From contig PBSM01000278.1 of assembly GCA_002726245.1 (NCBI GenBank), positions 1 to 64,000 of the forward strand: a stretch of 64,000 nucleotides of DNA, given 5' to 3'. Shown here piece by piece: positions 1 to 64,000 of this stretch. The first letter of the stretch is position 1, and each line of letters starts with the position of its first letter. Both the position numbers and the translations under genes were made by a program. Origin of the DNA: Planctomycetaceae bacterium (GTDB taxonomy: Bacteria; Planctomycetota; Planctomycetia; Pirellulales; Pirellulaceae). The notes beneath the pieces are model-generated. The model did no database searches and was not told where the DNA came from. It saw only the letters and a list, made by a program, of their open reading frames with translations.

Positions 1-23
1 CGACTTAGCTTTCGGGTAGGCCG

Positions 24-89
24 TAGCGAAAGTCGCCAAGACTTTCGGCCAATACCGGGAAGAGCCGAAGCTCTTGGCGAGCTTCGCTA
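24..89. repeat. Inverted repeat with two 26-base arms, each itself a hairpin
   Basis: Arms at 24-49 and 64-89 are inverted copies of each other with paired differences (AAGTC...GACTT in one, AGCTC...GAGCT in the other). Each arm is also palindromic around a CCAA/TTGG core. The pattern is that of an intergenic hairpin element. It lies upstream of the flagellar cluster; no gene is seen between 1 and 370. Confidence 0.6.
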
Positions 90-139
90 CCGGAAAACTG
101 AGCTGCGATGGAATACTAGTGCTTTGTGACAGCTAAAAA

Positions 140-207
140 GTGGGGTAAGCATCCTGCTTGCCATATGAACGGGGGCGTAAGAATCGCAAGCTGGAAGCTT
201 GCGCCAC
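140..207. repeat. Intergenic hairpin repeat, family B copy 1
   Basis: Begins GTGGGGTAAGC and ends GCTTGCGCCAC, with CTGGAAGCTTGCG in the right arm. The same layout recurs at 58207-58272, where the stem reads GGC/GCC instead of AGC/GCT, so the two copies differ by paired changes. It lies just before the first gene of the flagellar cluster. Confidence 0.65.
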
Positions 208-370
208 TTTGCTAGCACTGTCGCGTATGCTGTCGGCAGACTCCTCTTTCGACGCATTCGCGTTGACATCTTCAAAGGCTTTTGGGTACAAGCTGCCTGC
301 TTTTCTTCCGATCGCCGGCCCTCGCAGTAGGCGATCAAACTTGGCGTTCGCCGCAACTCTCGATTGTCAC

Positions 371-1096
371 ATGTCTTCCGAACGAATTAATGAGTTCGAC
401 GCGTTGCCCGTCGGTGGGCCTGACCTCGATGCGCGCCCACGCTGGCGGAAGGTGCTTGACGAAGTTGTTGATCGCCTCAAGCACAACCCGCTTCAGAACT
501 TGACGATCATCTTAGCGGTCATCGCGGCTGTTACCGGGTTGAGTCTTGGTCTGCTGCTGCTCGTACCGGAAACGCTCGGTCCGTCCGCACCACCCCCACT
601 CACGTTAGCCGATGCGCTCGCTGCCTTGGACGCTGAGGACTTTGGTGAAGCTCGGCGCATCGCCGCGGATTTGCGTCTGGTAGATGACTTGCCCGAGAAG
701 GATGTGGGCGGTCCCGCGTACGTGCTTGGTGTCGTCATGGCGCGAGAAGGTGAGATCGAATGGGAGCGGCGCGAAAAGAGGTTGCTGTTGTTGCTCGCGA
801 CTCGTTACCACGAGGAGGCTCGCAAGGCAGGATTTCCGGAAGGTCGCCAAGGGCATGGTCTCCAGGCCTATTCGACGGCGACGAATCGGTTTCAGCACGA
901 GCCCGAATCGCTCGAAGCCTATGTTCAGATCGCGAATTGTCATCGGCGGAAGGACCGCCACGCAGAAGCTCGTGGGACGCTGGAGCAGGCGAAAGTCGTC
1001 CTCAGTCGGATTCGGCCCGATGCCGATTTCACGCAGACAACTCGATATGACCGCAAGCAATGGACGGAGTTACTGGACTGGCTGGCGGCGCTCTAA
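371..1096 (+). CDS. Membrane-anchored TPR-like protein at head of flagellar cluster
   Basis: 241 residues. A hydrophilic start is followed by one membrane helix at about residues 45-65 (LTIILAVIAAVTGLSLGLLL) and a helical region with TPR-like pairs, such as EPESLEAYVQIANCHRRK near residue 185. The ATG at 371 was chosen because the codons from 158 to 370 run through a repeat and give protein-unlike sequence; no clear Shine-Dalgarno site is seen. From memory, planctomycete relatives are much longer, with many TPRs between the GFPEGR stretch and the C-terminal segment, so this copy may have lost its middle in frame; that is inference. It probably sits in the membrane and scaffolds protein contacts. 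The flgN-like gene follows after 13 bases, suggesting one operon. Confidence 0.65.
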   Translation: MSSERINEFDALPVGGPDLDARPRWRKVLDEVVDRLKHNPLQNLTIILAVIAAVTGLSLGLLLLVPETLGPSAPPPLTLADALAALDAEDFGEARRIAADLRLVDDLPEKDVGGPAYVLGVVMAREGEIEWERREKRLLLLLATRYHEEARKAGFPEGRQGHGLQAYSTATNRFQHEPESLEAYVQIANCHRRKDRHAEARGTLEQAKVVLSRIRPDADFTQTTRYDRKQWTELLDWLAAL

Positions 1097-1109
1097 CTCG
1101 ATAGGCGAT

Positions 1110-1565
1110 ATGACGCAACGAACAGACACAGATTGTTTAGCAGCTCTTATCGATCAGAAGTCCGATGTCCTCTCGCGCCTTCGGCAACTGGCCACGCGGC
1201 AAGCCGAGATCGTTTCGGGCGGCGATATGACGAAGCTCTTTACGCTGTTAGCGAGCAAGCAGGCTTTGCTGCAGAACCTGCAGCGCATCGAGACGCAGCT
1301 AGATCCGTTCCGCGCGCAGGATCCTGACGCCCGGCAGTGGCGATCATCCGAGCATCGTCAGCGAGCTCGCGCCGTCGCCGAACGCTGTGAGTCACTGTTA
1401 GCGGAGCTGATGGCGATCGAGAAGCAGTGCGAGGGCGAGTTGAGTGTTCGCTGCGACAACATTGCCGAGCGGCTGCAAGGTATGCACCATGTCACACATG
1501 CCACAGATGCCTATACGCAACAGATTTCCACCCACTCTCAATTGGATTTGAGTTCTGAGACATGA
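1110..1565 (+). CDS. flgN: FlgN-like flagellar export chaperone
   Basis: 151 residues, almost wholly helical, with heptad-like spacing and no membrane segment. Length and position fit FlgN, the cytosolic chaperone that keeps hook-filament junction proteins FlgK and FlgL export-competent. Sequence similarity to classical FlgN is weak, so the call rests on size, helical composition (LIDQKSDVLSRLRQLATRQ at the start) and context inside a flagellar cluster. The stop overlaps the start of the histidine kinase by four bases (ATGA), so the two are probably translationally coupled. A different helical flagellar accessory protein is the main alternative. Confidence 0.6.
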   Translation: MTQRTDTDCLAALIDQKSDVLSRLRQLATRQAEIVSGGDMTKLFTLLASKQALLQNLQRIETQLDPFRAQDPDARQWRSSEHRQRARAVAERCESLLAELMAIEKQCEGELSVRCDNIAERLQGMHHVTHATDAYTQQISTHSQLDLSSET

Positions 1566-2446
1566 GCGATCCCAAGATTCTACCGTTCCTTAAGCCCGAT
1601 GACGCTGGTGAGGTTGATCTTTCGGCAGGTCTGGGGCCGGGAAGTGACTTGCAGGTTGTTCTCGCCGCCTGGCACGAAGCGACCGATCGCTTGCAACAGA
1701 CGCACGAGACCTTGCGCGACGAAGTTAGTCGCTTGACGGACGAACTGGAAATCAAGAACCGCGAATTAGCGCGTAAGAATCGCCTGGCCGATCTCGGGCA
1801 GATGGCGTCGCATGTAGCCCATGAAGTGCGAAACGGCTTGGCACCGCTCACGTTCTATCTCAGTTTGCTCCGCCGTAGGGCAGGTACGAATGACGGTCTC
1901 TTGGCACTGCTGAACAAAGTCGATGCGTGTTTCACTGCCGTCCAGAGTACGGTCAGCGATTTGCTTAGTTTCACTTCCGATCGCGAGCCGAGCTTTCGCA
2001 CGTTCGACGTCGCGGAACTGATCACGGAGGTGTGTGAATCGCTTGCACCGCAATTGTCGGCTCAACGCATTCGTGTCGATTATGGTTTGAGTGCGGGGAT
2101 ATTTGTCTACGCGGATCGAGATATGTTGCGGAGGGCATTGATGAACCTGCTGCTCAACGCTGTCGATGTGATGCCGACGGGAGGCGTACTCTCGATTGCG
2201 ACTTGCGACACCGGCAGCGGTGTCGATATTGAAGTGGCTGATAGCGGACCGGGCATCGAGAACGAACCCACCAAGATCTTCGAGCCTTTTTTCACGACCA
2301 AAGGCGATGGTACTGGGCTTGGCTTGTCCATTGTGCAGCGCATTGCCGACGCGCACGGCGGCGACGTCACCGCCACGAACTGCCCTGAAGGCGGGGCCGC
2401 GTTCACGATTTATCTACCGTCACGTCAAGTGGAGGCAGCAGCATGA
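1562..2446 (+). CDS. Soluble NtrB/FlrB-type sensor histidine kinase
   Basis: 294 residues without a membrane helix, so a cytosolic kinase. A coiled coil covers about residues 40-75. The HisKA box HVAHEVRNGLAPL carries the likely phosphorylated His87. The HATPase domain has an N box (NLLLNAVDVMPTGG), G1 (DSGPGI), an F box (FEPFFTTK) and G2 (GTGLGLSIV). In polar-flagellate bacteria a cytosolic kinase of this class (FlrB/FleS) phosphorylates a sigma-54 activator that turns on basal-body genes. Here the gene overlaps both its neighbours by four bases, and the downstream partner is exactly such an activator. Input signal unknown; basal-body assembly state is the usual guess. Confidence 0.88.
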   Translation: MSDPKILPFLKPDDAGEVDLSAGLGPGSDLQVVLAAWHEATDRLQQTHETLRDEVSRLTDELEIKNRELARKNRLADLGQMASHVAHEVRNGLAPLTFYLSLLRRRAGTNDGLLALLNKVDACFTAVQSTVSDLLSFTSDREPSFRTFDVAELITEVCESLAPQLSAQRIRVDYGLSAGIFVYADRDMLRRALMNLLLNAVDVMPTGGVLSIATCDTGSGVDIEVADSGPGIENEPTKIFEPFFTTKGDGTGLGLSIVQRIADAHGGDVTATNCPEGGAAFTIYLPSRQVEAAA

Positions 2447-3852
2447 CTTCAGCGATGGCTCAACAAGCCACAGGCGCAGTTCTCGTTGTCGATGATCATG
2501 CCCAAGCCCGACAGTCGATGGCCGACATTCTCGACTGTGCTGGTTACGAAGTGCATTGCTGCTCAAGTGCAGCCGAAGCATTGAGAACCCTGGACGACTC
2601 GCCCTTCGATGTTGTGATTACCGATCTTCGCATGCCGGGCATGAGCGGATTGGACTTCATTCGGGCCTTAGAGCAGCGAAACGATGAAGCGCAAGTGGTG
2701 ATGGTGACTGCCTATGCTTCCGTCAGTACAGCGGTCGATGCGATGCGACTTGGCGCATTCGACTACATCGAAAAACCGTTCGACGCGCCGCAGTTCGAAG
2801 AACTCGTCGCTCGTGCGATGCGACATGGTAGCAAGCGCCGTTCCCGCGTGCCGGGCGATCAGCAGCAATGCGACGCGATGGTCGGCACAAGCCCAGCGGT
2901 GCAGGCGTTACGCGGTCGCATTCGCCAGGTCGCAACGACTTCTGAAACGGTCTTGATTACCGGGGAAAGTGGTGTCGGTAAGGAGCTCGTGGCGAGAGCG
3001 ATTCACGGGTACAGCCAGCGAGCCGCTGGGCCACTGGTCAGCCTTAACTGTTCAGCCCTCTCGCCTCAGTTGATGGAAAGCGAGCTGTTCGGATACGAAC
3101 GCGGTGCCTTTACGAGCGCCGACGCTCCACGCGTCGGTCGATTCGAGTTGGCCGATGGCGGAACGATACTGCTGGACGAAGTGACGGAGATCAGTCTGCC
3201 GTTGCAGGCCAAGTTGCTTCGCGTCTTGCAGGAGAAGTCGTTCGAACGCGTGGGGGCAAGTGCCACGATCCACGTCGATGTTCGCGTCCTCGCGACGAGT
3301 AATCGTGATTTGCTCTCGACTGTTCACGACGGAGAGTTTCGCGAAGACCTCTACTTTCGATTAGCCGTTGTGCCGATTCACGTCCCACCGCTACGGGAGC
3401 GCCGCGAAGACGTGCCCGAGCTCGTCGAGCATTTCTCTGAGCAGGTTGCACAGCGGTTGGGTAAGGGTCGCTGCGAGCTAGACGAGTCGGCGATGGACCT
3501 GCTGTACGGATATGACTGGCCGGGGAATGTTCGCGAGATGGAAAACCTAATCACACGCGCCAGCGTTCTGAACTCGGGGTGTCGCATCACGGCAGACGAC
3601 TTGCGGTCTTGGCTGATGACTTCACAGGCGTCAGCCGATCCGGCGCAAGCACACGATCGCGACGACGAGGGACTTGTTGGTATGAACCTGCAGGACATAG
3701 AACGCAGACTGATCGAGGCGACTCTCGAGCACTACAGCGGGCACCGCGAGCAGACTGCACGGGCTCTCGGCATCGGTGTGCGGACCCTGACAAACAAGAT
3801 GCGGTCTTATGGATACGCTCCTCGGACGAAGGCGTTCTCGAGAGCCGCCTAG
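2443..3852 (+). CDS. NtrC-family sigma-54 activator, flagellar class
   Basis: 469 residues. Receiver domain at 11-125 with acidic pair D17-D18, phosphorylated D61 (VITDLRMPG) and K111. AAA+ domain at about 147-380 with Walker A GESGVGKE (174-181) and Walker B TILLDEV (241-247). Fis-type helix-turn-helix at the C-terminus (RALGIGVRTLTNKMRSYG). The sigma-54 contact loop, normally GAFTGA, reads GAFTSA at 221-226. The gene is coupled to the kinase upstream. A strong -24/-12 site lies 160 bases downstream of its stop, before flgB, so the obvious job is to activate the flgB operon (role of FlrC/FleR). Confidence 0.92.
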   Translation: MTSAMAQQATGAVLVVDDHAQARQSMADILDCAGYEVHCCSSAAEALRTLDDSPFDVVITDLRMPGMSGLDFIRALEQRNDEAQVVMVTAYASVSTAVDAMRLGAFDYIEKPFDAPQFEELVARAMRHGSKRRSRVPGDQQQCDAMVGTSPAVQALRGRIRQVATTSETVLITGESGVGKELVARAIHGYSQRAAGPLVSLNCSALSPQLMESELFGYERGAFTSADAPRVGRFELADGGTILLDEVTEISLPLQAKLLRVLQEKSFERVGASATIHVDVRVLATSNRDLLSTVHDGEFREDLYFRLAVVPIHVPPLRERREDVPELVEHFSEQVAQRLGKGRCELDESAMDLLYGYDWPGNVREMENLITRASVLNSGCRITADDLRSWLMTSQASADPAQAHDRDDEGLVGMNLQDIERRLIEATLEHYSGHREQTARALGIGVRTLTNKMRSYGYAPRTKAFSRAA

Positions 3853-4011
3853 GGAACCGGCATGAATTGCCGATCAACCGACAGTGTTTGCTGGAGACCG
3901 ACAAACGAAAGGACACGACGAATCGGCGGAACGCATTTCAGCTTCGATGCAGCCCCTTGTTTCACGCAGCCTCCGCGCTCTTCTGGCAACGGAGTCATCG
4001 GAATTGCGGAG

Positions 4012-4028
4012 GCGGCACGCGAGTTGCG
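4012..4028 (+). promoter_or_regulatory. Sigma-54 (-24/-12) promoter of the flgB operon
   Basis: The site reads GCGGCACGCGAGTTGCG. It matches the consensus TGGCACG-N4-TTGCW except at the first and last positions. The invariant GG (4014-4015) and GC (4026-4027) are exactly ten bases apart. The start point would be near 4039, about 50 bases before flgB. It sits directly after a gene for an NtrC-type activator, which fits functionally. Confidence 0.7.
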
Positions 4029-4091
4029 AGTTTGCGCTACGTTTAGAGTTCCCGAACGAAACACAAGATCAACCAAATCGACTGCTTGGCG

Positions 4092-4498
4092 ATGAATATC
4101 TTCAATTCCACAACGATCCCGGTGCTGCAAGAAGTCGTTAGCTTTGCGCAAGCCCGGCATGAGATCCTCGCTGGGAACGTCGCAACAAGGACACGCCTGG
4201 TTATCAGGTTCGCGACTTGTCAGTCGAGACGTTTCAAGACCGGCTGCGCGAGGCGATTGAAGCCAATGACGAAACGGGCGGCTCGATCTCTCCCGGTGAA
4301 ATCAGTGGGAATCGCGATGAAGCAATGCGTCGTGTTCGAGAGGCGAGCAAAGGCATTCTTTATCATGATGGAAGCAATGTCGACTTCGAGAAGCAAGTTC
4401 TTGAGGTTTCCAAGAACCAATACATGCACAACATGGCGATCTCGATTATGAGCAGTCAATTCCAGTTACTGCAGGTTGCGATCAGCGAACGTGTCTAA
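4092..4498 (+). pseudogene. flgB: flgB, rod protein, interrupted by a -1 frameshift
   Basis: FlgB is a proximal rod protein of the flagellar basal body, exported through the flagellar type III apparatus. The N-terminal half (STTIPVLQEVVSFAQARHE, then ILAGNVA) is in the frame of the ATG at 4092. From about 4183 the family's ANxDTPGYxVRDLSVETFQDRL region continues in another frame, to the stop at 4498. One base is missing near 4182-4185: GTCGCAACAAGG would read VANK with one extra base, most simply a CC shortened to C. The rest of the protein, to SSQFQLLQVAISERV, looks normal. This is either a true inactivating mutation or a homopolymer sequencing error. An alternative TTG start lies at 4086. 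Confidence 0.85.
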
Positions 4499-4509
4499 GA
4501 GAACATGCA

Positions 4510-4931
4510 ATGATTTCTGCTATGGACATCAGCACGAGTGCTTTGGTAGCTCAACGCACGCGGTTGAACACGATTGCCAGTAACGTTGCCAATATGTCTT
4601 CGGTGCGCAATGAAAATGGCGATGTCGAGCCGTATCAAGCTCGATTCGTTGTGTTTCGCGAAGATCAAGATGTGAAAATGAGCAGCGGCGCGACCGGTGT
4701 CAAAGTTGAATCGATTGAATCGGAGTCGGTCGAACCGAACTACAAGTATCAGCCAGGGCATCCTCTAGCGATCAAAGAGGCGCGCGTAAAGGCTATGTCG
4801 CCTACCCGAATATCAACATGTCGCGAGAGTTCGCCGATGCTCTCGAAGCGACGCGTGCTTACGAAGCCAACATCGGTGTGATGGAAATCACGAAGAACCT
4901 TGGTCAACAAACGTTACGAATTCTCGCCTAG
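4510..4931 (+). pseudogene. flgC: flgC, rod protein, interrupted by a -1 frameshift
   Basis: FlgC is a proximal rod component. Residues 1-89 from ATG 4510 are typical (MDISTSALVAQRTRLNTIAS). At about 4776-4781 the frame changes: with one extra base the sequence continues as GARKGYVAYPNINMSRE and ends with the family's C-terminal helix (EATRAYEANIGVMEITKNL) and a stop at 4929-4931. A GGG shortened to GG would explain it. This is the second adjacent rod gene broken in the same way. Uninterrupted translation would stop at 4881 and lose the conserved C-terminal helix needed for rod polymerisation. Confidence 0.85.
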
Positions 4932-4969
4932 CGATCATCCAATGATGCTCCGCGGGTCGGAGATGTTTC

Positions 4970-5305
4970 ATGGACGCCATTAGCAACATTTCGCTTCCAC
5001 CTTCGATAGCTCGGGCAATCGAAGACCTGAAAGGCATAGAAGGCTTTGAGGGACTTAGCGGTCTCTCGAGTGAGACGCCGCAAGCTCCCTCGTTTAAGGA
5101 GTTCTTGCTCGATTCCATCGATCACGTGAATGCGATGCAGAACGATGCAGACAAAGCTGTCGAGCAGCTCGCGACCGGTGGTGATGTCAATGCGGCGGAA
5201 GTCTTAACCGCCGTGCAGAAAGCCGATCTTTCCTTTCGCATGATGATGCAGATCCGGAACAAGCTAGTTCAAGCTTACCAAGAGATTAAGGAGATTCGCA
5301 TCTAA
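4970..5305 (+). CDS. fliE: FliE, MS-ring/rod junction protein
   Basis: 111 residues, normal family length. FliE links the FliF MS ring to the FlgB rod and is needed for export of rod proteins. The C-terminal signature is clear: VLTAVQKADLSFRMMMQIRN followed by KLVQAYQEIKEI. The N-terminus contains a short acidic insertion (DLKGIEGFEGLSG). The gene lies 38 bases after flgC and 62 before fliF, in the standard order flgB-flgC-fliE-fliF. Confidence 0.93.
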   Translation: MDAISNISLPPSIARAIEDLKGIEGFEGLSGLSSETPQAPSFKEFLLDSIDHVNAMQNDADKAVEQLATGGDVNAAEVLTAVQKADLSFRMMMQIRNKLVQAYQEIKEIRI

Positions 5306-5367
5306 CCTAGCCCGACGTCAATCGCCGCACGACGACAGTCAGCTTCGCACTTCTTTGGAATTCATGG

Positions 5368-7053
5368 ATGGACTTCCTCAATAAGGCCTACGAACAAATC
5401 GCCGACTTGTTCGGCTCAATGACACCGGCGGCCCGGATCACGACCGGCTTGTTGCTTGGTGTGATCATTGTCAGTCTCGTCTTTTTGTTCCGTGGACAGG
5501 TAACGTCCGCCGACGCTTATCTGTTCGGCGCACGTCCGCTGACCGACGGCGAACTGTCGTCGATGACAGGCGCGTTCGCTAAAGCGGGGCTGAACGCTTG
5601 GGAGAACGAAGGCAATCGACTTCGTGTGCCTCGCGGCCAACGACATACTTACATCGCTGCTCTGGTGGAAGGAAACGCGCTACCACAAGATGCCGGCTCC
5701 GCATGGCGGGACATGTTTGAGACACAAAGTCCCTTTTCTACGCGTAGGACGAACGAGTTGCGTGAGAAGTATGCGCTACAGCAGGATCTGAGCTATACGA
5801 TTCGCGCGCTCAGTGGAGTGGCGAAAGCTGGCGTCGTGCTGTCGGAGATCGACACGGACACATTTCCGCCAAGAACGGAACGCCGGGCTGTCGTGACGGT
5901 GGAAGCGACTGGTTCGGCTGCGCTTGATGCGATGCGTGTCAAACAGATTCGCGACACCATCGCCTACGGTGGCGGCGTCGAGCCGCACAACATCGTCGTT
6001 TCCGATACGAATGCAGGAAGATCACATGCCGGACCGCCGAAGGAAGGTTCTCTCGAATCGGAGCAGGGCCTTTACGCCGAACGACAGGCCCAACGGGAGG
6101 CCGAAATCAAGCAGAAGATCGAAGGCTACTTGCGAGTCGCGTATCCCGGTGCGACCGTCGCGGTGCGAGCCGACCTCGACCCAACGATCTCGTCCACCGA
6201 ACGCAAGATTGTCTATGACGAAAAACCGACGCCAATCTCTATCTCGGAGAATCAGCTCGATGAGCGATCTACTTCATCGCCGGCGGGCGGACGTCCCGGA
6301 GCTGAGCCTAATGGCATTGGCAATCGGACGGTCACCGCGGGTGGGGGAACAGACAGCGAGCGTACTCGAACGGAGACCGGTACGGACCAGGAGAACATCC
6401 CCGGAGCGTCAGTAACGGTCGCCAAAAGTTCGGGACTGCAGGAACGTTCCGTTACCGTCTCGATTGCTGTGCCGCGAAGCTTGTTCAAGGCGATTTGGCA
6501 TCAACGCAATCCTATCCTCCCAGGTGAAGAAGAGAAACAACCGGAGAAGACTGCACTGGAATCACTTGAGAATGAAGTGAAAACCAACATCGAAGAATCG
6601 GTCGTTATGGTGATCCCCAAAGCGCCGCCCGGCGAGGCTACGTTTCCTCGCGTCAAAGTCACCTCATTCGACGACATCCCGATCGCTGCTCCCGCTCCAC
6701 CAAGCTTGGCCGAAACGGGTGGCGCTTGGTTCGCCGCCAATTGGCAGACACTCGCTTTGTTTGCTCTGGGGTTCTTCGCCATCATCTTCTTGCGAGGCAT
6801 GATTCAATCCGCACAGACCGCGGCTCTTGCAGACACTCAAACGAAACAGCTCGCCACCGAACGTGCGGCTGATCTAGAGGATGATGCCGAGGATGCTGAG
6901 GAGGGGCAGGATCTTGGTGAGTTTGGGAACTCGCTGCGAGGCAGATTCGAATCTTCAGGGCGCAGCTTACGTGAAGAGCTGACCGAGTTGGTCCGCGATG
7001 ATCCCGACGCTGCGGCCAACGTAATTCAAAACTGGATGCGTGAAGCAGCATAG
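5368..7053 (+). CDS. fliF: FliF, flagellar MS-ring protein
   Basis: 561 residues. FliF forms the membrane-embedded MS ring that houses the export gate and carries the C ring. An N-terminal membrane helix is near residues 22-41 (TTGLLLGVIIVSLVFLF). The periplasmic YscJ/FliF ring-building motifs follow (about 50-230), then a low-complexity Gly/Glu/Thr-rich linker near 300-340, and a second membrane helix near 454-474 (TLALFALGFFAIIFL). A cytosolic tail ends in ELVRDDPDAAANVIQNWM, the FliG-binding motif. The reading frame is intact over 1.7 kb, in contrast to flgB and flgC. The fliG start follows after five bases. Confidence 0.95.
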   Translation: MDFLNKAYEQIADLFGSMTPAARITTGLLLGVIIVSLVFLFRGQVTSADAYLFGARPLTDGELSSMTGAFAKAGLNAWENEGNRLRVPRGQRHTYIAALVEGNALPQDAGSAWRDMFETQSPFSTRRTNELREKYALQQDLSYTIRALSGVAKAGVVLSEIDTDTFPPRTERRAVVTVEATGSAALDAMRVKQIRDTIAYGGGVEPHNIVVSDTNAGRSHAGPPKEGSLESEQGLYAERQAQREAEIKQKIEGYLRVAYPGATVAVRADLDPTISSTERKIVYDEKPTPISISENQLDERSTSSPAGGRPGAEPNGIGNRTVTAGGGTDSERTRTETGTDQENIPGASVTVAKSSGLQERSVTVSIAVPRSLFKAIWHQRNPILPGEEEKQPEKTALESLENEVKTNIEESVVMVIPKAPPGEATFPRVKVTSFDDIPIAAPAPPSLAETGGAWFAANWQTLALFALGFFAIIFLRGMIQSAQTAALADTQTKQLATERAADLEDDAEDAEEGQDLGEFGNSLRGRFESSGRSLREELTELVRDDPDAAANVIQNWMREAA

Positions 7054-7058
7054 TATCG

Positions 7059-8228
7059 ATGGCTGGAACAGACATGACAACAAAGACTGACACAAGTGAT
7101 CCGCTTCGCAAGGTAGCGATCTTCGTATCGACGCTGGACCGGGTCGCGGCGGACGACCTTCTGGAACGCCTCCCGTCGGAGCAAGCCGCGGCGGTTCGGA
7201 ATCTGGTCATGCGGCTGGAGGATGTTTCGGAGGCTGAACAGGAACGCGTCGCCCACGAGTTCCTGCACGGTGGCAGTGCCAGCAATCCGCCCGAAGATTC
7301 TGGAGTCGAGTTAGACGATTCGCTCGCCGAGAAGCTGTCTTCGCCGAACGGTTACTCGGATCACGTAGAGCAGCCCGCGGAACCGATCGGCCCTCCCTTC
7401 CACTTTCTCCGGCAAGCCGAAACGGACGCGATCGCCAAACACCTCGCTCACGAGAACCCGCAAATATCGGCGGTCGTCGTGGCACATCTTCCGCCGAGAC
7501 AGGCGGCCAACTTGATCGCGCACTTCGAGCCTGCGCGCCAGGCCGATGTCCTGCGTAGAGTTTCCGAACTGGATTTGGCCGACACGGCGGTCGTGCGTGA
7601 CGTCGAGCAACATTTGGAGATGCTATTGTCGGAAGACGTCCGGCTGGCGAACAATCGTGTCGCTGGACTGTCTGCCGTTGCGGCGATTCTCGAAGCGGCC
7701 GGTGACAAACGAGACTCTTTGGTCAGCAGCCTTGCGCGGCACCAGAACACGCTCGTCCGCCGCATGAACAATGTGCGATCGAGAAGCAGACTGCCACGAG
7801 CAAAGGACGCGGCGACGCAGGTTGGGCCAAGCCACGGAGTTCAGCAGCAGCGTGACGAGCGGCGAACAAGTGAGAGCGATGTGCCAACCTCTCATCCAGC
7901 GGCTGAAGCCTCTCGAGATCGCTCGCTGACGTTCGACGATCTTTCCAAACTGAGTGACTTGGCATTGGCTCGCATCTTCCGCGAATCGGATCCTCAGATC
8001 GCCTTGATGGCACTTGCAGGAGCGGATGCAAGCTTTGTCGATCGCCTTATGCGTCAGCTCCCGCGGCCCGAAGCGAAGTCGCTGAGACGGCGAATGGAAA
8101 GCCTTGGGCCACTTCAGCTCAATGACCTTGCCCACGCTCAAGATCAAATTGGGGAACTGGCGAGCCACTTGGCGGCGCGGGGCGAGATCAAGGTGCCCGC
8201 GCCCGCACGTTTCACCGTGGCGGCCTGA
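7059..8228 (+). CDS. fliG: FliG, flagellar motor switch protein (divergent)
   Basis: 389 residues, longer than the usual 330-350. FliG forms the upper C ring and contacts the stator. The N-terminal domain is weakly conserved. The middle domain has LAHENPQISAVVVAHLPPRQ, where ENPQ replaces the usual EHPQ. The C-terminal domain is typical (SDLALARIFRESDPQIALMA and LRRRMESLGPLQLNDLAHAQ). Between middle and C-terminal domains, at about residues 235-290, is a polar Arg/Ser/Gln-rich linker that most FliG proteins lack. A second in-frame ATG is at 7074. The gene is tightly spaced after fliF. Confidence 0.88.
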   Translation: MAGTDMTTKTDTSDPLRKVAIFVSTLDRVAADDLLERLPSEQAAAVRNLVMRLEDVSEAEQERVAHEFLHGGSASNPPEDSGVELDDSLAEKLSSPNGYSDHVEQPAEPIGPPFHFLRQAETDAIAKHLAHENPQISAVVVAHLPPRQAANLIAHFEPARQADVLRRVSELDLADTAVVRDVEQHLEMLLSEDVRLANNRVAGLSAVAAILEAAGDKRDSLVSSLARHQNTLVRRMNNVRSRSRLPRAKDAATQVGPSHGVQQQRDERRTSESDVPTSHPAAEASRDRSLTFDDLSKLSDLALARIFRESDPQIALMALAGADASFVDRLMRQLPRPEAKSLRRRMESLGPLQLNDLAHAQDQIGELASHLAARGEIKVPAPARFTVAA

Positions 8229-8256
8229 ACGAAACACAAGCAGGATACGTTGTTGG

Positions 8257-8919
8257 ATGGCAGGAATCATCAAAACGGACCGTCGAAGCGACGCCCCTAC
8301 ATCAGTGCGCTCGGTCGCGTTCAATTTCGAAGACATTTCGTCGCGGGCGAGCGACTACCTTTCGAACGCTCAACAACAGGCCCAGCAGATCGTCGCCAAA
8401 GCGGAAGCCGAAGCGGCGCAGATTCGACAGCAAGCGCGAGAGGAAGGGCGCCAGCAAGCCTTGCAGGAAGCCCAGCAGGTCGTCGGCGAGACGATTGACC
8501 AGGAACTCACGATTCTTGTGCCGGCTTTGCAGGCGGCGATTGAAGACATTCGGCACTCGAAAGCCGTATGGTTGAGGCATTGGGAGCAGCGCACGATTGG
8601 GCTCGCCGCGTCGATCGCTGAGCGTGTGATTCGTCGCGAGTTGGAGCAGACCCTCGAGATCACGATCGATTGGATTCGCGAGGCGCTCGAGTTGTCGATG
8701 GGAACGGGAGACGTGACGATTCAGCTCCATCCAGAAGAATACTACACATTGCGTGACCACACCGCGGCCATTACCGGTCAGCTCGCTTCGATTGGCTCGG
8801 CGAACATCGTATCGAGCGACGACGTTTCGCGCGGCGGGTGCCGGGTCGTCACCGAATTCGGTGTCATCGATCAGACCATCGAAGCACAGTTGGACCGTAT
8901 TGCGGAGGAACTTGGCTAG
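8257..8919 (+). CDS. fliH: FliH, negative regulator/stator of the FliI ATPase
   Basis: 220 residues from ATG 8257. The open frame extends further back but overlaps fliG. FliH dimers bind FliI and tether it to the C ring. After about 45 residues there is a long Gln/Ala/Glu-rich coiled coil (AQQIVAKAEAEAAQIRQQAR), then a C-terminal V-ATPase subunit E-like domain ending IEAQLDRIAEELG. The motif VTIQLHPEEY with a later RGGCRVVTEFGVID is characteristic of FliH/YscL. It is followed six bases later by fliI, its partner. Confidence 0.9.
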   Translation: MAGIIKTDRRSDAPTSVRSVAFNFEDISSRASDYLSNAQQQAQQIVAKAEAEAAQIRQQAREEGRQQALQEAQQVVGETIDQELTILVPALQAAIEDIRHSKAVWLRHWEQRTIGLAASIAERVIRRELEQTLEITIDWIREALELSMGTGDVTIQLHPEEYYTLRDHTAAITGQLASIGSANIVSSDDVSRGGCRVVTEFGVIDQTIEAQLDRIAEELG

Positions 8920-8925
8920 GCACTT

Positions 8926-10299
8926 ATGATGAACGATTTCATCCCTCAACTCGCGTCGATCCTTCCGACGGCGCTTCGTGGCAGCGTGGTACGGACCGAA
9001 GGCTTGACGACCGCGGTGGCCGGCTTCCCAGCTCCAATCGGCTCGATCGTCGAGATCGAACGCCAAGCAAGTGACCCGATCGAAGGAGAGGTGATCGGCT
9101 TCCGCGACGATTTGACATTGGTCTATCCGTTCAAGACGCTCGAAGGAGTTCGCCGCGGCAATCGTGTTCGTCTGAAGCGAACGGGAAAGCTGCTGCGCGT
9201 CGGCGACCGATTGCTGGGGCGAGTCGTCGATGCTCGGGGGCAGACGACTGAACGGTTGCCACAACCGACTTTGGTGGATCGCGTCTCCCTGTCTCAGCCG
9301 CCTCCGCCCGCGACGCAACGGCCTCCCATCGATACACCTTTATCGACCGGCATCCGCGCGATCGACGGTTTTCTGACGTGCGGTCTGGGGCAGCGTGTAG
9401 GCATCTTCGCCGGCTCGGGCGTGGGGAAGAGCGTCGCGTTGGGCATGATGGCTCGATACACTTCTGCCGACATCAACGTGATTGCCTTGATTGGCGAGCG
9501 CGGTCGCGAAGTCAACGAGTTTCTGGAGCGAGACTTGGGGCGGGAGGGACTGGCGCGGAGCGTTGTTGTCGTTGCTACGAGTGACGAGCCGGCCTTGCTG
9601 CGTATCCGCGCCGCGATGACCGCCACAGCGATTGCTGAGTACTTTCGCGATCAAGGTAAGAACGTGTTGCTGTTGATGGACTCGATCACTCGCTTCGCGA
9701 TGGCTCAGCGGGAGATCGGGCTCGCGGCGGGTGAACCGCCGGCGACTCGTGGTTACCCGCCGTCCGTCTTTAGCTCGCTGCCGAAGCTCGTCGAGCGAGC
9801 GGGGCGTAGCACTCTTGGCAGCATTACGGCGTTCTATTCTGTGCTTGTGGAAGGCGACGATACGAACGAACCGATCAGCGACGCAGTGCGCGGTCTCCTC
9901 GACGGACACATTGTTCTATCTCGTGACATCGCCGCGAAAGGGCATTATCCGGCGATCGATGTGCTCCAGAGTCTTAGTCGTCTGATGCCGGTGGTGACTT
10001 CGCGCCAACATCAAGATGCGGCCTTGGCAATTCGCGAGCTGATGGCCGTCTATCGCGAACACGAGGACTTGATCTCGATCGGTGCGTACCGACCCGGCTC
10101 GAATCCCGCGGTCGATGCAGCCGTCGCCGTCCGGGCGGAAATCGACCAATTCTTGAGGCAGCGAATTGAGCAAGGTTGTCCGTTGGGGTTGACTGAGAAC
10201 GAGCTGTTGGAGTTGGGCGCGCGCTGTCATGCGGCGCGTGGCATGTCACCACCTCCTGTTGCTTCTGGGGAACCAGCGATTGTGTCGGGGGCAACGTAA
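8926..10299 (+). CDS. fliI: FliI, flagellar export ATPase
   Basis: 457 residues. FliI is the cytosolic hexameric ATPase that unloads substrates from chaperones at the export gate. Walker A AGSGVGKS is at residues 162-169. Walker B and the following signature (VLLLMDSITRFAMAQREIGL) are intact, as are GERGREVNEF and the SLPKLVERAG segment. The length is normal. Two adjacent ATGs (8926, 8929) are possible starts. It lies between fliH and fliJ, the genes of the other two members of the ATPase complex. Confidence 0.97.
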   Translation: MMNDFIPQLASILPTALRGSVVRTEGLTTAVAGFPAPIGSIVEIERQASDPIEGEVIGFRDDLTLVYPFKTLEGVRRGNRVRLKRTGKLLRVGDRLLGRVVDARGQTTERLPQPTLVDRVSLSQPPPPATQRPPIDTPLSTGIRAIDGFLTCGLGQRVGIFAGSGVGKSVALGMMARYTSADINVIALIGERGREVNEFLERDLGREGLARSVVVVATSDEPALLRIRAAMTATAIAEYFRDQGKNVLLLMDSITRFAMAQREIGLAAGEPPATRGYPPSVFSSLPKLVERAGRSTLGSITAFYSVLVEGDDTNEPISDAVRGLLDGHIVLSRDIAAKGHYPAIDVLQSLSRLMPVVTSRQHQDAALAIRELMAVYREHEDLISIGAYRPGSNPAVDAAVAVRAEIDQFLRQRIEQGCPLGLTENELLELGARCHAARGMSPPPVASGEPAIVSGAT

Positions 10300-10302
10300 A
10301 CC

Positions 10303-10761
10303 ATGGCGAAGTTTCAGTTCCGCCTCGAATCCTTGCTGAAGTTGCGTGAAGCGAGCCGTCAACAGCGCCGCTTGGAACTGGCGGAAGCATTTCATGCCGA
10401 ACGGATCCTAACGGACCAGGCAGGCCAATTAGCACAAGATATCCGTGAAGTGATGTTGAGATCACGCGTCTCTGTATCGCCGGGCTACGTGGACGTCGAT
10501 CAACTCCGAGACACGCATCGCTATCGATTGGTACTTGAATCGCAACAAGCGGTAATGGAGCAACGCATGAAGCAACTGACACAGGAAGTCCAAAAGCGAC
10601 GCGATGCTTTGGCGGCAGCCGATAAGGAAGTGCGCGTTCTCGAAAAACTGCGAGAGCGGCAGTTAAGCGAGCACGCGGCGGCTGAACTGCATCGCGAGTT
10701 CATGGAATTGGATGAAGTTGCTGTTCAGCAATGGAATCAGAAGGCGAGAGTCGGCGAATGA
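10303..10761 (+). CDS. fliJ: FliJ, export ATPase central stalk
   Basis: 152 residues, an antiparallel coiled coil with no other fold. FliJ inserts into the FliI hexamer like the gamma subunit of F1-ATPase and contacts FlhA. The N-terminal FRLESLLKLREASRQQRRLE is the best conserved segment of the family. The start is three bases after the fliI stop, and the stop overlaps the next gene by four bases. Confidence 0.9.
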   Translation: MAKFQFRLESLLKLREASRQQRRLELAEAFHAERILTDQAGQLAQDIREVMLRSRVSVSPGYVDVDQLRDTHRYRLVLESQQAVMEQRMKQLTQEVQKRRDALAAADKEVRVLEKLRERQLSEHAAAELHREFMELDEVAVQQWNQKARVGE

Positions 10762-11422
10762 GTTTGATCGGTAAACTACTGGGGCTGTTAGGGGCGGCGT
10801 TCGTCTATACGTGCGTTGCAGTCACCGTGGCACAAGCGGTTGGCGTGCGAAGCTGTGGTCCGTCGGATCCTTTTCGCAAGACAAAACCAAGAAATACGCC
10901 GCTATCGTCTACGGCTTTGACATGACGGAATTGCAGCTCGACAGTGGAGGCAACGCGCAAGCCGGGAGCGATGATTCGATGACAAACGAAGAACAAGTCG
11001 ATGCGCGTGTTGACGTCGCGCCCTCGATTGTCTTGCGGCAAGAAGCACTGAGCAAAGGCGCCGACGATATCCGCAGCCTCGCGCAGCAGTTGTCAACCAA
11101 ACGCGAACGATATGACATCGTCAAGGAGGGCTTCGGCAAACTGCTGGGTACGCTTGAGGAAGACGCCAACGCATCGGCTCTGCAGGAAGTGCGGCGAACA
11201 CTTGAGGTTCTACAGCCAAAGCAAACGAAAACACTGTTGACGACGATGCTGGCACTCGACAAGCCCAACGACCTTGATGACGTCTTGCAGGATTTGCTAG
11301 GCATCATCAGCGACATGCCGGAGGACAAGCTGAAAAAGGTGTTTGGCGAGTTCAAGTCACCTGAAGAACAGAATGTCTTGCACACGATCCTTGTCGCCAT
11401 CGGAAAGCTTGACGAGCGATAG
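10758..11422 (+). pseudogene. MotE/YlxF-like flagellar protein, frameshifted
   Basis: The gene starts at ATG 10758 inside the fliJ stop with a membrane helix (LLGLLGAAFVYTCVAVTVAQ). Near 10846 the frame is lost: GTTGGCGTGCGAAG would read VGVAK with one more G, after which LWSVGSFSQDKTKKYAAIV follows. The remainder, about 190 residues to 11422, is a coiled coil then a MgtE/MotE-like helical domain (LQPKQTKTLLTTMLALDKPN, then DMPEDKLKKVF). MotE-type proteins act as periplasmic chaperones for MotC in alphaproteobacteria; here the position fliJ-X-fliL suggests a role around the export or motor complex. The GG-to-G contraction resembles the faults in flgB and flgC. Confidence 0.65.
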
Positions 11423-11435
11423 GAGGGAGTGAGGG

Positions 11436-11564
11436 AATGGTGGAGTGATGGAGTGATGGAATACCGGAGTTTAATTGCTGCGTATTGAGTACTGGGTACT
11501 GGGTACGGAGTACGAACGCCCCCGCTGTGGCGACATTCGCCCTCCACCATTTCACCGTTCCACC
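11436..11564. repeat. Inverted short-tandem-repeat element between motE-like gene and fliL
   Basis: The left arm (11436-11460) contains GGAGTGAT twice in tandem. The right arm (11540-11564), reverse complemented, reads GGTGGAACGGTGAAATGGTGG. Between them, 11489-11516 consists of four 7-base units: GTACTGG, GTACTGG, GTACGGA, GTACGAA. The element fills the space between the stop at 11422 and the fliL start at 11580. Its layout is like that of the heptamer arrays in the prkA operon. Confidence 0.6.
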
Positions 11565-11579
11565 AACGCACGTGGCGGC

Positions 11580-12083
11580 ATGATGGGCAAGCTGCTGATC
11601 GCGGGCTTCATGGGCGGCGTGATCGTCGTCGAGTGTTTGCTGGCGTATCTGTTCATTCCTAGCGCGGAGGAGGTCGCGGCGCTGGCGGAACAGAACATGA
11701 CAAAGAGACTGCCAGACAACCTTATCGGCGACGAATCTGGAGCGCCGGCAGCAGACGACGAGAAGGCTGTCGAGATTCCTTTGGGTGAGTACAACATGAC
11801 GGTCGGCCAACGTAACGCTAGCATTGCTTTGCGAGTCGATTTTCATCTCGCGGGCATTGTTTTGTCGGAAGACGAAACGGCCTTTGACAACCTGATGGAC
11901 CGATATCCCGCTAGATTCCGCCAAATCGTGCTTCGTGAGATCCGCAGCGCTGACCGCGAAGACTTTGACGATCCAGAGTTGGGGTTGCTTAAAAGACGGA
12001 TTTTGGAGAAAAGTAGCAGCCTCTTCGGAAACCCTATCTTGAAGTCTTTGATTATCGACGACTTCTCCTACGTCGAGCAGTAG
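11580..12083 (+). CDS. fliL: FliL-like flagellar motor protein
   Basis: 167 residues. One N-terminal membrane helix (LLIAGFMGGVIVVECLLAYL) is followed by a periplasmic domain. The region EYNMTVGQRNASIALRVDFH and the C-terminal ending FGNPILKSLIIDDFSYVEQ fit FliL, a stomatin-like ring protein around the stator that raises torque. Similarity is distant, so context before fliN helps the call. Adjacent ATGs at 11580 and 11583 are both possible. The sequence immediately upstream is the repeat element, and no strong ribosome binding site is visible. Confidence 0.75.
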   Translation: MMGKLLIAGFMGGVIVVECLLAYLFIPSAEEVAALAEQNMTKRLPDNLIGDESGAPAADDEKAVEIPLGEYNMTVGQRNASIALRVDFHLAGIVLSEDETAFDNLMDRYPARFRQIVLREIRSADREDFDDPELGLLKRRILEKSSSLFGNPILKSLIIDDFSYVEQ

Positions 12084-12137
12084 CAACCACCGGATAGCCC
12101 TGGGCGGAGCTATCGTACCGCATAGGAATGGAATCCC

Positions 12138-12779
12138 ATGCCGGACGATCCAGATCTCATCGGCCAGAACGAGATTGAAGACCTGCTGAGCCAGGCCAAA
12201 GGGGCGGCTGAGGCTTCCCCACAGCAGGCATCAGCTTCAGACGCCGTTCCGCAAGACGAGATTGACTCGCTGCTGAACAGCATCGGTGACGGTGCGGCGG
12301 CGGCCAACGCCCACGCCGCCATCGGTGGTGCGGCGGCGGTGGCAACTGCCGTCTCACCCGCGAGCCAGGCGAGCGGCGCACCAGGCGCAACCGGCTCGCA
12401 GGTGGGTGACGATGTTCAGTTCCCGCTCGAGCAGGCAGAGCAGGCAATCGCGGCGGACGGCCAGGAAGCGCCCTCGCCAGCCGGGGTTTCTGCGTTCAAG
12501 TTTCAAGACTTCGCCGGCGAACCTGCATCGACGGAGAAGGCGACGCTTGATCTGTTGCGCGACGTGCAGCTTGATCTGAAGATCGAGCTGGGACGCACTC
12601 AGATGGAGCTAGAAGAAGTGCTCAAATTGCGCTGCGGATCGGTTGTCACGCTCGACAAGCTCGCGGGTGATCCCGTTGACGTCTATGTCAACGGCCGCCT
12701 GGTAGCTCGCGGTGAGGTGCTGGTACTCAGTGACAGCTTTTGTGTGCGCGTGGCGGAACTTGTCAGCGGTAATGAATAG
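12138..12779 (+). CDS. fliN: FliN with long N-terminal extension carrying two FliM-like motifs
   Basis: 213 residues, against about 80-140 in most FliN. The C-terminal 75 residues form the SpoA domain of the C-ring base (LGRTQMELEEVLKLRCGSVV, then DVYVNGRLVARGEVLVLSDS). The first 130 residues are Ala/Gln/Ser-rich, apart from two similar short motifs, QNEIEDLL at 10-17 and QDEIDSLL at 39-46. These resemble the QxEIDALL motif at the FliM N-terminus that binds phosphorylated CheY. No fliM is present between fliL and fliN, where it usually lies. The extension may therefore take part in switching, or simply be a planctomycete feature. Confidence 0.9.
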   Translation: MPDDPDLIGQNEIEDLLSQAKGAAEASPQQASASDAVPQDEIDSLLNSIGDGAAAANAHAAIGGAAAVATAVSPASQASGAPGATGSQVGDDVQFPLEQAEQAIAADGQEAPSPAGVSAFKFQDFAGEPASTEKATLDLLRDVQLDLKIELGRTQMELEEVLKLRCGSVVTLDKLAGDPVDVYVNGRLVARGEVLVLSDSFCVRVAELVSGNE

Positions 12780-12920
12780 CTGGAAGCAACCCTCTGGCAC
12801 AACTTGCTGCTCGCATGATTTGCGGCAGATTCGGAAGCGAACTTTCCGCATCGTTTATCGGCGACATTCGACGCCTACTTGATCTGAACTCCTCTTAATC
12901 TCGACGAGCTTGCTGTCAGC

Positions 12921-13748
12921 ATGCCTTTCGCAAAACATAGCCTGCCACTTCTGATCGCGTGCGCTCTGGCAGCAATCGCGACGAGCTATTCCCAGGCACA
13001 AGGTTTAGCTCCAGGTAATCGTCCATCTCAGGTGTCGCCCGAAACGAGGGAGCAGTTTGTGGACGAACGACACCCGGCGTACACCGACGCACCGAGACTT
13101 AGCCCGCCACCCGCACCCAGCTATGGCGTGAGACCCTTGGAAGCCAACTCCAGCACACAAGCCGTCGAAGACTCAAGACACGGGAATGTGCAGCCTGCGT
13201 CGCACGTGGAATCATTGCAGGACCGGCGTTACGAACCGATCCCGCTGCGAACGAACGACGATCAGCGACTCGCTCCTCGATCTTCCCAATCGACAGGAGT
13301 TGGCAAGGCTGGCATGACCGTTGCGACGAGTCTGGCGATCGTAATAACCGCCTTCTTTCTGCTCGTCTGGCTGTCGCGAAAGGCTTCGCCGAATGGCCTG
13401 GCACCCTTGCCGAGCGAAGTCGTCGAATCACTGGGGCGCTCTCAGTTGACCGCGAGGCAACAGATGCAATTAATTCGGCTTGGGCAAAAGCTTGTTTTGC
13501 TTTCGGTCACCTCCACGGGTGTCGAGACAATTACGGAAGTTACCGACCTGGAAGAAGTCGAACGTCTGTGCGCGCTTTGTCAGCGGAATCGCTCGGGAAG
13601 CATATCCGAGACGTTCCGCCAAGTCCTTTCGCAGTTCGGCAACGAGCCACCGCCTGCCGGGTTTATCGGCGATCCCGCTGCATCTCAACTCGATCTTGCA
13701 AACGGGAACCCACGGGCGGCTAGGCTCGAGGAGGACGAAGATGTTTAG
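12921..13748 (+). CDS. fliO: FliO-like flagellar biosynthesis protein
   Basis: 275 residues. A signal-like N-terminus ([20 protein letters not shown]) precedes a long Pro/Ser-rich periplasmic segment. A membrane helix lies near 133-151 ([19 protein letters not shown]), followed by the cytosolic FliO domain ([20 protein letters not shown] then [16 protein letters not shown]). FliO assists assembly of the FliP ring of the export gate. The large periplasmic part makes it about twice the usual length. The stop overlaps the fliP start by eight bases. A gap of 141 bases separates it from fliN; no convincing promoter was found there. Confidence 0.85.
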
Positions 13749-14631
13749 CCTTCGCACGACACGTCCAAATCAACCACGTCGGCGACACCCGTTGTCTGCG
13801 AGCGTGCAGGCGCGGCTGCGCAGCACGCTGTTGTGGGCCATGTTGGCCTTCGTCTGCCTCACGATGCTGGCTCCCGGCTATGCCCAAGAAGTTCCGCAGC
13901 CTCCGACTGCATCGCCATCATCGCTGCAAGATCTGATCGGCGGCGGTCCTGACGAATGGACGAGTCCGGACGGATTCAACTCGGCGTTGCAAATCATGTT
14001 CCTGTTGACGGTGCTCAGTCTCGCTCCGGCTGTGCTGTTAATGACGACTAGCTTCGTGCGAATCATCGTCGTGCTGGGGTTGTTGCGCCAAGCGCTCGGC
14101 GTACAGCAGCTTCCTCCGGGGCAAGTGCTCACGTCGATCTCGCTCTTCATGACCATCCTCATCATGACACCGGTCTGGACCGACGTTTACGACGACGCGA
14201 TCGCACCGTACACCGACCCTCAGGTCGAGATGAGTCTCGAAGAAGCTTGGACGGCTGGTGTACGCCCGGTTCGACATTTCATGTCGCGGCAAATCCAGAT
14301 CGCTGGGAACGACGAAGATGTGATGATGTTCTATCGCTACATCGACACGAGCGATACCCAGCCCTACACGTTCGACGACGTGCCGCTGCAAGTCCTGCTG
14401 CCAGCGTTCATGTTGAGTGAACTGAAGTTGGCCTTTCTGATCGGCTTTCAGATCTACTTGCCGTTCCTGATTCTGGACATTGTCATCGCGAGTGTGACCA
14501 TCTCGATGGGCATGTTGATGTTGCCGCCGATCATGATCTCGCTGCCGTTTAAGCTCATGTTGTTCGTACTCGTTGACGGCTGGCACCTCGTCATCGAAAT
14601 GCTGCTTCAGAGTTTTGTTCCGTATACCTGA
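13741..14631 (+). CDS. fliP: FliP, flagellar export gate protein
   Basis: 296 residues from ATG 13741, overlapping fliO. FliP forms the core of the export channel with FliQ and FliR. It has a cleavable signal sequence ([20 protein letters not shown]), then membrane helices with the family's strongest motifs: [38 protein letters not shown] and [19 protein letters not shown]. The end [13 protein letters not shown] is also typical. The reading frame is intact and the length normal for a form with signal peptide. Confidence 0.96.
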
Positions 14632-14659
14632 CCGATCGTTCAACAAAGGCTAGACGAAC

Positions 14660-14935
14660 ATGAATCCCGAGGATGCGATTGATCTAGGCCGCGAAGCGAT
14701 CTTCACTTGCCTGTTGATCGGCTCTCCAGTTCTAGTCGTTGGCGTGGTGGTTGGCCTGCTGATCGGGCTGTTCCAGGCACTCACTCAAATTCAAGACCAA
14801 ACGATTTCGTTCGTGCCCAAGATCATTGCCATGATTGCGGTCTTGTCTCTTTGCTTGCCGTGGTTAGTGCAGCGAATGATGGAGTATTCCGAGGACCTCA
14901 TCGCCAACATTCCCAACGTTGTGATGGGAGGTTAG
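14660..14935 (+). CDS. fliQ: FliQ, flagellar export gate protein
   Basis: 91 residues with two membrane helices. The motif LLIGLFQALTQIQDQTISFV followed by PKIIAMIAVL is diagnostic. FliQ packs around the FliP-FliR core of the export gate. It is 28 bases after fliP and 12 before fliR. Confidence 0.96.
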   Translation: MNPEDAIDLGREAIFTCLLIGSPVLVVGVVVGLLIGLFQALTQIQDQTISFVPKIIAMIAVLSLCLPWLVQRMMEYSEDLIANIPNVVMGG

Positions 14936-14947
14936 GCGACATCAACC

Positions 14948-15739
14948 GTGCATGTCCTCATTGAACTATACCGAGACCAACTGCTCCTGTTCGTACTGAT
15001 TCTTACTCGCATCAGTGGTCTTGTGATGACGGCCCCGATTTTCGGATCGCGGAATGTTCCGGTGCGCGTTCGTGCTTTCCTGGCAATCGGCTTGGCGCTC
15101 ATGATCACTCCCGTCCACTGGCACGACGCCGTCGCGATGCCGACGGACCTCATGAACATGGGTGTTCTTCTGGCTCGTGAAGGAATTCTCGGTCTAGCGC
15201 TTGGGCTGTCCGTGATGATACTATTCACCGGCTTGCACCTGACCGGCCAGATCATCGGTCAGATGAGCGGCATGTCGCTGGCAGATACGTTCGATCCAAC
15301 GTTCGATACGAGCGTGCCCGTCTTCAGCCAGTTGCTGGATGCTGTCACGTTGTCCATCTTCATTGCCGTCGGCGGCCATCGACACGTCCTCTCGGCGTTG
15401 TTGGATACGTTCGAAGCACGACCACCCGGCGTGCGCGACTTCCCAACGAACGTCGTGGAAGCTCTTTCATCGATTGTCGGCGAGAGTTTCGTCGTCGGCA
15501 TCCGAGCCGGGGCACCGGTGATGGTTACACTGCTGCTGGCCGTCTTAATCCTGGGCTTGATCAGCCGTACACTTCCGCAGCTCAACGTCATCGCGATTGG
15601 CTTCAGCTTGAACTCCATGATCATGCTGTTCACGTTGGCTGCATCACTCGGCGGTCTGGCGTGGGTTGTTCAAGATCACGCTGACAAGGTCATCGTCGTC
15701 ATCCGCGACGCGGTCGCGTTCAATCGTCTTCCGCCCTAA
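14948..15739 (+). CDS. fliR: FliR, flagellar export gate protein
   Basis: 263 residues from a GTG start. Six or so membrane helices; conserved segments include LFVLILTRISGLVMTAPIFG near the start and MSLADTFDPTFDTSVPVFSQ in the middle. FliR completes the FliP5Q4R1 export gate. The gene order fliP-fliQ-fliR-flhB is conserved. Length is normal. Confidence 0.95.
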   Translation: MHVLIELYRDQLLLFVLILTRISGLVMTAPIFGSRNVPVRVRAFLAIGLALMITPVHWHDAVAMPTDLMNMGVLLAREGILGLALGLSVMILFTGLHLTGQIIGQMSGMSLADTFDPTFDTSVPVFSQLLDAVTLSIFIAVGGHRHVLSALLDTFEARPPGVRDFPTNVVEALSSIVGESFVVGIRAGAPVMVTLLLAVLILGLISRTLPQLNVIAIGFSLNSMIMLFTLAASLGGLAWVVQDHADKVIVVIRDAVAFNRLPP

Positions 15740-15754
15740 GCGACAGTCCTCGAA

Positions 15755-16846
15755 ATGCCCGAACAGTTTGGCGAGAAACAACACGAAGCAACTCCGTATC
15801 GCCGCCAGCAGGCGCGCGAAGAAGGGCAGGTTGCGAAGAGCCAAGACCTTGTGTCGGCGGTGTTGTTGGTGGCAGCCGTTTGCCTCTTGATGTTCTGGGG
15901 AGGCGGCGTTGCGGAATATTTGGGCCGGCTCGCGCAGCGTAAGCTAGGCGGCGACCCTTGGCTGCAAGCCGATGCGGCCAACTTCGTGGCAGAATCGCAG
16001 GCCGTGTTCCTCGATCTCGCTCGCTTGTTGCTTCCTATTCTAGGGTTGCTAGTGCTGGTTGCCTTTGTCGTCAACGTGGGGCAAGTCGGCTTTCTGTTTG
16101 TGCCCAAAAAGCTGGCGTTTGACTTCAGTAAGCTGAGTCCGCTCAGAGGCTTTCAACGCTTGTTCTCGATCTCCAGCGCCGCGAGGCTTGGCTTCGGTAT
16201 CTTCAAGCTTGTCATCGTCACTGCAGTAGCGATCTGGGCTGTGTGGGCAGAGCAAGCTCAGATTCTCAGTCTGAGCGATATGGAGATCAGCCAGATCGCC
16301 TCTTTCTTGATCAGCATCACACTCTGGACGTGCTTGAAAATCGGAATCGCTTTGTTACTGCTCGCGATACTCGAATACGCTTTCCAACGCTGGAAGCAAG
16401 AACAGGACTTGCGAATGACGACCCAGGAAGTACGCGAGGAAATGAAGACCTTGCAAGGTGATCCGCAAGTCATCGCCCGCCGGAAAGCCGTGCAGCGCCA
16501 ACTGGCGCTCAACCGCATGAGCAGTGCCGTGCCGAAGGCCGACGTCGTCGTTACCAACCCAACCGAACTGGCCATCGCCATTCAATACGACCACGAGACG
16601 ATGGACGCACCGCTGGTGTTAGCGAAGGGTGCCGGCGTTGTCGCCCAGCGTATTCGCCGCTTGGCCCTGGAAAACAACATTCCCGTTGTCGAACGGAAGT
16701 CTCTGGCGCAGGCCCTCTACAAGCAAGTCGAGCCCAGTAAGCCGATTCCGGCTGAGCAATATGCCGCGATGGCGGAAGTCTTGCGTTACGTTTACGAACT
16801 CAAAGGCAAGACGCTACCGGCGAGCGATGGTCAGGCGGCGGCATAA
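15755..16846 (+). CDS. flhB: FlhB, export substrate-specificity switch
   Basis: 363 residues. N-terminal polar segment (GEKQHEATPYRRQQAREEGQ), four membrane helices at about 31-205, then the cytosolic domain. The autocleavage site, usually NPTH, reads NPTE at residues 268-271 (VVVTNPTELAIAIQY). The Asn-Pro pair where cleavage occurs is kept; His to Glu is a variant worth noting. FlhB self-cleavage lets export switch from rod/hook to filament substrates. flhA, which often follows, is absent: the next 220 bases hold no recognisable gene. Confidence 0.95.
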   Translation: MPEQFGEKQHEATPYRRQQAREEGQVAKSQDLVSAVLLVAAVCLLMFWGGGVAEYLGRLAQRKLGGDPWLQADAANFVAESQAVFLDLARLLLPILGLLVLVAFVVNVGQVGFLFVPKKLAFDFSKLSPLRGFQRLFSISSAARLGFGIFKLVIVTAVAIWAVWAEQAQILSLSDMEISQIASFLISITLWTCLKIGIALLLLAILEYAFQRWKQEQDLRMTTQEVREEMKTLQGDPQVIARRKAVQRQLALNRMSSAVPKADVVVTNPTELAIAIQYDHETMDAPLVLAKGAGVVAQRIRRLALENNIPVVERKSLAQALYKQVEPSKPIPAEQYAAMAEVLRYVYELKGKTLPASDGQAAA

Positions 16847-17069
16847 GACGACCGTAGAAATCGCAACAAACGAACACCGCAGCCACTGATAACACCGCTG
16901 TCGAAAGCGTGGCGATCTGATCGATGGGCGAGCAGCTACTAGCTCGCTTGCCGCGCGTGTGTTTCTCGCTCATTCACGTCACCAGTTCCGATGGCCGCTC
17001 GAAGTTAATGTTTGTGGCACCGTTGCGGTTGGTGCCCTGAAGTAATCGTTCGTCGTGAGGGCAACCCAA

Positions 17070-17801
17070 ATGCGAATTCCTATTATCCGTGGACTCATTG
17101 AGCGGCGCGTTCTTGTCAATTTTCGCATTGATCCTGTCGTCTTGTCCGCCGTTTTACCGGCTCCGTTCCGCCCTCAGATAGCCAACGGGTTCGGCATCGC
17201 TGGTATCTGTTTGATTCGGCTCAGCCACATCCGACCGAAGTTTCTGCCATCCTTGTTCGGTATCTCGTCGGAAAACGCAGCTCACCGAATCGCCGTTGAA
17301 TGGGATGCGAATGGCGAGACGTCCACAGGCGTCTTCATTCCCCGCCGTGACACTTCATCGCTGCTTAACGCATTCGCCGGAGGGCGGATTTTTCCGGGCG
17401 TTCACAATCTCGCTCGTTTCAATGTCCGCGAGACAGACGACCATTTTCAGGCTTCCATGCACAGCAATGACGATTGTGCTCACGTATCGGTCGCTGCACA
17501 CACAACGACGAAGCTCCCGCGTGACTCGATCTTCCGGTCTGTCGCTGAGGTCTCACAGTTTTTCGAGGCTGGCTCTCTTGGCTATTCCCCGCAAACATCA
17601 AACGGTCATTTTGACGGGTTGGAATTGCGAGCTTTCAATTGGCACGTAGAACTACTCTCTGTCACTCAGATCGAATCATCGTTCTTCGATGATCGCGAAG
17701 TGTTTCCTGCTGGTTCAGCCACTTTCGACAATGCTCTCTTGATGCGATGCATCGATCATGAATGGCACAGCCGAGAATCCCTATGCTGCACCGGCGGCTA
17801 A
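17070..17801 (+). CDS. DUF2071 (YqjF-like) protein
   Basis: 243 residues. The ATG at 17070 is preceded by GAGGG at good spacing; a GTG at 17055 is in frame but less likely. The sequence has the DUF2071 hallmarks: a start like RRVLVNFRIDPVVLSAVLPA and later GFGIAGICLIRLSHIRP and RIAVEWDANGETSTGVFIPR. The family shares the acetoacetate decarboxylase-like fold, but no reaction is established. No signal peptide, so cytosolic. It stands alone between the flagellar cluster and a convergent sulfotransferase gene. Confidence 0.85.
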   Translation: MRIPIIRGLIERRVLVNFRIDPVVLSAVLPAPFRPQIANGFGIAGICLIRLSHIRPKFLPSLFGISSENAAHRIAVEWDANGETSTGVFIPRRDTSSLLNAFAGGRIFPGVHNLARFNVRETDDHFQASMHSNDDCAHVSVAAHTTTKLPRDSIFRSVAEVSQFFEAGSLGYSPQTSNGHFDGLELRAFNWHVELLSVTQIESSFFDDREVFPAGSATFDNALLMRCIDHEWHSRESLCCTGG

Positions 17802-17874
17802 CTGTTTAGGACTTGGAGGTTAGCCGACGTCGGCAAGTCTGTGATGCGAGCACTTTCGTTACGCGTCTTCGCCG

Positions 17875-19023
17875 TTATTCGTAGCCGTACTTCTCGAAAT
17901 AGCCTGCCCAGCGTCTGCGAACTTCTTCTTTGATTTCAGGTTCGAGTTGATGCTGATTCGGCTTGTAGGCTTTCTTGTTGGCAGCGTATTCTTCGATCCT
18001 TGGCTGAACGTTCTCAAAATCGCCAAGCTCGAGATACTCGTAAATCTTCCGAAGTTCCCCAACGGGATCTTGCACGAGTTGCTCGTAGTGGACGTCGCAG
18101 ATGTTCTCCGATCCGACTGCCTCACGCTGTCGTTCGAAGCCGCCATACATTCGCTCGAAGGCCTGAAACACATACTCGTCGAGGTGCTTGTGCTTTGCCC
18201 GCTGGAAGGCCTGGTTATTGTCCAGCGAAACCCAAAGCCGCCGATTGGAGGCAAACAGCGAATACGGATCTCGCACGATGTGAACGAACTTGGCACCGGG
18301 AAACATCTCGGAGAGGACTTCGATACGCCCCGTATGTGGAGGCGATTTCAAGATAACGGGCTTGCGTTTCAGATAGGTCTGCATCCGGACGAACTGAAGC
18401 AGCGCGTTCTTCCAGTGTGCCAGGTCATCTTTATCGACGTCCTGCATGTCGAGGAATTCCATGAACGGAGCAGGATCGTTCGGGAATGCGATGCGAAACA
18501 TCGGCGAAGGCGCGCCCATGCTGACCAAAGCGAATTCGTCTTCCTGCGGATGACCGAAGCTGACCGTCATGTTGTCCATCGGCCGCTTCGAGGGCAACAG
18601 GAACCACAGAAGCTTCGGGAAGAGTCCTCCAGTCAGCAGGAAGTGATTCGGAGCGAAGCACTCATAAGTCGTTGGATAGGCAAATCGCTCATCGAGCACC
18701 ATCAACTCATGCAGCATCGTTGTTCCGCTGCGCCAATGGCCGATCACGAAAACGGGCGGCTGCTCGATCTTTGTCTCCGCGACACCGCGTCCATATAGCA
18801 TCTGCTGCAATCGATACGCGACGGAATTGAACAGCGTGACATTCGACACCGTCAAGGCGAGGCCCAGGCCACACGGATGAAAGCGGGTCTTGTTTCGCCA
18901 AGCCAGACGCGCCCAATCGCCTAACCGCATACCGTGCCAGAACCGTGGTGCCCACATCGGGTAACGATTCAGCTTCGGCTTCTCCGGCTTCGTCTCTTGT
19001 GTTGTGTTAGCGGCTACGGACAT
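17875..19023 (-). CDS. Sulfotransferase family protein
   Basis: 382 residues. The 5'-phosphosulfate loop for PAPS is VFVIGHWRSGTTMLHELM, near residue 95. The 3'-phosphate site is FVHIVRDPYSLFASN, near residue 245, including the Arg and Ser that bind PAPS. The family moves sulfate from PAPS to hydroxyls of glycans, lipids or proteins, and planctomycetes often carry many such genes. No signal peptide or membrane helix is evident. The acceptor cannot be told from sequence. It is convergent with the DUF2071 gene and divergent from the DUF1570 gene; the roughly 220 bases in between should hold both promoters. Confidence 0.9.
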   Translation of the reverse strand: MSVAANTTQETKPEKPKLNRYPMWAPRFWHGMRLGDWARLAWRNKTRFHPCGLGLALTVSNVTLFNSVAYRLQQMLYGRGVAETKIEQPPVFVIGHWRSGTTMLHELMVLDERFAYPTTYECFAPNHFLLTGGLFPKLLWFLLPSKRPMDNMTVSFGHPQEDEFALVSMGAPSPMFRIAFPNDPAPFMEFLDMQDVDKDDLAHWKNALLQFVRMQTYLKRKPVILKSPPHTGRIEVLSEMFPGAKFVHIVRDPYSLFASNRRLWVSLDNNQAFQRAKHKHLDEYVFQAFERMYGGFERQREAVGSENICDVHYEQLVQDPVGELRKIYEYLELGDFENVQPRIEEYAANKKAYKPNQHQLEPEIKEEVRRRWAGYFEKYGYE

Positions 19024-19247
19024 TCAATCGTTGTCGAGGAGCGTGTTCAGGGCGGGCGAGCTATCGATTGTAGTTCCCAAGCGGCGTATTGCCGATACCC
19101 GCGTGGCTCCGCGATCATCGTCGAAGCGGCCCGAGGCTTACGAGGGAATAAACGCAAGGAAACATGACGAATTCACGGTACTCCTCGAGAAACTTCGCAC
19201 GGAGCGCTGCTCGCGGTAAAATAAAACGATCGGAGCAGTCAAGCTAT

Positions 19248-20672
19248 ATGAGCTGTCCATTTCACTTCACGACCGCATTTCATTGCGTTACCACGATCCT
19301 CCTTTGGGCCAGCCTCACGGGTGTCGCTCCAACCGCGTTGGCACAGCCGGCGGACTTGACGCCCAGGGGCGAAGAGGCTTGGCGGTTCGAGACGCTGACG
19401 CTGAGCGACGGCAGGAAGTTCGTCGGATTCGTGCAGCAGATCACCGAGTACGAAGTCGAGTTCGCTCAGGTGTTCCGCACTCCTGGCAAACCAATGAGTG
19501 CTACCGTGCGTGTCATTCCACCGCATGACGTCGATTTGTTGGAGCAGCTCCCCCCGGATGTCCGCTACACGATGCTGCAGCGTTTTCGGGCTTTCAAGCA
19601 CCGAGCTGCGATCGAAGCAGGAAGCATGATGGAGTTAACGCTAACCGCTCGACTGCTCGATGGGCAGCGATGGTGGCGTTACGAAGGACGTTGGTTTGCT
19701 CTCGACAGTTCGGCTGATGAACGTGCAACGCGAAGGTGTATTGTCCGCATCGAACAGATGTTCCGCGCGTATCGCCAGTTACTTCCGCCACGTATGCACC
19801 CCACCGAACGACTCAAGATCGTCCTGCATGGCTCTTTGGACGAATACCATACAGCGTTACGTGCGATGGGGCTGGATATCGCGAACCTGGCGTTCTACGC
19901 GCCCAGAGACGACTTGATTGTGGCGGGGGCGGAACTGTCAACTTATGCCCAGGAGCTTGCGAAGATCCGCGGTGTTCATCAGTCCGAGCTTATTCAGATT
20001 CAACGCGATTATGACGACTTTCGCTCACGCCTTCTTCGGCTGAGCGAACAACTCGCTGAACGCGAATTTTCGCCGGAGCAGATTCGCGAGGAAACAACGC
20101 TGCGAACGGCGGCTTGGAACCGAGAGCACGAGTCGCTGCTACGCAAGATACGAGAGACGAACCGGCGCAACGCTAAGAAGTTCGACGAAGTCACCTCCCG
20201 GATGTTTCGTCGCCTGTATCACGAGGCGTTTCATGCCTATCTCGATCGGTTCGTGCTTGCACCCGATCAGCCTCCCGTTGATCGCTGGTTCAACGAAGGA
20301 CTCGCCCAGGTGTTCGAAGCCGGCCAACTCGACGGCGACACGCTTCGCATCGACGCTCCCAATCCGAAGGCACTTCAGCAACTGCAACGAGATCTTGCAA
20401 GTGATTCGCCACTTACACTAACACAGTTGCTCGCCGCAAACGATCGCGACTTTCTCCTGTCACATAACAATGGCGCATCACAGCGACATTATCTTTACGC
20501 CTGGGGGTTGGCCTACTATCTGACGATCGAGGAGGGCATGCTCCAAGACGGCAAGCTTGCTCTGTACTTGACGGCTCACGACAAAGCGAGCCTCCAGCGG
20601 CTTGAAGAACTCACCGGCAAACCCCTCGCCGAGTTGGAACGAGAATGGCGTCGTGCCATGCTCCGAATGTGA
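19248..20672 (+). CDS. Secreted DUF1570 peptidase-like protein
   Basis: 474 residues from ATG 19248, which directly precedes a signal peptide (TTILLWASLTGVAPTALAQP). An N-terminal domain of about 100 residues resembles a small beta domain (LTLSDGRKFVGFVQQITEYE). The C-terminal half has the metallopeptidase motif HEAFH (in RLYHEAFHAYLDRF) and, 26 residues later, FNEGLAQVFE, whose Glu could be the third zinc ligand. This matches DUF1570/peptidase MA-like proteins of planctomycetes. Substrate unknown. A helical insertion (about 240-320) lies just before the active site. Confidence 0.8.
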   Translation: MSCPFHFTTAFHCVTTILLWASLTGVAPTALAQPADLTPRGEEAWRFETLTLSDGRKFVGFVQQITEYEVEFAQVFRTPGKPMSATVRVIPPHDVDLLEQLPPDVRYTMLQRFRAFKHRAAIEAGSMMELTLTARLLDGQRWWRYEGRWFALDSSADERATRRCIVRIEQMFRAYRQLLPPRMHPTERLKIVLHGSLDEYHTALRAMGLDIANLAFYAPRDDLIVAGAELSTYAQELAKIRGVHQSELIQIQRDYDDFRSRLLRLSEQLAEREFSPEQIREETTLRTAAWNREHESLLRKIRETNRRNAKKFDEVTSRMFRRLYHEAFHAYLDRFVLAPDQPPVDRWFNEGLAQVFEAGQLDGDTLRIDAPNPKALQQLQRDLASDSPLTLTQLLAANDRDFLLSHNNGASQRHYLYAWGLAYYLTIEEGMLQDGKLALYLTAHDKASLQRLEELTGKPLAELEREWRRAMLRM

Positions 20673-20718
20673 TTCGCACCATACCAGGGCTCTTGATTTG
20701 TTCAAGATAGGCGGTTTG

Positions 20719-21642
20719 TCAGACGTCAAAAGTAGGGACCGAACGGCTTGACAGTGCAGCGTTGAGAAATGCGGTCGCTTGCGCTACCATCTTCTTGAAG
20801 AGTCGCACTTGCGCTGCCAACGCAACGATTCTGTCCTTTGGTTTGCTGGAAGACTCCAGAAGAATCCAGCCGTCGTAGTCCGCCGCTACCAACAGATCGA
20901 TGAGCTTCTGATACGGATAGTCAGGGCTATCCAGCTCGCGAACGTGGCAAGTCGCTCCGAAGCGATCGATCACGAGACCAAGATTATGTTCGAGCCCTTT
21001 GCCTTGTAAATCTTGCTTGTTGGAATTCCAACAAACGGCCACGTTTCGGTTGTCGGCAACATCCATGATCGCTTTGATCGTGGGAAGCTCGGCACATTGT
21101 CCATGCACTTCCAAACGGATCTGTTGGCCGAACCCTTCCGCATACTTACCAAGCTCGTTAAGTGCCTTTCCTATCTGCGCGATTGTTTTCTCTCGCGGAA
21201 CGTCCGGATAGAAACGATCCGGCTTAACCTTCACGCCGGTCGATCCGACATCATGGCTCAACCGCACGAACTCCTTGGTCGCTTCGATCGCCTTCTTGAC
21301 AACTCCCGGATCGGGATTGTCGTATCGCTCGTTGCTGCCGATACCAACTAGCGTAACCTCACTATCTGCGAAACGGTCTCGGACCGCCACGCGTTTTTGC
21401 TTGCTAAGCGAACGCTCGACGCCGTGCTTGTGCGTCGTTCGCAGCTCAACTCCCAAACATTTCGCCTGTTCGCAATTTGCGATTAGCGTAGGCAGATCCC
21501 AGTCTTGCCCCCAGAGATACGTAACTAATCCGTACGACATCTTGCTGTCGCGGGCTTTCGCGGAAAGCGTCTTCGGTAATGCCGCGAGTGAAGCTGTGGC
21601 GAGTGATGCTTTAGCGAATGTTCGGCGGGAGACTGGGTGCAT
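20719..21642 (-). CDS. Secreted sugar phosphate isomerase/epimerase-like TIM barrel
   Basis: 307 residues. A twin-arginine type signal (SRRTFAKASLATASLAALP) starts the protein, suggesting export in folded form. The remainder fits the xylose isomerase-like TIM barrel (AP endonuclease 2 superfamily): LVTYLWGQDWDLPTLIANCE, IRLEVHGQ and GWILLESSS supply likely metal and substrate residues (Glu and His). Many planctomycete paralogues are annotated as sugar isomerases without known substrates. The gene is divergent from the DUF1501 gene. Confidence 0.82.
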   Translation of the reverse strand: MHPVSRRTFAKASLATASLAALPKTLSAKARDSKMSYGLVTYLWGQDWDLPTLIANCEQAKCLGVELRTTHKHGVERSLSKQKRVAVRDRFADSEVTLVGIGSNERYDNPDPGVVKKAIEATKEFVRLSHDVGSTGVKVKPDRFYPDVPREKTIAQIGKALNELGKYAEGFGQQIRLEVHGQCAELPTIKAIMDVADNRNVAVCWNSNKQDLQGKGLEHNLGLVIDRFGATCHVRELDSPDYPYQKLIDLLVAADYDGWILLESSSKPKDRIVALAAQVRLFKKMVAQATAFLNAALSSRSVPTFDV

Positions 21643-21900
21643 GCGTTGTTCCTTTCATAGGAAGTGGTCATGCAACAGTCTACATCTGGAACACTTCATT
21701 CGCTAGTTCATGGGTGTGGGATCTCTCAGCACAAGAAGGCGGGGCCGCGATAGCTCTGGATAAAAAACACGCGGGGTGATCTGAGCGTATTGCGGTGATA
21801 CAATCTCTAGAGCCGACGCACAAAACTGCACGGGAAGCGTCGTTGAGTCGGTCGTAGCGGAAGACCGATTCAACAACTTCTGGCGTAGAGGGCGATGCTG

Positions 21901-23343
21901 ATGTTTTCTCTGCTCAATCGTCCGGGACGCTTGTGCGACACACCCTCGCGACGCGAATTGCTAACCGTCGGTGGATTGTCGCTGGTCGGATTGGGATTGC
22001 CAGATCTATTGCATCGACAGGCGCTCGGCCAGGACAAAGCGTCTCCGCTCAATAACGGTTTCGGTGCTGCTGACTCGGTTGTGCTCGTCTATTTGCAAGG
22101 TTCGCCGAGCCACATCGACCTGTGGGATCCGAAGCCGGATGCTCCCGCCGAAATCCGCGGCGAATTCCAACCGATCGCGACGACGACTCCGGGGCTCTAC
22201 TTGGGTGAAGTGCTGCCCAAACTGGCACAACAGTCACGGCATTATACCGTGGTGCGATCGATCGGTGTCGATCCGAAGGGTCTGCGAAACCACGGCGCGG
22301 CCATTTACATGCTGATGACGGGCCACAGTCCCACCAACTTTTCGCCCACAGGATTGGCCGTGCCGCCATCGCGCGAAGATCTGCCGTCGGTCGGAGCCAA
22401 CGTCGCCAAGTATCGCGCAGCGGAGCGAGGCCGGTTTAGCAATGTCGCCGTGAGCGGGCCGGTCATGGAAGGCCGCGTCGTTGGTGTCGGGCAATCGGCG
22501 GGGCTGCATGGGGCGGCTTTCGATCCGTACACGATGTATGACGATGCCACCAAGCCGCTCAAGCCGGTAGGGCTCACGTTGCCGAGCGACGTCGCGCTAG
22601 ACCGCCTCGAATCGCGGCTCGATCTCCGCGCTGTCATCGATACCCACTGTGACGGAATTCGCAAGTCGAAGACAACGTTTGACCAGTTCTACGATCAGGC
22701 GTTATCGCTCATCCAAACCCGACGCGCGGTAGACGCGTTTCGGCTGGAAGCGGAGCCACCGAAGACGCGCGAGCGATACGGAATGACACGGTTCGGCCAA
22801 GCCCTCTTACTTGCGCGGCGATTGATCGAAGCCGAAACGCGTTTTGTGCAAGTGACATGGCCTGCCCGTTCCGACGACGAGCCCGCTCCTGGCCCGGACG
22901 GGTCTTGGGACACACACCGCAACAACTTTCCGATGCTCCGCGATCATCGCTGTCCCGTGTTCGACCACTCGCTGTCGGCGTTCATTGAAGATATGGCCGC
23001 GCGTCGGTTGTTGGAAAGAACTCTTGTGGTGGCGATTGGTGAGTTTGGACGCTCTCCGAAGATCGGGTCACCAACGACCAACAACGTCGGCCCCGGGGGT
23101 CGGGACCACTGGCCGGAATGCTACAGCTTTCTTGTGGCTGGTGGCGGTGTTCGACCTGGAAAACTTTACGGCCAGTCGGATCACCACGGTGCATGGCCGA
23201 AGGTCGATGCCGTTGAGCCGTACGACCTGATTGCCACGATCTACCATGCGCTCGGCATCAATCCCGCCACTGAATATCACGACGCACTCGATCGCCCGCG
23301 GCGTCTTGTGGAAGCTGGGCGACCGGTTGTGGGGTTGTTTTGA
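21901..23343 (+). CDS. DUF1501 secreted protein
   Basis: 480 residues. The ATG at 21901 is favoured over 21895 because the AGAGGG site at 21887-21892 is eight bases from it. A twin-arginine signal (SRRELLTVGGLSLVGLGLPD) is present. DUF1501 motifs are intact: VLVYLQGSPSHIDLWDPKP near the start, VGEFGR-type VVAIGEFGRSPKIG and GRDHWPECYSFLVAGGGVRP near the end. The fold is related to the alkaline phosphatase/sulfatase superfamily; the reaction is unknown. DUF1501 genes usually pair with a DUF1549/DUF1553 gene, but none is adjacent here. Confidence 0.9.
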   Translation: MFSLLNRPGRLCDTPSRRELLTVGGLSLVGLGLPDLLHRQALGQDKASPLNNGFGAADSVVLVYLQGSPSHIDLWDPKPDAPAEIRGEFQPIATTTPGLYLGEVLPKLAQQSRHYTVVRSIGVDPKGLRNHGAAIYMLMTGHSPTNFSPTGLAVPPSREDLPSVGANVAKYRAAERGRFSNVAVSGPVMEGRVVGVGQSAGLHGAAFDPYTMYDDATKPLKPVGLTLPSDVALDRLESRLDLRAVIDTHCDGIRKSKTTFDQFYDQALSLIQTRRAVDAFRLEAEPPKTRERYGMTRFGQALLLARRLIEAETRFVQVTWPARSDDEPAPGPDGSWDTHRNNFPMLRDHRCPVFDHSLSAFIEDMAARRLLERTLVVAIGEFGRSPKIGSPTTNNVGPGGRDHWPECYSFLVAGGGVRPGKLYGQSDHHGAWPKVDAVEPYDLIATIYHALGINPATEYHDALDRPRRLVEAGRPVVGLF

Positions 23344-23442
23344 GGAGCGACGATCGCCTACGTCGCTCAATGTCCGTCGATATTCGCTTCATTGAATTTG
23401 ATGTAGAACGCCTTCGCGGTCTTCATCAAGTAACTACGTGGC

Positions 23443-23470
23443 GATTGCAACTTGCCGATTACAACTTGCC
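23443..23470. repeat. Four tandem 7-base units
   Basis: The stretch reads GATTGCA ACTTGCC GATTACA ACTTGCC. It has the same 7-base periodicity as the arrays in the prkA operon but no obvious inverted partner nearby. It lies between the DUF1501 gene and the small basic gene on the opposite strand. Confidence 0.5.
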
Positions 23471-23487
23471 AGTGCCCACGGTGCGAT

Positions 23488-23595
23488 TCACTTATTCTTC
23501 TTTTCCTTCTTCAGTCTTCGTTTTTCCTTGGGAGTAAGCTGGGCCTTCTTCTGTTGTTCCCTCTTGCCTTTATCTTTGCTGCCTTTGTCACCCAT
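23488..23595 (-). CDS. Very small, highly basic Lys-rich protein
   Basis: 35 residues, starting MGDKGSKDKGKREQQKKAQL and ending TPKEKRRLKKEKKNK. A GGAG site lies eight bases before the ATG. About half the residues are Lys or Arg. The same kind of short KGSKDKGKRE-type protein occurs in many bacteria as an uncharacterised family, as far as I recall, so this is a real gene rather than noise. It lies 44 bases downstream of the cold-shock gene on the same strand and may be co-transcribed with it, which hints at RNA or ribosome binding; that is inference. Confidence 0.75.
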   Translation of the reverse strand: MGDKGSKDKGKREQQKKAQLTPKEKRRLKKEKKNK

Positions 23596-23639
23596 GGCTG
23601 TTTCTCCGCGATTGAAAACGAATGTTCGCCCCAGATCCG

Positions 23640-23837
23640 TCAGACCAACTTGACGTTTTCAGCACATGGCCCCTTTGGTCCGCTTCCCGCCGTGTATGAC
23701 ACTCGCTGTCCTTCTTGGAGTTCTTCGTAGCTCACGCCTTCGAGGCTTGACGAGTGAAAAAACATGTCCTTCTCGCTCCCGGTGTCGATAAAGCCGAAGC
23801 CCTTGTCCGTGAGCCGCTTGATTGTGCCTTCCGCCAT
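23640..23837 (-). CDS. Cold-shock domain protein
   Basis: 65 residues, one cold-shock domain. RNP1 is KGFGFI and RNP2 reads DMFFHSS, where most have VFVHFS; the end [13 protein letters not shown] is typical. Such proteins bind single-stranded RNA and DNA and melt secondary structure. The ATG at 23837 has a GAAGGAA site upstream; the open frame extends further but without a ribosome binding site. Confidence 0.95.
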
Positions 23838-24046
23838 TTGTTCAATTCCTTCAAAAAAAGTGACCTGCAGCGTTGCCCGAAACATTATGCTCGGGCTGCT
23901 CCACTGCAAGCGTGCCATTCTATCGCATCATCTGGCAACAGGCGATGGCCCGTCCTAGAACTTCCTTCGCCTAATCAGTCGCTGTGTTCGCCGGAACGCG
24001 GAGAAACCGCACTCTGGCGAGTGCAGCTACGAATGACGACACAAGC

Positions 24047-25357
24047 CTAGTCCTTCCCAACGTGCTGCCGCCAACCTACCGTTTGCGTCCATGCTTGTTC
24101 TCGCTGGCCGTCGAACGAAGGGTTCCAATGCTTCTTCGAAGAGGTAACGACTGCACGCACGTAAAGCTCGTCGCCCGTCAGTTTGTAGGTCGCTTTCGCT
24201 CCCTCGACCTTGCTGAGGACCGCTCCGACATCCGCGGAGTACCGCCGAGTCGCATGGATCGGTTTGCCATCTTTGTCGGTAACGGGCTCGCTGCTCTTGT
24301 CGTAGTCAACAGGTGTGCCGATGAACTCGGTGACATATTCGATCCCTTCCTCCGGTTGCATCTCAACAGTCAACACCCGAGCTTTCTCGTCGAACTTGAT
24401 TTTGCTCAAAGTCACTCCACTCGACGAGTAGAAGTCGCCTTTCTCCATCGAGCGAATAATCGCGTCGGCGTCTAGCTTGCTCGCCTTGACCATCACCCAG
24501 CCACGCCCCGGCGATGAACCACGATTACCAAAGTAGTTGTGCGAATCGTCCGTGGCCATGCCGGACAAAGGAGCTTCCTTCATCTCCGCAATGCGAATCG
24601 TGTTCGCGATGTCCCACATCCGTTCCAACTCGACATGCTGCTCGTCGCCAAGCTGATTGACTCCGGGATGGCCGTTGTAGATCTCAAAGAACTTTTCCTG
24701 TGTGACGGCCGCCATGTCTTCGGCCGTGACCGCATAGCCGAAGTTCGGATGGTTGAGATGCGCGAGGATTGGATGCCCGACGCGCTGGCTCTGCTGCTCG
24801 ACCGCGATCAAGTTGTTCTTGATTGTGTCTCGCACGCTCTCCCCGCCGCGCGGACGAATCAGCTCGAGGATGTTGGTCGCATTGATATGAATCGGTAGCG
24901 ATTTATGACGGTCGGTGATCTCTTCGGCTTGAATCAGAAGGAATTCGCCAGGTTTGACAAACTTCGGAGCGAACTCATCCAACGCCCTTAAACGAATCTC
25001 TGTCTTGCCATCCTTCTCGCGGGTTTCTACCCAGTCGTTGCCGAACCTCGCGATGTACCTCTTCAAGCCATCGATTGCTCCACGCTTGGCTCCTTGGCCT
25101 TCCGGAACCCACTTCTCGCCGCGGCTCAAGATGTTGTGATCTGACAAACTGAGGAAGTCATAGTCGTGCGTGACATACCAATCGACAATCATCTCCGGAA
25201 AGTCATTGCCGTCGCTCCACAGCGAGTGCGTGTGGAGATTGCCTTTGAACCAATGCACCCCTTGCTCCTGCGCGAGACCATCGCAGGCGTGCGCAATCAG
25301 TAACATGCCGCAAACAACGCTCGCCAAACCACAGGTCGCACGTAGTCTTACCATCAT
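24047..25357 (-). CDS. Secreted PHP-domain metal-dependent phosphoesterase-like protein
   Basis: 436 residues with a signal peptide (CGLASVVCGMLLIAHACDGLA). PHP-domain metal ligands are visible: NLHTHSLWSDG near residue 41, LSLSDHN, HPILAHLNHPN and, late, MATDDSHN. The family hydrolyses phosphoesters using a trinuclear metal site, but many secreted members have unknown substrates. A C-terminal domain of about 110 residues (from GVTLSKIKFDEKARVLTVE) looks like a beta sandwich. The frame is intact. Confidence 0.85.
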   Translation of the reverse strand: MMVRLRATCGLASVVCGMLLIAHACDGLAQEQGVHWFKGNLHTHSLWSDGNDFPEMIVDWYVTHDYDFLSLSDHNILSRGEKWVPEGQGAKRGAIDGLKRYIARFGNDWVETREKDGKTEIRLRALDEFAPKFVKPGEFLLIQAEEITDRHKSLPIHINATNILELIRPRGGESVRDTIKNNLIAVEQQSQRVGHPILAHLNHPNFGYAVTAEDMAAVTQEKFFEIYNGHPGVNQLGDEQHVELERMWDIANTIRIAEMKEAPLSGMATDDSHNYFGNRGSSPGRGWVMVKASKLDADAIIRSMEKGDFYSSSGVTLSKIKFDEKARVLTVEMQPEEGIEYVTEFIGTPVDYDKSSEPVTDKDGKPIHATRRYSADVGAVLSKVEGAKATYKLTGDELYVRAVVTSSKKHWNPSFDGQREQAWTQTVGWRQHVGKD

Positions 25358-25543
25358 TGATTCCCGTCAATCTATCTGCTCGTTGCCTAACCAAGTGGGT
25401 CGCTCAGTATAGACAGTCTGATGCTCTTCGGACACTATTGCGGGAGCAATTGGAAGAGAGAACGATCGCCGAGTAGCCCAATCAAACTGTCGATGCGTGT
25501 CGGATCGGATTCGACGTTACCACGAGACGAGCGGCCAGATTGC

Positions 25544-26014
25544 CTAGTCCACGAGCCGCACGGTGGGCGTGAAGATGATGTCCTTGAAGATGTTTGTGAG
25601 CTGCTCCTCGTACTGCGACGGGTCGCCACCTGCTTGTAAACCTTGGCCGATCTCGGACGTGCCGCCCAGAACGGCCATGCGATTGAGGAAGTCGCCGTCG
25701 GCACCGAACCCAAGCCCGACGGCGAACACATCCCAGTTGTCTAACCGCATGTTACGAGCCTGCATCAGGGGACCGTTGAACCAATAGCGGCTGTTCGGCC
25801 AACTGAGAGGGTCACTGTAGTAGAACTGACCGGCGTCCGGACCTGAGACACTGTTGACGTATCCATCGATCGTACCCTGTCCCGACTGGATCAAGTTCGG
25901 TGCGCCATCGGATAGGACGATGACAACTTTATCGGTGAACGAACGTCCAATCGAATCCATGTGCTGCTTGGCCGTGATCATTCCCGATTCCATCGCGGTC
26001 GTCGCGAGCTTGTC
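25544..26014 (-). pseudogene. von Willebrand A domain protein fragment (TadG-like)
   Basis: Only the C-terminal 155 or so residues remain, from about KLATTAMESGMI to the end (EEQLTNIFKDIIFTPTVRLVD). The VWA core strand VVIVLSDGAPNLI and a helix resembling a MIDAS Thr loop are seen. In Tad loci such proteins are TadG-like pseudopilus components. The 5' part of the gene is missing: upstream codons hit a stop at 26029-26027, and from about 26033 the DNA encodes CpaA on the other strand. The normal gene would be two to three times longer. Confidence 0.65.
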
Positions 26015-26032
26015 ACCCGTTGACGGCTACAG

Positions 26033-26515
26033 CTTCGAGTTCCCAACTGGCTTACCTTCCCGATGATCATCAGCGGGTGGATCTTCAGTATCGGCGCATA
26101 CGCTTTGGCCGGCGAACCTTGGTATCACGGACTCGGTTGGAGTCTGCTAGGTACGCTCATTGGCTTGGCCTGCCTGCTGCCTGCCTATTCAATTGGTGGG
26201 ATGGGTGCCGGCGATGTCAAGCTGATGATGGGTGTGGGTGCTTGGGTTCATGGTGAGGCAACGTGGTACGCCTTCTGCGTCACCGCTGTTGTCGGAGCTG
26301 TGCTAGCAGTGCTGATGGCGCTATTCCGAGGCGCTTTCATGAAGCACTACCTGCAGTTCAAAATGATCGCGAGCGAGATCTTCACGATCCGTGATCCGGA
26401 ACGCTTGGCGACGATCGCGGCCGAACGGAAGAGTTCGATGATGCTGTTGCCTTACGGCATTCCGATCGCAATCGGGACGATCGGCTACTTCGCATGGATG
26501 GGAATGCTCATTTGA
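26033..26515 (+). pseudogene. cpaA: CpaA/TadV prepilin peptidase lacking its N-terminus
   Basis: The reading frame is recognisable from LRVPNWLTFPMIISGWIFS, which begins before the first ATG (26063). It includes the second catalytic motif GGMGAGDVKLMMGVGAW and several membrane helices. A24 peptidases need two aspartates; the first lies in the xDLRxxxVPN segment at the end of helix 1, and here that Asp and the helix are gone, with a stop (26021-26023) close upstream. The enzyme would process Flp prepilins; this copy should be inactive. The junction with the vwa fragment is at about 26014-26036. Confidence 0.7.
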
Positions 26516-26606
26516 AGGCCGCCGTCACATTGGGGTGTGTATTCAGTCTGCAGCAGATCGGCAGCCAGCGGGCAATGCAGAAACCTTAACGCCAGGAGGC
26601 TTCAAC

Positions 26607-27026
26607 GTGTACAAGCTGTGCCGGTCATTCCGAAAGTAACGAGGAGCTGCGGCAGTGGAGTTCGCTGTCGTTGCGCCGATTTTTATCCTGCTGTTATTCG
26701 GCATGATCGAATACGGACAGATGGTAATGGTCCAGCAAATGCTTACGAATGCGACACGCGAAGGTGCTCGGCAAGCTGTGTTGGACGGAGTCACGATACA
26801 AGACGTGAAGGACACAGTTAAGGATTACTTGAGCAGTGGTGGAATCAACTTATCGGATAGTGATATCACGGTGAGTCCGGACCCGTCGGCAGCCGCCTTC
26901 GGCGATCCTATCACCGTGGGCTTGACCGTGGAGTTCAAGGAAGTGAGTTGGCTGCCGGCTCCGATGTACCTCAAAGAAGCTGAATTGGACGCGTCGTCTG
27001 TCATGCGACGCGAGAGCGTTCAATAA
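26607..27026 (+). pseudogene. tadE: TadE-like pseudopilin with an in-frame stop
   Basis: A GTG at 26607 has an AGGAGG site seven bases upstream and begins VYKLCRSFRK, but a TAA at 26637-26639 follows. In the same frame, RGAAAVEFAVVAPIFILLLF then continues the classic TadE signature and its membrane helix to the stop at 27026. Translation might restart at GTG 26655, which would drop the conserved RGAAAVE part. TadE is a minor pilin of the Tad apparatus. Either nonsense mutation or sequencing error is possible. Confidence 0.7.
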
Positions 27027-27052
27027 CCATCTGAAGGCGAAAGGAAGAAACA

Positions 27053-28159
27053 ATGCGAGCGAAATCGCTGATTCTGTTTGTCATCGCCATCGGGTGTGGC
27101 TTGGCCGCTTCGATCGGCGTCAGTCAGTATATGGAGAATGCCTCCGCCCCTGGCACTGAACTTGAAACCGAGAAGATCCTGGTAGCGATCACTGACATCA
27201 CGATCGGGGAGACCCTTGACGCTCAAACTGTCAAGTTGGAAGAGTGGCCGAAAGATCGTGTTCCGGAGGGTGCCGTCCTCGACTTCGAAGAGGTTGAGGG
27301 GAAGTTCTCACGAACGCGGATGTACGCCGGCGAGCCGATCCTGAATGCAAAGGTGATGGATTCCAATAAAGGCAGCAAAACAGTCACGATTCCCAAAGGG
27401 TATCGGGCCGTCGCCGTGAAGGTGTCGGCCGAGACTGCCGGTGGTGGCTTGATCCAACCGGGTGACCGTGTGGACGTCTTGGTCTTGTTGCGAAAGAGCC
27501 AGGAGGTCAGGGAAACTGGAGCGAGAACTATCTTGCAAGATGTGAACGTCTTCAGCGTTGATGGAGCGACCGAACGTGCCGTCGATGCCGATGGACAAGC
27601 GAGGAGCTTGAACACGGTGGCACTTCTGCTGAAGCCGAGACAGGTGGAAGCCGTCATGTTGGCCTCCGAACTTGGCCGGCTGTTCCTAACCGTGCGACGG
27701 CCGGATGATGACATCGACACAGAGGTTGGTGGTGGCGAGACCGTCGGCGGGCTTCTCGGCTACGCGTCCGAGAGCGCCAACGAGAAGAAGCATCCAGGCG
27801 GAGGTGACGGTGATTTCTCGAACTGGCTGAACAAGGTCGCAGATACGAAGCCGGAGCCACAGACGCTGACTGCTGTGAGCACGCCGGCTGAACAGAAGCC
27901 GAAATGGGAGATGGAGATCCTTGGTCCGAATGGCTCACGGAAGTTCCATTGGACGGCTGAAAACGAATTGCCAGTCGAAGGCGAATTCGGAGCAACGCCA
28001 GCTCCGAAGCCGTTCATCGGGGCTCCGGCTCCGACTCCAACGTTGCCTCTGACCGCTCCGCAGCCGCGGGCGGATCAGGCCCCTCCTTCTGGACCTCCGG
28101 CGGCAGACCAGGAAGACGATGTCGAAGAAGGCGGTGACCAAGCAGTCGCTCCCCATTAG
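27053..28159 (+). CDS. cpaB: CpaB/RcpC, Flp pilus assembly protein
   Basis: 368 residues. An N-terminal membrane anchor (SLILFVIAIGCGLAASIGVS) is followed by the SAF domain (ILVAITDITIGETLDAQTVK), then the RcpC domain (YRAVAVKVSAETAGGGLIQP with GDRVDVLV). The last 120 residues are Pro/Ala-rich and low in complexity. CpaB is a periplasmic partner of the CpaC secretin. A good site (AAAGGAAGAAACA) precedes the ATG. The frame is intact, unlike its neighbours. Confidence 0.93.
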   Translation: MRAKSLILFVIAIGCGLAASIGVSQYMENASAPGTELETEKILVAITDITIGETLDAQTVKLEEWPKDRVPEGAVLDFEEVEGKFSRTRMYAGEPILNAKVMDSNKGSKTVTIPKGYRAVAVKVSAETAGGGLIQPGDRVDVLVLLRKSQEVRETGARTILQDVNVFSVDGATERAVDADGQARSLNTVALLLKPRQVEAVMLASELGRLFLTVRRPDDDIDTEVGGGETVGGLLGYASESANEKKHPGGGDGDFSNWLNKVADTKPEPQTLTAVSTPAEQKPKWEMEILGPNGSRKFHWTAENELPVEGEFGATPAPKPFIGAPAPTPTLPLTAPQPRADQAPPSGPPAADQEDDVEEGGDQAVAPH

Positions 28160-28207
28160 CTGACATGCCAAGGACGGCACGTTCGATCTTATGCAAGGAA
28201 GCAATTG

Positions 28208-29815
28208 ATGTTCGCAGCAGAAGCGGCGGCGAAGCAAGCCTTACTCGGAGTCCTGGCTCTGGCGATGTGTCTGGGGATAAGCCAGTCGCTCCAGGCCCAG
28301 AACGTTGGTCGGCAACCCGTCCACTTCAAGGTGAGTGGGCCCGTTGATCGACTCGAAATGATCGCCAACACAAGTCGCATCCTCACGACGGAGCACAAAA
28401 TCCCTAGGCTGTTGGTCGAGAACCAGGGAATTGTTCGGGCGCGGCCGATCGCTCCGAACCAAGTGCAACTCTCCGCGCTCAAGCCTGGTTTCACGACGCT
28501 GACCGTGTGGGATGAACAAGAAGGTGAACACACGATCGACTTGCTGGTCTACGGCGACGCGCGGGAGCTAGAGAATCTGCTGATGACGGAGTTTCCAGCG
28601 GCTTCGTTACGCGTGCGCCCCTTATCGACTAGCGTCGTCATCTCTGGTTACGTTCCGCAGGCCGAAATGGTCAGCAGGATCATCCGTATGGCGGAAGACT
28701 ACTACCCGTCGGTGATCAACAACATCACGATTGGCGGAGTGCAACAAGTACTACTGCACGTCAAGCTCATGGAAGTTTCGCGGACCAAGCTCCGCAGCAT
28801 GGGCTTTGACTGGGCGAACTTCAATGGTAACGATGCGATCGTTCAGAACGTCGCCGGTCTGGTTGACAGCTATACACTCAATCCAAACAGTTTGCAGAGC
28901 AACTTCGGCGAGAACATCGCCTTTGGAATCGTCGATGACAACAATGCCTTTCTCGGCCTGCTCGAAGCTTTGCGGAAATACAACCTCGTGAAAGTACTCG
29001 CCGAGCCAACCTTGGTGACGATCAGTGGCCGTCCGGCTAGTTTTAGCTCCGGTGGCGAGTTCCCGATTCTCGTCCCGCAGGGCTTCTCCAACTTATCGAT
29101 CGAATATCGCGAGTTCGGAACGCGAGTCGATTTTGTGCCTATCGTTCTCGGGAACGGTCGCGTTCGTCTTGAAGTCCGGCCGGTCGTGAGCGAAATCGAT
29201 TCCGCACGTAGCGTTTCGATCGGCACAAACTCGGTGCCAGGCCTACGAACTCGTTGGGTCGATACGGCCGTCGAAATGAAGGTTGGCCAGACACTCGCTC
29301 TGGCAGGACTGATCCAGACTCAGGTCGAATCAGAAAACAAAGGGATCCCGTTTCTGGCCGACTTACCGTGGATCGGTGGTGCATTCCGTCGCGTGCAAGA
29401 GCGAAACAATGAGATCGAGTTGCTGATCCTCGTGACCCCTGAATTCGTCGAAGCTTTGGACGCACAAGACGTCCCGCCTTGCGGACCAGGTGAACTGACA
29501 ACAACTCCGAACGATCAAGATCTCTATTGGCGCGGTTACCTCGAAGTGCCAAAGTGCTGCACCGATGGGAACTGTGCGAGCTGTCAACTGGGCGAGAACA
29601 CCGGCGGCTACGTGCTGCCTCCGAATTACGCCCCGAGCTACAGCCCGGCGTATGAAACGCTTCCCGTCGTCCCGCAAGGAGCATCAGCTTCGATCAACGA
29701 CCGGCGGATCCGACGACCGCAGAACAGCCAACCTCGGACAGCGAGTCCCACCGGACCAAGGCCTTCCGTGACGCCTACACTGATCGGTCCGACGGGCTAT
29801 GACGTACTTCAGTAG
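28208..29815 (+). CDS. cpaC: CpaC/RcpA, Flp pilus secretin
   Basis: 535 residues from ATG 28208; AAGGAAG lies seven bases upstream, which favours it over a TTG at 28205. Signal peptide, N-terminal pilus-assembly domains and a BON-like segment, then the secretin core (LRKYNLVKVLAEPTLVTISG, GGEFPIL) and the C-terminal IELLILVTPEFVEAL. It forms the outer-membrane channel of the Tad pilus. A C-terminal tail of about 110 residues is Pro/Ser-rich and contains Cys pairs (KCCTDGNCASCQLG), unusual for secretins. Confidence 0.93.
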   Translation: MFAAEAAAKQALLGVLALAMCLGISQSLQAQNVGRQPVHFKVSGPVDRLEMIANTSRILTTEHKIPRLLVENQGIVRARPIAPNQVQLSALKPGFTTLTVWDEQEGEHTIDLLVYGDARELENLLMTEFPAASLRVRPLSTSVVISGYVPQAEMVSRIIRMAEDYYPSVINNITIGGVQQVLLHVKLMEVSRTKLRSMGFDWANFNGNDAIVQNVAGLVDSYTLNPNSLQSNFGENIAFGIVDDNNAFLGLLEALRKYNLVKVLAEPTLVTISGRPASFSSGGEFPILVPQGFSNLSIEYREFGTRVDFVPIVLGNGRVRLEVRPVVSEIDSARSVSIGTNSVPGLRTRWVDTAVEMKVGQTLALAGLIQTQVESENKGIPFLADLPWIGGAFRRVQERNNEIELLILVTPEFVEALDAQDVPPCGPGELTTTPNDQDLYWRGYLEVPKCCTDGNCASCQLGENTGGYVLPPNYAPSYSPAYETLPVVPQGASASINDRRIRRPQNSQPRTASPTGPRPSVTPTLIGPTGYDVLQ

Positions 29816-29870
29816 AGATAGCTGCGTGTTTTTTTCCAATCAAGAAGCAGTTTGCAACGGTTGATAAGAA

Positions 29871-31106
29871 ATGAGTAATGTACTTCGCCTGGCAATTGTC
29901 GATCCGAGCGATGACAGTCGCGAAGCGCTTAAAGCGATGCTCCTGGGAATGGACACTATCTGTTTGGAAGCTGAGTGCTCTCGCTATGAGTTCTTTGCCG
30001 ATGTCGTTGCACAAACTCATCCGGACATCGGAATCGTATGTATTGATCACGATGGAGAGCAGGCTCAAAGTTTGATTTTGATGGAGAATCTGAAGGATGT
30101 CTCGCCCGAGTGCAGTGTTCTCGTCATCAGCGGATCGACAGACGGCCAAGTCATCCTGCAATCCATGCGGGCGGGAGCGAAAGAGTTTCTCACGCAGCCG
30201 CTTTGCGTCGAGGATCTCGTTACGGCCATCCAACGGATTGGACGCCAACGCTTCGGAAGCACGGGGGGACGCTCGCGCAGCTCGCATGTGATCGCGGTTG
30301 CTGGGGCGACCGGTGGTGTTGGCACGACGAGTGTGGCTGTGAACCTCGGCTGCGCTCTCGCTCAGGATCCCCAAAACTCGGTGGCTTTGATTGATCTGGA
30401 CTTAGCGCTTGGCGATGCCGACGTCTTCCTCGACACGATTCCTGACTACACGTTGGTCGATGTCGCTCAGAATATTTCGCGGCTCGACTTTACGCTGCTA
30501 AAGCGGTCGCTCACCAAGCACGATTCGGGCTTGTATCTACTCCCTCGCCCAATTCAACTGCAAGATATATCGCTGATCTCCCCGGATGACTTGGAACGCG
30601 TCATCGGACTGCTGAAGGCAACGTTCTCGCACTTGATCTTCGATCTCTCGAAGCGTTACAGCGATCTCGATCTGGTGGCGATGCAGGCTGCTGAGCATGT
30701 GTTGCTCGTCACTCAACTGGATCTGCCCTGCCTGCGCAACGTCGTTCGGCTGTTGATGTCGATGGAAGAGATCGAAGGCTTGAAGAACAAAATTCGAGTC
30801 ATCGTTAACCGTGTTGGCTTGGAAAACGGCCAGATCAGCATGAAGAAAGCGCAAGAGACGATGGGCGTCGAGATCTTCAAGCAAATGCCGAACGACTATC
30901 GAGTGATGACGGAAGTCCGCAACAACGGTGTGCCGTTGGTGACGGGTGCTCCGCGCTCCAGCCTGACTCAGGCAATGGTCAGCTTGGCCGAGGCTTTGTG
31001 TGGCTCGACCGACCCCGATGTGGCGGGAGCCAACGAAGGCTCTGCCAGTTCATCAAGTTGGCTCAGCTTCTGGCCAGCGAAGGTGAAAGCTCGTGGCAGT
31101 AAGTAG
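29871..31106 (+). CDS. cpaE: CpaE/TadZ, pilus localisation ATPase
   Basis: 411 residues. A receiver-like domain at 1-125 (LAIVDPSDDSREALKAMLLG) is followed by a MinD/ParA-type ATPase domain. The P-loop reads AGATGGVGTTSVAVNLGCAL, without the signature lysines, as is common in CpaE. CpaE/TadZ places the pilus machine at a pole. The cpaF ATPase gene normally comes next, but the DNA goes straight into a truncated tadB, whose frame overlaps the last 14 bases. Confidence 0.9.
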   Translation: MSNVLRLAIVDPSDDSREALKAMLLGMDTICLEAECSRYEFFADVVAQTHPDIGIVCIDHDGEQAQSLILMENLKDVSPECSVLVISGSTDGQVILQSMRAGAKEFLTQPLCVEDLVTAIQRIGRQRFGSTGGRSRSSHVIAVAGATGGVGTTSVAVNLGCALAQDPQNSVALIDLDLALGDADVFLDTIPDYTLVDVAQNISRLDFTLLKRSLTKHDSGLYLLPRPIQLQDISLISPDDLERVIGLLKATFSHLIFDLSKRYSDLDLVAMQAAEHVLLVTQLDLPCLRNVVRLLMSMEEIEGLKNKIRVIVNRVGLENGQISMKKAQETMGVEIFKQMPNDYRVMTEVRNNGVPLVTGAPRSSLTQAMVSLAEALCGSTDPDVAGANEGSASSSSWLSFWPAKVKARGSK

Positions 31107-31711
31107 CCGCGTCGCCGCTGCGTTCTTCGGAGCCTTGCCGCTGCTGTTTATCTCTTGGAAGCGGAAACGACGCCTGAACGCGTTTGCCAAGCAGTTGCCA
31201 GATGCGTTGGAGCTAATCAGCCGTGCGCTCCGCGCCGGCCACAGCTTGGCGGCCGGGTTCAATCTTGTCGGTGACGAGATGGCGGATCCGATCGCGAGCG
31301 AGTTCTCTCGCTGTTACGACGAGCAAAATCTTGGTGTGCCATTGGAAGAAGCAATTGACGGTATGACGCATCGACCCAACCTGGACCTCCGCTTTTTCGC
31401 CACAGCGGTCATTCTGCAGCGTCAGACAGGCGGCGATCTCGCCGATGATCCTTGACAAAATTGGTCACCTGATTCGCGAACGTTTCAAGATCTGGGGGCA
31501 GATCCAAGCGCTGACCGGCGAAGGTCGCATGTCTGGAATCGTGTTGCTCGGCTTGCCGCCCGTCTTGTTCCTCGTGATGTTCCGGGTCAACCTGGATTAT
31601 GTCATGGTGCTGTTTTCCGATCCCATCGGGAAGGTACTGCTGGCGGGTGCGGTCATCTTGCAGCTACTGGGAGCGTTCGTCATCAAGAAGATCATCACAA
31701 TTAAGGTCTAG
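31093..31711 (+). pseudogene. tadB: TadB, truncated at the N-terminus and frameshifted
   Basis: Two open frames make one protein. The first (from GTG 31093) gives FAKQLPDALELISRALRAGH and ends with ILQRQTGGDLA. Near 31444 one extra base shifts the frame, and EILDKIGHLIRERFKIWGQI continues to 31711. About 90 residues with the first membrane helices of TadB are missing at the start, and so is the entire cpaF gene that should separate it from cpaE. TadB is an inner-membrane platform protein for the Tad ATPase. Confidence 0.75.
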
Positions 31712-31717
31712 CAGAAA

Positions 31718-32209
31718 ATGGACTACACCACGATTATCCCAATCGCTGCCGGCGGCGCGGCTGTTGCCACAGCGCTGTTGTTGATGGAATGGCTGTCCGG
31801 TCGCAAGCCTCGTATTGACGAACGCTTGGAAGAAGTCCGCGATCCGTCGTTGCGTCGCCGTCGCGAAGAAGGACCGCGCGGCGCGACCGAAGCCGTGAAA
31901 GGCATGTTGGAAAAAGCGACGCCGACCCTGGCCAAGCCGCTGCAGCCTCAGACGAGATGGACGCGAGTAAACTCAAGAAGAAGCTGGCGGTAGCCGGATT
32001 GAGAAGCGATACGGCCGCGACGCTTTTCCTGGGGTCGAAGATTGTAGCGCTGAGTTTCGGTCTGCTGCTTGGCTTGGTGGGTTATCGGTGTTTGGGCTAG
32101 GCTTCGGCACGATTCTGAAGGTGCCTTTCTTTCGCTCGGTATGTTCTTCTTGCCGGATCTCATTGTGATCCTGAAAGCTCGTAAGCGGAAAGAAGAGATC
32201 TTCCGTTAG
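31718..32209 (+). pseudogene. tadC: TadC, frameshifted twice and truncated
   Basis: An N-terminal membrane helix and basic linker (from MDYTTIIPIAAGGAAVATAL) read normally to about 31953. One base then is missing, and the frame continues as EMDASKLKKKLAVAGLRSDT with a further membrane helix up to a stop at 32100. A second shift gives LGMFFLPDLIVILKARKRKE and EIFR, followed by a stop at 32207-32209 just where the family continues with SLPDALDLL. About half of the protein is therefore absent. TadC pairs with TadB as the platform. Confidence 0.75.
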
Positions 32210-32226
32210 ACAACTGACACCGGCGC

Positions 32227-32262
32227 AAAAAAAGGGCCAACCGCACTGTCGCACGGCTGGCC
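32227..32262 (-). terminator. Rho-independent terminator of the Ala/Pro-repeat lipoprotein gene
   Basis: On the minus strand, GGCCAGCCG, a 10-base loop and CGGTTGGCC form a nine-pair stem with one mismatch, followed by CC and a run of seven T. It sits about 30 bases beyond the lipoprotein stop. The stem could also help end the tad transcript from the other side, though that strand has no T run. Confidence 0.75.
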
Positions 32263-32290
32263 TTGAATCGAAATGGCGTCCGCAGACGCA

Positions 32291-32605
32291 TTAGCCATCC
32301 TTAGCCGGCGTTTTTTCTGCTGCCGGCGCTTCTGCTGCCGGAGCTTCTGCTGCCGGAGCCTCTGCTGCTGGTGTCTCTGCCGCTGGTGTCTCTGCTGGCG
32401 GAGCTTCTGCCGGCTCTGCGGATGGTTCCTCGGCCGCTTCCCCAGACATGGTCTGCATCATCATCTCTTCGTATTCCGGCGTCTCGGTCGCTGGGTCCGT
32501 GGTGGTTCCAGTGGTGCTAGTTTCCTTCCCACAACCGAGAAAGACCACAACTCCGCACAACAATACAGCATTAACCAACCACTTCGTCCAAGATTCACTC
32601 TTCAT
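32291..32605 (-). CDS. Small lipoprotein with Ala/Pro/Glu repeats
   Basis: 104 residues. A lipobox ends the signal sequence (NAVLLCGVVVFLGCG, acylated Cys). A Thr-rich linker follows, then 5-residue repeats of the type ETPAA/EAPAA, seen at DNA level as near-identical 15-base units (32310-32400). Such acidic Pro/Ala-rich tails are flexible spacers. Role unknown. No homologue is recognised; the signal, lipobox and downstream terminator make it a real gene. Confidence 0.75.
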   Translation of the reverse strand: MKSESWTKWLVNAVLLCGVVVFLGCGKETSTTGTTTDPATETPEYEEMMMQTMSGEAAEEPSAEPAEAPPAETPAAETPAAEAPAAEAPAAEAPAAEKTPAKDG

Positions 32606-32933
32606 TTTGATTCTCCACAGAACAGCACTGATTTAGATGTTTCTTGTCGCTGCCGATTCGTCTCTGTGAGACAACCTATCCGGTCGATGTGGTCGCTGGC
32701 AATGACCCTGTGAGGACGATCCGGCGTGGCTCTTGGTTATTCCCATGTGAACGTTATTCCCATTTCAGTGTGTAAGACAGGAGCGGTTGTCCACCAGACG
32801 GCGAATCGCTCAGTCAAAACTTGCCAAACCTAGCACTTTTGCCGGAATTGGCTTGGGTTGGTGGGCCGATAAGAAGAAAGACCGCCCGTATTGATTCTGC
32901 GGAATACACCTTTTTTGTTTCAGGAGCGTGAGC
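32606..32933. other. Gene-free divergent region
   Basis: About 330 bases between the divergent lipoprotein gene and the secreted protein gene. It should carry both promoters. An AGGAG site at 32922-32926 serves the downstream gene. No repeat, RNA or convincing consensus promoter was recognised. Confidence 0.5.
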
Positions 32934-33464
32934 ATGCGCCGCCTACTTGTTGTTGTCGTGTTATACCTAACCACTGCTAGCGTTGCAGAGGCGGGGTGGG
33001 ACGAGTTTTGGGCGCGCTTCCATTTGGACTATCAACGGATGAACTGTTGGCCCGAGCCGTTTCAGCACGCCGACCGCGAACTCGTCCGAGGCCCGCTCAT
33101 TGCGATGACTAACAACGGCTGGCGAGTCCAAAACACTCTTAGTAATCACCTCTTTACTCTTGAAGAAAACACGTTGACGCAAGCCGGTACCTTGAAAGTC
33201 CGCTGGATTGTGACGCAAACGCCGCCGCATCGCCGTACCGTCTATGTCTTGCGCGGCCTAACGCCGGAAGCGACTCTGGCGCGAGTCGAGACGGTCCAGC
33301 AAGAAATTGCACGCATGATGCCGGAAGGCAGCCGTCCAGAAGTACTGCTTACCGACGCGATCCCAGTGGGAGGCTCAGGCGACTACTTCGATGCGGTTGA
33401 TAGTATGCTCAAGCAGTCCATCCCGGCGCCGCGTCTGGCTCCGATGCAAACAGAAACGAACTAA
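32934..33464 (+). CDS. Secreted protein of unknown function
   Basis: 176 residues from ATG 32934, seven bases after AGGAG. The signal peptide is MRRLLVVVVLYLTTASVAEA, with cleavage probably before GWDEFW. The mature part contains FHLDYQRMNCWPEPF and several aromatic-rich strands and ends in a low-complexity tail. Not recognised; the presence of a TPR lipoprotein 41 bases downstream suggests joint transcription. I recall similar proteins only from planctomycetes, which is not proof. Confidence 0.7.
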   Translation: MRRLLVVVVLYLTTASVAEAGWDEFWARFHLDYQRMNCWPEPFQHADRELVRGPLIAMTNNGWRVQNTLSNHLFTLEENTLTQAGTLKVRWIVTQTPPHRRTVYVLRGLTPEATLARVETVQQEIARMMPEGSRPEVLLTDAIPVGGSGDYFDAVDSMLKQSIPAPRLAPMQTETN

Positions 33465-33505
33465 GTCGATACGTGTCGAACCGAGGCACCATCACAAGGA
33501 GGTGA

Positions 33506-34522
33506 ATGGTGAATGGCTTTTCAAAGGCGAAATGGATTTCCTGCGCTCTGCTCAGCACGGCCCTTGCTGGCTGCGCTGGAGGCTCACCGTTCGGTCCGGC
33601 ACCGAACGACGCGTTCTCGACGGCCAACGGCTTCGATGACTCAAGCCGTGAACCCTATTCTCAGCTCGCGCAAGCCTTCCCCCAGCAGAAAGTCGTGACG
33701 CCCAATTCGTCGGTCGCTCCGCCCTCGAATCGAGTGCAGGCTTCCGGCAACCAATTCCTGACGTCGATGCATAAGATGGCGGGAAGCTTTACGGATGCTA
33801 TCACGCCAAACACTCGAGTCATTCCGGCCTCTGACCCGACAAGTCTGTCGGGTCCGCACCACGCCGCTGGTGCGGACCTGAACTACCACGCCGCTCGCGT
33901 CTACGAATCCCAGGGGAAGACAAAATCCGCTGCCGGGCTGTACGAGAAGTCGTTGCAGATGGCACCGGATCAGGCATCCACGCTAGTCGCTTACGCGCGG
34001 CTTCTGGACCGCGAGGGGAACTTCGGCAAGGCGGAATCGCTCTATCATCGAGCAATCGCAGTGGAACCAGCGAACACGGTTGCCTTGAACGATTTGGGAA
34101 TGATGTACGCGCGCCAGGGAAGGTTGTCCGACGCTGCGGCGAATGTGAGTCGTGCAATTCAACTGCAGCCGATGAACCAACGCTACCGCAATAACATGGC
34201 GATCGTGCTCATCGATGCTGAACACTTCGAAGAAGCGTTCAACAATCTTGCGGCGGTCCATGGCGAAGCGAACGCCCATTACAATTTGGCTTTCCTGCTG
34301 TTGCAGCGAAAGATGCATGCGGAAGCCGCGTATCACCTGAACCAGGCACTGGCTCTGAATCCACAGCTTGAACCAGCTCGCCAACTTGCCCATTCGGCTC
34401 CGCCAACTCCGCTGTCCACGCAACAGTATCTGCCCGTGTCGGCACCACCAGGGGAGTCTGGGAACCATCCAGCTCAAACCGGTATGCCGGTACTACAAAC
34501 ACGCCCGCTACCACCCCTCTAA
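33506..34522 (+). CDS. TPR lipoprotein (TadD-like)
   Basis: 338 residues. The lipobox LSTALAGC gives an acylated Cys near residue 22. After a disordered segment there are about four TPRs (AARVYESQGKTKSAAGLYEK, ARLLDREGNFGKAESLYHRA, LNDLGMMYARQGRLSDAAAN), then a Pro-rich tail. TadD proteins are TPR lipoproteins needed for Tad pili and sit in Tad loci, so this may be the surviving distal gene of that locus. A perfect AAGGAGGTGA lies very close to ATG 33506; the in-frame GTG at 33509 has better spacing. Confidence 0.8.
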   Translation: MVNGFSKAKWISCALLSTALAGCAGGSPFGPAPNDAFSTANGFDDSSREPYSQLAQAFPQQKVVTPNSSVAPPSNRVQASGNQFLTSMHKMAGSFTDAITPNTRVIPASDPTSLSGPHHAAGADLNYHAARVYESQGKTKSAAGLYEKSLQMAPDQASTLVAYARLLDREGNFGKAESLYHRAIAVEPANTVALNDLGMMYARQGRLSDAAANVSRAIQLQPMNQRYRNNMAIVLIDAEHFEEAFNNLAAVHGEANAHYNLAFLLLQRKMHAEAAYHLNQALALNPQLEPARQLAHSAPPTPLSTQQYLPVSAPPGESGNHPAQTGMPVLQTRPLPPL

Positions 34523-35102
34523 CGGCCCTAATGCGGTCGAAAGTGGGTAGTTCGGCGTTGGCTTCATTTGAAAAGGCATGGATCGCTAGCGAGGCATCTT
34601 ATTGTGACCACAAAGCCATACAATCGCGCGTGTTACGTCGTTGGCGGTAATTCCAACAGAGTTCAGCAACAGGTCTGACGATCGATTTCTCTGTTGCCGC
34701 ATTCGAGATTCCGAATTAGTCTTTAATTGGAGAGGAGGAAGCGGACACACGAAGGCAGGGATAGCCGAGCCGCATTGATACTTCCCCACAGATGGATCTC
34801 CCCTCTGCCTGTCCTCTTTCCCTCCGACGAGCTCTTTTCCAAGTTATAGCTCGGTGGCCGCGGCATTGATTCCCGTGGGGAGTCTCGTTCACTTCGCTTT
34901 GTGAACCAAGCCGTGCAGCGAAGTCTCTCTTTTATTTGCGACTGTTCGGCTGCACTGATTCGCAGCGACTCTTAAGGCCACTGGGTAATCGTTGACCAAG
35001 GATCGGTCCAGGCACAACACGCGACAGGATTCGGAAACCAAGCATTCAACAGTTGGTTGGCGCAGGCGGTGGCCAGCGCTAGCTGGCTGAGGAGGAACAA
35101 AG
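34523..35102. other. Gene-free leader region upstream of prkA
   Basis: 580 bases without a believable gene. It should hold the operon promoter. Purine-rich and pyrimidine-rich stretches (about 34733-34767 and 34798-34829) are partly complementary. The hairpin at 34891-34924 is listed separately. A ribosome binding site (GAGGAGGAACAAAG) directly precedes prkA at 35103. Confidence 0.5.
34891..34937 (+). terminator. Hairpin plus U-rich tail in the prkA leader
   Basis: ACTTCGCT (34891-34898) pairs perfectly with AGCGAAGT (34917-34924) and is followed by CTCTCTTTTATTT. This looks like a moderate intrinsic terminator 165 bases before prkA. It could end an upstream short RNA or act as an attenuator; the sequence does not decide. 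Confidence 0.4.
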
Positions 35103-37148
35103 ATGAGCGGCCAAAACATCATTTCGCTGATTGGTGATCGACAAGACATCGAACAGTTTCGCAAGAAACATTGGGACGGTACGTTCGAGGAGTATTTGGA
35201 CCTCGTTCGAGCCAAACCCAATACACCGCGGAACGCCTTCCAACGGGTCTACGATATGATCATGTCGTACGGCATCGAAACGTACGAACCGAGCCGCGGT
35301 GAGAAACGCTCTCACTATGTCTTCTTTGACGATCCTATCGACGGCGGTCGCGATGCGGTGTTTGGTTTGGACGAAGCGCTCGAACGCTTCGTCAACGCGA
35401 TGAAGAGTGCGGCCCGCGGTTACGGCATCGAGAAACGCGTTCTGTTGTTGCACGGGCCCGTTGGCAGCAGTAAGAGCACGATCGCCCGCATGCTGAAGAA
35501 AGGCCTAGAGCGGTATAGCGCGACGGACGAAGGTGCTCTCTATACGCTTGGGTGGCACGAGGAAGGTACCGAGACGCAGTGGTGCCCTATGAACGAAGAA
35601 CCGTTGCATATGATCCCGGATCGATTCCGAGACGAAGTCGCTTCGCAGCTCAATTCCGGTGGCTCAGGCGATGATTATCAGGTCAAGATCGTTGGTGAAA
35701 TGTGTCCATTCTGCCGCTTTATGTACGGCGAACGCCTCAAGGACTGCGACGGCGACTGGACCCGCGTCATTGCCGACGTGCGCGTGAAACGCGTGATCTT
35801 AAGCGAGCAAGATCGTGTCGGAATCGGTACGTTCCAGCCAAAGGACGAGAAGAATCAGGACAGCACCGAGCTAACGGGCGACATCAACTATCGTAAGATC
35901 GCTGAACTCGGCAGCGATAGTGATCCGCGAGCGTTCAACTTCGATGGCGAGTTCAACATCGCGAATCGAGGCATCATTGAATTCGTGGAAGTCCTCAAAC
36001 TCGATGTGGCGTTCTTGTACGATCTGCTTGGCGCGAGTCAAGAGCACAAGGTCAAGCCAAAGAAGTTCGCTCAGACCGACATCGACGAGGTCATTCTGGG
36101 CCACACGAACGAACCTGAGTATCGCCGCTTGCAGAACAATGAGTTCATGGAAGCGTTGCGCGATCGCACGGTAAAGATCGACGTCCCGTATGTCACCAAG
36201 CTGGAGCACGAGATCAAAATCTATGACAAGGACTATAACGAAGGCAAAGTCAAAGGCAAGCAAATCGCGCCCCACACCATCGAGATGGCGGCAATGTGGG
36301 CGGTTCTTACGCGTTTGGAAGAGCCTAACAACGCTAGTCTGACGCTGCTGCAAAAGCTGAAGCTCTATAACGGGAAGACGCTTCCGGGCTTTACCGAGGA
36401 GAACGTCAAGGAACTCCGCGACGAGGCCACGACCGAAGGCATGCATGGCATCTCGCCTCGTTATGTCCAGGACAAGATCAGCAACGCGCTGGTGGCTCAT
36501 CCAGAAGCGAAGTCGATTAACCCATTCATGGTCTTGAACGAACTTGAATCTGGCCTCAAACACCATTCGCTCGTCACCAACGACGACACGCGAGCTCGGT
36601 ATCGCGATCTACTGGGAGTGGTCAAAGAGGAGTACGAGAACATCGTTAAGAACGAAGTTCAACGCGCTATCGCCGCCGATGAAGATGCCCTCAAACGGCT
36701 GTGCGGTAACTACATCGACAATGTGAAGGCCTACACGCAACGCGAGAAGGTCAAGAACAAGTTCACCGGTCAATACGAAGAACCAGATGACCGGCTGATG
36801 CGGTCGATCGAAGAGAAAATCGACATTCCGGAGAGCCGGAAAGACGACTTCCGCCGAGAGATCATGAATTACATCGGAGCGTTGTCGATCGATGGCAAGC
36901 CCTTCGATTTCAAGTCGAACGAGCGCCTCTACAAGGCGCTGCAGTTGAAGCTCTTTGAGGACCAGAAGGACTCGATCAAGCTGACGAGCCTTGTGTCCAA
37001 CGTCGTCGATCAAGACACGCAACAGAAGATCGATGTCGTCAAAGGACGACTGATCCGCGATTACGGCTACGACGACGAAAGTGCTACCGACGTATTGAAC
37101 TTCGTTGCCAGCATCTTCGCGCGGGGTGATGTGCGGGATGATGGGTAG
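35103..37148 (+). CDS. prkA: PrkA AAA+ serine protein kinase
   Basis: 681 residues, full length. Walker A is [18 protein letters not shown] (GPVGSSKS at 118-125). The conserved C-terminal kinase-like domain follows. A zinc-like cluster (MNEEPLHM, then [14 protein letters not shown]) is also typical. PrkA (YeaG in E. coli) works with YeaH and SpoVR in starvation and stress responses, and both partner genes follow here. The frame is intact over 2 kb. Confidence 0.96.
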
Positions 37149-37149
37149 A

Positions 37150-37572
37150 GGTCATTAGTCATTAGGGAAGAAGGTGGGGACAACGGTATGGCAGGTGGAT
37201 TTGACGATCTGCGCGTTTATCATCTGTCGGAAGACATTGCCGATACGACTTGGGATCTGGTGCTGGGTTGGAACAACTTGGCGAAGGATACGGTTGGGAA
37301 ACAGATCATTCGCTCCGCCGATAGCATCGGAGCCAACATCGCGGAGGGATACGGACGCGGCACCTACAACGACAACAAACGTTTCGTTCGCATCTCGCGC
37401 GGCTCCCTATACGAAAGTAGACACTGGCTCCACCGAGCCTTCCGCCGCAAACTCTTAACCCAAGACCAAATCGACCACCTCAAACCACTCATCGATAACC
37501 TCGGCTCTCAACTAAACGCTTACCTCAAATCCATTGGTCCTCAGTCTTCCCAATGACCAATGACCAATGACC
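37150..37572. mobile_element. Cassette: IVS-type gene bounded by inverted heptamer repeats
   Basis: The left end (37150-37170) reads GGTCATT AGTCATT AGGGAAG. The right end (37546-37572), reverse complemented, reads GGTCATT three times and then GGGAAG. The 423-base segment lies between prkA and yeaH and holds a single gene unrelated to the operon. The right repeat contains that gene's stop codon and ends at the base before the likely yeaH ATG. The layout suggests an inserted cassette; no target-site duplication was established. Confidence 0.6.
37188..37556 (+). CDS. Four-helix-bundle protein (23S rRNA intervening-sequence/S23 family)
   Basis: 122 residues. The family signature is clear: FDDLRVYHLSEDIADTTWDL at the start and IIRSADSIGANIAEGYGRG in the middle, then helices 3 and 4. 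The family was first seen encoded inside intervening sequences of 23S rRNA genes and also includes the accessory Avd of diversity-generating retroelements; biochemical function is unclear, probably nucleic acid binding. Here it is neither in rRNA nor near a reverse transcriptase, but inside a stress operon, on the same strand, within inverted repeats. Its last codons lie in the right repeat. Confidence 0.9.
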   Translation: MAGGFDDLRVYHLSEDIADTTWDLVLGWNNLAKDTVGKQIIRSADSIGANIAEGYGRGTYNDNKRFVRISRGSLYESRHWLHRAFRRKLLTQDQIDHLKPLIDNLGSQLNAYLKSIGPQSSQ

Positions 37573-38682
37573 ATGTCTCTCAAAATCGAGCGCGACAAGA
37601 ATCGTTTCCGCCAGATTGTCCGGGGCAAGGTGCGCGAAAACCTTCGCCGCTATATCAATCATGGTGAGATGATCGGACGCAAAGGCCGCGACCTCGTCAG
37701 TATTCCGTTGCCACAACTCGACATCCCGCACTTCCGTTATGGACAAAACGGAGGAGGCGGCGTCGGGCAAGGCGAAGGGCAGGAAGGGCAGCCGATTGCG
37801 AAAGGTGATGACGAAGGCGAAGGCACTGGACAAGCTGGCTCGGACGCCGGCCAGCACATCGTCGAAGTCGATGTCACGTTGGAGGAACTGGCGGAGATCA
37901 TGGGCGATGAGCTTGAATTGCCCCGCATCGAGCCGAAAGGGAACTCGACGATCCAGCAAGAGAAGGCTCGCTACCGCAGCATTCGACGCGTTGGGCCGGA
38001 GTCCTTGCGGCACTTCAAAAGAACTTATGTCGAGGCGTTGAAGCGGCAAGTTATCGAAGGCGACTACGATCGGCAGAAACCTCGTGTTGTCCCGATCAAA
38101 GACGACCAGCGTTACCGCTCCTGGGAGACGACTCCCGAGCCAGAGGCGAATGCTGTCATCATTTACATGATGGACGTGTCGGGGTCGATGACAGACGACC
38201 AGAAGGCGATCGTACGAACGGAAGCCTTCTGGATCGACACCTGGCTCCGCAGCCAATACGACGGCGTCGAGTGTCGCTACATCATTCACGATGCGGCCGC
38301 GAAGGAAGTGGACGAGCACACGTTCTATCACACTCGCGAGAGCGGCGGCACACGAATCAGTTCGGCGTATCGCGTTTGCTCAGATCTGATGGACCGGTCG
38401 TTTTCGCCCGACGAGTGGAACGTCTACCTCTTCCAGTTCTCCGATGGCGACAACTGGGGGGAAGATAACCGTCAGGCGATGGAGTTGCTGAATGAGAAAC
38501 TCGTCACGCGAAGCAACTTGTTTTGTTACGGGCAAGTTGAAAGCCCCTACGGCAGCGGCGAGTACATCCGTTCTCTCGAACAGACCTTCGGCCGCGACCA
38601 CGAGAAGGTCGTCCTGTCCGAGATCGAAGACAAGGACGCCATTTTCGAATCGATAAAGCATTTCCTGGGGAAAGGGAGGTAA
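37573..38682 (+). CDS. yeaH: YeaH, DUF444 protein with VWA-like domain
   Basis: 369 residues from ATG 37573; another in-frame ATG at 37567 lies in the repeat. The N-terminal basic segment ([20 protein letters not shown]) is typical, followed by a Gly-rich linker (about 60-90) and a VWA-like domain with [13 protein letters not shown] and later [11 protein letters not shown]. YeaH is the partner of PrkA/YeaG. No ribosome binding site is visible because the upstream DNA is the heptamer repeat; translation may depend on readthrough coupling. Confidence 0.93.
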
Positions 38683-38755
38683 GTTTTCAGTGTTCAGTTG
38701 CCAGTGTTCAGCAAGATTCCTGAATACTGAAAACTGAACACTGGCAACTGAAAAC
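38683..38755. repeat. Inverted pair of heptamer arrays between yeaH and spoVR
   Basis: The left array (38683-38710) is GTTTTCA, GTGTTCA, GTTGCCA, GTGTTCA. The right array (38721-38755), reverse complemented, is GTTTTCA, GTTGCCA, GTGTTCA, GTTTTCA, GTATTCA. Ten bases separate them. The left array starts directly after the yeaH stop (38680-38682), and the right one ends five bases before the spoVR ATG. It would form a long hairpin in RNA. Confidence 0.75.
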
Positions 38756-38760
38756 TAACA

Positions 38761-40305
38761 ATGCCTGCTATCCACCGTTTTCAACCGCTTCCGCAAGAGC
38801 TGGTCGAAGTACAGCAGAAGATGGAAGCTCACGCCAGCGATTACGGTCTGGACTTCTTTCCTACCATCTTCGAGATGGTGGACGCCGAACAGTTGAATGC
38901 TGTTGCCGCTTACGGTGGGTTTCCGACTCGTTACCCGCATTGGCGATTCGGGATGGAGTATGAGCAGCTCTCGAAGGGTTACTCGTATGGGCTGCAGAAG
39001 ATCTACGAGTTGGTGATCAACAATGATCCGTGCTACGCGTATCTGCTGGCCAGCAACGGCATCACGGATCAAAAGCTCGTCATGGCCCACGTCTACGGCC
39101 ACTGCGACTTCTTCAAGAATAACCATTGGTTCAGCAAGACGAACCGGCACATGATCGACGAGATGGCGAACCACGGCAATCGGATTCGTCGTTATATGGA
39201 TCGATTTGGCGTCGAGGAGGTTGAGAACTTCATTGATACGTGCCTCAGCGTCGAGGATCTGATTGATATTCACATGCCGTTCGTGAAGCGAACTGACGAC
39301 GACACTCGGTACGAGTTTCGTGACAACACGAACGATGAAGAGGACGCCGGCTCGCTCAAGTTCGAAGCCAAAGGCTACATGGATTCTTTCGTGAATCCGC
39401 CCGAGAAACTGGCGGCCGAGGTCGAACGCCGCCGACAGGCGTTGCTTGAGAAAGGGGCAAGCTTCCCCGTCGAGGCTGTTAAGGATGTCATGTTGTTTGT
39501 ATTGGAGCACGCGCCACTCAAGCCGTGGCAACTGGACGTGCTCTCGATCATCCGCGACGAAGCTTACTACTTCGCGCCGCAGGCCCAGACCAAGATCATG
39601 AACGAAGGCTGGGCAACATATTGGCACTCGACGATCATGACGCGGCATGGAATCGAGCCGCCGGATCTCATCTGCTATGCCGACCACTGTGCCGGCACGC
39701 TCGCGAGCTCACCAACGCGGCTAAACCCGTACAAGCTCGGCCTTGAACTGTTGCGCCACATCGAAGAGCGTTGGAATAAGGGCCAGTTCGGCGACGAGTG
39801 GGAAAGCTGTGACAACATGCGGGCCAAACACGAGTGGGATACAGGTGCGATGCAGGGTCGAGACAAGATCTTCGAGGTGCGGCGTATCCACAATGACCTC
39901 ACCTTCGTGGACGAATTCCTTACGTTGGAGTTCTGCCGCGAGAATAAGATGTTCTCCTTCGGCTACAACGAGCACTCGGGCTACTACGAGATCGAGAGCC
40001 GGCAGTTTGACGAGATTAAGCAACGTCTGCTGTTCAATCTGACGAATGTGGGCAGACCGTTCATTTACGTTCGTGACGGCAACTACAAGAACCGTGGCGA
40101 ACTGTTCCTGGAACACCGATACAACGGAGTAGAGCTGAAGCTGGAATATGCACAGGACACGCTCGCGAACCTTTACAAGCTCTGGGGGCGTCCTGTTCAT
40201 ATCGAAACTGTCTTGGATGACCACCTGACCACCTTGTCCTTCGACGGCACTGAACACGCATCCTCGAAGTCAGAAGAACTGGTTGCCATGGGAGAGGAGT
40301 CATGA
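38761..40305 (+). CDS. spoVR: SpoVR family protein
   Basis: 514 residues, normal for the family. Characteristic segments are present: GLDFFPTIFEMVDAEQLNAV near the start, MAHVYGHCDFFKNNHWFS and IMNEGWATYWHS in the middle. SpoVR (YcgB in E. coli) belongs with PrkA and YeaH in a stress-related trio; its mechanism is unknown. The ATG follows the repeat with no Shine-Dalgarno site. The stop overlaps the next gene by four bases. Confidence 0.96.
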   Translation: MPAIHRFQPLPQELVEVQQKMEAHASDYGLDFFPTIFEMVDAEQLNAVAAYGGFPTRYPHWRFGMEYEQLSKGYSYGLQKIYELVINNDPCYAYLLASNGITDQKLVMAHVYGHCDFFKNNHWFSKTNRHMIDEMANHGNRIRRYMDRFGVEEVENFIDTCLSVEDLIDIHMPFVKRTDDDTRYEFRDNTNDEEDAGSLKFEAKGYMDSFVNPPEKLAAEVERRRQALLEKGASFPVEAVKDVMLFVLEHAPLKPWQLDVLSIIRDEAYYFAPQAQTKIMNEGWATYWHSTIMTRHGIEPPDLICYADHCAGTLASSPTRLNPYKLGLELLRHIEERWNKGQFGDEWESCDNMRAKHEWDTGAMQGRDKIFEVRRIHNDLTFVDEFLTLEFCRENKMFSFGYNEHSGYYEIESRQFDEIKQRLLFNLTNVGRPFIYVRDGNYKNRGELFLEHRYNGVELKLEYAQDTLANLYKLWGRPVHIETVLDDHLTTLSFDGTEHASSKSEELVAMGEES

Positions 40306-40787
40306 CACTAAAAGCACGAATCCATACGGAACTGAACCGACTCGCCTCGCTGGCTGGCACCAACAGCGTGCCACAACTGCTGCGGATCGATACGGGCGAT
40401 GGTCATGTAGAGTCCGAACTTACGACGATCGACCAACTCGCTTGTGCATTCAATCGCTTTGCGTACAAGACCGATAAGCTCGCCAACTCGACGATCGACG
40501 AGTTGAAGGACGTCGCGAATTCGTTGAGCAGCCAGCTCGGCTACTTGCTCGAATCGATCAGCCCAGTCGAGATCGACGATGAAGCTTGCGTCGTACAGAT
40601 GCGATCGAACCCGCCTGAAAAAGACGACGACGGCACCCGCTATTACGAACTCGTTGTGGCTCGTGGCGAGCTAACTCTGTTGCGTTACTGCAAACCACCC
40701 GGCCAACCTAGAGCGATTGTGGCTGCGAATGTCACGCGAGAAGTCTTCGAACGTCTGGGCGAAGATTTTGTCGATACAGTTGCGTGA
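40302..40787 (+). CDS. Unknown protein, fourth gene of the prkA operon
   Basis: 161 residues. The start lies within the spoVR stop (ATGA), with GAGAGGAG just upstream, so it is clearly part of the operon. No signal peptide or membrane helix. The N-terminal half is helical (TIDQLACAFNRFAYKTDKLA, LKDVANSLSSQLGYLLESI); the C-terminal half is beta-rich (RYYELVVARGELTLLRYCKP). Not recognised. Its coupling to spoVR suggests it works with the PrkA-YeaH-SpoVR group. Confidence 0.8.
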   Translation: MTLKARIHTELNRLASLAGTNSVPQLLRIDTGDGHVESELTTIDQLACAFNRFAYKTDKLANSTIDELKDVANSLSSQLGYLLESISPVEIDDEACVVQMRSNPPEKDDDGTRYYELVVARGELTLLRYCKPPGQPRAIVAANVTREVFERLGEDFVDTVA

Positions 40788-40827
40788 TTGCGTGAAGATC
40801 CACGTCTTCTGCAGGCCAATATCTTCT

Positions 40828-40899
40828 GTAGGTCCACATCTCCGAGGTGGACATCCTTCCAATCCGTTGGCCGTCCGCCTCGGAGATGCGGACCTACAC
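40828..40899. repeat. Intergenic hairpin repeat, family C
   Basis: The left arm GTAGGTCCACATCTCCGAGG (start 40828) and right arm ending CTCGGAGATGCGGACCTAC (end 40897) pair over about 25 bases around a 20-base loop. Just upstream, TCTTCTGYAGGYC occurs twice in tandem. It lies after the prkA operon and may act as its terminator or processing site. Confidence 0.65.
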
Positions 40900-40902
40900 G
40901 CA

Positions 40903-40941
40903 AGAAAAAGCGAAGACCCGGCTCCCAGAGTGGAAGCCGGG
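40903..40941 (-). terminator. Rho-independent terminator on the minus strand
   Basis: On the minus strand CCCGGCT (40941-40935) pairs with AGCCGGG (40923-40917), followed by TCTTCGCTTTTTCTTG. It ends the short minus-strand transcript that begins above 41070. Confidence 0.65.
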
Positions 40942-41013
40942 CCTCGTTAACTCGCGTTTGATCGGGTGATCTCAGCGAGCCGGTGGTCTGCCTTTCGCAG
41001 TCCGCCGACCTTG

Positions 41014-41055
41014 TCAGGCGTCGCCACCTCGCTGGCTAGTACAGAAATACTTCAC
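41014..41055 (-). CDS. Candidate 13-residue peptide with an extreme ribosome binding site
   Basis: GTG 41055 opens a frame encoding VKYFCTSQRGGDA and a stop. It is preceded at 41072-41058 by AGAAAGGAGGTGATC, the exact complement of the usual 3' end of 16S rRNA, at optimal spacing. Downstream are about 70 bases able to fold (GGTCGGCGGACTGC, GCAGACCACCGG) and then the terminator at 40941-40903. This could be a tiny protein, a leader peptide of a short RNA, or a frameshift-reduced gene: another frame continues as VATPDKVGGLRKADHRLAEI. Confidence 0.45.
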   Translation of the reverse strand: MKYFCTSQRGGDA

Positions 41056-41354
41056 TAGATCACCTCCTTTCTACTGGGTTGTTCTCCCGCTTCAGTCGCA
41101 AAGCCAAAGACAGGACTGCTTCGCGGGCTTATTGTCCGTCGTGTTGCGTACACACGACCCAGTCACTACCTGTATCATTCTCCAAACTACGGCTTCGTGC
41201 AAGACAGTTTTTCCGCCGTTGTTCAAGACGTATTCGGCTCATTCGGCCTAACTCGCGAATTCGCAGTAGCTTGTGTCACCAAGCCCTTCAACTGCGGGCT
41301 CTGCGCGTGATAAGGTCCGACCGGTTTAGTCGGATTCCGCCGCCAGCGACACGA

Positions 41355-42687
41355 CTATCCGCCAACTTCGGGCGCTTTCTCCTCCGCCTTTGGTTCCTCC
41401 AGATCGTCGCGTAACTCTTGTATAACGACAGTTACAAACAGATAGAGGTTCGGGTCCACTGCCGTCGGCTTCCCCTCAAAGGTCATTCCGCCGACGAGGA
41501 TTGTCTGTCCAACCGGAACGCGCAGCGTCGTCGATAGCCGCTGAGTGAGCACTTCGGGGCGATCGATCGAAGAGACGATCGCTTCGACTTCGCCGTCACC
41601 TTCGTGCTTGTTGCGCTCGACGGACTTCACCAGGCTAACGCGGCTGTGCACGTCGATGGTGACGAACTTGCCGCTGCGGTTCGAGATCGGAGTGACTTGC
41701 AGCGCCGCACCTTCTTGAATCAACGAAATTGTCGGCTGATAACCGACAGACTTCTCCGCACCGCCCACTACTGGAATCATGCTCGTCACCGCCAATGTCT
41801 GAGCACCGGCCAGCGTGTGTACGGTCTGACCGTTCTGACAAGTCAGTGCCGCAGAGTAGCCGGCGCGGGCATCTTCGGCTGGCGGAGCGTTGCGGAACAG
41901 CGACCAGCGGTCCTCATCAACGATCCCAAACGCTTCGGCGTTCGCAGCCAGCAGGTCCTTCAACTCACCTTCTTTCAACCAAACCCAGTCTGCCACTACC
42001 GACACGGTGCGCAAACTACCCCATCGCTCGCGGAACAGATTCATCAGCGAAGCGATCTGCTCATGAATGCTCCGTTTGTGAGATCAACAACGACGAACCA
42101 ATCGTAGAGACCGATCCTTCTCCTCCGACGTCGGACCACGATTCGGGTGAGATCGTTGTCGTGATGGCTTCGACCAAGTCATCCAGCGAGACGCGCGCGG
42201 CTCGCATGTCGATCGGAGCCGCCATGGTTCCCGTGTCAAACTGGTGCAGGGTTCTCACCTGTGGCGCGTTGATCTGCTTCTGATCGTCATCCACATTGAA
42301 CACCCCTCCCCCTCCGCCAAATCCACCACCGCCCATCGCCCCTGATCCGGTCACGTCTACGGCAGACGCAATGGGGAAGAGCGGCTGGCGTTTGGCCGCG
42401 ATGTCGCTGTCGTGCCTGGCGATTTACGACGGCGCTACGACGAAGAGATCGCTCGCGTCATAGATACGCACGACCATTGTCTCTTCGACAGGGACCGCGC
42501 GGCGAGTGCTTCCGATCCGAGTGACTCGCTTGTCATCTTCGGCATCACGATCTCGCTGATCGAGGCTGCTCTGGATCACCCGCAGCAGAGCCCTCACGTC
42601 AGGCGCGTCCCCTTCTTGAGCTTGGCACGGCAATGAGCCAAGGCACACAGCGGTTACGATCACGAATTGAACAACAGTCTTCATCAT
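41355..42687 (-). pseudogene. Secretin-like protein, broken by a stop and a frameshift
   Basis: From ATG 42687 there is a signal peptide (MMKTVVQFVIVTAVCLGSLP). The frame runs to FVVAPS, then a TAA (42426-42424), and continues in the same frame with IARHDSDIAAKRQPLFP and a Gly-rich loop up to about 42065. There the frame shifts (two bases missing or one extra), and IHEQIASLMNLFRERW goes on to 41355. The last 200 residues resemble the secretin domain of type II/III systems (SMIPVVGG, VPVGQTILVGGMTFEG, LYLFVTVVIQ). Full length would be about 440 residues. Whether it forms an outer-membrane channel is unknown. Confidence 0.65.
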
Positions 42688-42804
42688 AGCCTCTCCTTCT
42701 CTGGCCTACGCCGGAAGTCACGCGGAGAGACAGTGCCCAAAATCCACCCCTGGCCGCCAGACAGCGTATACCTAGGCCGACGCCGCGGCAAGCTTCAGGT
42801 TGGA

Positions 42805-42853
42805 GTACAGGCTTTAGCCTGATGATCGGCGCGTGTCTGGCGAAAGCCTGTAC
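42805..42853. repeat. Intergenic hairpin repeat, family D
   Basis: GTACAGGCTTT at 42805-42815 and AAAGCCTGTAC at 42843-42853 are perfect inverted copies, 27 bases apart. The style (AGGCTTTAGCCTG) resembles family B. It lies in the gap between the secretin-like gene and the next gene. Confidence 0.6.
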
Positions 42854-43057
42854 TACCGTGCGAATTCCCCGATAAACGGGGCAGGTCGTACCGATTGTGT
42901 CGCTGCCGTGTTAACGAAAACCAACAAGATTGCTCAGTCGAGTGGCAAAAGTGTTGCGGCGTTCCGGAGCCTTGGTACAGTCAAATGTTAAGCACTGTTG
43001 CTGGATGTCAACAGGGTTCGACTACATTATGTGCAGCCAAGGTTCAGGTCTCTCGTG

Positions 43058-43630
43058 ATGCGAAACTCGCAAAATCCGATGTCAGACGAAGTCGATCAGT
43101 TGTTGCTCAACGCGCAGTTGCGCGATGACCTCGAACCGTACTTCGACGAGTCCGTCCATTTGCTCGACATGCGGCGGTTGCCGACTCCTACCGAGAACGA
43201 GTTTCTTGCCTCGATGCTCGCGTGGGAGCGGGCTCCGGTGTTGCCGATGGCGCGTTGGTTTGATCCCGAGCTTGTACTCCCACATCCCGATACGCTCGCC
43301 GATCAGACCTTGCACGAGTTGCTTTGGGATACGATCGAGAAGCTCTATTCGCAGCGGATCATGCTCGACTTCACCGATCATCTCTCCGATCGGCAACTGT
43401 ATTGTCTGATCTATCGCGACATCTTACCGTCGCACGAGAAGAAGGTCGATCTGCCGAAGAACTACCTGCATTGGCATTGCTTGGACGACGAGGACGATTC
43501 GGAAACGTGGCTTCGTTTCTACGCAACGCCCGAAGCGCGAAAAGTCTGGGAAGACGAAACCGGCCAAACGGCTCCAGCCGCCGAGCCCGCTCCCTTCCCT
43601 CGCACGATGCCGCGGCGACCGAACGGCTAG
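43058..43630 (+). CDS. Unknown cytosolic protein
   Basis: 190 residues from ATG 43058; ATG 43079 is also possible. Neither has a strong ribosome binding site. The sequence is acidic and rich in Leu, Trp and Tyr: VDQLLLNAQLRDDLEPYFDE, TPTENEFLASMLAWERAPVL, LPKNYLHWHCLDDEDD. No signal or membrane helix. It resembles a conserved planctomycete family of unknown role, from memory only. Single gene between a convergent and a co-directional neighbour. Confidence 0.7.
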   Translation: MRNSQNPMSDEVDQLLLNAQLRDDLEPYFDESVHLLDMRRLPTPTENEFLASMLAWERAPVLPMARWFDPELVLPHPDTLADQTLHELLWDTIEKLYSQRIMLDFTDHLSDRQLYCLIYRDILPSHEKKVDLPKNYLHWHCLDDEDDSETWLRFYATPEARKVWEDETGQTAPAAEPAPFPRTMPRRPNG

Positions 43631-44225
43631 TTGCCAGCGTCAACAGCGGACGTCGTCTGTGGTTGGTCGTTGCGAGGCAAGCGAATCGCACATAAGCCAT
43701 TCCTGGCCGCCGAGTGGCGTTGGCTGGCGATGTTGAATGCGAGATCGACCCGGCGCTTCTTGAGCCGTGCGTTCCGGGCGGGACGGAGCTCAATTTCTTT
43801 GAGAGTCGCACGTTTGTCAGTGTCGTCGGCTTCATGTTCCAAAGAGCCACGATGAATAGCCGACATGCCCACGGCGTGCATGGTGGTGCCATTGACGCCG
43901 CTGGTACGCCTGCTAGACTAATGGGTTGTTAGGTGCGAGACTGACACGTGTATTTGTGTTGTGTTCGTTCAACTTCGAGACTGCGGCATCTGGACGCCTC
44001 ATCGGGCAAGATGACTGACTTGTGCGTCTTGGTATCTTTGCTTTCGACCGCGACTGATTCTCTTGCATCACATTGCCGCCGGCCTACGGGTGTGTATCCC
44101 GTTCTATGATCGTGCCAAAGTCAGCCGCTTTGCCCCGGTCTGGCAACCGCGAGCCGACAGCTATCACCCGGTGTCCGCTGATAGGCGGCGCTCGACCAGT
44201 CCTTTCTCGAAAGTAAGCGACCTTT
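43631..44225. other. Gene-free region upstream of the DEAD-box helicase gene
   Basis: About 595 bases. Open frames on both strands here (for example 43371-43892 minus) give Arg-rich, protein-unlike sequence and are dismissed. The last 150 bases probably form a long 5' leader for the helicase gene, as is common for cold-inducible helicases. No defined motif was recognised. Confidence 0.4.
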
Positions 44226-45617
44226 ATGAAGTTTGAATCCCTCCCGCTCTGCAAGCCTTTGCTCCAAAGTCTGCAGGCTGCGGGTTACGTAGAAGCCACT
44301 CCCATCCAGCAGAAAGCCATTCCCCAGATTCTCAAGGGGCGCGACCTAATTGGCTGTGCCCAAACGGGTACCGGCAAAACAGCAGCCTTCGCAGTGCCGA
44401 CGTTACAGCAGTTGATGACCGCACCCGTCGCGCCAACCGGTGCGGCTCGCCGGCGCCAGCGTTCCGGCCGCCGAGTTATTCGCTCTCTCATCCTCGCACC
44501 CACACGCGAACTGGCAGGCCAAATTGGCGACAGTCTTGCGACCTACGGTGAATTCACCGACCTGCGCCACGTTGTCATCTTCGGCGGCGTTCGACAAGGG
44601 CCGCAAGTTCGCGCTCTGCAGGCTGGCGTTGACATTGTGGTGGCAACACCCGGTCGTCTGCTAGATCTAATCGGGCAAGGATTCGTCGATCTTGCGTCTG
44701 TCGAGATCTTGATTCTGGACGAAGCTGACCAGATGCTCGACATGGGTTTCATCCACGACCTGCGCAAGATCGTCGCGCAGGCACCCCATCGACGCCAAAC
44801 GCTGATGTTCTCGGCAACCATGCCGAAGGCGATTCGCGACTTGGCCAGTCAGTTGCTCAAACGGCCGTTCGAGTTACAAGTCGCTCCAGTCGCTTCAACG
44901 CCCGAACTCGTATCACAAGCCGTTTACTTTGTGGAACGGAACCACAAAGCGGCGACGCTCACCCGCTTTCTCAAAGATACTGACCGCTCAAAGACACTCG
45001 TCTTTTCTCGCACCAAACGGGGCGCTGATAAAATTGTCCGCGGTCTGCAGCGCGACGGGATTCGAGCTGTCGCGATTCACGGGAACAAAAGCCAGGCCAA
45101 ACGAAAGGCTGTGATGCTTGAATTCGGCTCCAAACGGCCCCCCGTCCTCGTCGCCACCGACCTTGCGGCCCGCGGACTGGATTTCTCGGACGTCTCGCAT
45201 GTCATCAATTACGACATGCCAGATACCCCCGAAACCTACGTCCACCGAATTGGACGCACGGCACGGGCAGGAGCCTCCGGGCAAGCTGTTTCGTTCTGCG
45301 GTCGTGATGAACGGCAATGCCTCCGCATGATTGAAAAGTTGACCGGACTCGCGGTTTCCGTAGAGAAGTTGCCTGTCGTGTCGGGGAAGCTGCGAGCACG
45401 TGCGGCGACGTGCAACACGGGGCAAACAAAGAGGAGTGACTCAGAAACTGGTAACCGAAACGCAGCTCAAGGAAACGAGCAACGTGCGTCTAAGCCTCGC
45501 TCGCGACGCAACTCGCGACCGCCACGAGGAGTCGCAGCCAATTCAGGACGGCGGAAGTCCAACAGAGCGTCACGCAGCCGGAGAAACGAGGGGCCGCGTG
45601 CGGCCGGTGCCGGTTGA
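44226..45617 (+). CDS. DEAD-box RNA helicase, RhlE type
   Basis: 463 residues. All motifs are present: Q motif ATPIQQKAIP (24-33), Walker A AQTGTGKT (45-52), PTRELAGQI, TPGRLLDL, DEAD (LILDEADQMLDMGF), SAT, VLVATDLAARGLDF and HRIGRTARAG. The tail of about 85 residues is basic and disordered (RRNSRPPRGVAANSGRRKSN), as in RhlE, and would help RNA binding. Role: ATP-dependent RNA unwinding in ribosome assembly or RNA decay. Confidence 0.95.
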   Translation: MKFESLPLCKPLLQSLQAAGYVEATPIQQKAIPQILKGRDLIGCAQTGTGKTAAFAVPTLQQLMTAPVAPTGAARRRQRSGRRVIRSLILAPTRELAGQIGDSLATYGEFTDLRHVVIFGGVRQGPQVRALQAGVDIVVATPGRLLDLIGQGFVDLASVEILILDEADQMLDMGFIHDLRKIVAQAPHRRQTLMFSATMPKAIRDLASQLLKRPFELQVAPVASTPELVSQAVYFVERNHKAATLTRFLKDTDRSKTLVFSRTKRGADKIVRGLQRDGIRAVAIHGNKSQAKRKAVMLEFGSKRPPVLVATDLAARGLDFSDVSHVINYDMPDTPETYVHRIGRTARAGASGQAVSFCGRDERQCLRMIEKLTGLAVSVEKLPVVSGKLRARAATCNTGQTKRSDSETGNRNAAQGNEQRASKPRSRRNSRPPRGVAANSGRRKSNRASRSRRNEGPRAAGAG

Positions 45618-45681
45618 GCTCTGTCACGAATATAGAGGCGATCGTGTGTTTGTTCACAACCGAACGAGATCGAGTTAGTCG

Positions 45682-45984
45682 TTGTTGACATCGATCCACA
45701 CAGTGGATCAAGTCAGATGGTACGAGACTTTAACGCGGGAGAGAGCCTTGTTGTCACCAGCCGAAAAACTGTTGTCACCAGCCGAGAAAAGGGTCATGCG
45801 TACATTCCGACAGTTTCTAGTAACTCCGGGGAAAATGTTGTGCTTCTTCGGGCCAGACCTGGAGAGAAACAAAGCCGCGCTGCAACGATTGACGGAAAGA
45901 GACTTGCTGGTTAAAGAGCAATTCAAAGGTGCCTACTCACTGACGCGCAACGGTTTCGAAGCGATGAAGACCTGCGAAAAGTAG
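45682..45984 (+). CDS. Small winged-helix-like protein
   Basis: 100 residues from a TTG at 45682; no ATG lies before residue 39. The C-terminal part (AALQRLTERDLLVKEQFKGA then YSLTRNGFEAMK) looks like the recognition helix and wing of a MarR/PadR-like domain. Residues 24-37 are an exact tandem LLSPAEK LLSPAEK, due to a recent 21-base duplication (from about 45749) with two base differences. A hairpin, CATCGTT/AACGATG at 45986-46008, follows the stop. Moderate confidence that it is expressed. Confidence 0.55.
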   Translation: MLTSIHTVDQVRWYETLTRERALLSPAEKLLSPAEKRVMRTFRQFLVTPGKMLCFFGPDLERNKAALQRLTERDLLVKEQFKGAYSLTRNGFEAMKTCEK

Positions 45985-46315
45985 CATCGTTGGCCGGGGC
46001 GAACGATGAACGACATCTGAAATTCAGGCCAGAATCTCTCCAATACTCGGTGGATTCGCCAGTCCGCTTTTTCGGAGCCTTCGTCCAGTGCGATCATGTA
46101 CTGGATTGGAAGAGAGCCAACCGATCGGATCTGGTCAGATTGGAATTGCCGGAAGTCCGCAAATAGGATGGTAGTGGCGGTTGCTCCCTACCACCGCTCT
46201 GTGAGATGACCGTTCTGAAATGACCGGATACACGTTGCCAGCGGAAGTCGATGAGGGCACCGATCGCGCGGTGGACTAGACGCTGTAACACCTTTCACAT
46301 GTCGATCGGCGAACG
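45985..46315. other. Gene-free region upstream of the RND efflux genes
   Basis: 331 bases. It contains the hairpin next to the upstream gene's stop and nothing else recognised. It should hold the promoter for the efflux operon. Confidence 0.4.
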
Positions 46316-47668
46316 ATGCTCCGACGAGCCCTCTCTACGATACTCGCCCCGGTAATCATCATCACCGCTGGTCTGCTTGCGTTTTTCTGGCTCAAGGCAC
46401 AAGATGCTCCTCCCGAGCGGACTCGCGTTCCGCCCAGCCCACCAATCGTCGCGACGATCGAATTCGACGCAGTCGAAGCCGGTTTTGACATTCATGTCGG
46501 CGGAAATGTTGTGCCGAGTCGTGAGGTAACAATATCAGCGCAGATCGCCGGAGCAGTCGTCGCAAAGTCTAACGACGTGGAAGGTGGGCGGTATGTTTCG
46601 CAAGGGACGTCGCTACTGCAAATCGATCCGGCGAGCTATGAGCTCGAAGTTCAATCGCTGGGCAGTGAGTTGAACCAAGTTGCGCAGGACCTCCGTCGCG
46701 CCGAAGTCGAAGCGGAGGGCAATGCGGCTCTCATCCAGATCGCCGAGAGTAAGCGAAAGCTCGCGACTCAGGAACTGAAACGCGTCACGTCGCTATTCGA
46801 GAGCAATGCGGTTGCGGAGACGGAAGTCGATGAGGCCCAGAGGTTTGAACTCGAAGCCAGCAATGCCTTGCGGACACTGCACAACGTTCGCGATCTGATC
46901 CCGACTCGTCGAACGCGACTCGAGGCGGAACTAAAGTTGGTGGAACTGCGACAACAGCAAGCTCAACTGAGTCTCGATCGCACCCGCGTCGTTGCTCCAT
47001 TCGATGGGATCATTACGAACGACGCAGTCGAACTCGGTGATTTCGTGCAACCCGGTGACGTGCTATTGGAAATCGAAGACACCGCATCGATCGAAGTCCA
47101 ATGCAACCTGCGGACCGACGATCTGTACTGGCTTTGGAACTCTCATCAGCCCGGGCCAACGGAGGAAACCGGCAACAATGAGAGTTCCGATCGAGCGACC
47201 TTCGAAGTTCCTCGCGCTCCCGCGACGGTCACCTACTCAGTCGGTGGAGAGGAATTTCACTGGCAGGGCGAGTTGGCGCGATTCGAAGGCCGGGGAATCG
47301 ACGAAACGACGAGAACCGTTCCGTGCAGAGTGATTGTCTCGGAACCTCGGCGAGATGAGGCAACGGATGGACCACCCGCGTTGATGCGAGGGATGTATGT
47401 GACAATCACATTACCAGTCTCTCCGCGCGTGCGCTTATGGAAGATTCCGAATCGTGCAGTGCAGCCCAATGGTCAGGTCTGGACGATCGAGGGCGACGAG
47501 TTGCGAATTCACGAGATCACGCCAGCTCGCGTGCTTCCTGACAGCGTGCTGTTTCGTGCCGACGCGACCGACTTGAAGGTGGGCGATCGCATCATCGTTT
47601 CGCAACTCGCGACAGCGTTCGAGGGAATGCAGGTGCGAGAGTCCGACCAAGCGGAGCGATCGCCATGA
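46316..47668 (+). CDS. RND efflux periplasmic adaptor (AcrA-like)
   Basis: 450 residues. Membrane anchor at 9-27 (ILAPVIIITAGLLAFFWL). The biotinyl-lipoyl halves are VTISAQIAGAVVAKSNDVEG and VVAPFDGIITNDAVELGDFV, separated by a long coiled-coil hairpin (about 110-220). Beta-barrel and membrane-proximal domains follow. The adaptor links the RND pump to an outer-membrane channel. The stop overlaps the pump start by four bases. An outer-membrane factor (TolC) is not encoded here. Confidence 0.92.
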   Translation: MLRRALSTILAPVIIITAGLLAFFWLKAQDAPPERTRVPPSPPIVATIEFDAVEAGFDIHVGGNVVPSREVTISAQIAGAVVAKSNDVEGGRYVSQGTSLLQIDPASYELEVQSLGSELNQVAQDLRRAEVEAEGNAALIQIAESKRKLATQELKRVTSLFESNAVAETEVDEAQRFELEASNALRTLHNVRDLIPTRRTRLEAELKLVELRQQQAQLSLDRTRVVAPFDGIITNDAVELGDFVQPGDVLLEIEDTASIEVQCNLRTDDLYWLWNSHQPGPTEETGNNESSDRATFEVPRAPATVTYSVGGEEFHWQGELARFEGRGIDETTRTVPCRVIVSEPRRDEATDGPPALMRGMYVTITLPVSPRVRLWKIPNRAVQPNGQVWTIEGDELRIHEITPARVLPDSVLFRADATDLKVGDRIIVSQLATAFEGMQVRESDQAERSP

Positions 47669-50600
47669 AGTCGATCGTCGAGTGGTCGATCCGCAACACG
47701 CCTTCAATGACTACGTTCGCAGTGGCCGCGCTGACCGTCGGAATGGCGTCAATGTTGATGCTCCGCCGAGAACGCTACCCGGATTTTCTGCCCGACGAAG
47801 TGAGGGTGACGGTTCCCTATCCTGGTGCCAGCCCAACCGAAACGGAAGAGGGAATCTGCCTGAAAGTCGAAGAGGCGATCCGTTCGATCGTCGGCGTCCG
47901 CAAGATGACGTCTTCGGCAACCGAAGGACGCGGCAGCGTGACGGCGGAGTTGTCTAACCATGTCCGCGATCCGGAGCGGGTGTTGAACGAGATTCGGGGC
48001 GCTGTCGATCGTATTCCCAGCTTTCCGGAAGAATCCGAGAAACCTGTTATACGGCTGGCCGTTCGTTTCCAGTCGGTCCTCTCGGTCGCTGTCCTGGCTC
48101 CAGCCGGAAGCGATCCTGCCCGCGATCCGGTCGCGGAAAGACAACTTCGCAACATGGCCGAGCACGTGTATGAGGAACTGCTGCAGTTGCCTGAAGTTTC
48201 GCACGTCGATCTCTGGCAGGCCAAGCCGCATCAAATCGACATCGAGATTTCGGAAGCGACGCTCCGCAAGTACAGCCGGACTCATCGCGATATCAGCGAT
48301 GCTGTTCGGCGAGGCAACGTCGAACTGCCTGGCGGTGAAATCAAGACCGCGTCGGCCGACCTGCTCGTGCGAGCGGCAAACAAGAACGTCACAGGCGCTG
48401 AAATCGCGAAGCTTCCCGTGCGTGCCGATCCGAGTGGAATCGTGCTCACCGTTGGCGACTTAGGCACTGTTCGCGATGGCTTCGACGACATCGAGCTGAT
48501 CTCTCGCATCGACGGCCGACCATGCATGTCGATCAAGATTCGGATGACAGCCAGCGAGGACATGCTTCAGATTCGCGACGAAGTGCTGCACTACGTGGCC
48601 AACAAGCAGATGCCCCAAGGGTATGAGTTGAAGACCTGGGACGACTACTCCGGGCAGACTCGCGACCGGCTCGATTTACTTTCGCGTAGCGGGATCGTCG
48701 GACTGATCTTGGTGTTTGTCGTGCTCGGGCTGTTCCTCGACCTGCGTCTTGCATTTTGGGTCGCGTTGGGAATTCCTATCTCGGTGTTCGGCACTTGCGC
48801 AATCATGCTGGCCAGCGACGCCACGCTCAACGTTCACTCGATGTTCGCTTTTGTGATGGCGTTGGGCATCGTTGTCGATGATGCAATCGTCATTGCTGAG
48901 AATGTCTACGCACACCGACTTCAAGGCAAGAACGGTTGGCGAGCCTCGGTCGATGGGACGGTCGAAGTCGCTCCGGCCGTCATTAGTTCCGTCCTTACGA
49001 CTGTCGTGGCCTTCATCCCTCTCGCATTCGTCACCGGCGAGATGGGCAAGTGGATCGCAGTGATGCCGCTCGTCTTAGTTTCCATCTTGCTGATCTCGCT
49101 GTTGGAAGCGGTTTTCATCCTGCCGTGTCATCTCGCACACAGCCGTTTACCTGAACGCGAATCGTCCGTCCCGCGTTTCCAACGCTTTGTGCAGCGGGCA
49201 GTCGATGGCTTTATTGATCGTGCCTACACACCGGCGTTCCGCTGGTCGTTGGCGAATCCGGCGATTATCTTCAGCGGCTCCATCTCCGCTTTATTACTGA
49301 CAACGGGGCTCTACGTCGGCGGATTCACGCCGTTCGTCTTCCAGCAGCAGCTCGATTGGGAATTCGTCTATATGTACATCGAATATCCTAAGGGCACGCC
49401 AACTGACACGATCGATGCCGCGACTGTGCGGCTGGAAAGGACGTTTCGGGAGATAGAGCAAGAAGAGTTGCAAGCGGATAACGAATCACTCGTCAAAACG
49501 TTCTTTCGCAGCGTTGGTTACACGAATCAACTGGACAACATGCGAGGCGAAGTCTACGCCGAGTTTGATCGCAATCGTATCTATCACGAGAAGTCCAGTC
49601 GCGAAGTGGTCGCCCGCTGGCGCGAGCGATCGGGGGAGTTTCCTGGTGCCGAGCGAGTCGTCTTCTGGGGCATCAACGTCGCGCCAGGTGGAAGGCCGAT
49701 CGAGTTGTCGCTACTGGCCTCTGACATCGATCAACTTGAAGCAGTCGCTAAGGAACTCAAGGAACAGCTCGCAACGTACACCGGGGTGGTCGATATCCAT
49801 GACAGTCGGGGCGCCGGCAAATGGGAGTTGCAAATGAAGTTGAAGCCCGAAGCCGAGACGCTCGGGATCCGTCTGGAAGACGTGGCCCGAACTGTCCGCG
49901 CCGCGTTTTATGGAGAAGAAGTCATGCGACTTCAACGCGGCCGCCACGAAGTGAAACTCATGGTTCGCTATCCACCCGAGGAACGCCGCTCACTACATCA
50001 ACTCGATGAAGTCCGAATTCGTACGGCGGAAGGTGCAGAAGTGCCGTTGCCCGTTCTGGCAGATGTCACCGTCGAACGTGGCTACTCGACCATTCGTCGC
50101 ATCGACCAGCAGAGAGCCGTAACGATCACCGCCAACGTTGCCGATCAGCAAGCCAATGCGCCGAACATCATCCGTGACTTGCGAGAAGGTTTTCTGGCCG
50201 ATCTTCTTCGTCGCCATCCGCAAGTCCATGCCCGTTGGGAGGGCCAACAAGAAGAGACCCGCCGATCATTCGACAGCTTGCTGATCGGTTTCGCGTTGGC
50301 ACTGTTCGGCATGTATGCGTTGCTGACGCTGGAGTTTCAATCTTTCGTGCAACCATTGATTATTCTGGCAGTGATTCCGTTCGGCTTTGTCGGAGCCGTA
50401 CTTGGACATCTGCTGCTCGGACAGTCGCTGACACTCTTCAGCCTGTTCGGCATTGTGACACTTTCCGGAATCGTCGCCAATGACTCCATCGTTCTGATCG
50501 ACTTCATAAATCGCCGCCTGGCGGAAGGCACACCGCTGAACGAAGCATTACTCGAATCGGGCCGCCGCCGCTTCCGACCGGTGATGTTGACCTCAGTCAC

Positions 50601-50796
50601 GACCGTGGCCGCGTTGCTGCCAATCTTACTCGAACGGAACACGCAGGCTCAGGTCATCATCCCCATGGCGATCAGCATCTCATTCGGCCTGATCGTCGCA
50701 ACGGTCTGGATTCTGTTCCTCGTTCCAGCGATTTATCGAGTTTACGCGGCGTGCCGGAACGGAAGATGGTCGGCAAGTCCAGACGCGAGTGTTTGA
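47665..50796 (+). CDS. RND efflux pump (AcrB/MdtB-like)
   Basis: 1043 residues, the normal length, in one frame. Twelve membrane helices in two halves with two large periplasmic loops. The proton relay pair lies in MALGIVVDDAIVIAENVYAH (VVDD), and GIVANDSIVLIDFINRRLAE is the matching helix of the second half. The N-terminal porter motif YPGASPTETEEGICLKVEEA is that of the HAE1/HAE2-like group. Substrate cannot be predicted; a drug or lipid exporter is likely. Confidence 0.95.
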   Translation: MKSIVEWSIRNTPSMTTFAVAALTVGMASMLMLRRERYPDFLPDEVRVTVPYPGASPTETEEGICLKVEEAIRSIVGVRKMTSSATEGRGSVTAELSNHVRDPERVLNEIRGAVDRIPSFPEESEKPVIRLAVRFQSVLSVAVLAPAGSDPARDPVAERQLRNMAEHVYEELLQLPEVSHVDLWQAKPHQIDIEISEATLRKYSRTHRDISDAVRRGNVELPGGEIKTASADLLVRAANKNVTGAEIAKLPVRADPSGIVLTVGDLGTVRDGFDDIELISRIDGRPCMSIKIRMTASEDMLQIRDEVLHYVANKQMPQGYELKTWDDYSGQTRDRLDLLSRSGIVGLILVFVVLGLFLDLRLAFWVALGIPISVFGTCAIMLASDATLNVHSMFAFVMALGIVVDDAIVIAENVYAHRLQGKNGWRASVDGTVEVAPAVISSVLTTVVAFIPLAFVTGEMGKWIAVMPLVLVSILLISLLEAVFILPCHLAHSRLPERESSVPRFQRFVQRAVDGFIDRAYTPAFRWSLANPAIIFSGSISALLLTTGLYVGGFTPFVFQQQLDWEFVYMYIEYPKGTPTDTIDAATVRLERTFREIEQEELQADNESLVKTFFRSVGYTNQLDNMRGEVYAEFDRNRIYHEKSSREVVARWRERSGEFPGAERVVFWGINVAPGGRPIELSLLASDIDQLEAVAKELKEQLATYTGVVDIHDSRGAGKWELQMKLKPEAETLGIRLEDVARTVRAAFYGEEVMRLQRGRHEVKLMVRYPPEERRSLHQLDEVRIRTAEGAEVPLPVLADVTVERGYSTIRRIDQQRAVTITANVADQQANAPNIIRDLREGFLADLLRRHPQVHARWEGQQEETRRSFDSLLIGFALALFGMYALLTLEFQSFVQPLIILAVIPFGFVGAVLGHLLLGQSLTLFSLFGIVTLSGIVANDSIVLIDFINRRLAEGTPLNEALLESGRRRFRPVMLTSVTTVAALLPILLERNTQAQVIIPMAISISFGLIVATVWILFLVPAIYRVYAACRNGRWSASPDASV

Positions 50797-50887
50797 CCGA
50801 CATCGCTCCACTTGCCACCCGCTGACGCAGCTTCGATAATCGCGGGCAGAGCTATCACACAGACAATGTCACCATCAGGATACGAGC

Positions 50888-53800
50888 ATGCCGAGATCCA
50901 AAAACTGCAAACGCCTAGTGATACTGCTGTTGACGTGCTTGGCGCATGGCGAAGCTAACGCAGAAGGGTGGCCTGCTTACCAGCACGACTCCCGTCGCAG
51001 TGGATATTCGGCTGAGAAGCTTAATATCGACCAACTGCGGATCGCCTGGAGTTGGCGATCGCCGTCGCCTCCACAACCGGCTTGGGCGGGACCGGCGAAG
51101 TGGGATGCGTACGCGGGCCACCGCGATCTCCCGCCGATGCGCAGTTACGACATGAGCTTTCAACCTGTCGCGGTTGCCGGGAACGTTTTCTTCGGATCGT
51201 CCGCCGACGATACGTTGTATTGTGTCGATGCGGCTGATGGCAGCGCGCGGTGGTCGTACATCACGGACGGTCCGATCAGAACCGCGCCGACGTATGCCGC
51301 CGGGCGTCTGTTCTTCGGCAGCGATGATGGCTTTGCCTATTGTCTCGATGCCGAAGATGGCTCGCTCGTCTGGAAATATCGTCCCGCGGAAACCGAGCGT
51401 TTGATTCTGAACAACGGTTGCTTCATTCCATTTCATCCGTGTCGCACGGGCGTTCTGGTTGATCGGGGTCGAGCGTACTTTGGATGCGCGCTGCTGCCTT
51501 GGAAAGACGCGTATCTGTGCAGTGTCGATGTTGAGACGGGGCAGCCAGAGGGCGAAGGCTGCTATGTGCAACAACTGGCCGGAGCCACGTTGGAAGGTCC
51601 GCCCGCGGCTACCTCCGACCTGCTCGTCTTTCCCCAGGGACGCGTCGCGCCGCGAGTATTTCAACGCGTCGATGGCAAGGACCAGGGCCCGCTAAAAAAG
51701 AGTAGTGGAGGATCAATCGTCGTCGTGTCGTTAGACGCGAGCCTGTTTCATGGCCCGGGAGCCGACAGCCGCAAAGGTGGCATCAGTCGCAGCAGCCTTA
51801 AGACGCGTGAAGTGATTGCGAGTCACGGCCGTGGCAATGCACTCGTCGTGGCGAGCGGCGTCTCTTACATGCTGACCGACGACTCGCTGATCGCCTCGGA
51901 TTTGGTGAAGCGCAAAAACAAATGGATGGTGCCTTGCGACCAGCCTTACTCGTTGATCGGAGTTGGTGACACCTTGTTCGCTGGCGGACGGGATGAAGTT
52001 GTCGCGTATCGGGCCGAAGATGGCACTCGTGTTTGGGGTGCGTCTGTCGCGGGTAAAGCGTACGGCCTGGCCGCTGCAAACGGCCGCCTGTTTGTCAGCA
52101 CGGATTCGGGCGTGGTTCATGCGTTTACACCGGGAACGTTGGCAAAACCGATCGTTGAGGAAACGACAACGAGGGACCACTTCAAGCCGGCGACGGTCGA
52201 GAAGGTTAGCGACGAGAACCTGCGAGGCAGGTGGGTGTTTCAGGAGCCGCATGTCGAAGCAAAGAAGGTTCAAGACCTTGCCGGAGAGATCGACGGGAGT
52301 ATCGACGGCGCAGTCCGCTTAGAACGTGCGGGGCAGTTCCAAGCGTTGTCGTTGGATGGCCGCTCCCACAGTGTGTTACTGACAGCAGACCACAAGCAAG
52401 CCGAGTTGCCCTCGAAGGAGATCACGGTGGAAGCATGGCTGCGCGTCGATCAACCGCAAGAGTGGGGCGGCATCGTCGGTGCGGTGCAGGACAACGGCAG
52501 CTACGAGCGTGGTTGGGTCCTCGGCTTCCGCAAGGCTCGGTTCAGCTTCGCGCTGGCCGGCAAGGAAGGTACTGGATCGCTGACTTACTTGACCGCGAAA
52601 CGCGACTTCGAGCGCGGCCGTTGGTACCACGTGGCGGGTAGCTACGACGGCGGCACGATGCGACTATTCGTCAACGGCGCGTTGGAGAACGAATCAACAC
52701 AGCAACGGGGCGAGATCAACTATCCACCCAAAGCCTTCTTCGAGATCGGGGCCTATCACGACCAGAACGAGAACTTTCGTCTTCAAGGTCGAATCCATGA
52801 GGTGCGTCTTTACGACAAGGCGATCGATTCGGACGCACTGGCGGACCATGTGGCGTCAAAGGTGGATCTGCTGCCGGGTGAACCAGAGAATGCTGACGTG
52901 CTTGAGTTGGCGGCCGGACCTTGGCTTCAGTTCACGGATCCCGAGACCGCTGTCGTTCGTTGGCGAACCAAGAACCCTGCGCCGTCGGTTCTGGAGTATT
53001 GGCTGGATGGTGAGCGAACGAAGCTCGCGGACGACGCGACAACCACGGAGCATCTTGTTCGGCTAACCGGTTTGCGCAAGAACCGCGTCTATCGTTATTT
53101 GATTCGTGAAGCTCGCGACGATCAGGACGTGGCAACGCGGGAGTTCGAGTGCGACACGTTCTTCAACTTCACGTTACCCACGGTCGATGATGTCGCCTCC
53201 AGTTCATTCGCCGAGTCAGCCCGCTCAATCATCAAGCGAACGAAAGTGGACCGAGGCATTTGTTTGGTATTGGGATCTGACAAGGGCCAGCTCGCGCTTG
53301 AAATCGCCAAACAAACTCAAATGCGCGTGATTGCCGTCGAAACGGATGCTGATAAGGTACGCGAGTCGCGTGAAGTCGTGAAGACTGCCGGACTGTACGG
53401 CAGCCGAGTCACGATTCGCCAAGTGGAGGATCTCTCGAAGCTACCTTTCGTCGGCCACTTCGCGAATCTAGTTGTCAGCGAAGTGCCGGTGATGACGCAC
53501 CAGCCACCGGGTGTGGTTACTGAGATCTTCCGGGCCCTGCGTCCCGATGGTGGTGTGGCTTGGCTTGGACCAGCCATCGTCTCGCCGGACATGATCGACC
53601 AATGGAAGAAGGATGGACTCGAAGTCCGGCTCGAGCAGAAGCCACCGAACCAGCAGTTGGTGGTTACACGCAAAGCCTTGCCCGGTGCCGGCGATTGGTC
53701 GCATCTGTACGGTCGCGCGGACAACTCAGCTTTTGCCGGGGAGCAACTCTTGGGTGTCGAGAAGGCCGACGACTTGGACGTCCAATGGATCGGTCGGCCT

Positions 53801-54994
53801 GGACCACGGTTTAAGCCGGATCGTAATGGACGCAAGCCGTCACCGCTGTCAACGGCAGGCCGCCTGTACGTGCAGGGAATGCAGCGAATCGCCGCGCTGG
53901 ATGCCTACAACGGTACAGTGTTGTGGTCGCTGGAGATTCCCGATCTGCAGCGGTTTAACATGCCGCGCGATTGCGGCAACTGGTGCGCAGACCGCGATTT
54001 CGTCTATGCAGCAGTGCGTGACAAGTGCTGGCAGATCGATGCCGCAAGTGGCGAAGTGGTCAAGATCCACGACGTTGTCATGGGGGGTGGCAGTGCGAAG
54101 TTCGACTGGGGAGGCCTTGTCAGTCTGGATTACGAATTGATCGGGACGGCGGTCAAGAAGGGAACGTCTTGGACCGAGTTCTGGGGCGGAGCAGATGCCG
54201 GCTGGTACGATGCTCGAAGTGGTGCCGTGACGGACAAGATCTGTGCCGACAACCTGTTCTCGATCGACAAGAACACTGGCAAGACCAAGTGGAAGTATTC
54301 GCAAGGTGTGGTCATCAACTCGACCGTCACCGTTCACGACAAGCGTCTCTATTTCGTCGAGTGTCGAAACCACGAAGTCATTGATGCCCCAGAGCGGCAG
54401 ATTGGAAACCCCAAGTTGTGGGAAGATCAGTACCTCGTTGCGCTCGACGCCTATACCGGCAAGCTTATTTGGGAGCGTCCGATCGACACCGTGGACGGAA
54501 AGGTCGTGTTTTACTTGGCGGGAGGCGCGGGCGATAGGCTCGTGATCGTTTCGTCAGCAGACGAGAAGTATCACGTCTATGGATTCTCGACGGACGGCGG
54601 CCAGCAACTATGGAACCAGACATTTCGCTGGCCGGGAGGCAAGGGCGACCATGGCAAAGCGATGTCTCGACCCGCGATCGTCGGAGATCGAGTCTATGTC
54701 CGGCCGCACGCGTTCCAGCTCGCGGACGGAAAGCAGTTGCCGCAGCAAATGCCGGTCGGAGGTTGTGGTACCTACGCTTGCAGCGCGGGTGCGATCTTCT
54801 TCCGCGCAGGCACCGTCACCATGTGGAATCAAGACACAGGCAAGGCGACCGGTTGGAACAGGCTTCGGCCGGACTGTTGGCTCAGCGCCGTCCCCGCAGC
54901 CGGAATGCTTCTCTCCGCCGAAGGTGGCGGAGGTTGCAGTTGTGGAACCTGGATGGAGACTTCTGTCGGATTCATGCCCGTTTCGCATCGCTAA
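50888..54994 (+). CDS. Giant secreted fusion: PQQ-like propeller, LamG, Ig-like, methyltransferase-like, second propeller
   Basis: 1368 residues. Signal peptide (RLVILLLTCLAHGEANA). Domains in order: BamB/PQQ-like propeller at about 28-420 (YCVDAADGSARWSYITDG); LamG/concanavalin-like at 460-640 (EITVEAWLRVDQPQEWGGIV, GRWYHVAGSYDGGTMRLFVN); a phosphatase N-terminal/fibronectin-like domain at 670-755; a class I methyltransferase-like domain at 770-920 (GICLVLGSDKGQLALEIAKQ, ALRPDGGVAWLGP); a second propeller at 930-1360 with Cys-rich ends. The SAM motif is degenerate, so catalysis outside the cytosol is doubtful. Related giants are frequent in planctomycetes. Function unknown. Confidence 0.8.
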   Translation: MPRSKNCKRLVILLLTCLAHGEANAEGWPAYQHDSRRSGYSAEKLNIDQLRIAWSWRSPSPPQPAWAGPAKWDAYAGHRDLPPMRSYDMSFQPVAVAGNVFFGSSADDTLYCVDAADGSARWSYITDGPIRTAPTYAAGRLFFGSDDGFAYCLDAEDGSLVWKYRPAETERLILNNGCFIPFHPCRTGVLVDRGRAYFGCALLPWKDAYLCSVDVETGQPEGEGCYVQQLAGATLEGPPAATSDLLVFPQGRVAPRVFQRVDGKDQGPLKKSSGGSIVVVSLDASLFHGPGADSRKGGISRSSLKTREVIASHGRGNALVVASGVSYMLTDDSLIASDLVKRKNKWMVPCDQPYSLIGVGDTLFAGGRDEVVAYRAEDGTRVWGASVAGKAYGLAAANGRLFVSTDSGVVHAFTPGTLAKPIVEETTTRDHFKPATVEKVSDENLRGRWVFQEPHVEAKKVQDLAGEIDGSIDGAVRLERAGQFQALSLDGRSHSVLLTADHKQAELPSKEITVEAWLRVDQPQEWGGIVGAVQDNGSYERGWVLGFRKARFSFALAGKEGTGSLTYLTAKRDFERGRWYHVAGSYDGGTMRLFVNGALENESTQQRGEINYPPKAFFEIGAYHDQNENFRLQGRIHEVRLYDKAIDSDALADHVASKVDLLPGEPENADVLELAAGPWLQFTDPETAVVRWRTKNPAPSVLEYWLDGERTKLADDATTTEHLVRLTGLRKNRVYRYLIREARDDQDVATREFECDTFFNFTLPTVDDVASSSFAESARSIIKRTKVDRGICLVLGSDKGQLALEIAKQTQMRVIAVETDADKVRESREVVKTAGLYGSRVTIRQVEDLSKLPFVGHFANLVVSEVPVMTHQPPGVVTEIFRALRPDGGVAWLGPAIVSPDMIDQWKKDGLEVRLEQKPPNQQLVVTRKALPGAGDWSHLYGRADNSAFAGEQLLGVEKADDLDVQWIGRPGPRFKPDRNGRKPSPLSTAGRLYVQGMQRIAALDAYNGTVLWSLEIPDLQRFNMPRDCGNWCADRDFVYAAVRDKCWQIDAASGEVVKIHDVVMGGGSAKFDWGGLVSLDYELIGTAVKKGTSWTEFWGGADAGWYDARSGAVTDKICADNLFSIDKNTGKTKWKYSQGVVINSTVTVHDKRLYFVECRNHEVIDAPERQIGNPKLWEDQYLVALDAYTGKLIWERPIDTVDGKVVFYLAGGAGDRLVIVSSADEKYHVYGFSTDGGQQLWNQTFRWPGGKGDHGKAMSRPAIVGDRVYVRPHAFQLADGKQLPQQMPVGGCGTYACSAGAIFFRAGTVTMWNQDTGKATGWNRLRPDCWLSAVPAAGMLLSAEGGGGCSCGTWMETSVGFMPVSHR

Positions 54995-55084
54995 GTTCGC
55001 AACAATCGATCGTATGGTACAATCGGAGAGTCTCGCTAATCAGAGCCGAGTCAGTCCGTGTCGTCTCTTCGGCTAGGAGTCGAT

Positions 55085-58000
55085 GTGCAAAAGGCCTTTC
55101 GTGTTTCGATGTTGATCGGCGTGTTCCTTGCGCGAATGGCACTAGGCGCAGATGAAAGCATCGAGTTCACCCGCGATGTGGCGCCGATCTTCGAGAAGAA
55201 CTGCTTGTTGTGCCACAAGTCGGGCAATGCCGAGAGCGATCTGTCGCTCGCGACCGGAGAGGGTTTGCTCGAATCGGAGAATGTCGTACCAAGTGATCCG
55301 GAGCAGAGCCATCTGATCGCTCTCCTCACCGCGGCCGCTGATAAACGGCCGGAGATGCCGAAAACGGGTACGCCGTTGACGGAGAAGCAGCTTGATGTCT
55401 TGCGTCAGTGGATCAGGGAAGGTGCGCAATGGCCCGATGATATCGAGTTGCCTGTTCTGTGGTCGCTTGCGCCGCTCAAACAGTTCGTGGATGGGGCTTC
55501 CAGCCACGTATTCTCTGCCGGCGGCCCGATTGACCACTTCGTGTCGAATCGGCTGCGTGAAAAGGGGCTGGAGGCCGCGCCGATGGCGACGCGACACGAA
55601 CTGATCCGGCGACTCAAGTACGACTTGCTCGGCCTGCCTCCCACTCCGAACGAAATCGCTGCGTTCGTGAGTGACCGTCGCGAGGATGCTTGGGAACGCT
55701 TAGTCGATGGGTTTCTCGAATCGCCTCACTACGGCGAGCGCTGGGCACAGCACTGGCTGGATGTCGTGCGCTTCAGCGAAAGCAATGGGTTCGAGGACGA
55801 TGCACCACGACCGCACGCTTGGCCCTATCGCGACTACGTCATCCGCAGCTTCAACGAGGACAAGCCGTATGACCAGTTTGTGCGTGAGCAGATTGCCGGC
55901 GATGTGCTCCCACCGATCACACATGACAGCATTATCGCGACCAGCATGCTGGTGAACGGACCTTTCGATCACGCCGCTGCGGTGTCCGCCAGCAAGGTCG
56001 AGCAACTCCGTGCCCGCGAAGTAATGCTGGAGGAATTGGTGACCACCGTCGGCCAGAGCATTCTTGGCCTGACTGTGAATTGTGCGCGCTGTCACGACCA
56101 CAAGTTTGATCCAATTCCTCAGGTGGACTACTACAGCATCAAGGCTGTGTTTGAGGGAGTGCATCAGGCGGATGGTAGCGCATTTGGGGCCCGGCAGATT
56201 CTCACACCCGACGAAGCTGTGTCGTGGAAGCAGCAGCAGGAAACGCTAACGGTAAAGGAAGCGGCGCTCGCTAGACTGCGAGAACGGCGAGCTGCGATCG
56301 ATGACAAAGAGAATCTTCCGCCATTGAGTCACGCCGTCGCCCTGTGGCAGTTCGATGGCAGTGGTGTGGTGTCTGGAGCCAACCGTGAGACGGATCGCAT
56401 AGGCGGGCAAAGCTCCATCGAGGCGAAATGGTCAGCGAGGTTTGGAACTCCAGCCACATCAAAGATTGGCGCAGCCAACTCGGACCAGAAGGTTCTCGAC
56501 ACTGGCGATGGCAAGTTGGCCCAGAACGCTGACGGCGGTGCCGGCTATGCCATCATTCCGTCGGTGGACGGATCCGAGCTGATTCCCACGGGCCCGATGT
56601 CGATCTTCGCGCGAGTGCGTTACACGGGCAGCTTCAACGGCACCGACGACGTCTTCCGGATCGGCAACAGAGGCAACCGAGAGCAGGACACGTGTGGCTT
56701 CGAATTCGTGGCCGACGGGGACGGTCAGAAGCAGTCCCGCGCGAGATTCGTCGTCACAGGTCACGGCCCGCCGCAGGAAGTCGGCGTCACGCTGCCGGCA
56801 GAGTTGGAACTGAACACGTGGTACGACTTGGTCGGAGTTTTCGAGCCGGTCAACCAGTCACAGGGCCGAATCACTCTTTCGATCGCCAATCCCAACACGG
56901 GAGAGGTGATCGATTCGCCGGTCTCCAAAGAAGTGAGCTTTGGCGCGCTGTCCGCAGCAGGTGGTCAGAATCTGCTCTTCTTTGTGGCCCCGAGTTTTGA
57001 GAACGGTCCACAACCGAATGCTCAGATGGATGTGGCGGCGGTCTGGCATCATGCGTTGAGCGTCGAGGAAGTGGAGTGGCTCTCCGCACAGCGTGCGTCC
57101 GAGATCCCAGAAAGTTCGCCGCAACCCGGTATCATTCAGCAGCTAGACGATCAGATCGCCGCTGTCGAACGTGAAGTCATGTTGGTGCGACAGCAGCTCG
57201 AAGGCGTTCCGATGGCGCTCGTCGGAATCCGCAAGCAACCATCTGCGACGGTCGTCTTCAAGCGGGGAGACGTTCGCGATCCTGGTAAACCAGTGAGCCC
57301 CGCTGGCCTCTCGGCAGTTAAACAGTTGCCGTCGCAGCTTGGAATGGATGAAACAACGGAGGAGTCCGAACGCCGCCGTAAGTTCGCGAATTGGGTCACC
57401 GATCCTCGCAATCCTCTCACAGCTCGTGTTGTCGTCAATCGCGTCTGGCACCATCACTTCGGTATCGGCATTGTGGAGACACCGAGCGACTTTGGCGTAA
57501 ACGGCGGTCGGCCGAGCCATCCCGAATTACTTGACTGGCTTGCCGCGCAGTTCATGGCCAACGGCTGGTCACTAAAGAAGCTGCATCGACGGATCCTGAC
57601 GTCGGCGACTTGGCGGCAGTCATCAGAGTTTGACGCTCGGGCTGCGAGCGTCGATGCCAACAACCGATTGTTGTGGCGGTTCGCTCCGCGACGGCTCGAT
57701 GCAGAGACGACTCGGGACGCCATGTTGTTCGCCAGCGGTGAGTTGAATCGGCGGCTCGGAGGGCCGAGCTTTCAGCCCTTCACAACAACGAAGTTCAACA
57801 CGACGTTCTACCATCTGTTTGACAAAGGCGAGCCTGAGTTCAATCGCCGGACAATCTATCGCATGCATATCAATACCGGTCGTGACCCGCTGTTAGACGC
57901 GCTGGACTGTCCTGCTCCGTCCGTACTAACGCCTCGCCGACGGCAGACGATCACACCACTTCAGGCGCTCGGGCTCATGAACGACACGTTTGTGCTGCGA

Positions 58001-58201
58001 CAGGCTCGGAAACTCGCCGAAAGAATCGAACGGAACGAAACCGGTCCAAACCAGCAAGTCACGGCAGCCTGGCAACGCACACTTGGTCGCGACCCGGAAG
58101 CCGAAGAGATCGCTCACGCTGCGAATGTCCTTCGCGGCTCCGATCTGCAGACGTTGTGCTGGGTCCTCTTTAATTCGAGTGAGTTCCTGCAAGTCCGATG
58201 A
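55085..58201 (+). CDS. PSD1 cytochrome-like/DUF1549/LamG/DUF1553 secreted protein
   Basis: 1038 residues from GTG 55085, five bases after AGGAG; a GTG at 55058 is less likely. Signal peptide, then a planctomycete cytochrome c-like PSD1 domain with CLLCH (VAPIFEKNCLLCHKSG). DUF1549 follows (LKYDLLGLPPTPNEIAAFVS, SPHYGERWAQHWLDVVRFSE), with another CARCH motif (NCARCHDHKFDPIPQ). A LamG-like domain is inserted at about 420-650, then DUF1553 (FANWVTDPRNPLTARVVVNR). The role is unproven; these are often linked with glycan use. The DUF1501 partner gene follows across a hairpin repeat. Confidence 0.9.
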   Translation: MQKAFRVSMLIGVFLARMALGADESIEFTRDVAPIFEKNCLLCHKSGNAESDLSLATGEGLLESENVVPSDPEQSHLIALLTAAADKRPEMPKTGTPLTEKQLDVLRQWIREGAQWPDDIELPVLWSLAPLKQFVDGASSHVFSAGGPIDHFVSNRLREKGLEAAPMATRHELIRRLKYDLLGLPPTPNEIAAFVSDRREDAWERLVDGFLESPHYGERWAQHWLDVVRFSESNGFEDDAPRPHAWPYRDYVIRSFNEDKPYDQFVREQIAGDVLPPITHDSIIATSMLVNGPFDHAAAVSASKVEQLRAREVMLEELVTTVGQSILGLTVNCARCHDHKFDPIPQVDYYSIKAVFEGVHQADGSAFGARQILTPDEAVSWKQQQETLTVKEAALARLRERRAAIDDKENLPPLSHAVALWQFDGSGVVSGANRETDRIGGQSSIEAKWSARFGTPATSKIGAANSDQKVLDTGDGKLAQNADGGAGYAIIPSVDGSELIPTGPMSIFARVRYTGSFNGTDDVFRIGNRGNREQDTCGFEFVADGDGQKQSRARFVVTGHGPPQEVGVTLPAELELNTWYDLVGVFEPVNQSQGRITLSIANPNTGEVIDSPVSKEVSFGALSAAGGQNLLFFVAPSFENGPQPNAQMDVAAVWHHALSVEEVEWLSAQRASEIPESSPQPGIIQQLDDQIAAVEREVMLVRQQLEGVPMALVGIRKQPSATVVFKRGDVRDPGKPVSPAGLSAVKQLPSQLGMDETTEESERRRKFANWVTDPRNPLTARVVVNRVWHHHFGIGIVETPSDFGVNGGRPSHPELLDWLAAQFMANGWSLKKLHRRILTSATWRQSSEFDARAASVDANNRLLWRFAPRRLDAETTRDAMLFASGELNRRLGGPSFQPFTTTKFNTTFYHLFDKGEPEFNRRTIYRMHINTGRDPLLDALDCPAPSVLTPRRRQTITPLQALGLMNDTFVLRQARKLAERIERNETGPNQQVTAAWQRTLGRDPEAEEIAHAANVLRGSDLQTLCWVLFNSSEFLQVR

Positions 58202-58206
58202 CTCAC

Positions 58207-58272
58207 GTGGGGTAGGCTTCTAGCCTGCCTACAACCGATCGCTGAACCTCGCAGGCTGGAAGCCTACGCCAC
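58207..58272. repeat. Intergenic hairpin repeat, family B copy 2
   Basis: Begins GTGGGGTAGGCTTCTAGCC and ends GGCTGGAAGCCTACGCCAC. It matches the copy at 140-207 in both arms, with paired base changes. It fills the gap between the DUF1553 stop and the DUF1501 start, that is, inside a presumed operon. Confidence 0.7.
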
Positions 58273-58286
58273 GAAAAGACACGACG

Positions 58287-59708
58287 ATGACAACCGACAA
58301 CACACGGATGATGCGACGTGCATTCTTCGGCGACGCCGCGCTCGGAACGGGTGCGATTGCTCTCGCGTGGCTGCTTCAACGCGATGCCTGCGCAGATACG
58401 CAGCAGCCGGTCGCGCACTTTGCCCCCAAAGCCACACGACTAATTCATATCTTCTCGCCCGGCGGCGTTAGCCAGGTCGATACGTTCGATTACAAGCCGG
58501 AGCTCGAACGCCTTGATGGTCAGCCACTGACGGGAAAAGGCGACCTCGATCCGTTCTTTGGTCGGCCGGGAAACCTTCGCAAGAGTTATTACAAGTTTGA
58601 GCGACATGGGCAGAGTGGCCAATGGGTGAGTGAGCTGTTCCCGCATCTGGCGAAGCGTGTGGATGATCTGACGTTTATCAAATCCATGGTGACGAAGAGC
58701 TCTTCGCACACGCCCGCGTGTTTTCAGATGAACACCGGCTTTACCATGAACGGATACCCGAGCCTCGGCGCATGGCTGTCATATGGACTGGGCACCGATA
58801 ACGAAGAGCTTCCCGCGTTTGTTGTCCTCCCGGACCCACGGGGCTTGCCGAACGGTGGGTCCAATAACTGGAGTCAGGGGTTCCTGGCGGCTCAGCATCA
58901 AGGTGTGCCGTTTCGCACGGGCGGAGACAGTCCAATCGCCCATCTCAAGACGCCCGCCTCCGTCGATGAATCGAACCGCCGCGTCGGCGTCGAAGCTCTA
59001 CTGAAAATGAACCGCAACTTTGCCGCATCGCATCCGGATGACGACGCACTACTCGCTCGGGTGCGTGCCTATGAACTATCGGCTCGGATGCAGGTCAGTA
59101 TTCCCGAAGCTATCGATCTGGCTGACGAAACCGCGGAAACGCGCGGACTCTACGGCGTGGACGATCCCATGATCGGAGCATCCGCTCGCAACTTCCTGTT
59201 GGCCCGGCGGCTTGTGGAGCGCGGCGTGCGTTTCGTGCAGATATTCAACGGCGGCGCCCTTGGATCGCCACGCATCAATTGGGACGCCCATGAAGACGTC
59301 CGACGCAACCACAACAATCAGGGGATCCAGCTCGATCAACCTTGTGCGGCGTTGCTGACGGATTTGAAACGCCAGGGGTTACTCAACGACACACTCGTTG
59401 TCTGGTCATCTGAGTTCGGTCGTACGCCGTACACCGAAGTCAAAGGTTCCGGTCTCGGACGCGACCATCATCCGGACGTTTTCACGACCTGGATGGCCGG
59501 TGCCGGGCTGAAACCAGGAATTAGCTTTGGCGAGTCGGACGAGGTCGCGTATAAACCGGCCTTGAACTCGGTGACCGTCAATGACTTCCACGCGACGATC
59601 CTGCACCTGATGGGGATCGACCACGAACGACTCACCTACTATCACAACGGCATCGAGCGACGATTGACCGATGTACATGGTCACGTGCTGGGGGACATTC
59701 TCGTGTGA
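58287..59708 (+). CDS. DUF1501 secreted protein, partner of the PSD1/DUF1553 gene
   Basis: 473 residues. An RR-type signal (MRRAFFGDAALGTGAIALAW) suggests Tat export. DUF1501 motifs: LIHIFSPGGVSQVDTFDYKP, HTPACFQMNTG, VVWSSEFGRTPYTE and GRDHHPDVFTTWMAGAG. The domain is related to alkaline phosphatase/sulfatase-like enzymes; its substrate is unknown. It differs markedly from the solitary DUF1501 at 21901 and belongs to the subgroup that pairs with DUF1553 genes. Confidence 0.93.
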   Translation: MTTDNTRMMRRAFFGDAALGTGAIALAWLLQRDACADTQQPVAHFAPKATRLIHIFSPGGVSQVDTFDYKPELERLDGQPLTGKGDLDPFFGRPGNLRKSYYKFERHGQSGQWVSELFPHLAKRVDDLTFIKSMVTKSSSHTPACFQMNTGFTMNGYPSLGAWLSYGLGTDNEELPAFVVLPDPRGLPNGGSNNWSQGFLAAQHQGVPFRTGGDSPIAHLKTPASVDESNRRVGVEALLKMNRNFAASHPDDDALLARVRAYELSARMQVSIPEAIDLADETAETRGLYGVDDPMIGASARNFLLARRLVERGVRFVQIFNGGALGSPRINWDAHEDVRRNHNNQGIQLDQPCAALLTDLKRQGLLNDTLVVWSSEFGRTPYTEVKGSGLGRDHHPDVFTTWMAGAGLKPGISFGESDEVAYKPALNSVTVNDFHATILHLMGIDHERLTYYHNGIERRLTDVHGHVLGDILV

Positions 59709-59805
59709 GACGTGAAGGCATTTCGGCCCAGGCTCTGCTTGCCACCCGCGGACTCAGCTTCGATAATCATCTCGTCTACTGATAAATCAACATGAGGAAC
59801 GACCG

Positions 59806-60444
59806 ATGAAATGTTCGATTGGCTGGTTTTGTTTTGCGGCTCCTGCTTTGATCGTCTTGTTCGTGATGGGCGATGCGAGATCCGAGGACCAGGACTGGGT
59901 CTCTCTGTTTGATGGGAAGACGATGGATGGCTGGGAGAAGGTCGGCAACGAGAAGAGCGTCTGGGAAGTAAGGGACGGAGCGATTTGCGGCTCCGGGCCT
60001 GCGTCGATGCTGGTTAGTACGAAGGGTCCGTACAAGAACTTCCGCTACCGCGCCGAAATCAAGATCAACGATAAGGGCAACTCAGGTCTCTACTTCCGAA
60101 CGACGCGGAAGCCAGGTTTTTCCGACGGCTACGAAGCGCAGATCGATAGCACTCATACCGACCCGATCCGCACCGGTTCACTCTATGGGATGTGCCACGT
60201 CTACAAGAGACTTGTCGAGCCTGACACATGGTTCAAGTACGAGCTCGAAGTTCGCGACGACATTTGGCGAGGCAAAGCCATTACGCGAATCAAAGTCATC
60301 GTCGATGGGAATGAGTTATACGAGTATCTCGACTTCGGCCTCACATTCAAGGAAGGACACTTCGCTTTCCAGCAACACGACCCGGGTAGCAAAGTCTGCA
60401 TCCGGAAGATCGAGGTGATGGAGTTGGCCAGCAAAGCCCCTTGA
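59806..60444 (+). CDS. DUF1080 (3-keto-disaccharide hydrolase-type) secreted protein
   Basis: 212 residues. Signal peptide (GWFCFAAPALIVLFVMGDARS). The DUF1080 jelly roll is clear: DWVSLFDGKTMDGWEKVGNE, YKNFRYRAEIKINDKGNSGL, YFRTTRKPGFSDGYEAQID. Some members hydrolyse 3-keto-glycosides; for others only binding is inferred. It follows the PSD1/DUF1501 pair by about 100 bases on the same strand, as is usual in planctomycete carbohydrate clusters. Confidence 0.88.
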   Translation: MKCSIGWFCFAAPALIVLFVMGDARSEDQDWVSLFDGKTMDGWEKVGNEKSVWEVRDGAICGSGPASMLVSTKGPYKNFRYRAEIKINDKGNSGLYFRTTRKPGFSDGYEAQIDSTHTDPIRTGSLYGMCHVYKRLVEPDTWFKYELEVRDDIWRGKAITRIKVIVDGNELYEYLDFGLTFKEGHFAFQQHDPGSKVCIRKIEVMELASKAP

Positions 60445-60630
60445 ACGTGGACGCGTCGAGAGCTTTATGTCTCAGCCGAGTTGGCATGTGGGGAGTCATC
60501 GCTTGCTTCCGACGCCCCATGCGTCTTCGAGCTCGGGGCCGAATTCGCCCGCAAGATCCGTCAAACTGAGGAAGTACCCGTTCATTGCGACATGTCGTCG
60601 CGCGAAGTATTGTTGAGTGCCGCTAACGAA

Positions 60631-60915
60631 TCAGAGCGTCTGCGTGTCTCGGTCGCCACGAATCACTCGAACGATCTCAACGAATCCATCGTTGCGCCGG
60701 AAGAAGATTACGTAACTGCCTGCGTATGTCGAACGAATGTTCTTACCGAGTTCGGGGCGTGCGTCGCCGATTTCGGGATGCCGCGATTCAACGCTGCACT
60801 TCTCCCTGATCTTGGCGAGCCATTGTCTCGCGGCAACGGGCTTATCTTGAGCGATGAATCGTGCGATCTGTTTTAGATCGTCTTTCGATTCCGCAGAATG
60901 CCGAAGACGCGGCAT
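60631..60915 (-). CDS. parE: ParE-family toxin
   Basis: 94 residues. The RelE/ParE fold is evident from SAESKDDLKQIARFIAQDKP, PELGKNIRSTYAGSYVIFFR and a final VEIVRVIRGDRDTQTL. ParE toxins typically poison DNA gyrase. The start at 60915 lies four bases after the antitoxin stop, with GAG near by. A longer version starting at 60963 would overlap the antitoxin gene. The pair is on the minus strand within an otherwise plus-strand secretome block, as expected for a mobile or acquired module. Confidence 0.88.
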   Translation of the reverse strand: MPRLRHSAESKDDLKQIARFIAQDKPVAARQWLAKIREKCSVESRHPEIGDARPELGKNIRSTYAGSYVIFFRRNDGFVEIVRVIRGDRDTQTL

Positions 60916-60919
60916 GAAC

Positions 60920-61168
60920 TCAGCTTCCCTGCTGTGAAGACTCGGTTTCGTCGATCTCTGCATTTACTTCGGCGAATACCGTGTCTTCATCCAGCCACTG
61001 CCCACTGTCCAGTTGCTCCGCTCCCTTTTGAATTTCACCACGCAACTTTTCTTGTGTCATGAGCAGACGAATTCCTGCGACAACTGCGGACTCCTCGGAA
61101 GCGAACCGACCTTGTGAAACGAGACCTTTCACAAAGTCGTTAATCTCATTAGGCAAACTCAGATTCAT
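60920..61168 (-). CDS. parD: ParD-family antitoxin
   Basis: 82 residues from ATG 61168, with GGAGA seven bases upstream. The N-terminal ribbon-helix-helix is MNLSLPNEINDFVKGLVSQG with RFASEESAVVAGIRLL; the acidic C-terminus (EDTVFAEVNAEIDETESS) would bind the toxin. ParD represses its own promoter, expected just upstream at about 61175-61250. Confidence 0.88.
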   Translation of the reverse strand: MNLSLPNEINDFVKGLVSQGRFASEESAVVAGIRLLMTQEKLRGEIQKGAEQLDSGQWLDEDTVFAEVNAEIDETESSQQGS

Positions 61169-61499
61169 GACCGTTCTCCGCTGGCACCGAGGCATACAAC
61201 TGGTTTTTACGCAAGCCCCTTCGGGAACATCTTCGATGTAGTTCAATCAGTGTGCTATTATACAATCAAATCAGATTCAGGACATCTTCGCTTCGGTTGC
61301 GGCGATGTCGTGAAGACCTTCCGTTGGCCGTTCTTGCAGTGATCGAGGTCGCTGAGGACTTTCCTGGTTACGATGGCCTCATCAAGGTCGTCGAAGCGCG
61401 GTTTACGCTCGCAGAGAATTGGTGGCGGAATGTTGCATTTCCCGCATTTAAGACCAACTTGTCTACGATTTGGGAACCGTAGTTCCAAACGAGACTGCC

Positions 61500-62717
61500 A
61501 TGGCCCATTCCGCTTCCCGGACTGATCACGCTGAGTGCACTTTTGCGCCAGCGCCGCGCCGCCGATTGGTCTTCGCTTGGCTGCTGTTGGCTAACCTGGC
61601 GCTCGGCTTTGCGGCAGTGGCACAGCAGGTGGCGGAGTCTCCAAATGCGACGTATGTGGGTGTAACAACGACGGCGACCATTACTCAGCGATTCGAGATC
61701 TATGATCCTCACTCGGCAGAAGAGCTTCAAGCCGTGAAGGAGATGGGGTTCACGCAAGTGATCTTGGATTGGTCGAATCTGCACGCTGATGCAACTGCGA
61801 TTGGACTCGATGTAGTTTTGGCCAACTGGTGGACACACGAAACACCGGCTGCGGAAATCGAGCGTGCACTGGATCTTGCCAAGCAAGTGGAACGCCGCAA
61901 CTTGGCCGGAATCAGCGTCATGGATGAGCCGGGAAGGAACTCGCCAGAAACTCCGGCTGATTATTATGCGGAGCTGTACGACCGGCTGCGGCCTCGGCTG
62001 GATCGCGAACTGCCTGGCGTTCGACTTGAGATATCACACTGGGGTCCACTCACTTCATGGAGCGAAGTCGATTACTACTTGGCGACGCCGCTGTACAAGT
62101 CGGCTGATGTGATGAGGATCATGCCCTACCCCGATCTGTATGACGGACCGCTCAATGACGTCTATTTCATGATGCAGCGAAGCAAGTCGCTCATGGCCGG
62201 TGTAGATCGTGATTTGCCTTTGCTGGTGATCCTGCAGGCATGGACTCTGCCTCCGAAGTCTGAACTACCGACGATCGCCGAATTGCGAGTGATGGCTTAT
62301 CAGGCCATGTTGGGTGGTGCAACAACGCTTTCCTTTTACCACTACCGGCCAGAAGAGTGGTCGCAAACGCCCGGCTTTCACGAAGCGTTCTCCGAATTGA
62401 TGAACGAGTTAACTCGGCTCAGCGAACGATTCGCAGACGCGAGTATCGAATCAACGATGACTCAAACCGGCATTTTGCTGGCGATCCTTACATTGCCGTC
62501 GAACGAGATGGTAGAGATACGTATCAACACGAATCGGGCGGCAGTCGATGGGCTGGACGCGTTGGCGGTCGAACAATCGACACTCCGATTTGCGGAAGGT
62601 TTGGGCACGTGCCACGAAAACGCTTGGCGGACTCGCCGCGTTGGCAACGGTCGGAGATGCAGCCGCCGTTCTCGGACGCCGTTCTCGCGAAGACTGCGTG
62701 TCGGATCTTCGGAGTAG
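61500..62717 (+). CDS. Secreted TIM-barrel glycosidase-like protein
   Basis: 405 residues from ATG 61500. Signal peptide (LVFAWLLLANLALGFAAVAQ). The body looks like a beta/alpha barrel: LQAVKEMGFTQVILDWSNLH, GISVMDEPGRNSPETPADYY (Asp-Glu like a glycosidase acid), MRIMPYPDLYDG, LGGATTLSFYHYRPEEW. No family is named with confidence. The last 40 residues are Arg-rich (RTRRVGNGRRCSRRSRTPF), unlike the rest, which suggests a frameshift near 62610 or 3' damage. Confidence 0.6.
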   Translation: MAHSASRTDHAECTFAPAPRRRLVFAWLLLANLALGFAAVAQQVAESPNATYVGVTTTATITQRFEIYDPHSAEELQAVKEMGFTQVILDWSNLHADATAIGLDVVLANWWTHETPAAEIERALDLAKQVERRNLAGISVMDEPGRNSPETPADYYAELYDRLRPRLDRELPGVRLEISHWGPLTSWSEVDYYLATPLYKSADVMRIMPYPDLYDGPLNDVYFMMQRSKSLMAGVDRDLPLLVILQAWTLPPKSELPTIAELRVMAYQAMLGGATTLSFYHYRPEEWSQTPGFHEAFSELMNELTRLSERFADASIESTMTQTGILLAILTLPSNEMVEIRINTNRAAVDGLDALAVEQSTLRFAEGLGTCHENAWRTRRVGNGRRCSRRSRTPFSRRLRVGSSE

Positions 62718-62812
62718 CTCAACGCCGGGTAGCGAGTTCTTGTCGGCGAAGCGGCTTGGTAGACTGGATGAGTCGATGACTCTCCAATTCTTCACTGTAA
62801 ACGGAGATTTTC

Positions 62813-63735
62813 GTGTTTGATATTCGCATCGTGCTAACTTGCTTGCTTCTCGGCACGATCAGTGTCGGTGATGCTAAGGAAGACCTGTCGCCGGAGCATG
62901 CAGCCAAGATGGCGAAGGGGCGCGAGCTGTTCAAGAAGAGCGCGCGGCCGATCTTGATCGGGCGTTACCTGAAGTGTCACGGTGGCGAATCTGTGGAGAG
63001 CGAACTCGATCTGACAACGCGCAAGAGTCTGATACGAGGCGGGGCCGAAGGGGCGGTCGTCGTGCCTGGCAAGCCGATGGAGAGCCGCTTGTATCGATTG
63101 GCAGCTCATTTGGACGAGCCGTTCATGCCAGAAGAGGGAGCGAAGCTGTCGGACATCGCGCTCGAACAGCTCGCTCAATGGATCGAGCTCGGGGCGCCGT
63201 ACGACAAGCCGCTACAAGAATCTACCGACGACGATCCGCTCGCCTGGACAAAGCGTAAGATCGACGACAGCCGTCGTGACTTCTGGTCGTTTCAACCACT
63301 GGCAACGTAGCGCCGCCTGCTGTTGAAGACCCATGGATTCAGACGCCGATTGATCGCTTCATCCTTGCGAAGCTTCGTGAACACGGCCTGCAGCCAAATG
63401 GGATCGCCGACAAACACCGTCTCCTGCGGAGAGCCCACTTTGACTTGATCGGGTTGCCACCATCGGCCGAGGAGGTCGAGCAGTTCATCACCGACGCGGA
63501 TCCGCGAGCCTACGAGCAGCTGATCGATCGCTTACTGCACAGTCGGCACTATGGCGAGCGATGGGGACGACATTGGCTCGATATCGCTCGCTTTGCGGAA
63601 AGTCACGGGTTTGAGCAAGACTACGATCGCCCGCACACATACCACTATCGTGACTTCGTGATACGTGCCCTGAACGAAGACATGCCGTACGATCAGTTCG
63701 TTTGCTGGCAGCGCATAAAAAAGAGCGGCACTTGA
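62813..63735 (+). pseudogene. Decayed PSD1/DUF1549 gene
   Basis: GTG 62813 has GGAG at 62803-62806. A signal peptide and PSD1 domain follow, but the haem motif reads YLKCH instead of CxxCH (one base change, TGC to TAC). At about 63306 a base is missing: the frame ends at FWSFQPLAT, and [20 protein letters not shown] continues in another. DUF1549 then runs ([40 protein letters not shown]) to [11 protein letters not shown], where it changes abruptly to RIKKSGT and stops (63733-63735). The DUF1553 half is gone. Confidence 0.8.
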
Positions 63736-64000
63736 CCCGCGACGCGTGCTCTGCCCCGCTCGCAGAACCGCTCTACCCAGGCACAAGTGCCACCCTCTGC
63801 CACCTTTGTGAGACGCCGGTGGGTGGGTGTAGTTGACGGCGTCTCTATATAGTTAATTGAGAAAATAGTTAATTGAGAAACGAAGGCGGAACCGGGTCGG
63901 AATTCTTGGCCTTTTTTCAGAAAAAATGACGACAGACCGTTCGCTGAGACACTAAGTCTTTATAGGCACACAGGTTAGGTATTACTTCGGAAACAGCTCG
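63736..64000. repeat. Repeat-rich tail after the truncated PSD1 gene
   Basis: No gene is seen. AGAGCGGCACTTG at 63722-63734 and CAAGTGCCACCCTCT at 63784-63798 are imperfect inverted copies. GAGACGCCG (63810-63818) and CGGCGTCTC (63837-63845) form a perfect nine-pair stem. AGTTAATTGAGAAA occurs twice in tandem at about 63851-63880. The block probably marks the insertion or deletion that cut the upstream gene. Confidence 0.5.

Follow-up and report, generated by a model that had tools for sequence, protein, structure and literature searches.

What is a small gene of the 23S rRNA intervening-sequence (IVS) type doing between two protein-coding genes, prkA and yeaH, and why do short tandem repeats enclose it? 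The proteins of its family, S23/IVP, have solved structures and no function. Ribosomal IVSs have reportedly been called selfish since the 1990s and, to our knowledge, have no known relatives outside rRNA; thousands of intergenic heptamer arrays have been described in several papers without a source. Here we analyze a locus in a 64,000-nucleotide stretch of DNA from a Planctomycetaceae bacterium (the window) at which such a gene and such arrays lie together. We think it probable that positions 37150–37572 represent one instance of a widespread cassette, in which a promoterless S23/IVP gene occupies the loop of a hairpin with arms built of short tandem arrays, usually of 7- or 8-bp units.

The 423-bp segment 37150–37572 fills the prkA–yeaH junction and consists of a left array, a 122-aa ORF, and an inverse right array (GGTCATTAGTCATTAGGGAAG, the ORF, and the inverse array CTTCCCAATGACCAATGACCAATGACC); prkA and yeaH are intact members of the prkA–yeaH–spoVR group (Table 1). 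The left array, GGTCATTAGTCATT at 37150–37163 followed by AGGGAAG, comes after the TAG stop codon of prkA (37146–37148). The right array (37550–37573) has a period of 7 and 3.4 copies, and its arm reads GGTCATTGGTCATTGGTCATTGGGAAGACTG on the other strand, so that the homology of the arms extends about six bases (GGGAAG) past the heptamers. A reading made beforehand from the sequence alone (the sequence-only reading) had counted three GGTCATT units on the left and almost four on the right; the left arm has two clean units. Direct reading shows that the IVP gene's stop codon (TGA at 37554–37556) lies within the right array and that this array adjoins the yeaH start codon (ATG at 37567 or 37573). 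The two flanks reach a complementarity score of 15, against a maximum of 12 among 412 random window pairs from IVP-bearing loci, and the arms pair in an RNA fold (z −2.4). An Rfam search found no known RNA family within 34000–41000.

Table 1. Features of the prkA–yeaH–spoVR region, in window coordinates
Feature	Position	Strand	Basis
prkA, upstream host gene, intact	35103..37148	+	PF08298 and PF06798
Left arm, GGTCATT AGTCATT AGGGAAG, 2 nt past the prkA stop codon	37150..37170	+	Direct reading
Four-helix-bundle gene, 23S_rRNA_IVP / S23 family, 122 aa	37188..37556	+	PF05635, TIGR02436
Right arm, on the minus strand GGTCATT x3 then GGGAAGACTG	37542..37573	−	Direct reading; pairs with left arm in RNA fold
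yeaH / DUF444, downstream host gene, intact	37567..38682	+	PF04285, NF003711
Array-only hairpin, AGTTTTC/AGTGTTC unit arms, no gene; fills the yeaH–spoVR junction	38683..38760	.	RNA fold z −6.7

Profile matches and direct reading bear out the proposal that an IVP-family gene lies here within inverted GGTCATT arrays. The 122-aa protein matches PF05635 at 93.2 bits (cut-off 33.8) and TIGR02436 at 90.5 bits (cut-off 24), and its structure model (pLDDT 93.6) has the four-helix-bundle fold of the Xcc0516/BT_0352 type. The nearest solved folds are Xcc0516 (2gsc; TM 0.90)—a homopentamer (PMC4990558)—and, more distantly, Avd, the accessory protein in the ribonucleoprotein of diversity-generating retroelements (DGRs) (TM ~0.76). 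In an alignment of 23 IVP sequences, 14 columns are invariant, with S46 and ANIAEG at their centre. Among 18 computable close IVP pairs, 17 have dN/dS values of 0.02–0.17; codon comparison indicates that the protein is under purifying selection. PF05635 is the sole domain found: no catalytic domain is recognisable, a Y1 (HUH) transposase domain is absent by profile search, and no recombinase gene accompanies the IVP gene. We rejected a phage gene or known defence gene as its identity, there being no PHROG, PADLOC, or phage-record match. In one Planctomycetota relative with GGTCATT arms (L079, 1983–2330), an in-frame TGA stands at the position of the window protein's Trp, marking a pseudogene or an assembly error.

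The arrays themselves are not confined to the cassette. Single GGTCATT heptamers are only mildly enriched in the window (13 vs. 7.3 expected), but the 7.6-Mb genome contains 68 copies of the doublet GTCATTRGTCATT and none of its reversed control, which makes the heptamer array more than chance. Most of the other doublet places are junctions that lack an IVP gene, and inverted pairs 30–70 bp apart are frequent among them; of 33 places inspected, 18 have an inverted partner within 80 bp, 20 lie between co-directional genes, and 4 fall inside called ORFs. The heptamer was accordingly rejected as an IVP-specific marker, some 30 GTCATT places in the genome having no IVP gene. Also rejected was the notion that heptamer hairpins are very common there: in 765 kb, arms with 7-bp periodicity were seen in only 2 of 88 strong hairpins, most of which were REP-like, and arrays of period 7 are not markedly more frequent than those of other periods. 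Abundant REP-like hairpin families, such as GTTTAACCGCAAGCCGGAGGCGTGCG and GTAGCCATCACGCTCCGCGTGATG, are unrelated to the heptamers (G000, 765 kb sampled: L206–L245 plus the window). The unit of the hairpin between yeaH and spoVR is the arm unit of another IVP gene, L003, in the same genome. Two consecutive junctions of the prkA–yeaH–spoVR operon hold array elements of different units.

To place this arrangement in a wider frame, 80 IVP loci from many phyla were collected by scanning genome contigs with the window protein, and more were added from relatives and plasmids. The arm score of each gene was the complementarity of the 150 bp upstream vs. the 150 bp downstream, with arms called clear at a score of at least 14. 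In the first batch, 74 of 103 IVP genes reached this threshold, compared with 6/178 other genes of the same loci and 0/412 random windows (Mann–Whitney P = 2 × 10⁻³⁵), and flanks of different IVP genes paired at random did so in 12 of 300 cases. The six positive control genes include three Y1/RAYT transposases with REP hairpins and one second IVP gene, so the score picks out just such an arrangement. A second batch from 20 genomes, scored without separate controls, gave 47 of 79, bringing the count for both batches to 121/182 across many phyla. About a third of IVP genes have no clear inverted arms at this threshold, and the arrays of L197 are direct. In the comparison that the sequence-only reading proposed, inverted arrays were found around IVP genes at a far higher rate than around the other genes in these loci; the heptamers are not equally common around any gene. 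Chance, or generic gene-end hairpins (terminators, slippage repeats) near a fast-spreading small gene, could draw on the fact that single GGTCATT is not rare and that some array flanks are of low complexity; contradicted by the neighbor-gene, random-window, and mismatched-flank controls alike, it is an explanation that we discount almost entirely.

The arms share a format rather than a sequence. Tandem periods in 206 IVP flanks were 7 (77 flanks), 8 (48), 10 (13), 6 (6), and 11 (5), with period 7 seen in 8 of 245 random windows, and IVP copies in a single genome have different array units (G053 is an example). The median number of units is 4.4 for arrays of period 7, 4.6 for period 8, and 2.8 for period 10; a length fixed at five units, which would match a pentamer, was rejected, and a constant arm of ~30–37 nt fits better. 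The idea of arrays as universal bumpers with stops in all frames does not hold generally, three-frame stops being present in 26–29% of arrays. Mean frames with stops, for arrays vs. shuffled units, were 1.56 vs. 1.42 upstream and 1.27 vs. 0.87 downstream, suggesting at most a tendency. In a divergent IVP subfamily (L250, L252, and also L251 and L265), GTCATT-type arms take the opposite orientation, with AATGAC upstream. IVP genes also occur in clusters in which each gene has its own unit: four in 7.4 kb (G013:C12:219207-226589) and three in 3.4 kb (G036:C5:248045-251454).

Gene and arms appear to travel together. We compared pairs of IVP genes without any shared neighbor gene, as judged by tblastn of the flanking ORFs. 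At 80% or higher IVP identity, 13 of 14 such pairs have both arrays in common; at lower identity the counts are 12/26 (70–80%), 52/208 (60–70%), 52/987 (50–60%), 20/978 (45–50%), and 3/398 (<45%), many of the closest pairs coming from one genus and the pair counts not being independent events. In Mucilaginibacter, IVP genes 78–91% identical carry the same octamer arms at four different places. Similar IVP genes at unrelated places keep their arrays, which argues that gene and arrays relocate together.

Empty sites complete this picture. The prkA–yeaH junctions of all 27 relatives compared (one per genus) are 3–577 nt long and contain no IVP motif. The empty sites for which the sequence-only reading had proposed to look were found, and the contrary case, in which close relatives all carry the gene here with unrelated flanks, was not. 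Three of these junctions, in other genera (L057, L071, and L074), hold array-like repeats of other units (CCCCAGC, GTTCCCT, and GGAGATG). A cassette lies between cas10 and cmr3 in Picosynechococcus PCC 7003, where the junction of PCC 7002 is 12 bp; a Nostoc plasmid junction holds a cassette in CCNP1411 and C052 and measures 50–52 bp in four plasmids. At that junction, an array-only element sharing the left boundary of the CCNP1411/C052 cassette is present in Nostoc ATCC 53789, and one built of another unit in plasmid p057_H of Nostoc C057. The IVP genes that Anabaena 90 and Pseudanabaena galeata have in the same cas6–cas4 junction are 47% identical and differ in their arrays, which suggests independent insertions. 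Cassettes were seen inside CRISPR-Cas operons of cyanobacterial plasmids (L195, L197, and L196), twice in type I-D cas6–cas4 and once in type III-B cas10–cmr3. The search for target duplications recognised none, occupied and empty junctions having diverged: none is visible in two occupied/empty pairs or in an 81-bp miniature family described below. With the same gene and ends at unrelated places and with empty sites, the comparisons agree with what is generally asked of a mobile element, and the cassette is, on this sequence evidence, very probably real and relocating as a unit.

Could the gene instead be a passenger, the heptamer hairpins being a separate repeat class, generated by slippage or in REP-like fashion, in whose loops IVP genes insert or shelter with nothing broken? 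Array-only hairpins do far outnumber IVP cassettes in several genomes, the unit does vary among the IVP copies of one genome, and the array-only element and cassette at one Nostoc junction do have a common left boundary. Entry into local hairpins, however, predicts something other than the retention of the same arrays by similar IVP genes at unrelated places, with a smooth fall as identity declines. The arms also fit their gene closely on both sides, whereas randomly paired flanks of different IVP genes rarely complement one another (the 12/300 above). We consider the passenger account unlikely.

The cassettes occupy a characteristic position. The median gap is 2 nt on either side, from the upstream stop codon to the beginning of the left array and from the end of the right array to the next start codon, starts being called mechanically. 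Both neighbors are co-directional with the IVP gene in 116 of 160 cases; in loci long enough for comparison within the locus, this holds for 46/53 IVP genes vs. 41/76 control genes (P = 6 × 10⁻⁵). The proposal of a minimal unit of about 420 bases, mobile or passively moved, that enters stop/start junctions without breaking genes is supported by these data; movement driven by the protein is what we infer. In several genera an IVP gene with long upstream arrays of 8-bp units is kept between two efflux genes, one cusB-like and one cusA-like (L274, L282, L284, L290, and L325). This copy is possibly domesticated, and since L274/L290 are fixed across genera, not all IVP copies are mobile now.

Such placement might serve a host protein that binds RNA and regulates operons by way of array hairpins at their junctions, with movement rare or past. 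Consistent with a domesticated regulator are the strong purifying selection on the protein, the position of arrays at stop/start junctions next to start codons, the fixed cusB–cusA copy, and the proposal that heptamer arrays upstream of start codons in Beggiatoaceae are translational control sites (PMC4679880). Against this, different copies have unrelated neighbor genes and units of their own, and selfish elements likewise keep their genes under selection. Presence is also patchy—40 of 60 relatives, with 0 to 11 copies—and the relatives' junctions are empty. Host control as the main role is, in our judgment, improbable.

Gene-less copies provide the next line of evidence, through the match between their units and those of IVP genes. 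In genomes that have an IVP gene with the GTCATT unit, doublets of this unit number 68, 61, and 43, compared with 0–5 in most others. An IVP gene with this unit is present in 4/7 genomes having at least 10 doublets vs. 0/53 (P = 7 × 10⁻⁵; P = 1 × 10⁻³ when restricted to genomes with a fetched IVP gene), and one with the AGTKTTC unit in 4/8 genomes having at least 2 doublets vs. 0/52 (P = 1.4 × 10⁻⁴; restricted, P = 5 × 10⁻⁴); these P values are indicative, doublet thresholds having been set after the counts were seen and not all IVP genes having been fetched. Doublets of the octamer RGTTCATT likewise number 2–93 in Mucilaginibacter genomes and 0–1 in unrelated genomes. In genome G050, a homogeneous family of 81-bp miniatures combines constant 31-nt arms with drifted loops of ~19 nt (L336–L355), a pattern to be expected if function resides in the arms. 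The arms of this family are of AGTTTTC type, and the single IVP gene found in G050 has another unit. G050 and G048 both have many arrays and no retrieved IVP gene with the array unit.

A further reading assigns the spread of the arms to another enzyme, a REP-associated tyrosine transposase or a host reverse transcriptase, and makes the IVP protein irrelevant to movement. The protein has no catalytic domain, other hairpin repeats of REP type are abundant in the genome, and six reverse-transcriptase matches were found, all on contigs other than that of the cassette. Yet RAYT genes in the studied loci have their own REP hairpins, which lack 7-bp periodicity, whereas 7/8-bp arrays go with IVP genes, and matching units co-occur with matching IVP cassettes. 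We give this reading little credence. By analogy with REPs and their RAYT transposases, we infer that the cassette is mobile and that the gene-less hairpins are its non-autonomous derivatives.

How might a mobile hairpin cassette without a recognisable recombinase spread? The cassette would be transcribed together with its host operon, and the IVP protein, as a ring-forming relative of Avd, would bind the hairpin formed by its own array, as RNA or single-stranded DNA, and deliver it for copying or insertion to an enzyme of the host or a borrowed one. With such a partner enzyme the cassette would spread in cis and gene-less copies in trans. As happens with rRNA IVSs, the transcript may be trimmed by RNase III at its stem; an IVS of this kind would be a copy of the same element that had landed in a loop of the rRNA. 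We see an even chance that the IVP protein is the factor driving the spread; RNA as the moving form is a more doubtful, tentative suggestion. Somewhat short of an even chance, finally, is the broadest possibility: a new, phylum-crossing class of minimal mobile elements without a recognisable recombinase, in which a noncatalytic ring protein of Avd/S23 fold is paired with a cognate hairpin of inverted 7/8-bp arrays, gene-less miniatures form swarms, and ribosomal IVSs and many published, unexplained heptamer repeats are parts.

If the IVP protein does bind and multiply the hairpin of its own unit, bacteria hold a mobile element of ~420 bp in operon junctions that leaves genes unbroken; if not, a conserved pairing of protein and hairpin at operon junctions still wants explanation. 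The comparison with known systems joins S23/IVP proteins, rRNA intervening sequences, and intergenic heptamer arrays. Dispersed heptamer arrays include the STRR of Calothrix. Others are GGGAATC in Xanthomonas, with 70–75 convergent inverted array pairs per genome, and GGGGAYT in Nostoc (PMC4692102), as well as TAACTGA in Beggiatoaceae, cyanobacteria, and Bacteroidetes, often at start codons (PMC4679880). These resemble the cassette arrays in being intergenic 7-bp tandem arrays, but the two reports (PMC4692102, PMC4679880) describe no associated mobile gene. REP/REPIN–RAYT systems likewise combine a gene flanked by inverted repeats with dispersed gene-less copies between genes, and the same arm score picks out RAYT genes; the cassette differs in having no Y1 transposase domain and in arms built of tandem 7/8-bp units that vary from copy to copy. 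The 81-bp family of G050 is like a MITE in being short, inverted-repeat, noncoding, and multicopy, but has no identified transposase partner or target duplication.

Two further systems share the protein fold or family. The modeled four-helix bundle is similar to Avd (TM as above), and the DGR of BPP-1 requires a DNA hairpin near its target (PMC3240598); however, identity to Avd is ~10%, and no reverse transcriptase or TR/VR lies beside the IVP gene, whose neighbors are prkA, yeaH, and spoVR. The closest likeness in family is to the 23S rRNA IVS. That of Coxiella burnetii contains an S23p ORF with tandem heptamers (GACAGAT) of varying copy number directly upstream, and its RNase III excision from the transcript has been shown (PMC4990558); a CPR survey reports IVP ORFs in both 16S and 23S inserts (PMC11270868). 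IVS and cassette have the same protein family, nearly the same length (428 nt in Coxiella, 423 bp at prkA–yeaH), and an ORF within terminal inverted repeats that close a stem. Unlike the IVS, the cassette lies in a protein-operon junction rather than in a 23S rRNA helix, its stem is built of inverted heptamer arrays, array-only copies exist, and many copies with different units occur per genome. Our search of open-access literature yielded no report of IVP genes associated with inverted arrays outside rRNA. The parts—IVSs with an S23p ORF and heptamers, and dispersed heptamers—are known separately, and their link outside rRNA is apparently new; we regard the cassette as a variant of the IVS elements, with a fair chance of being a class of its own.
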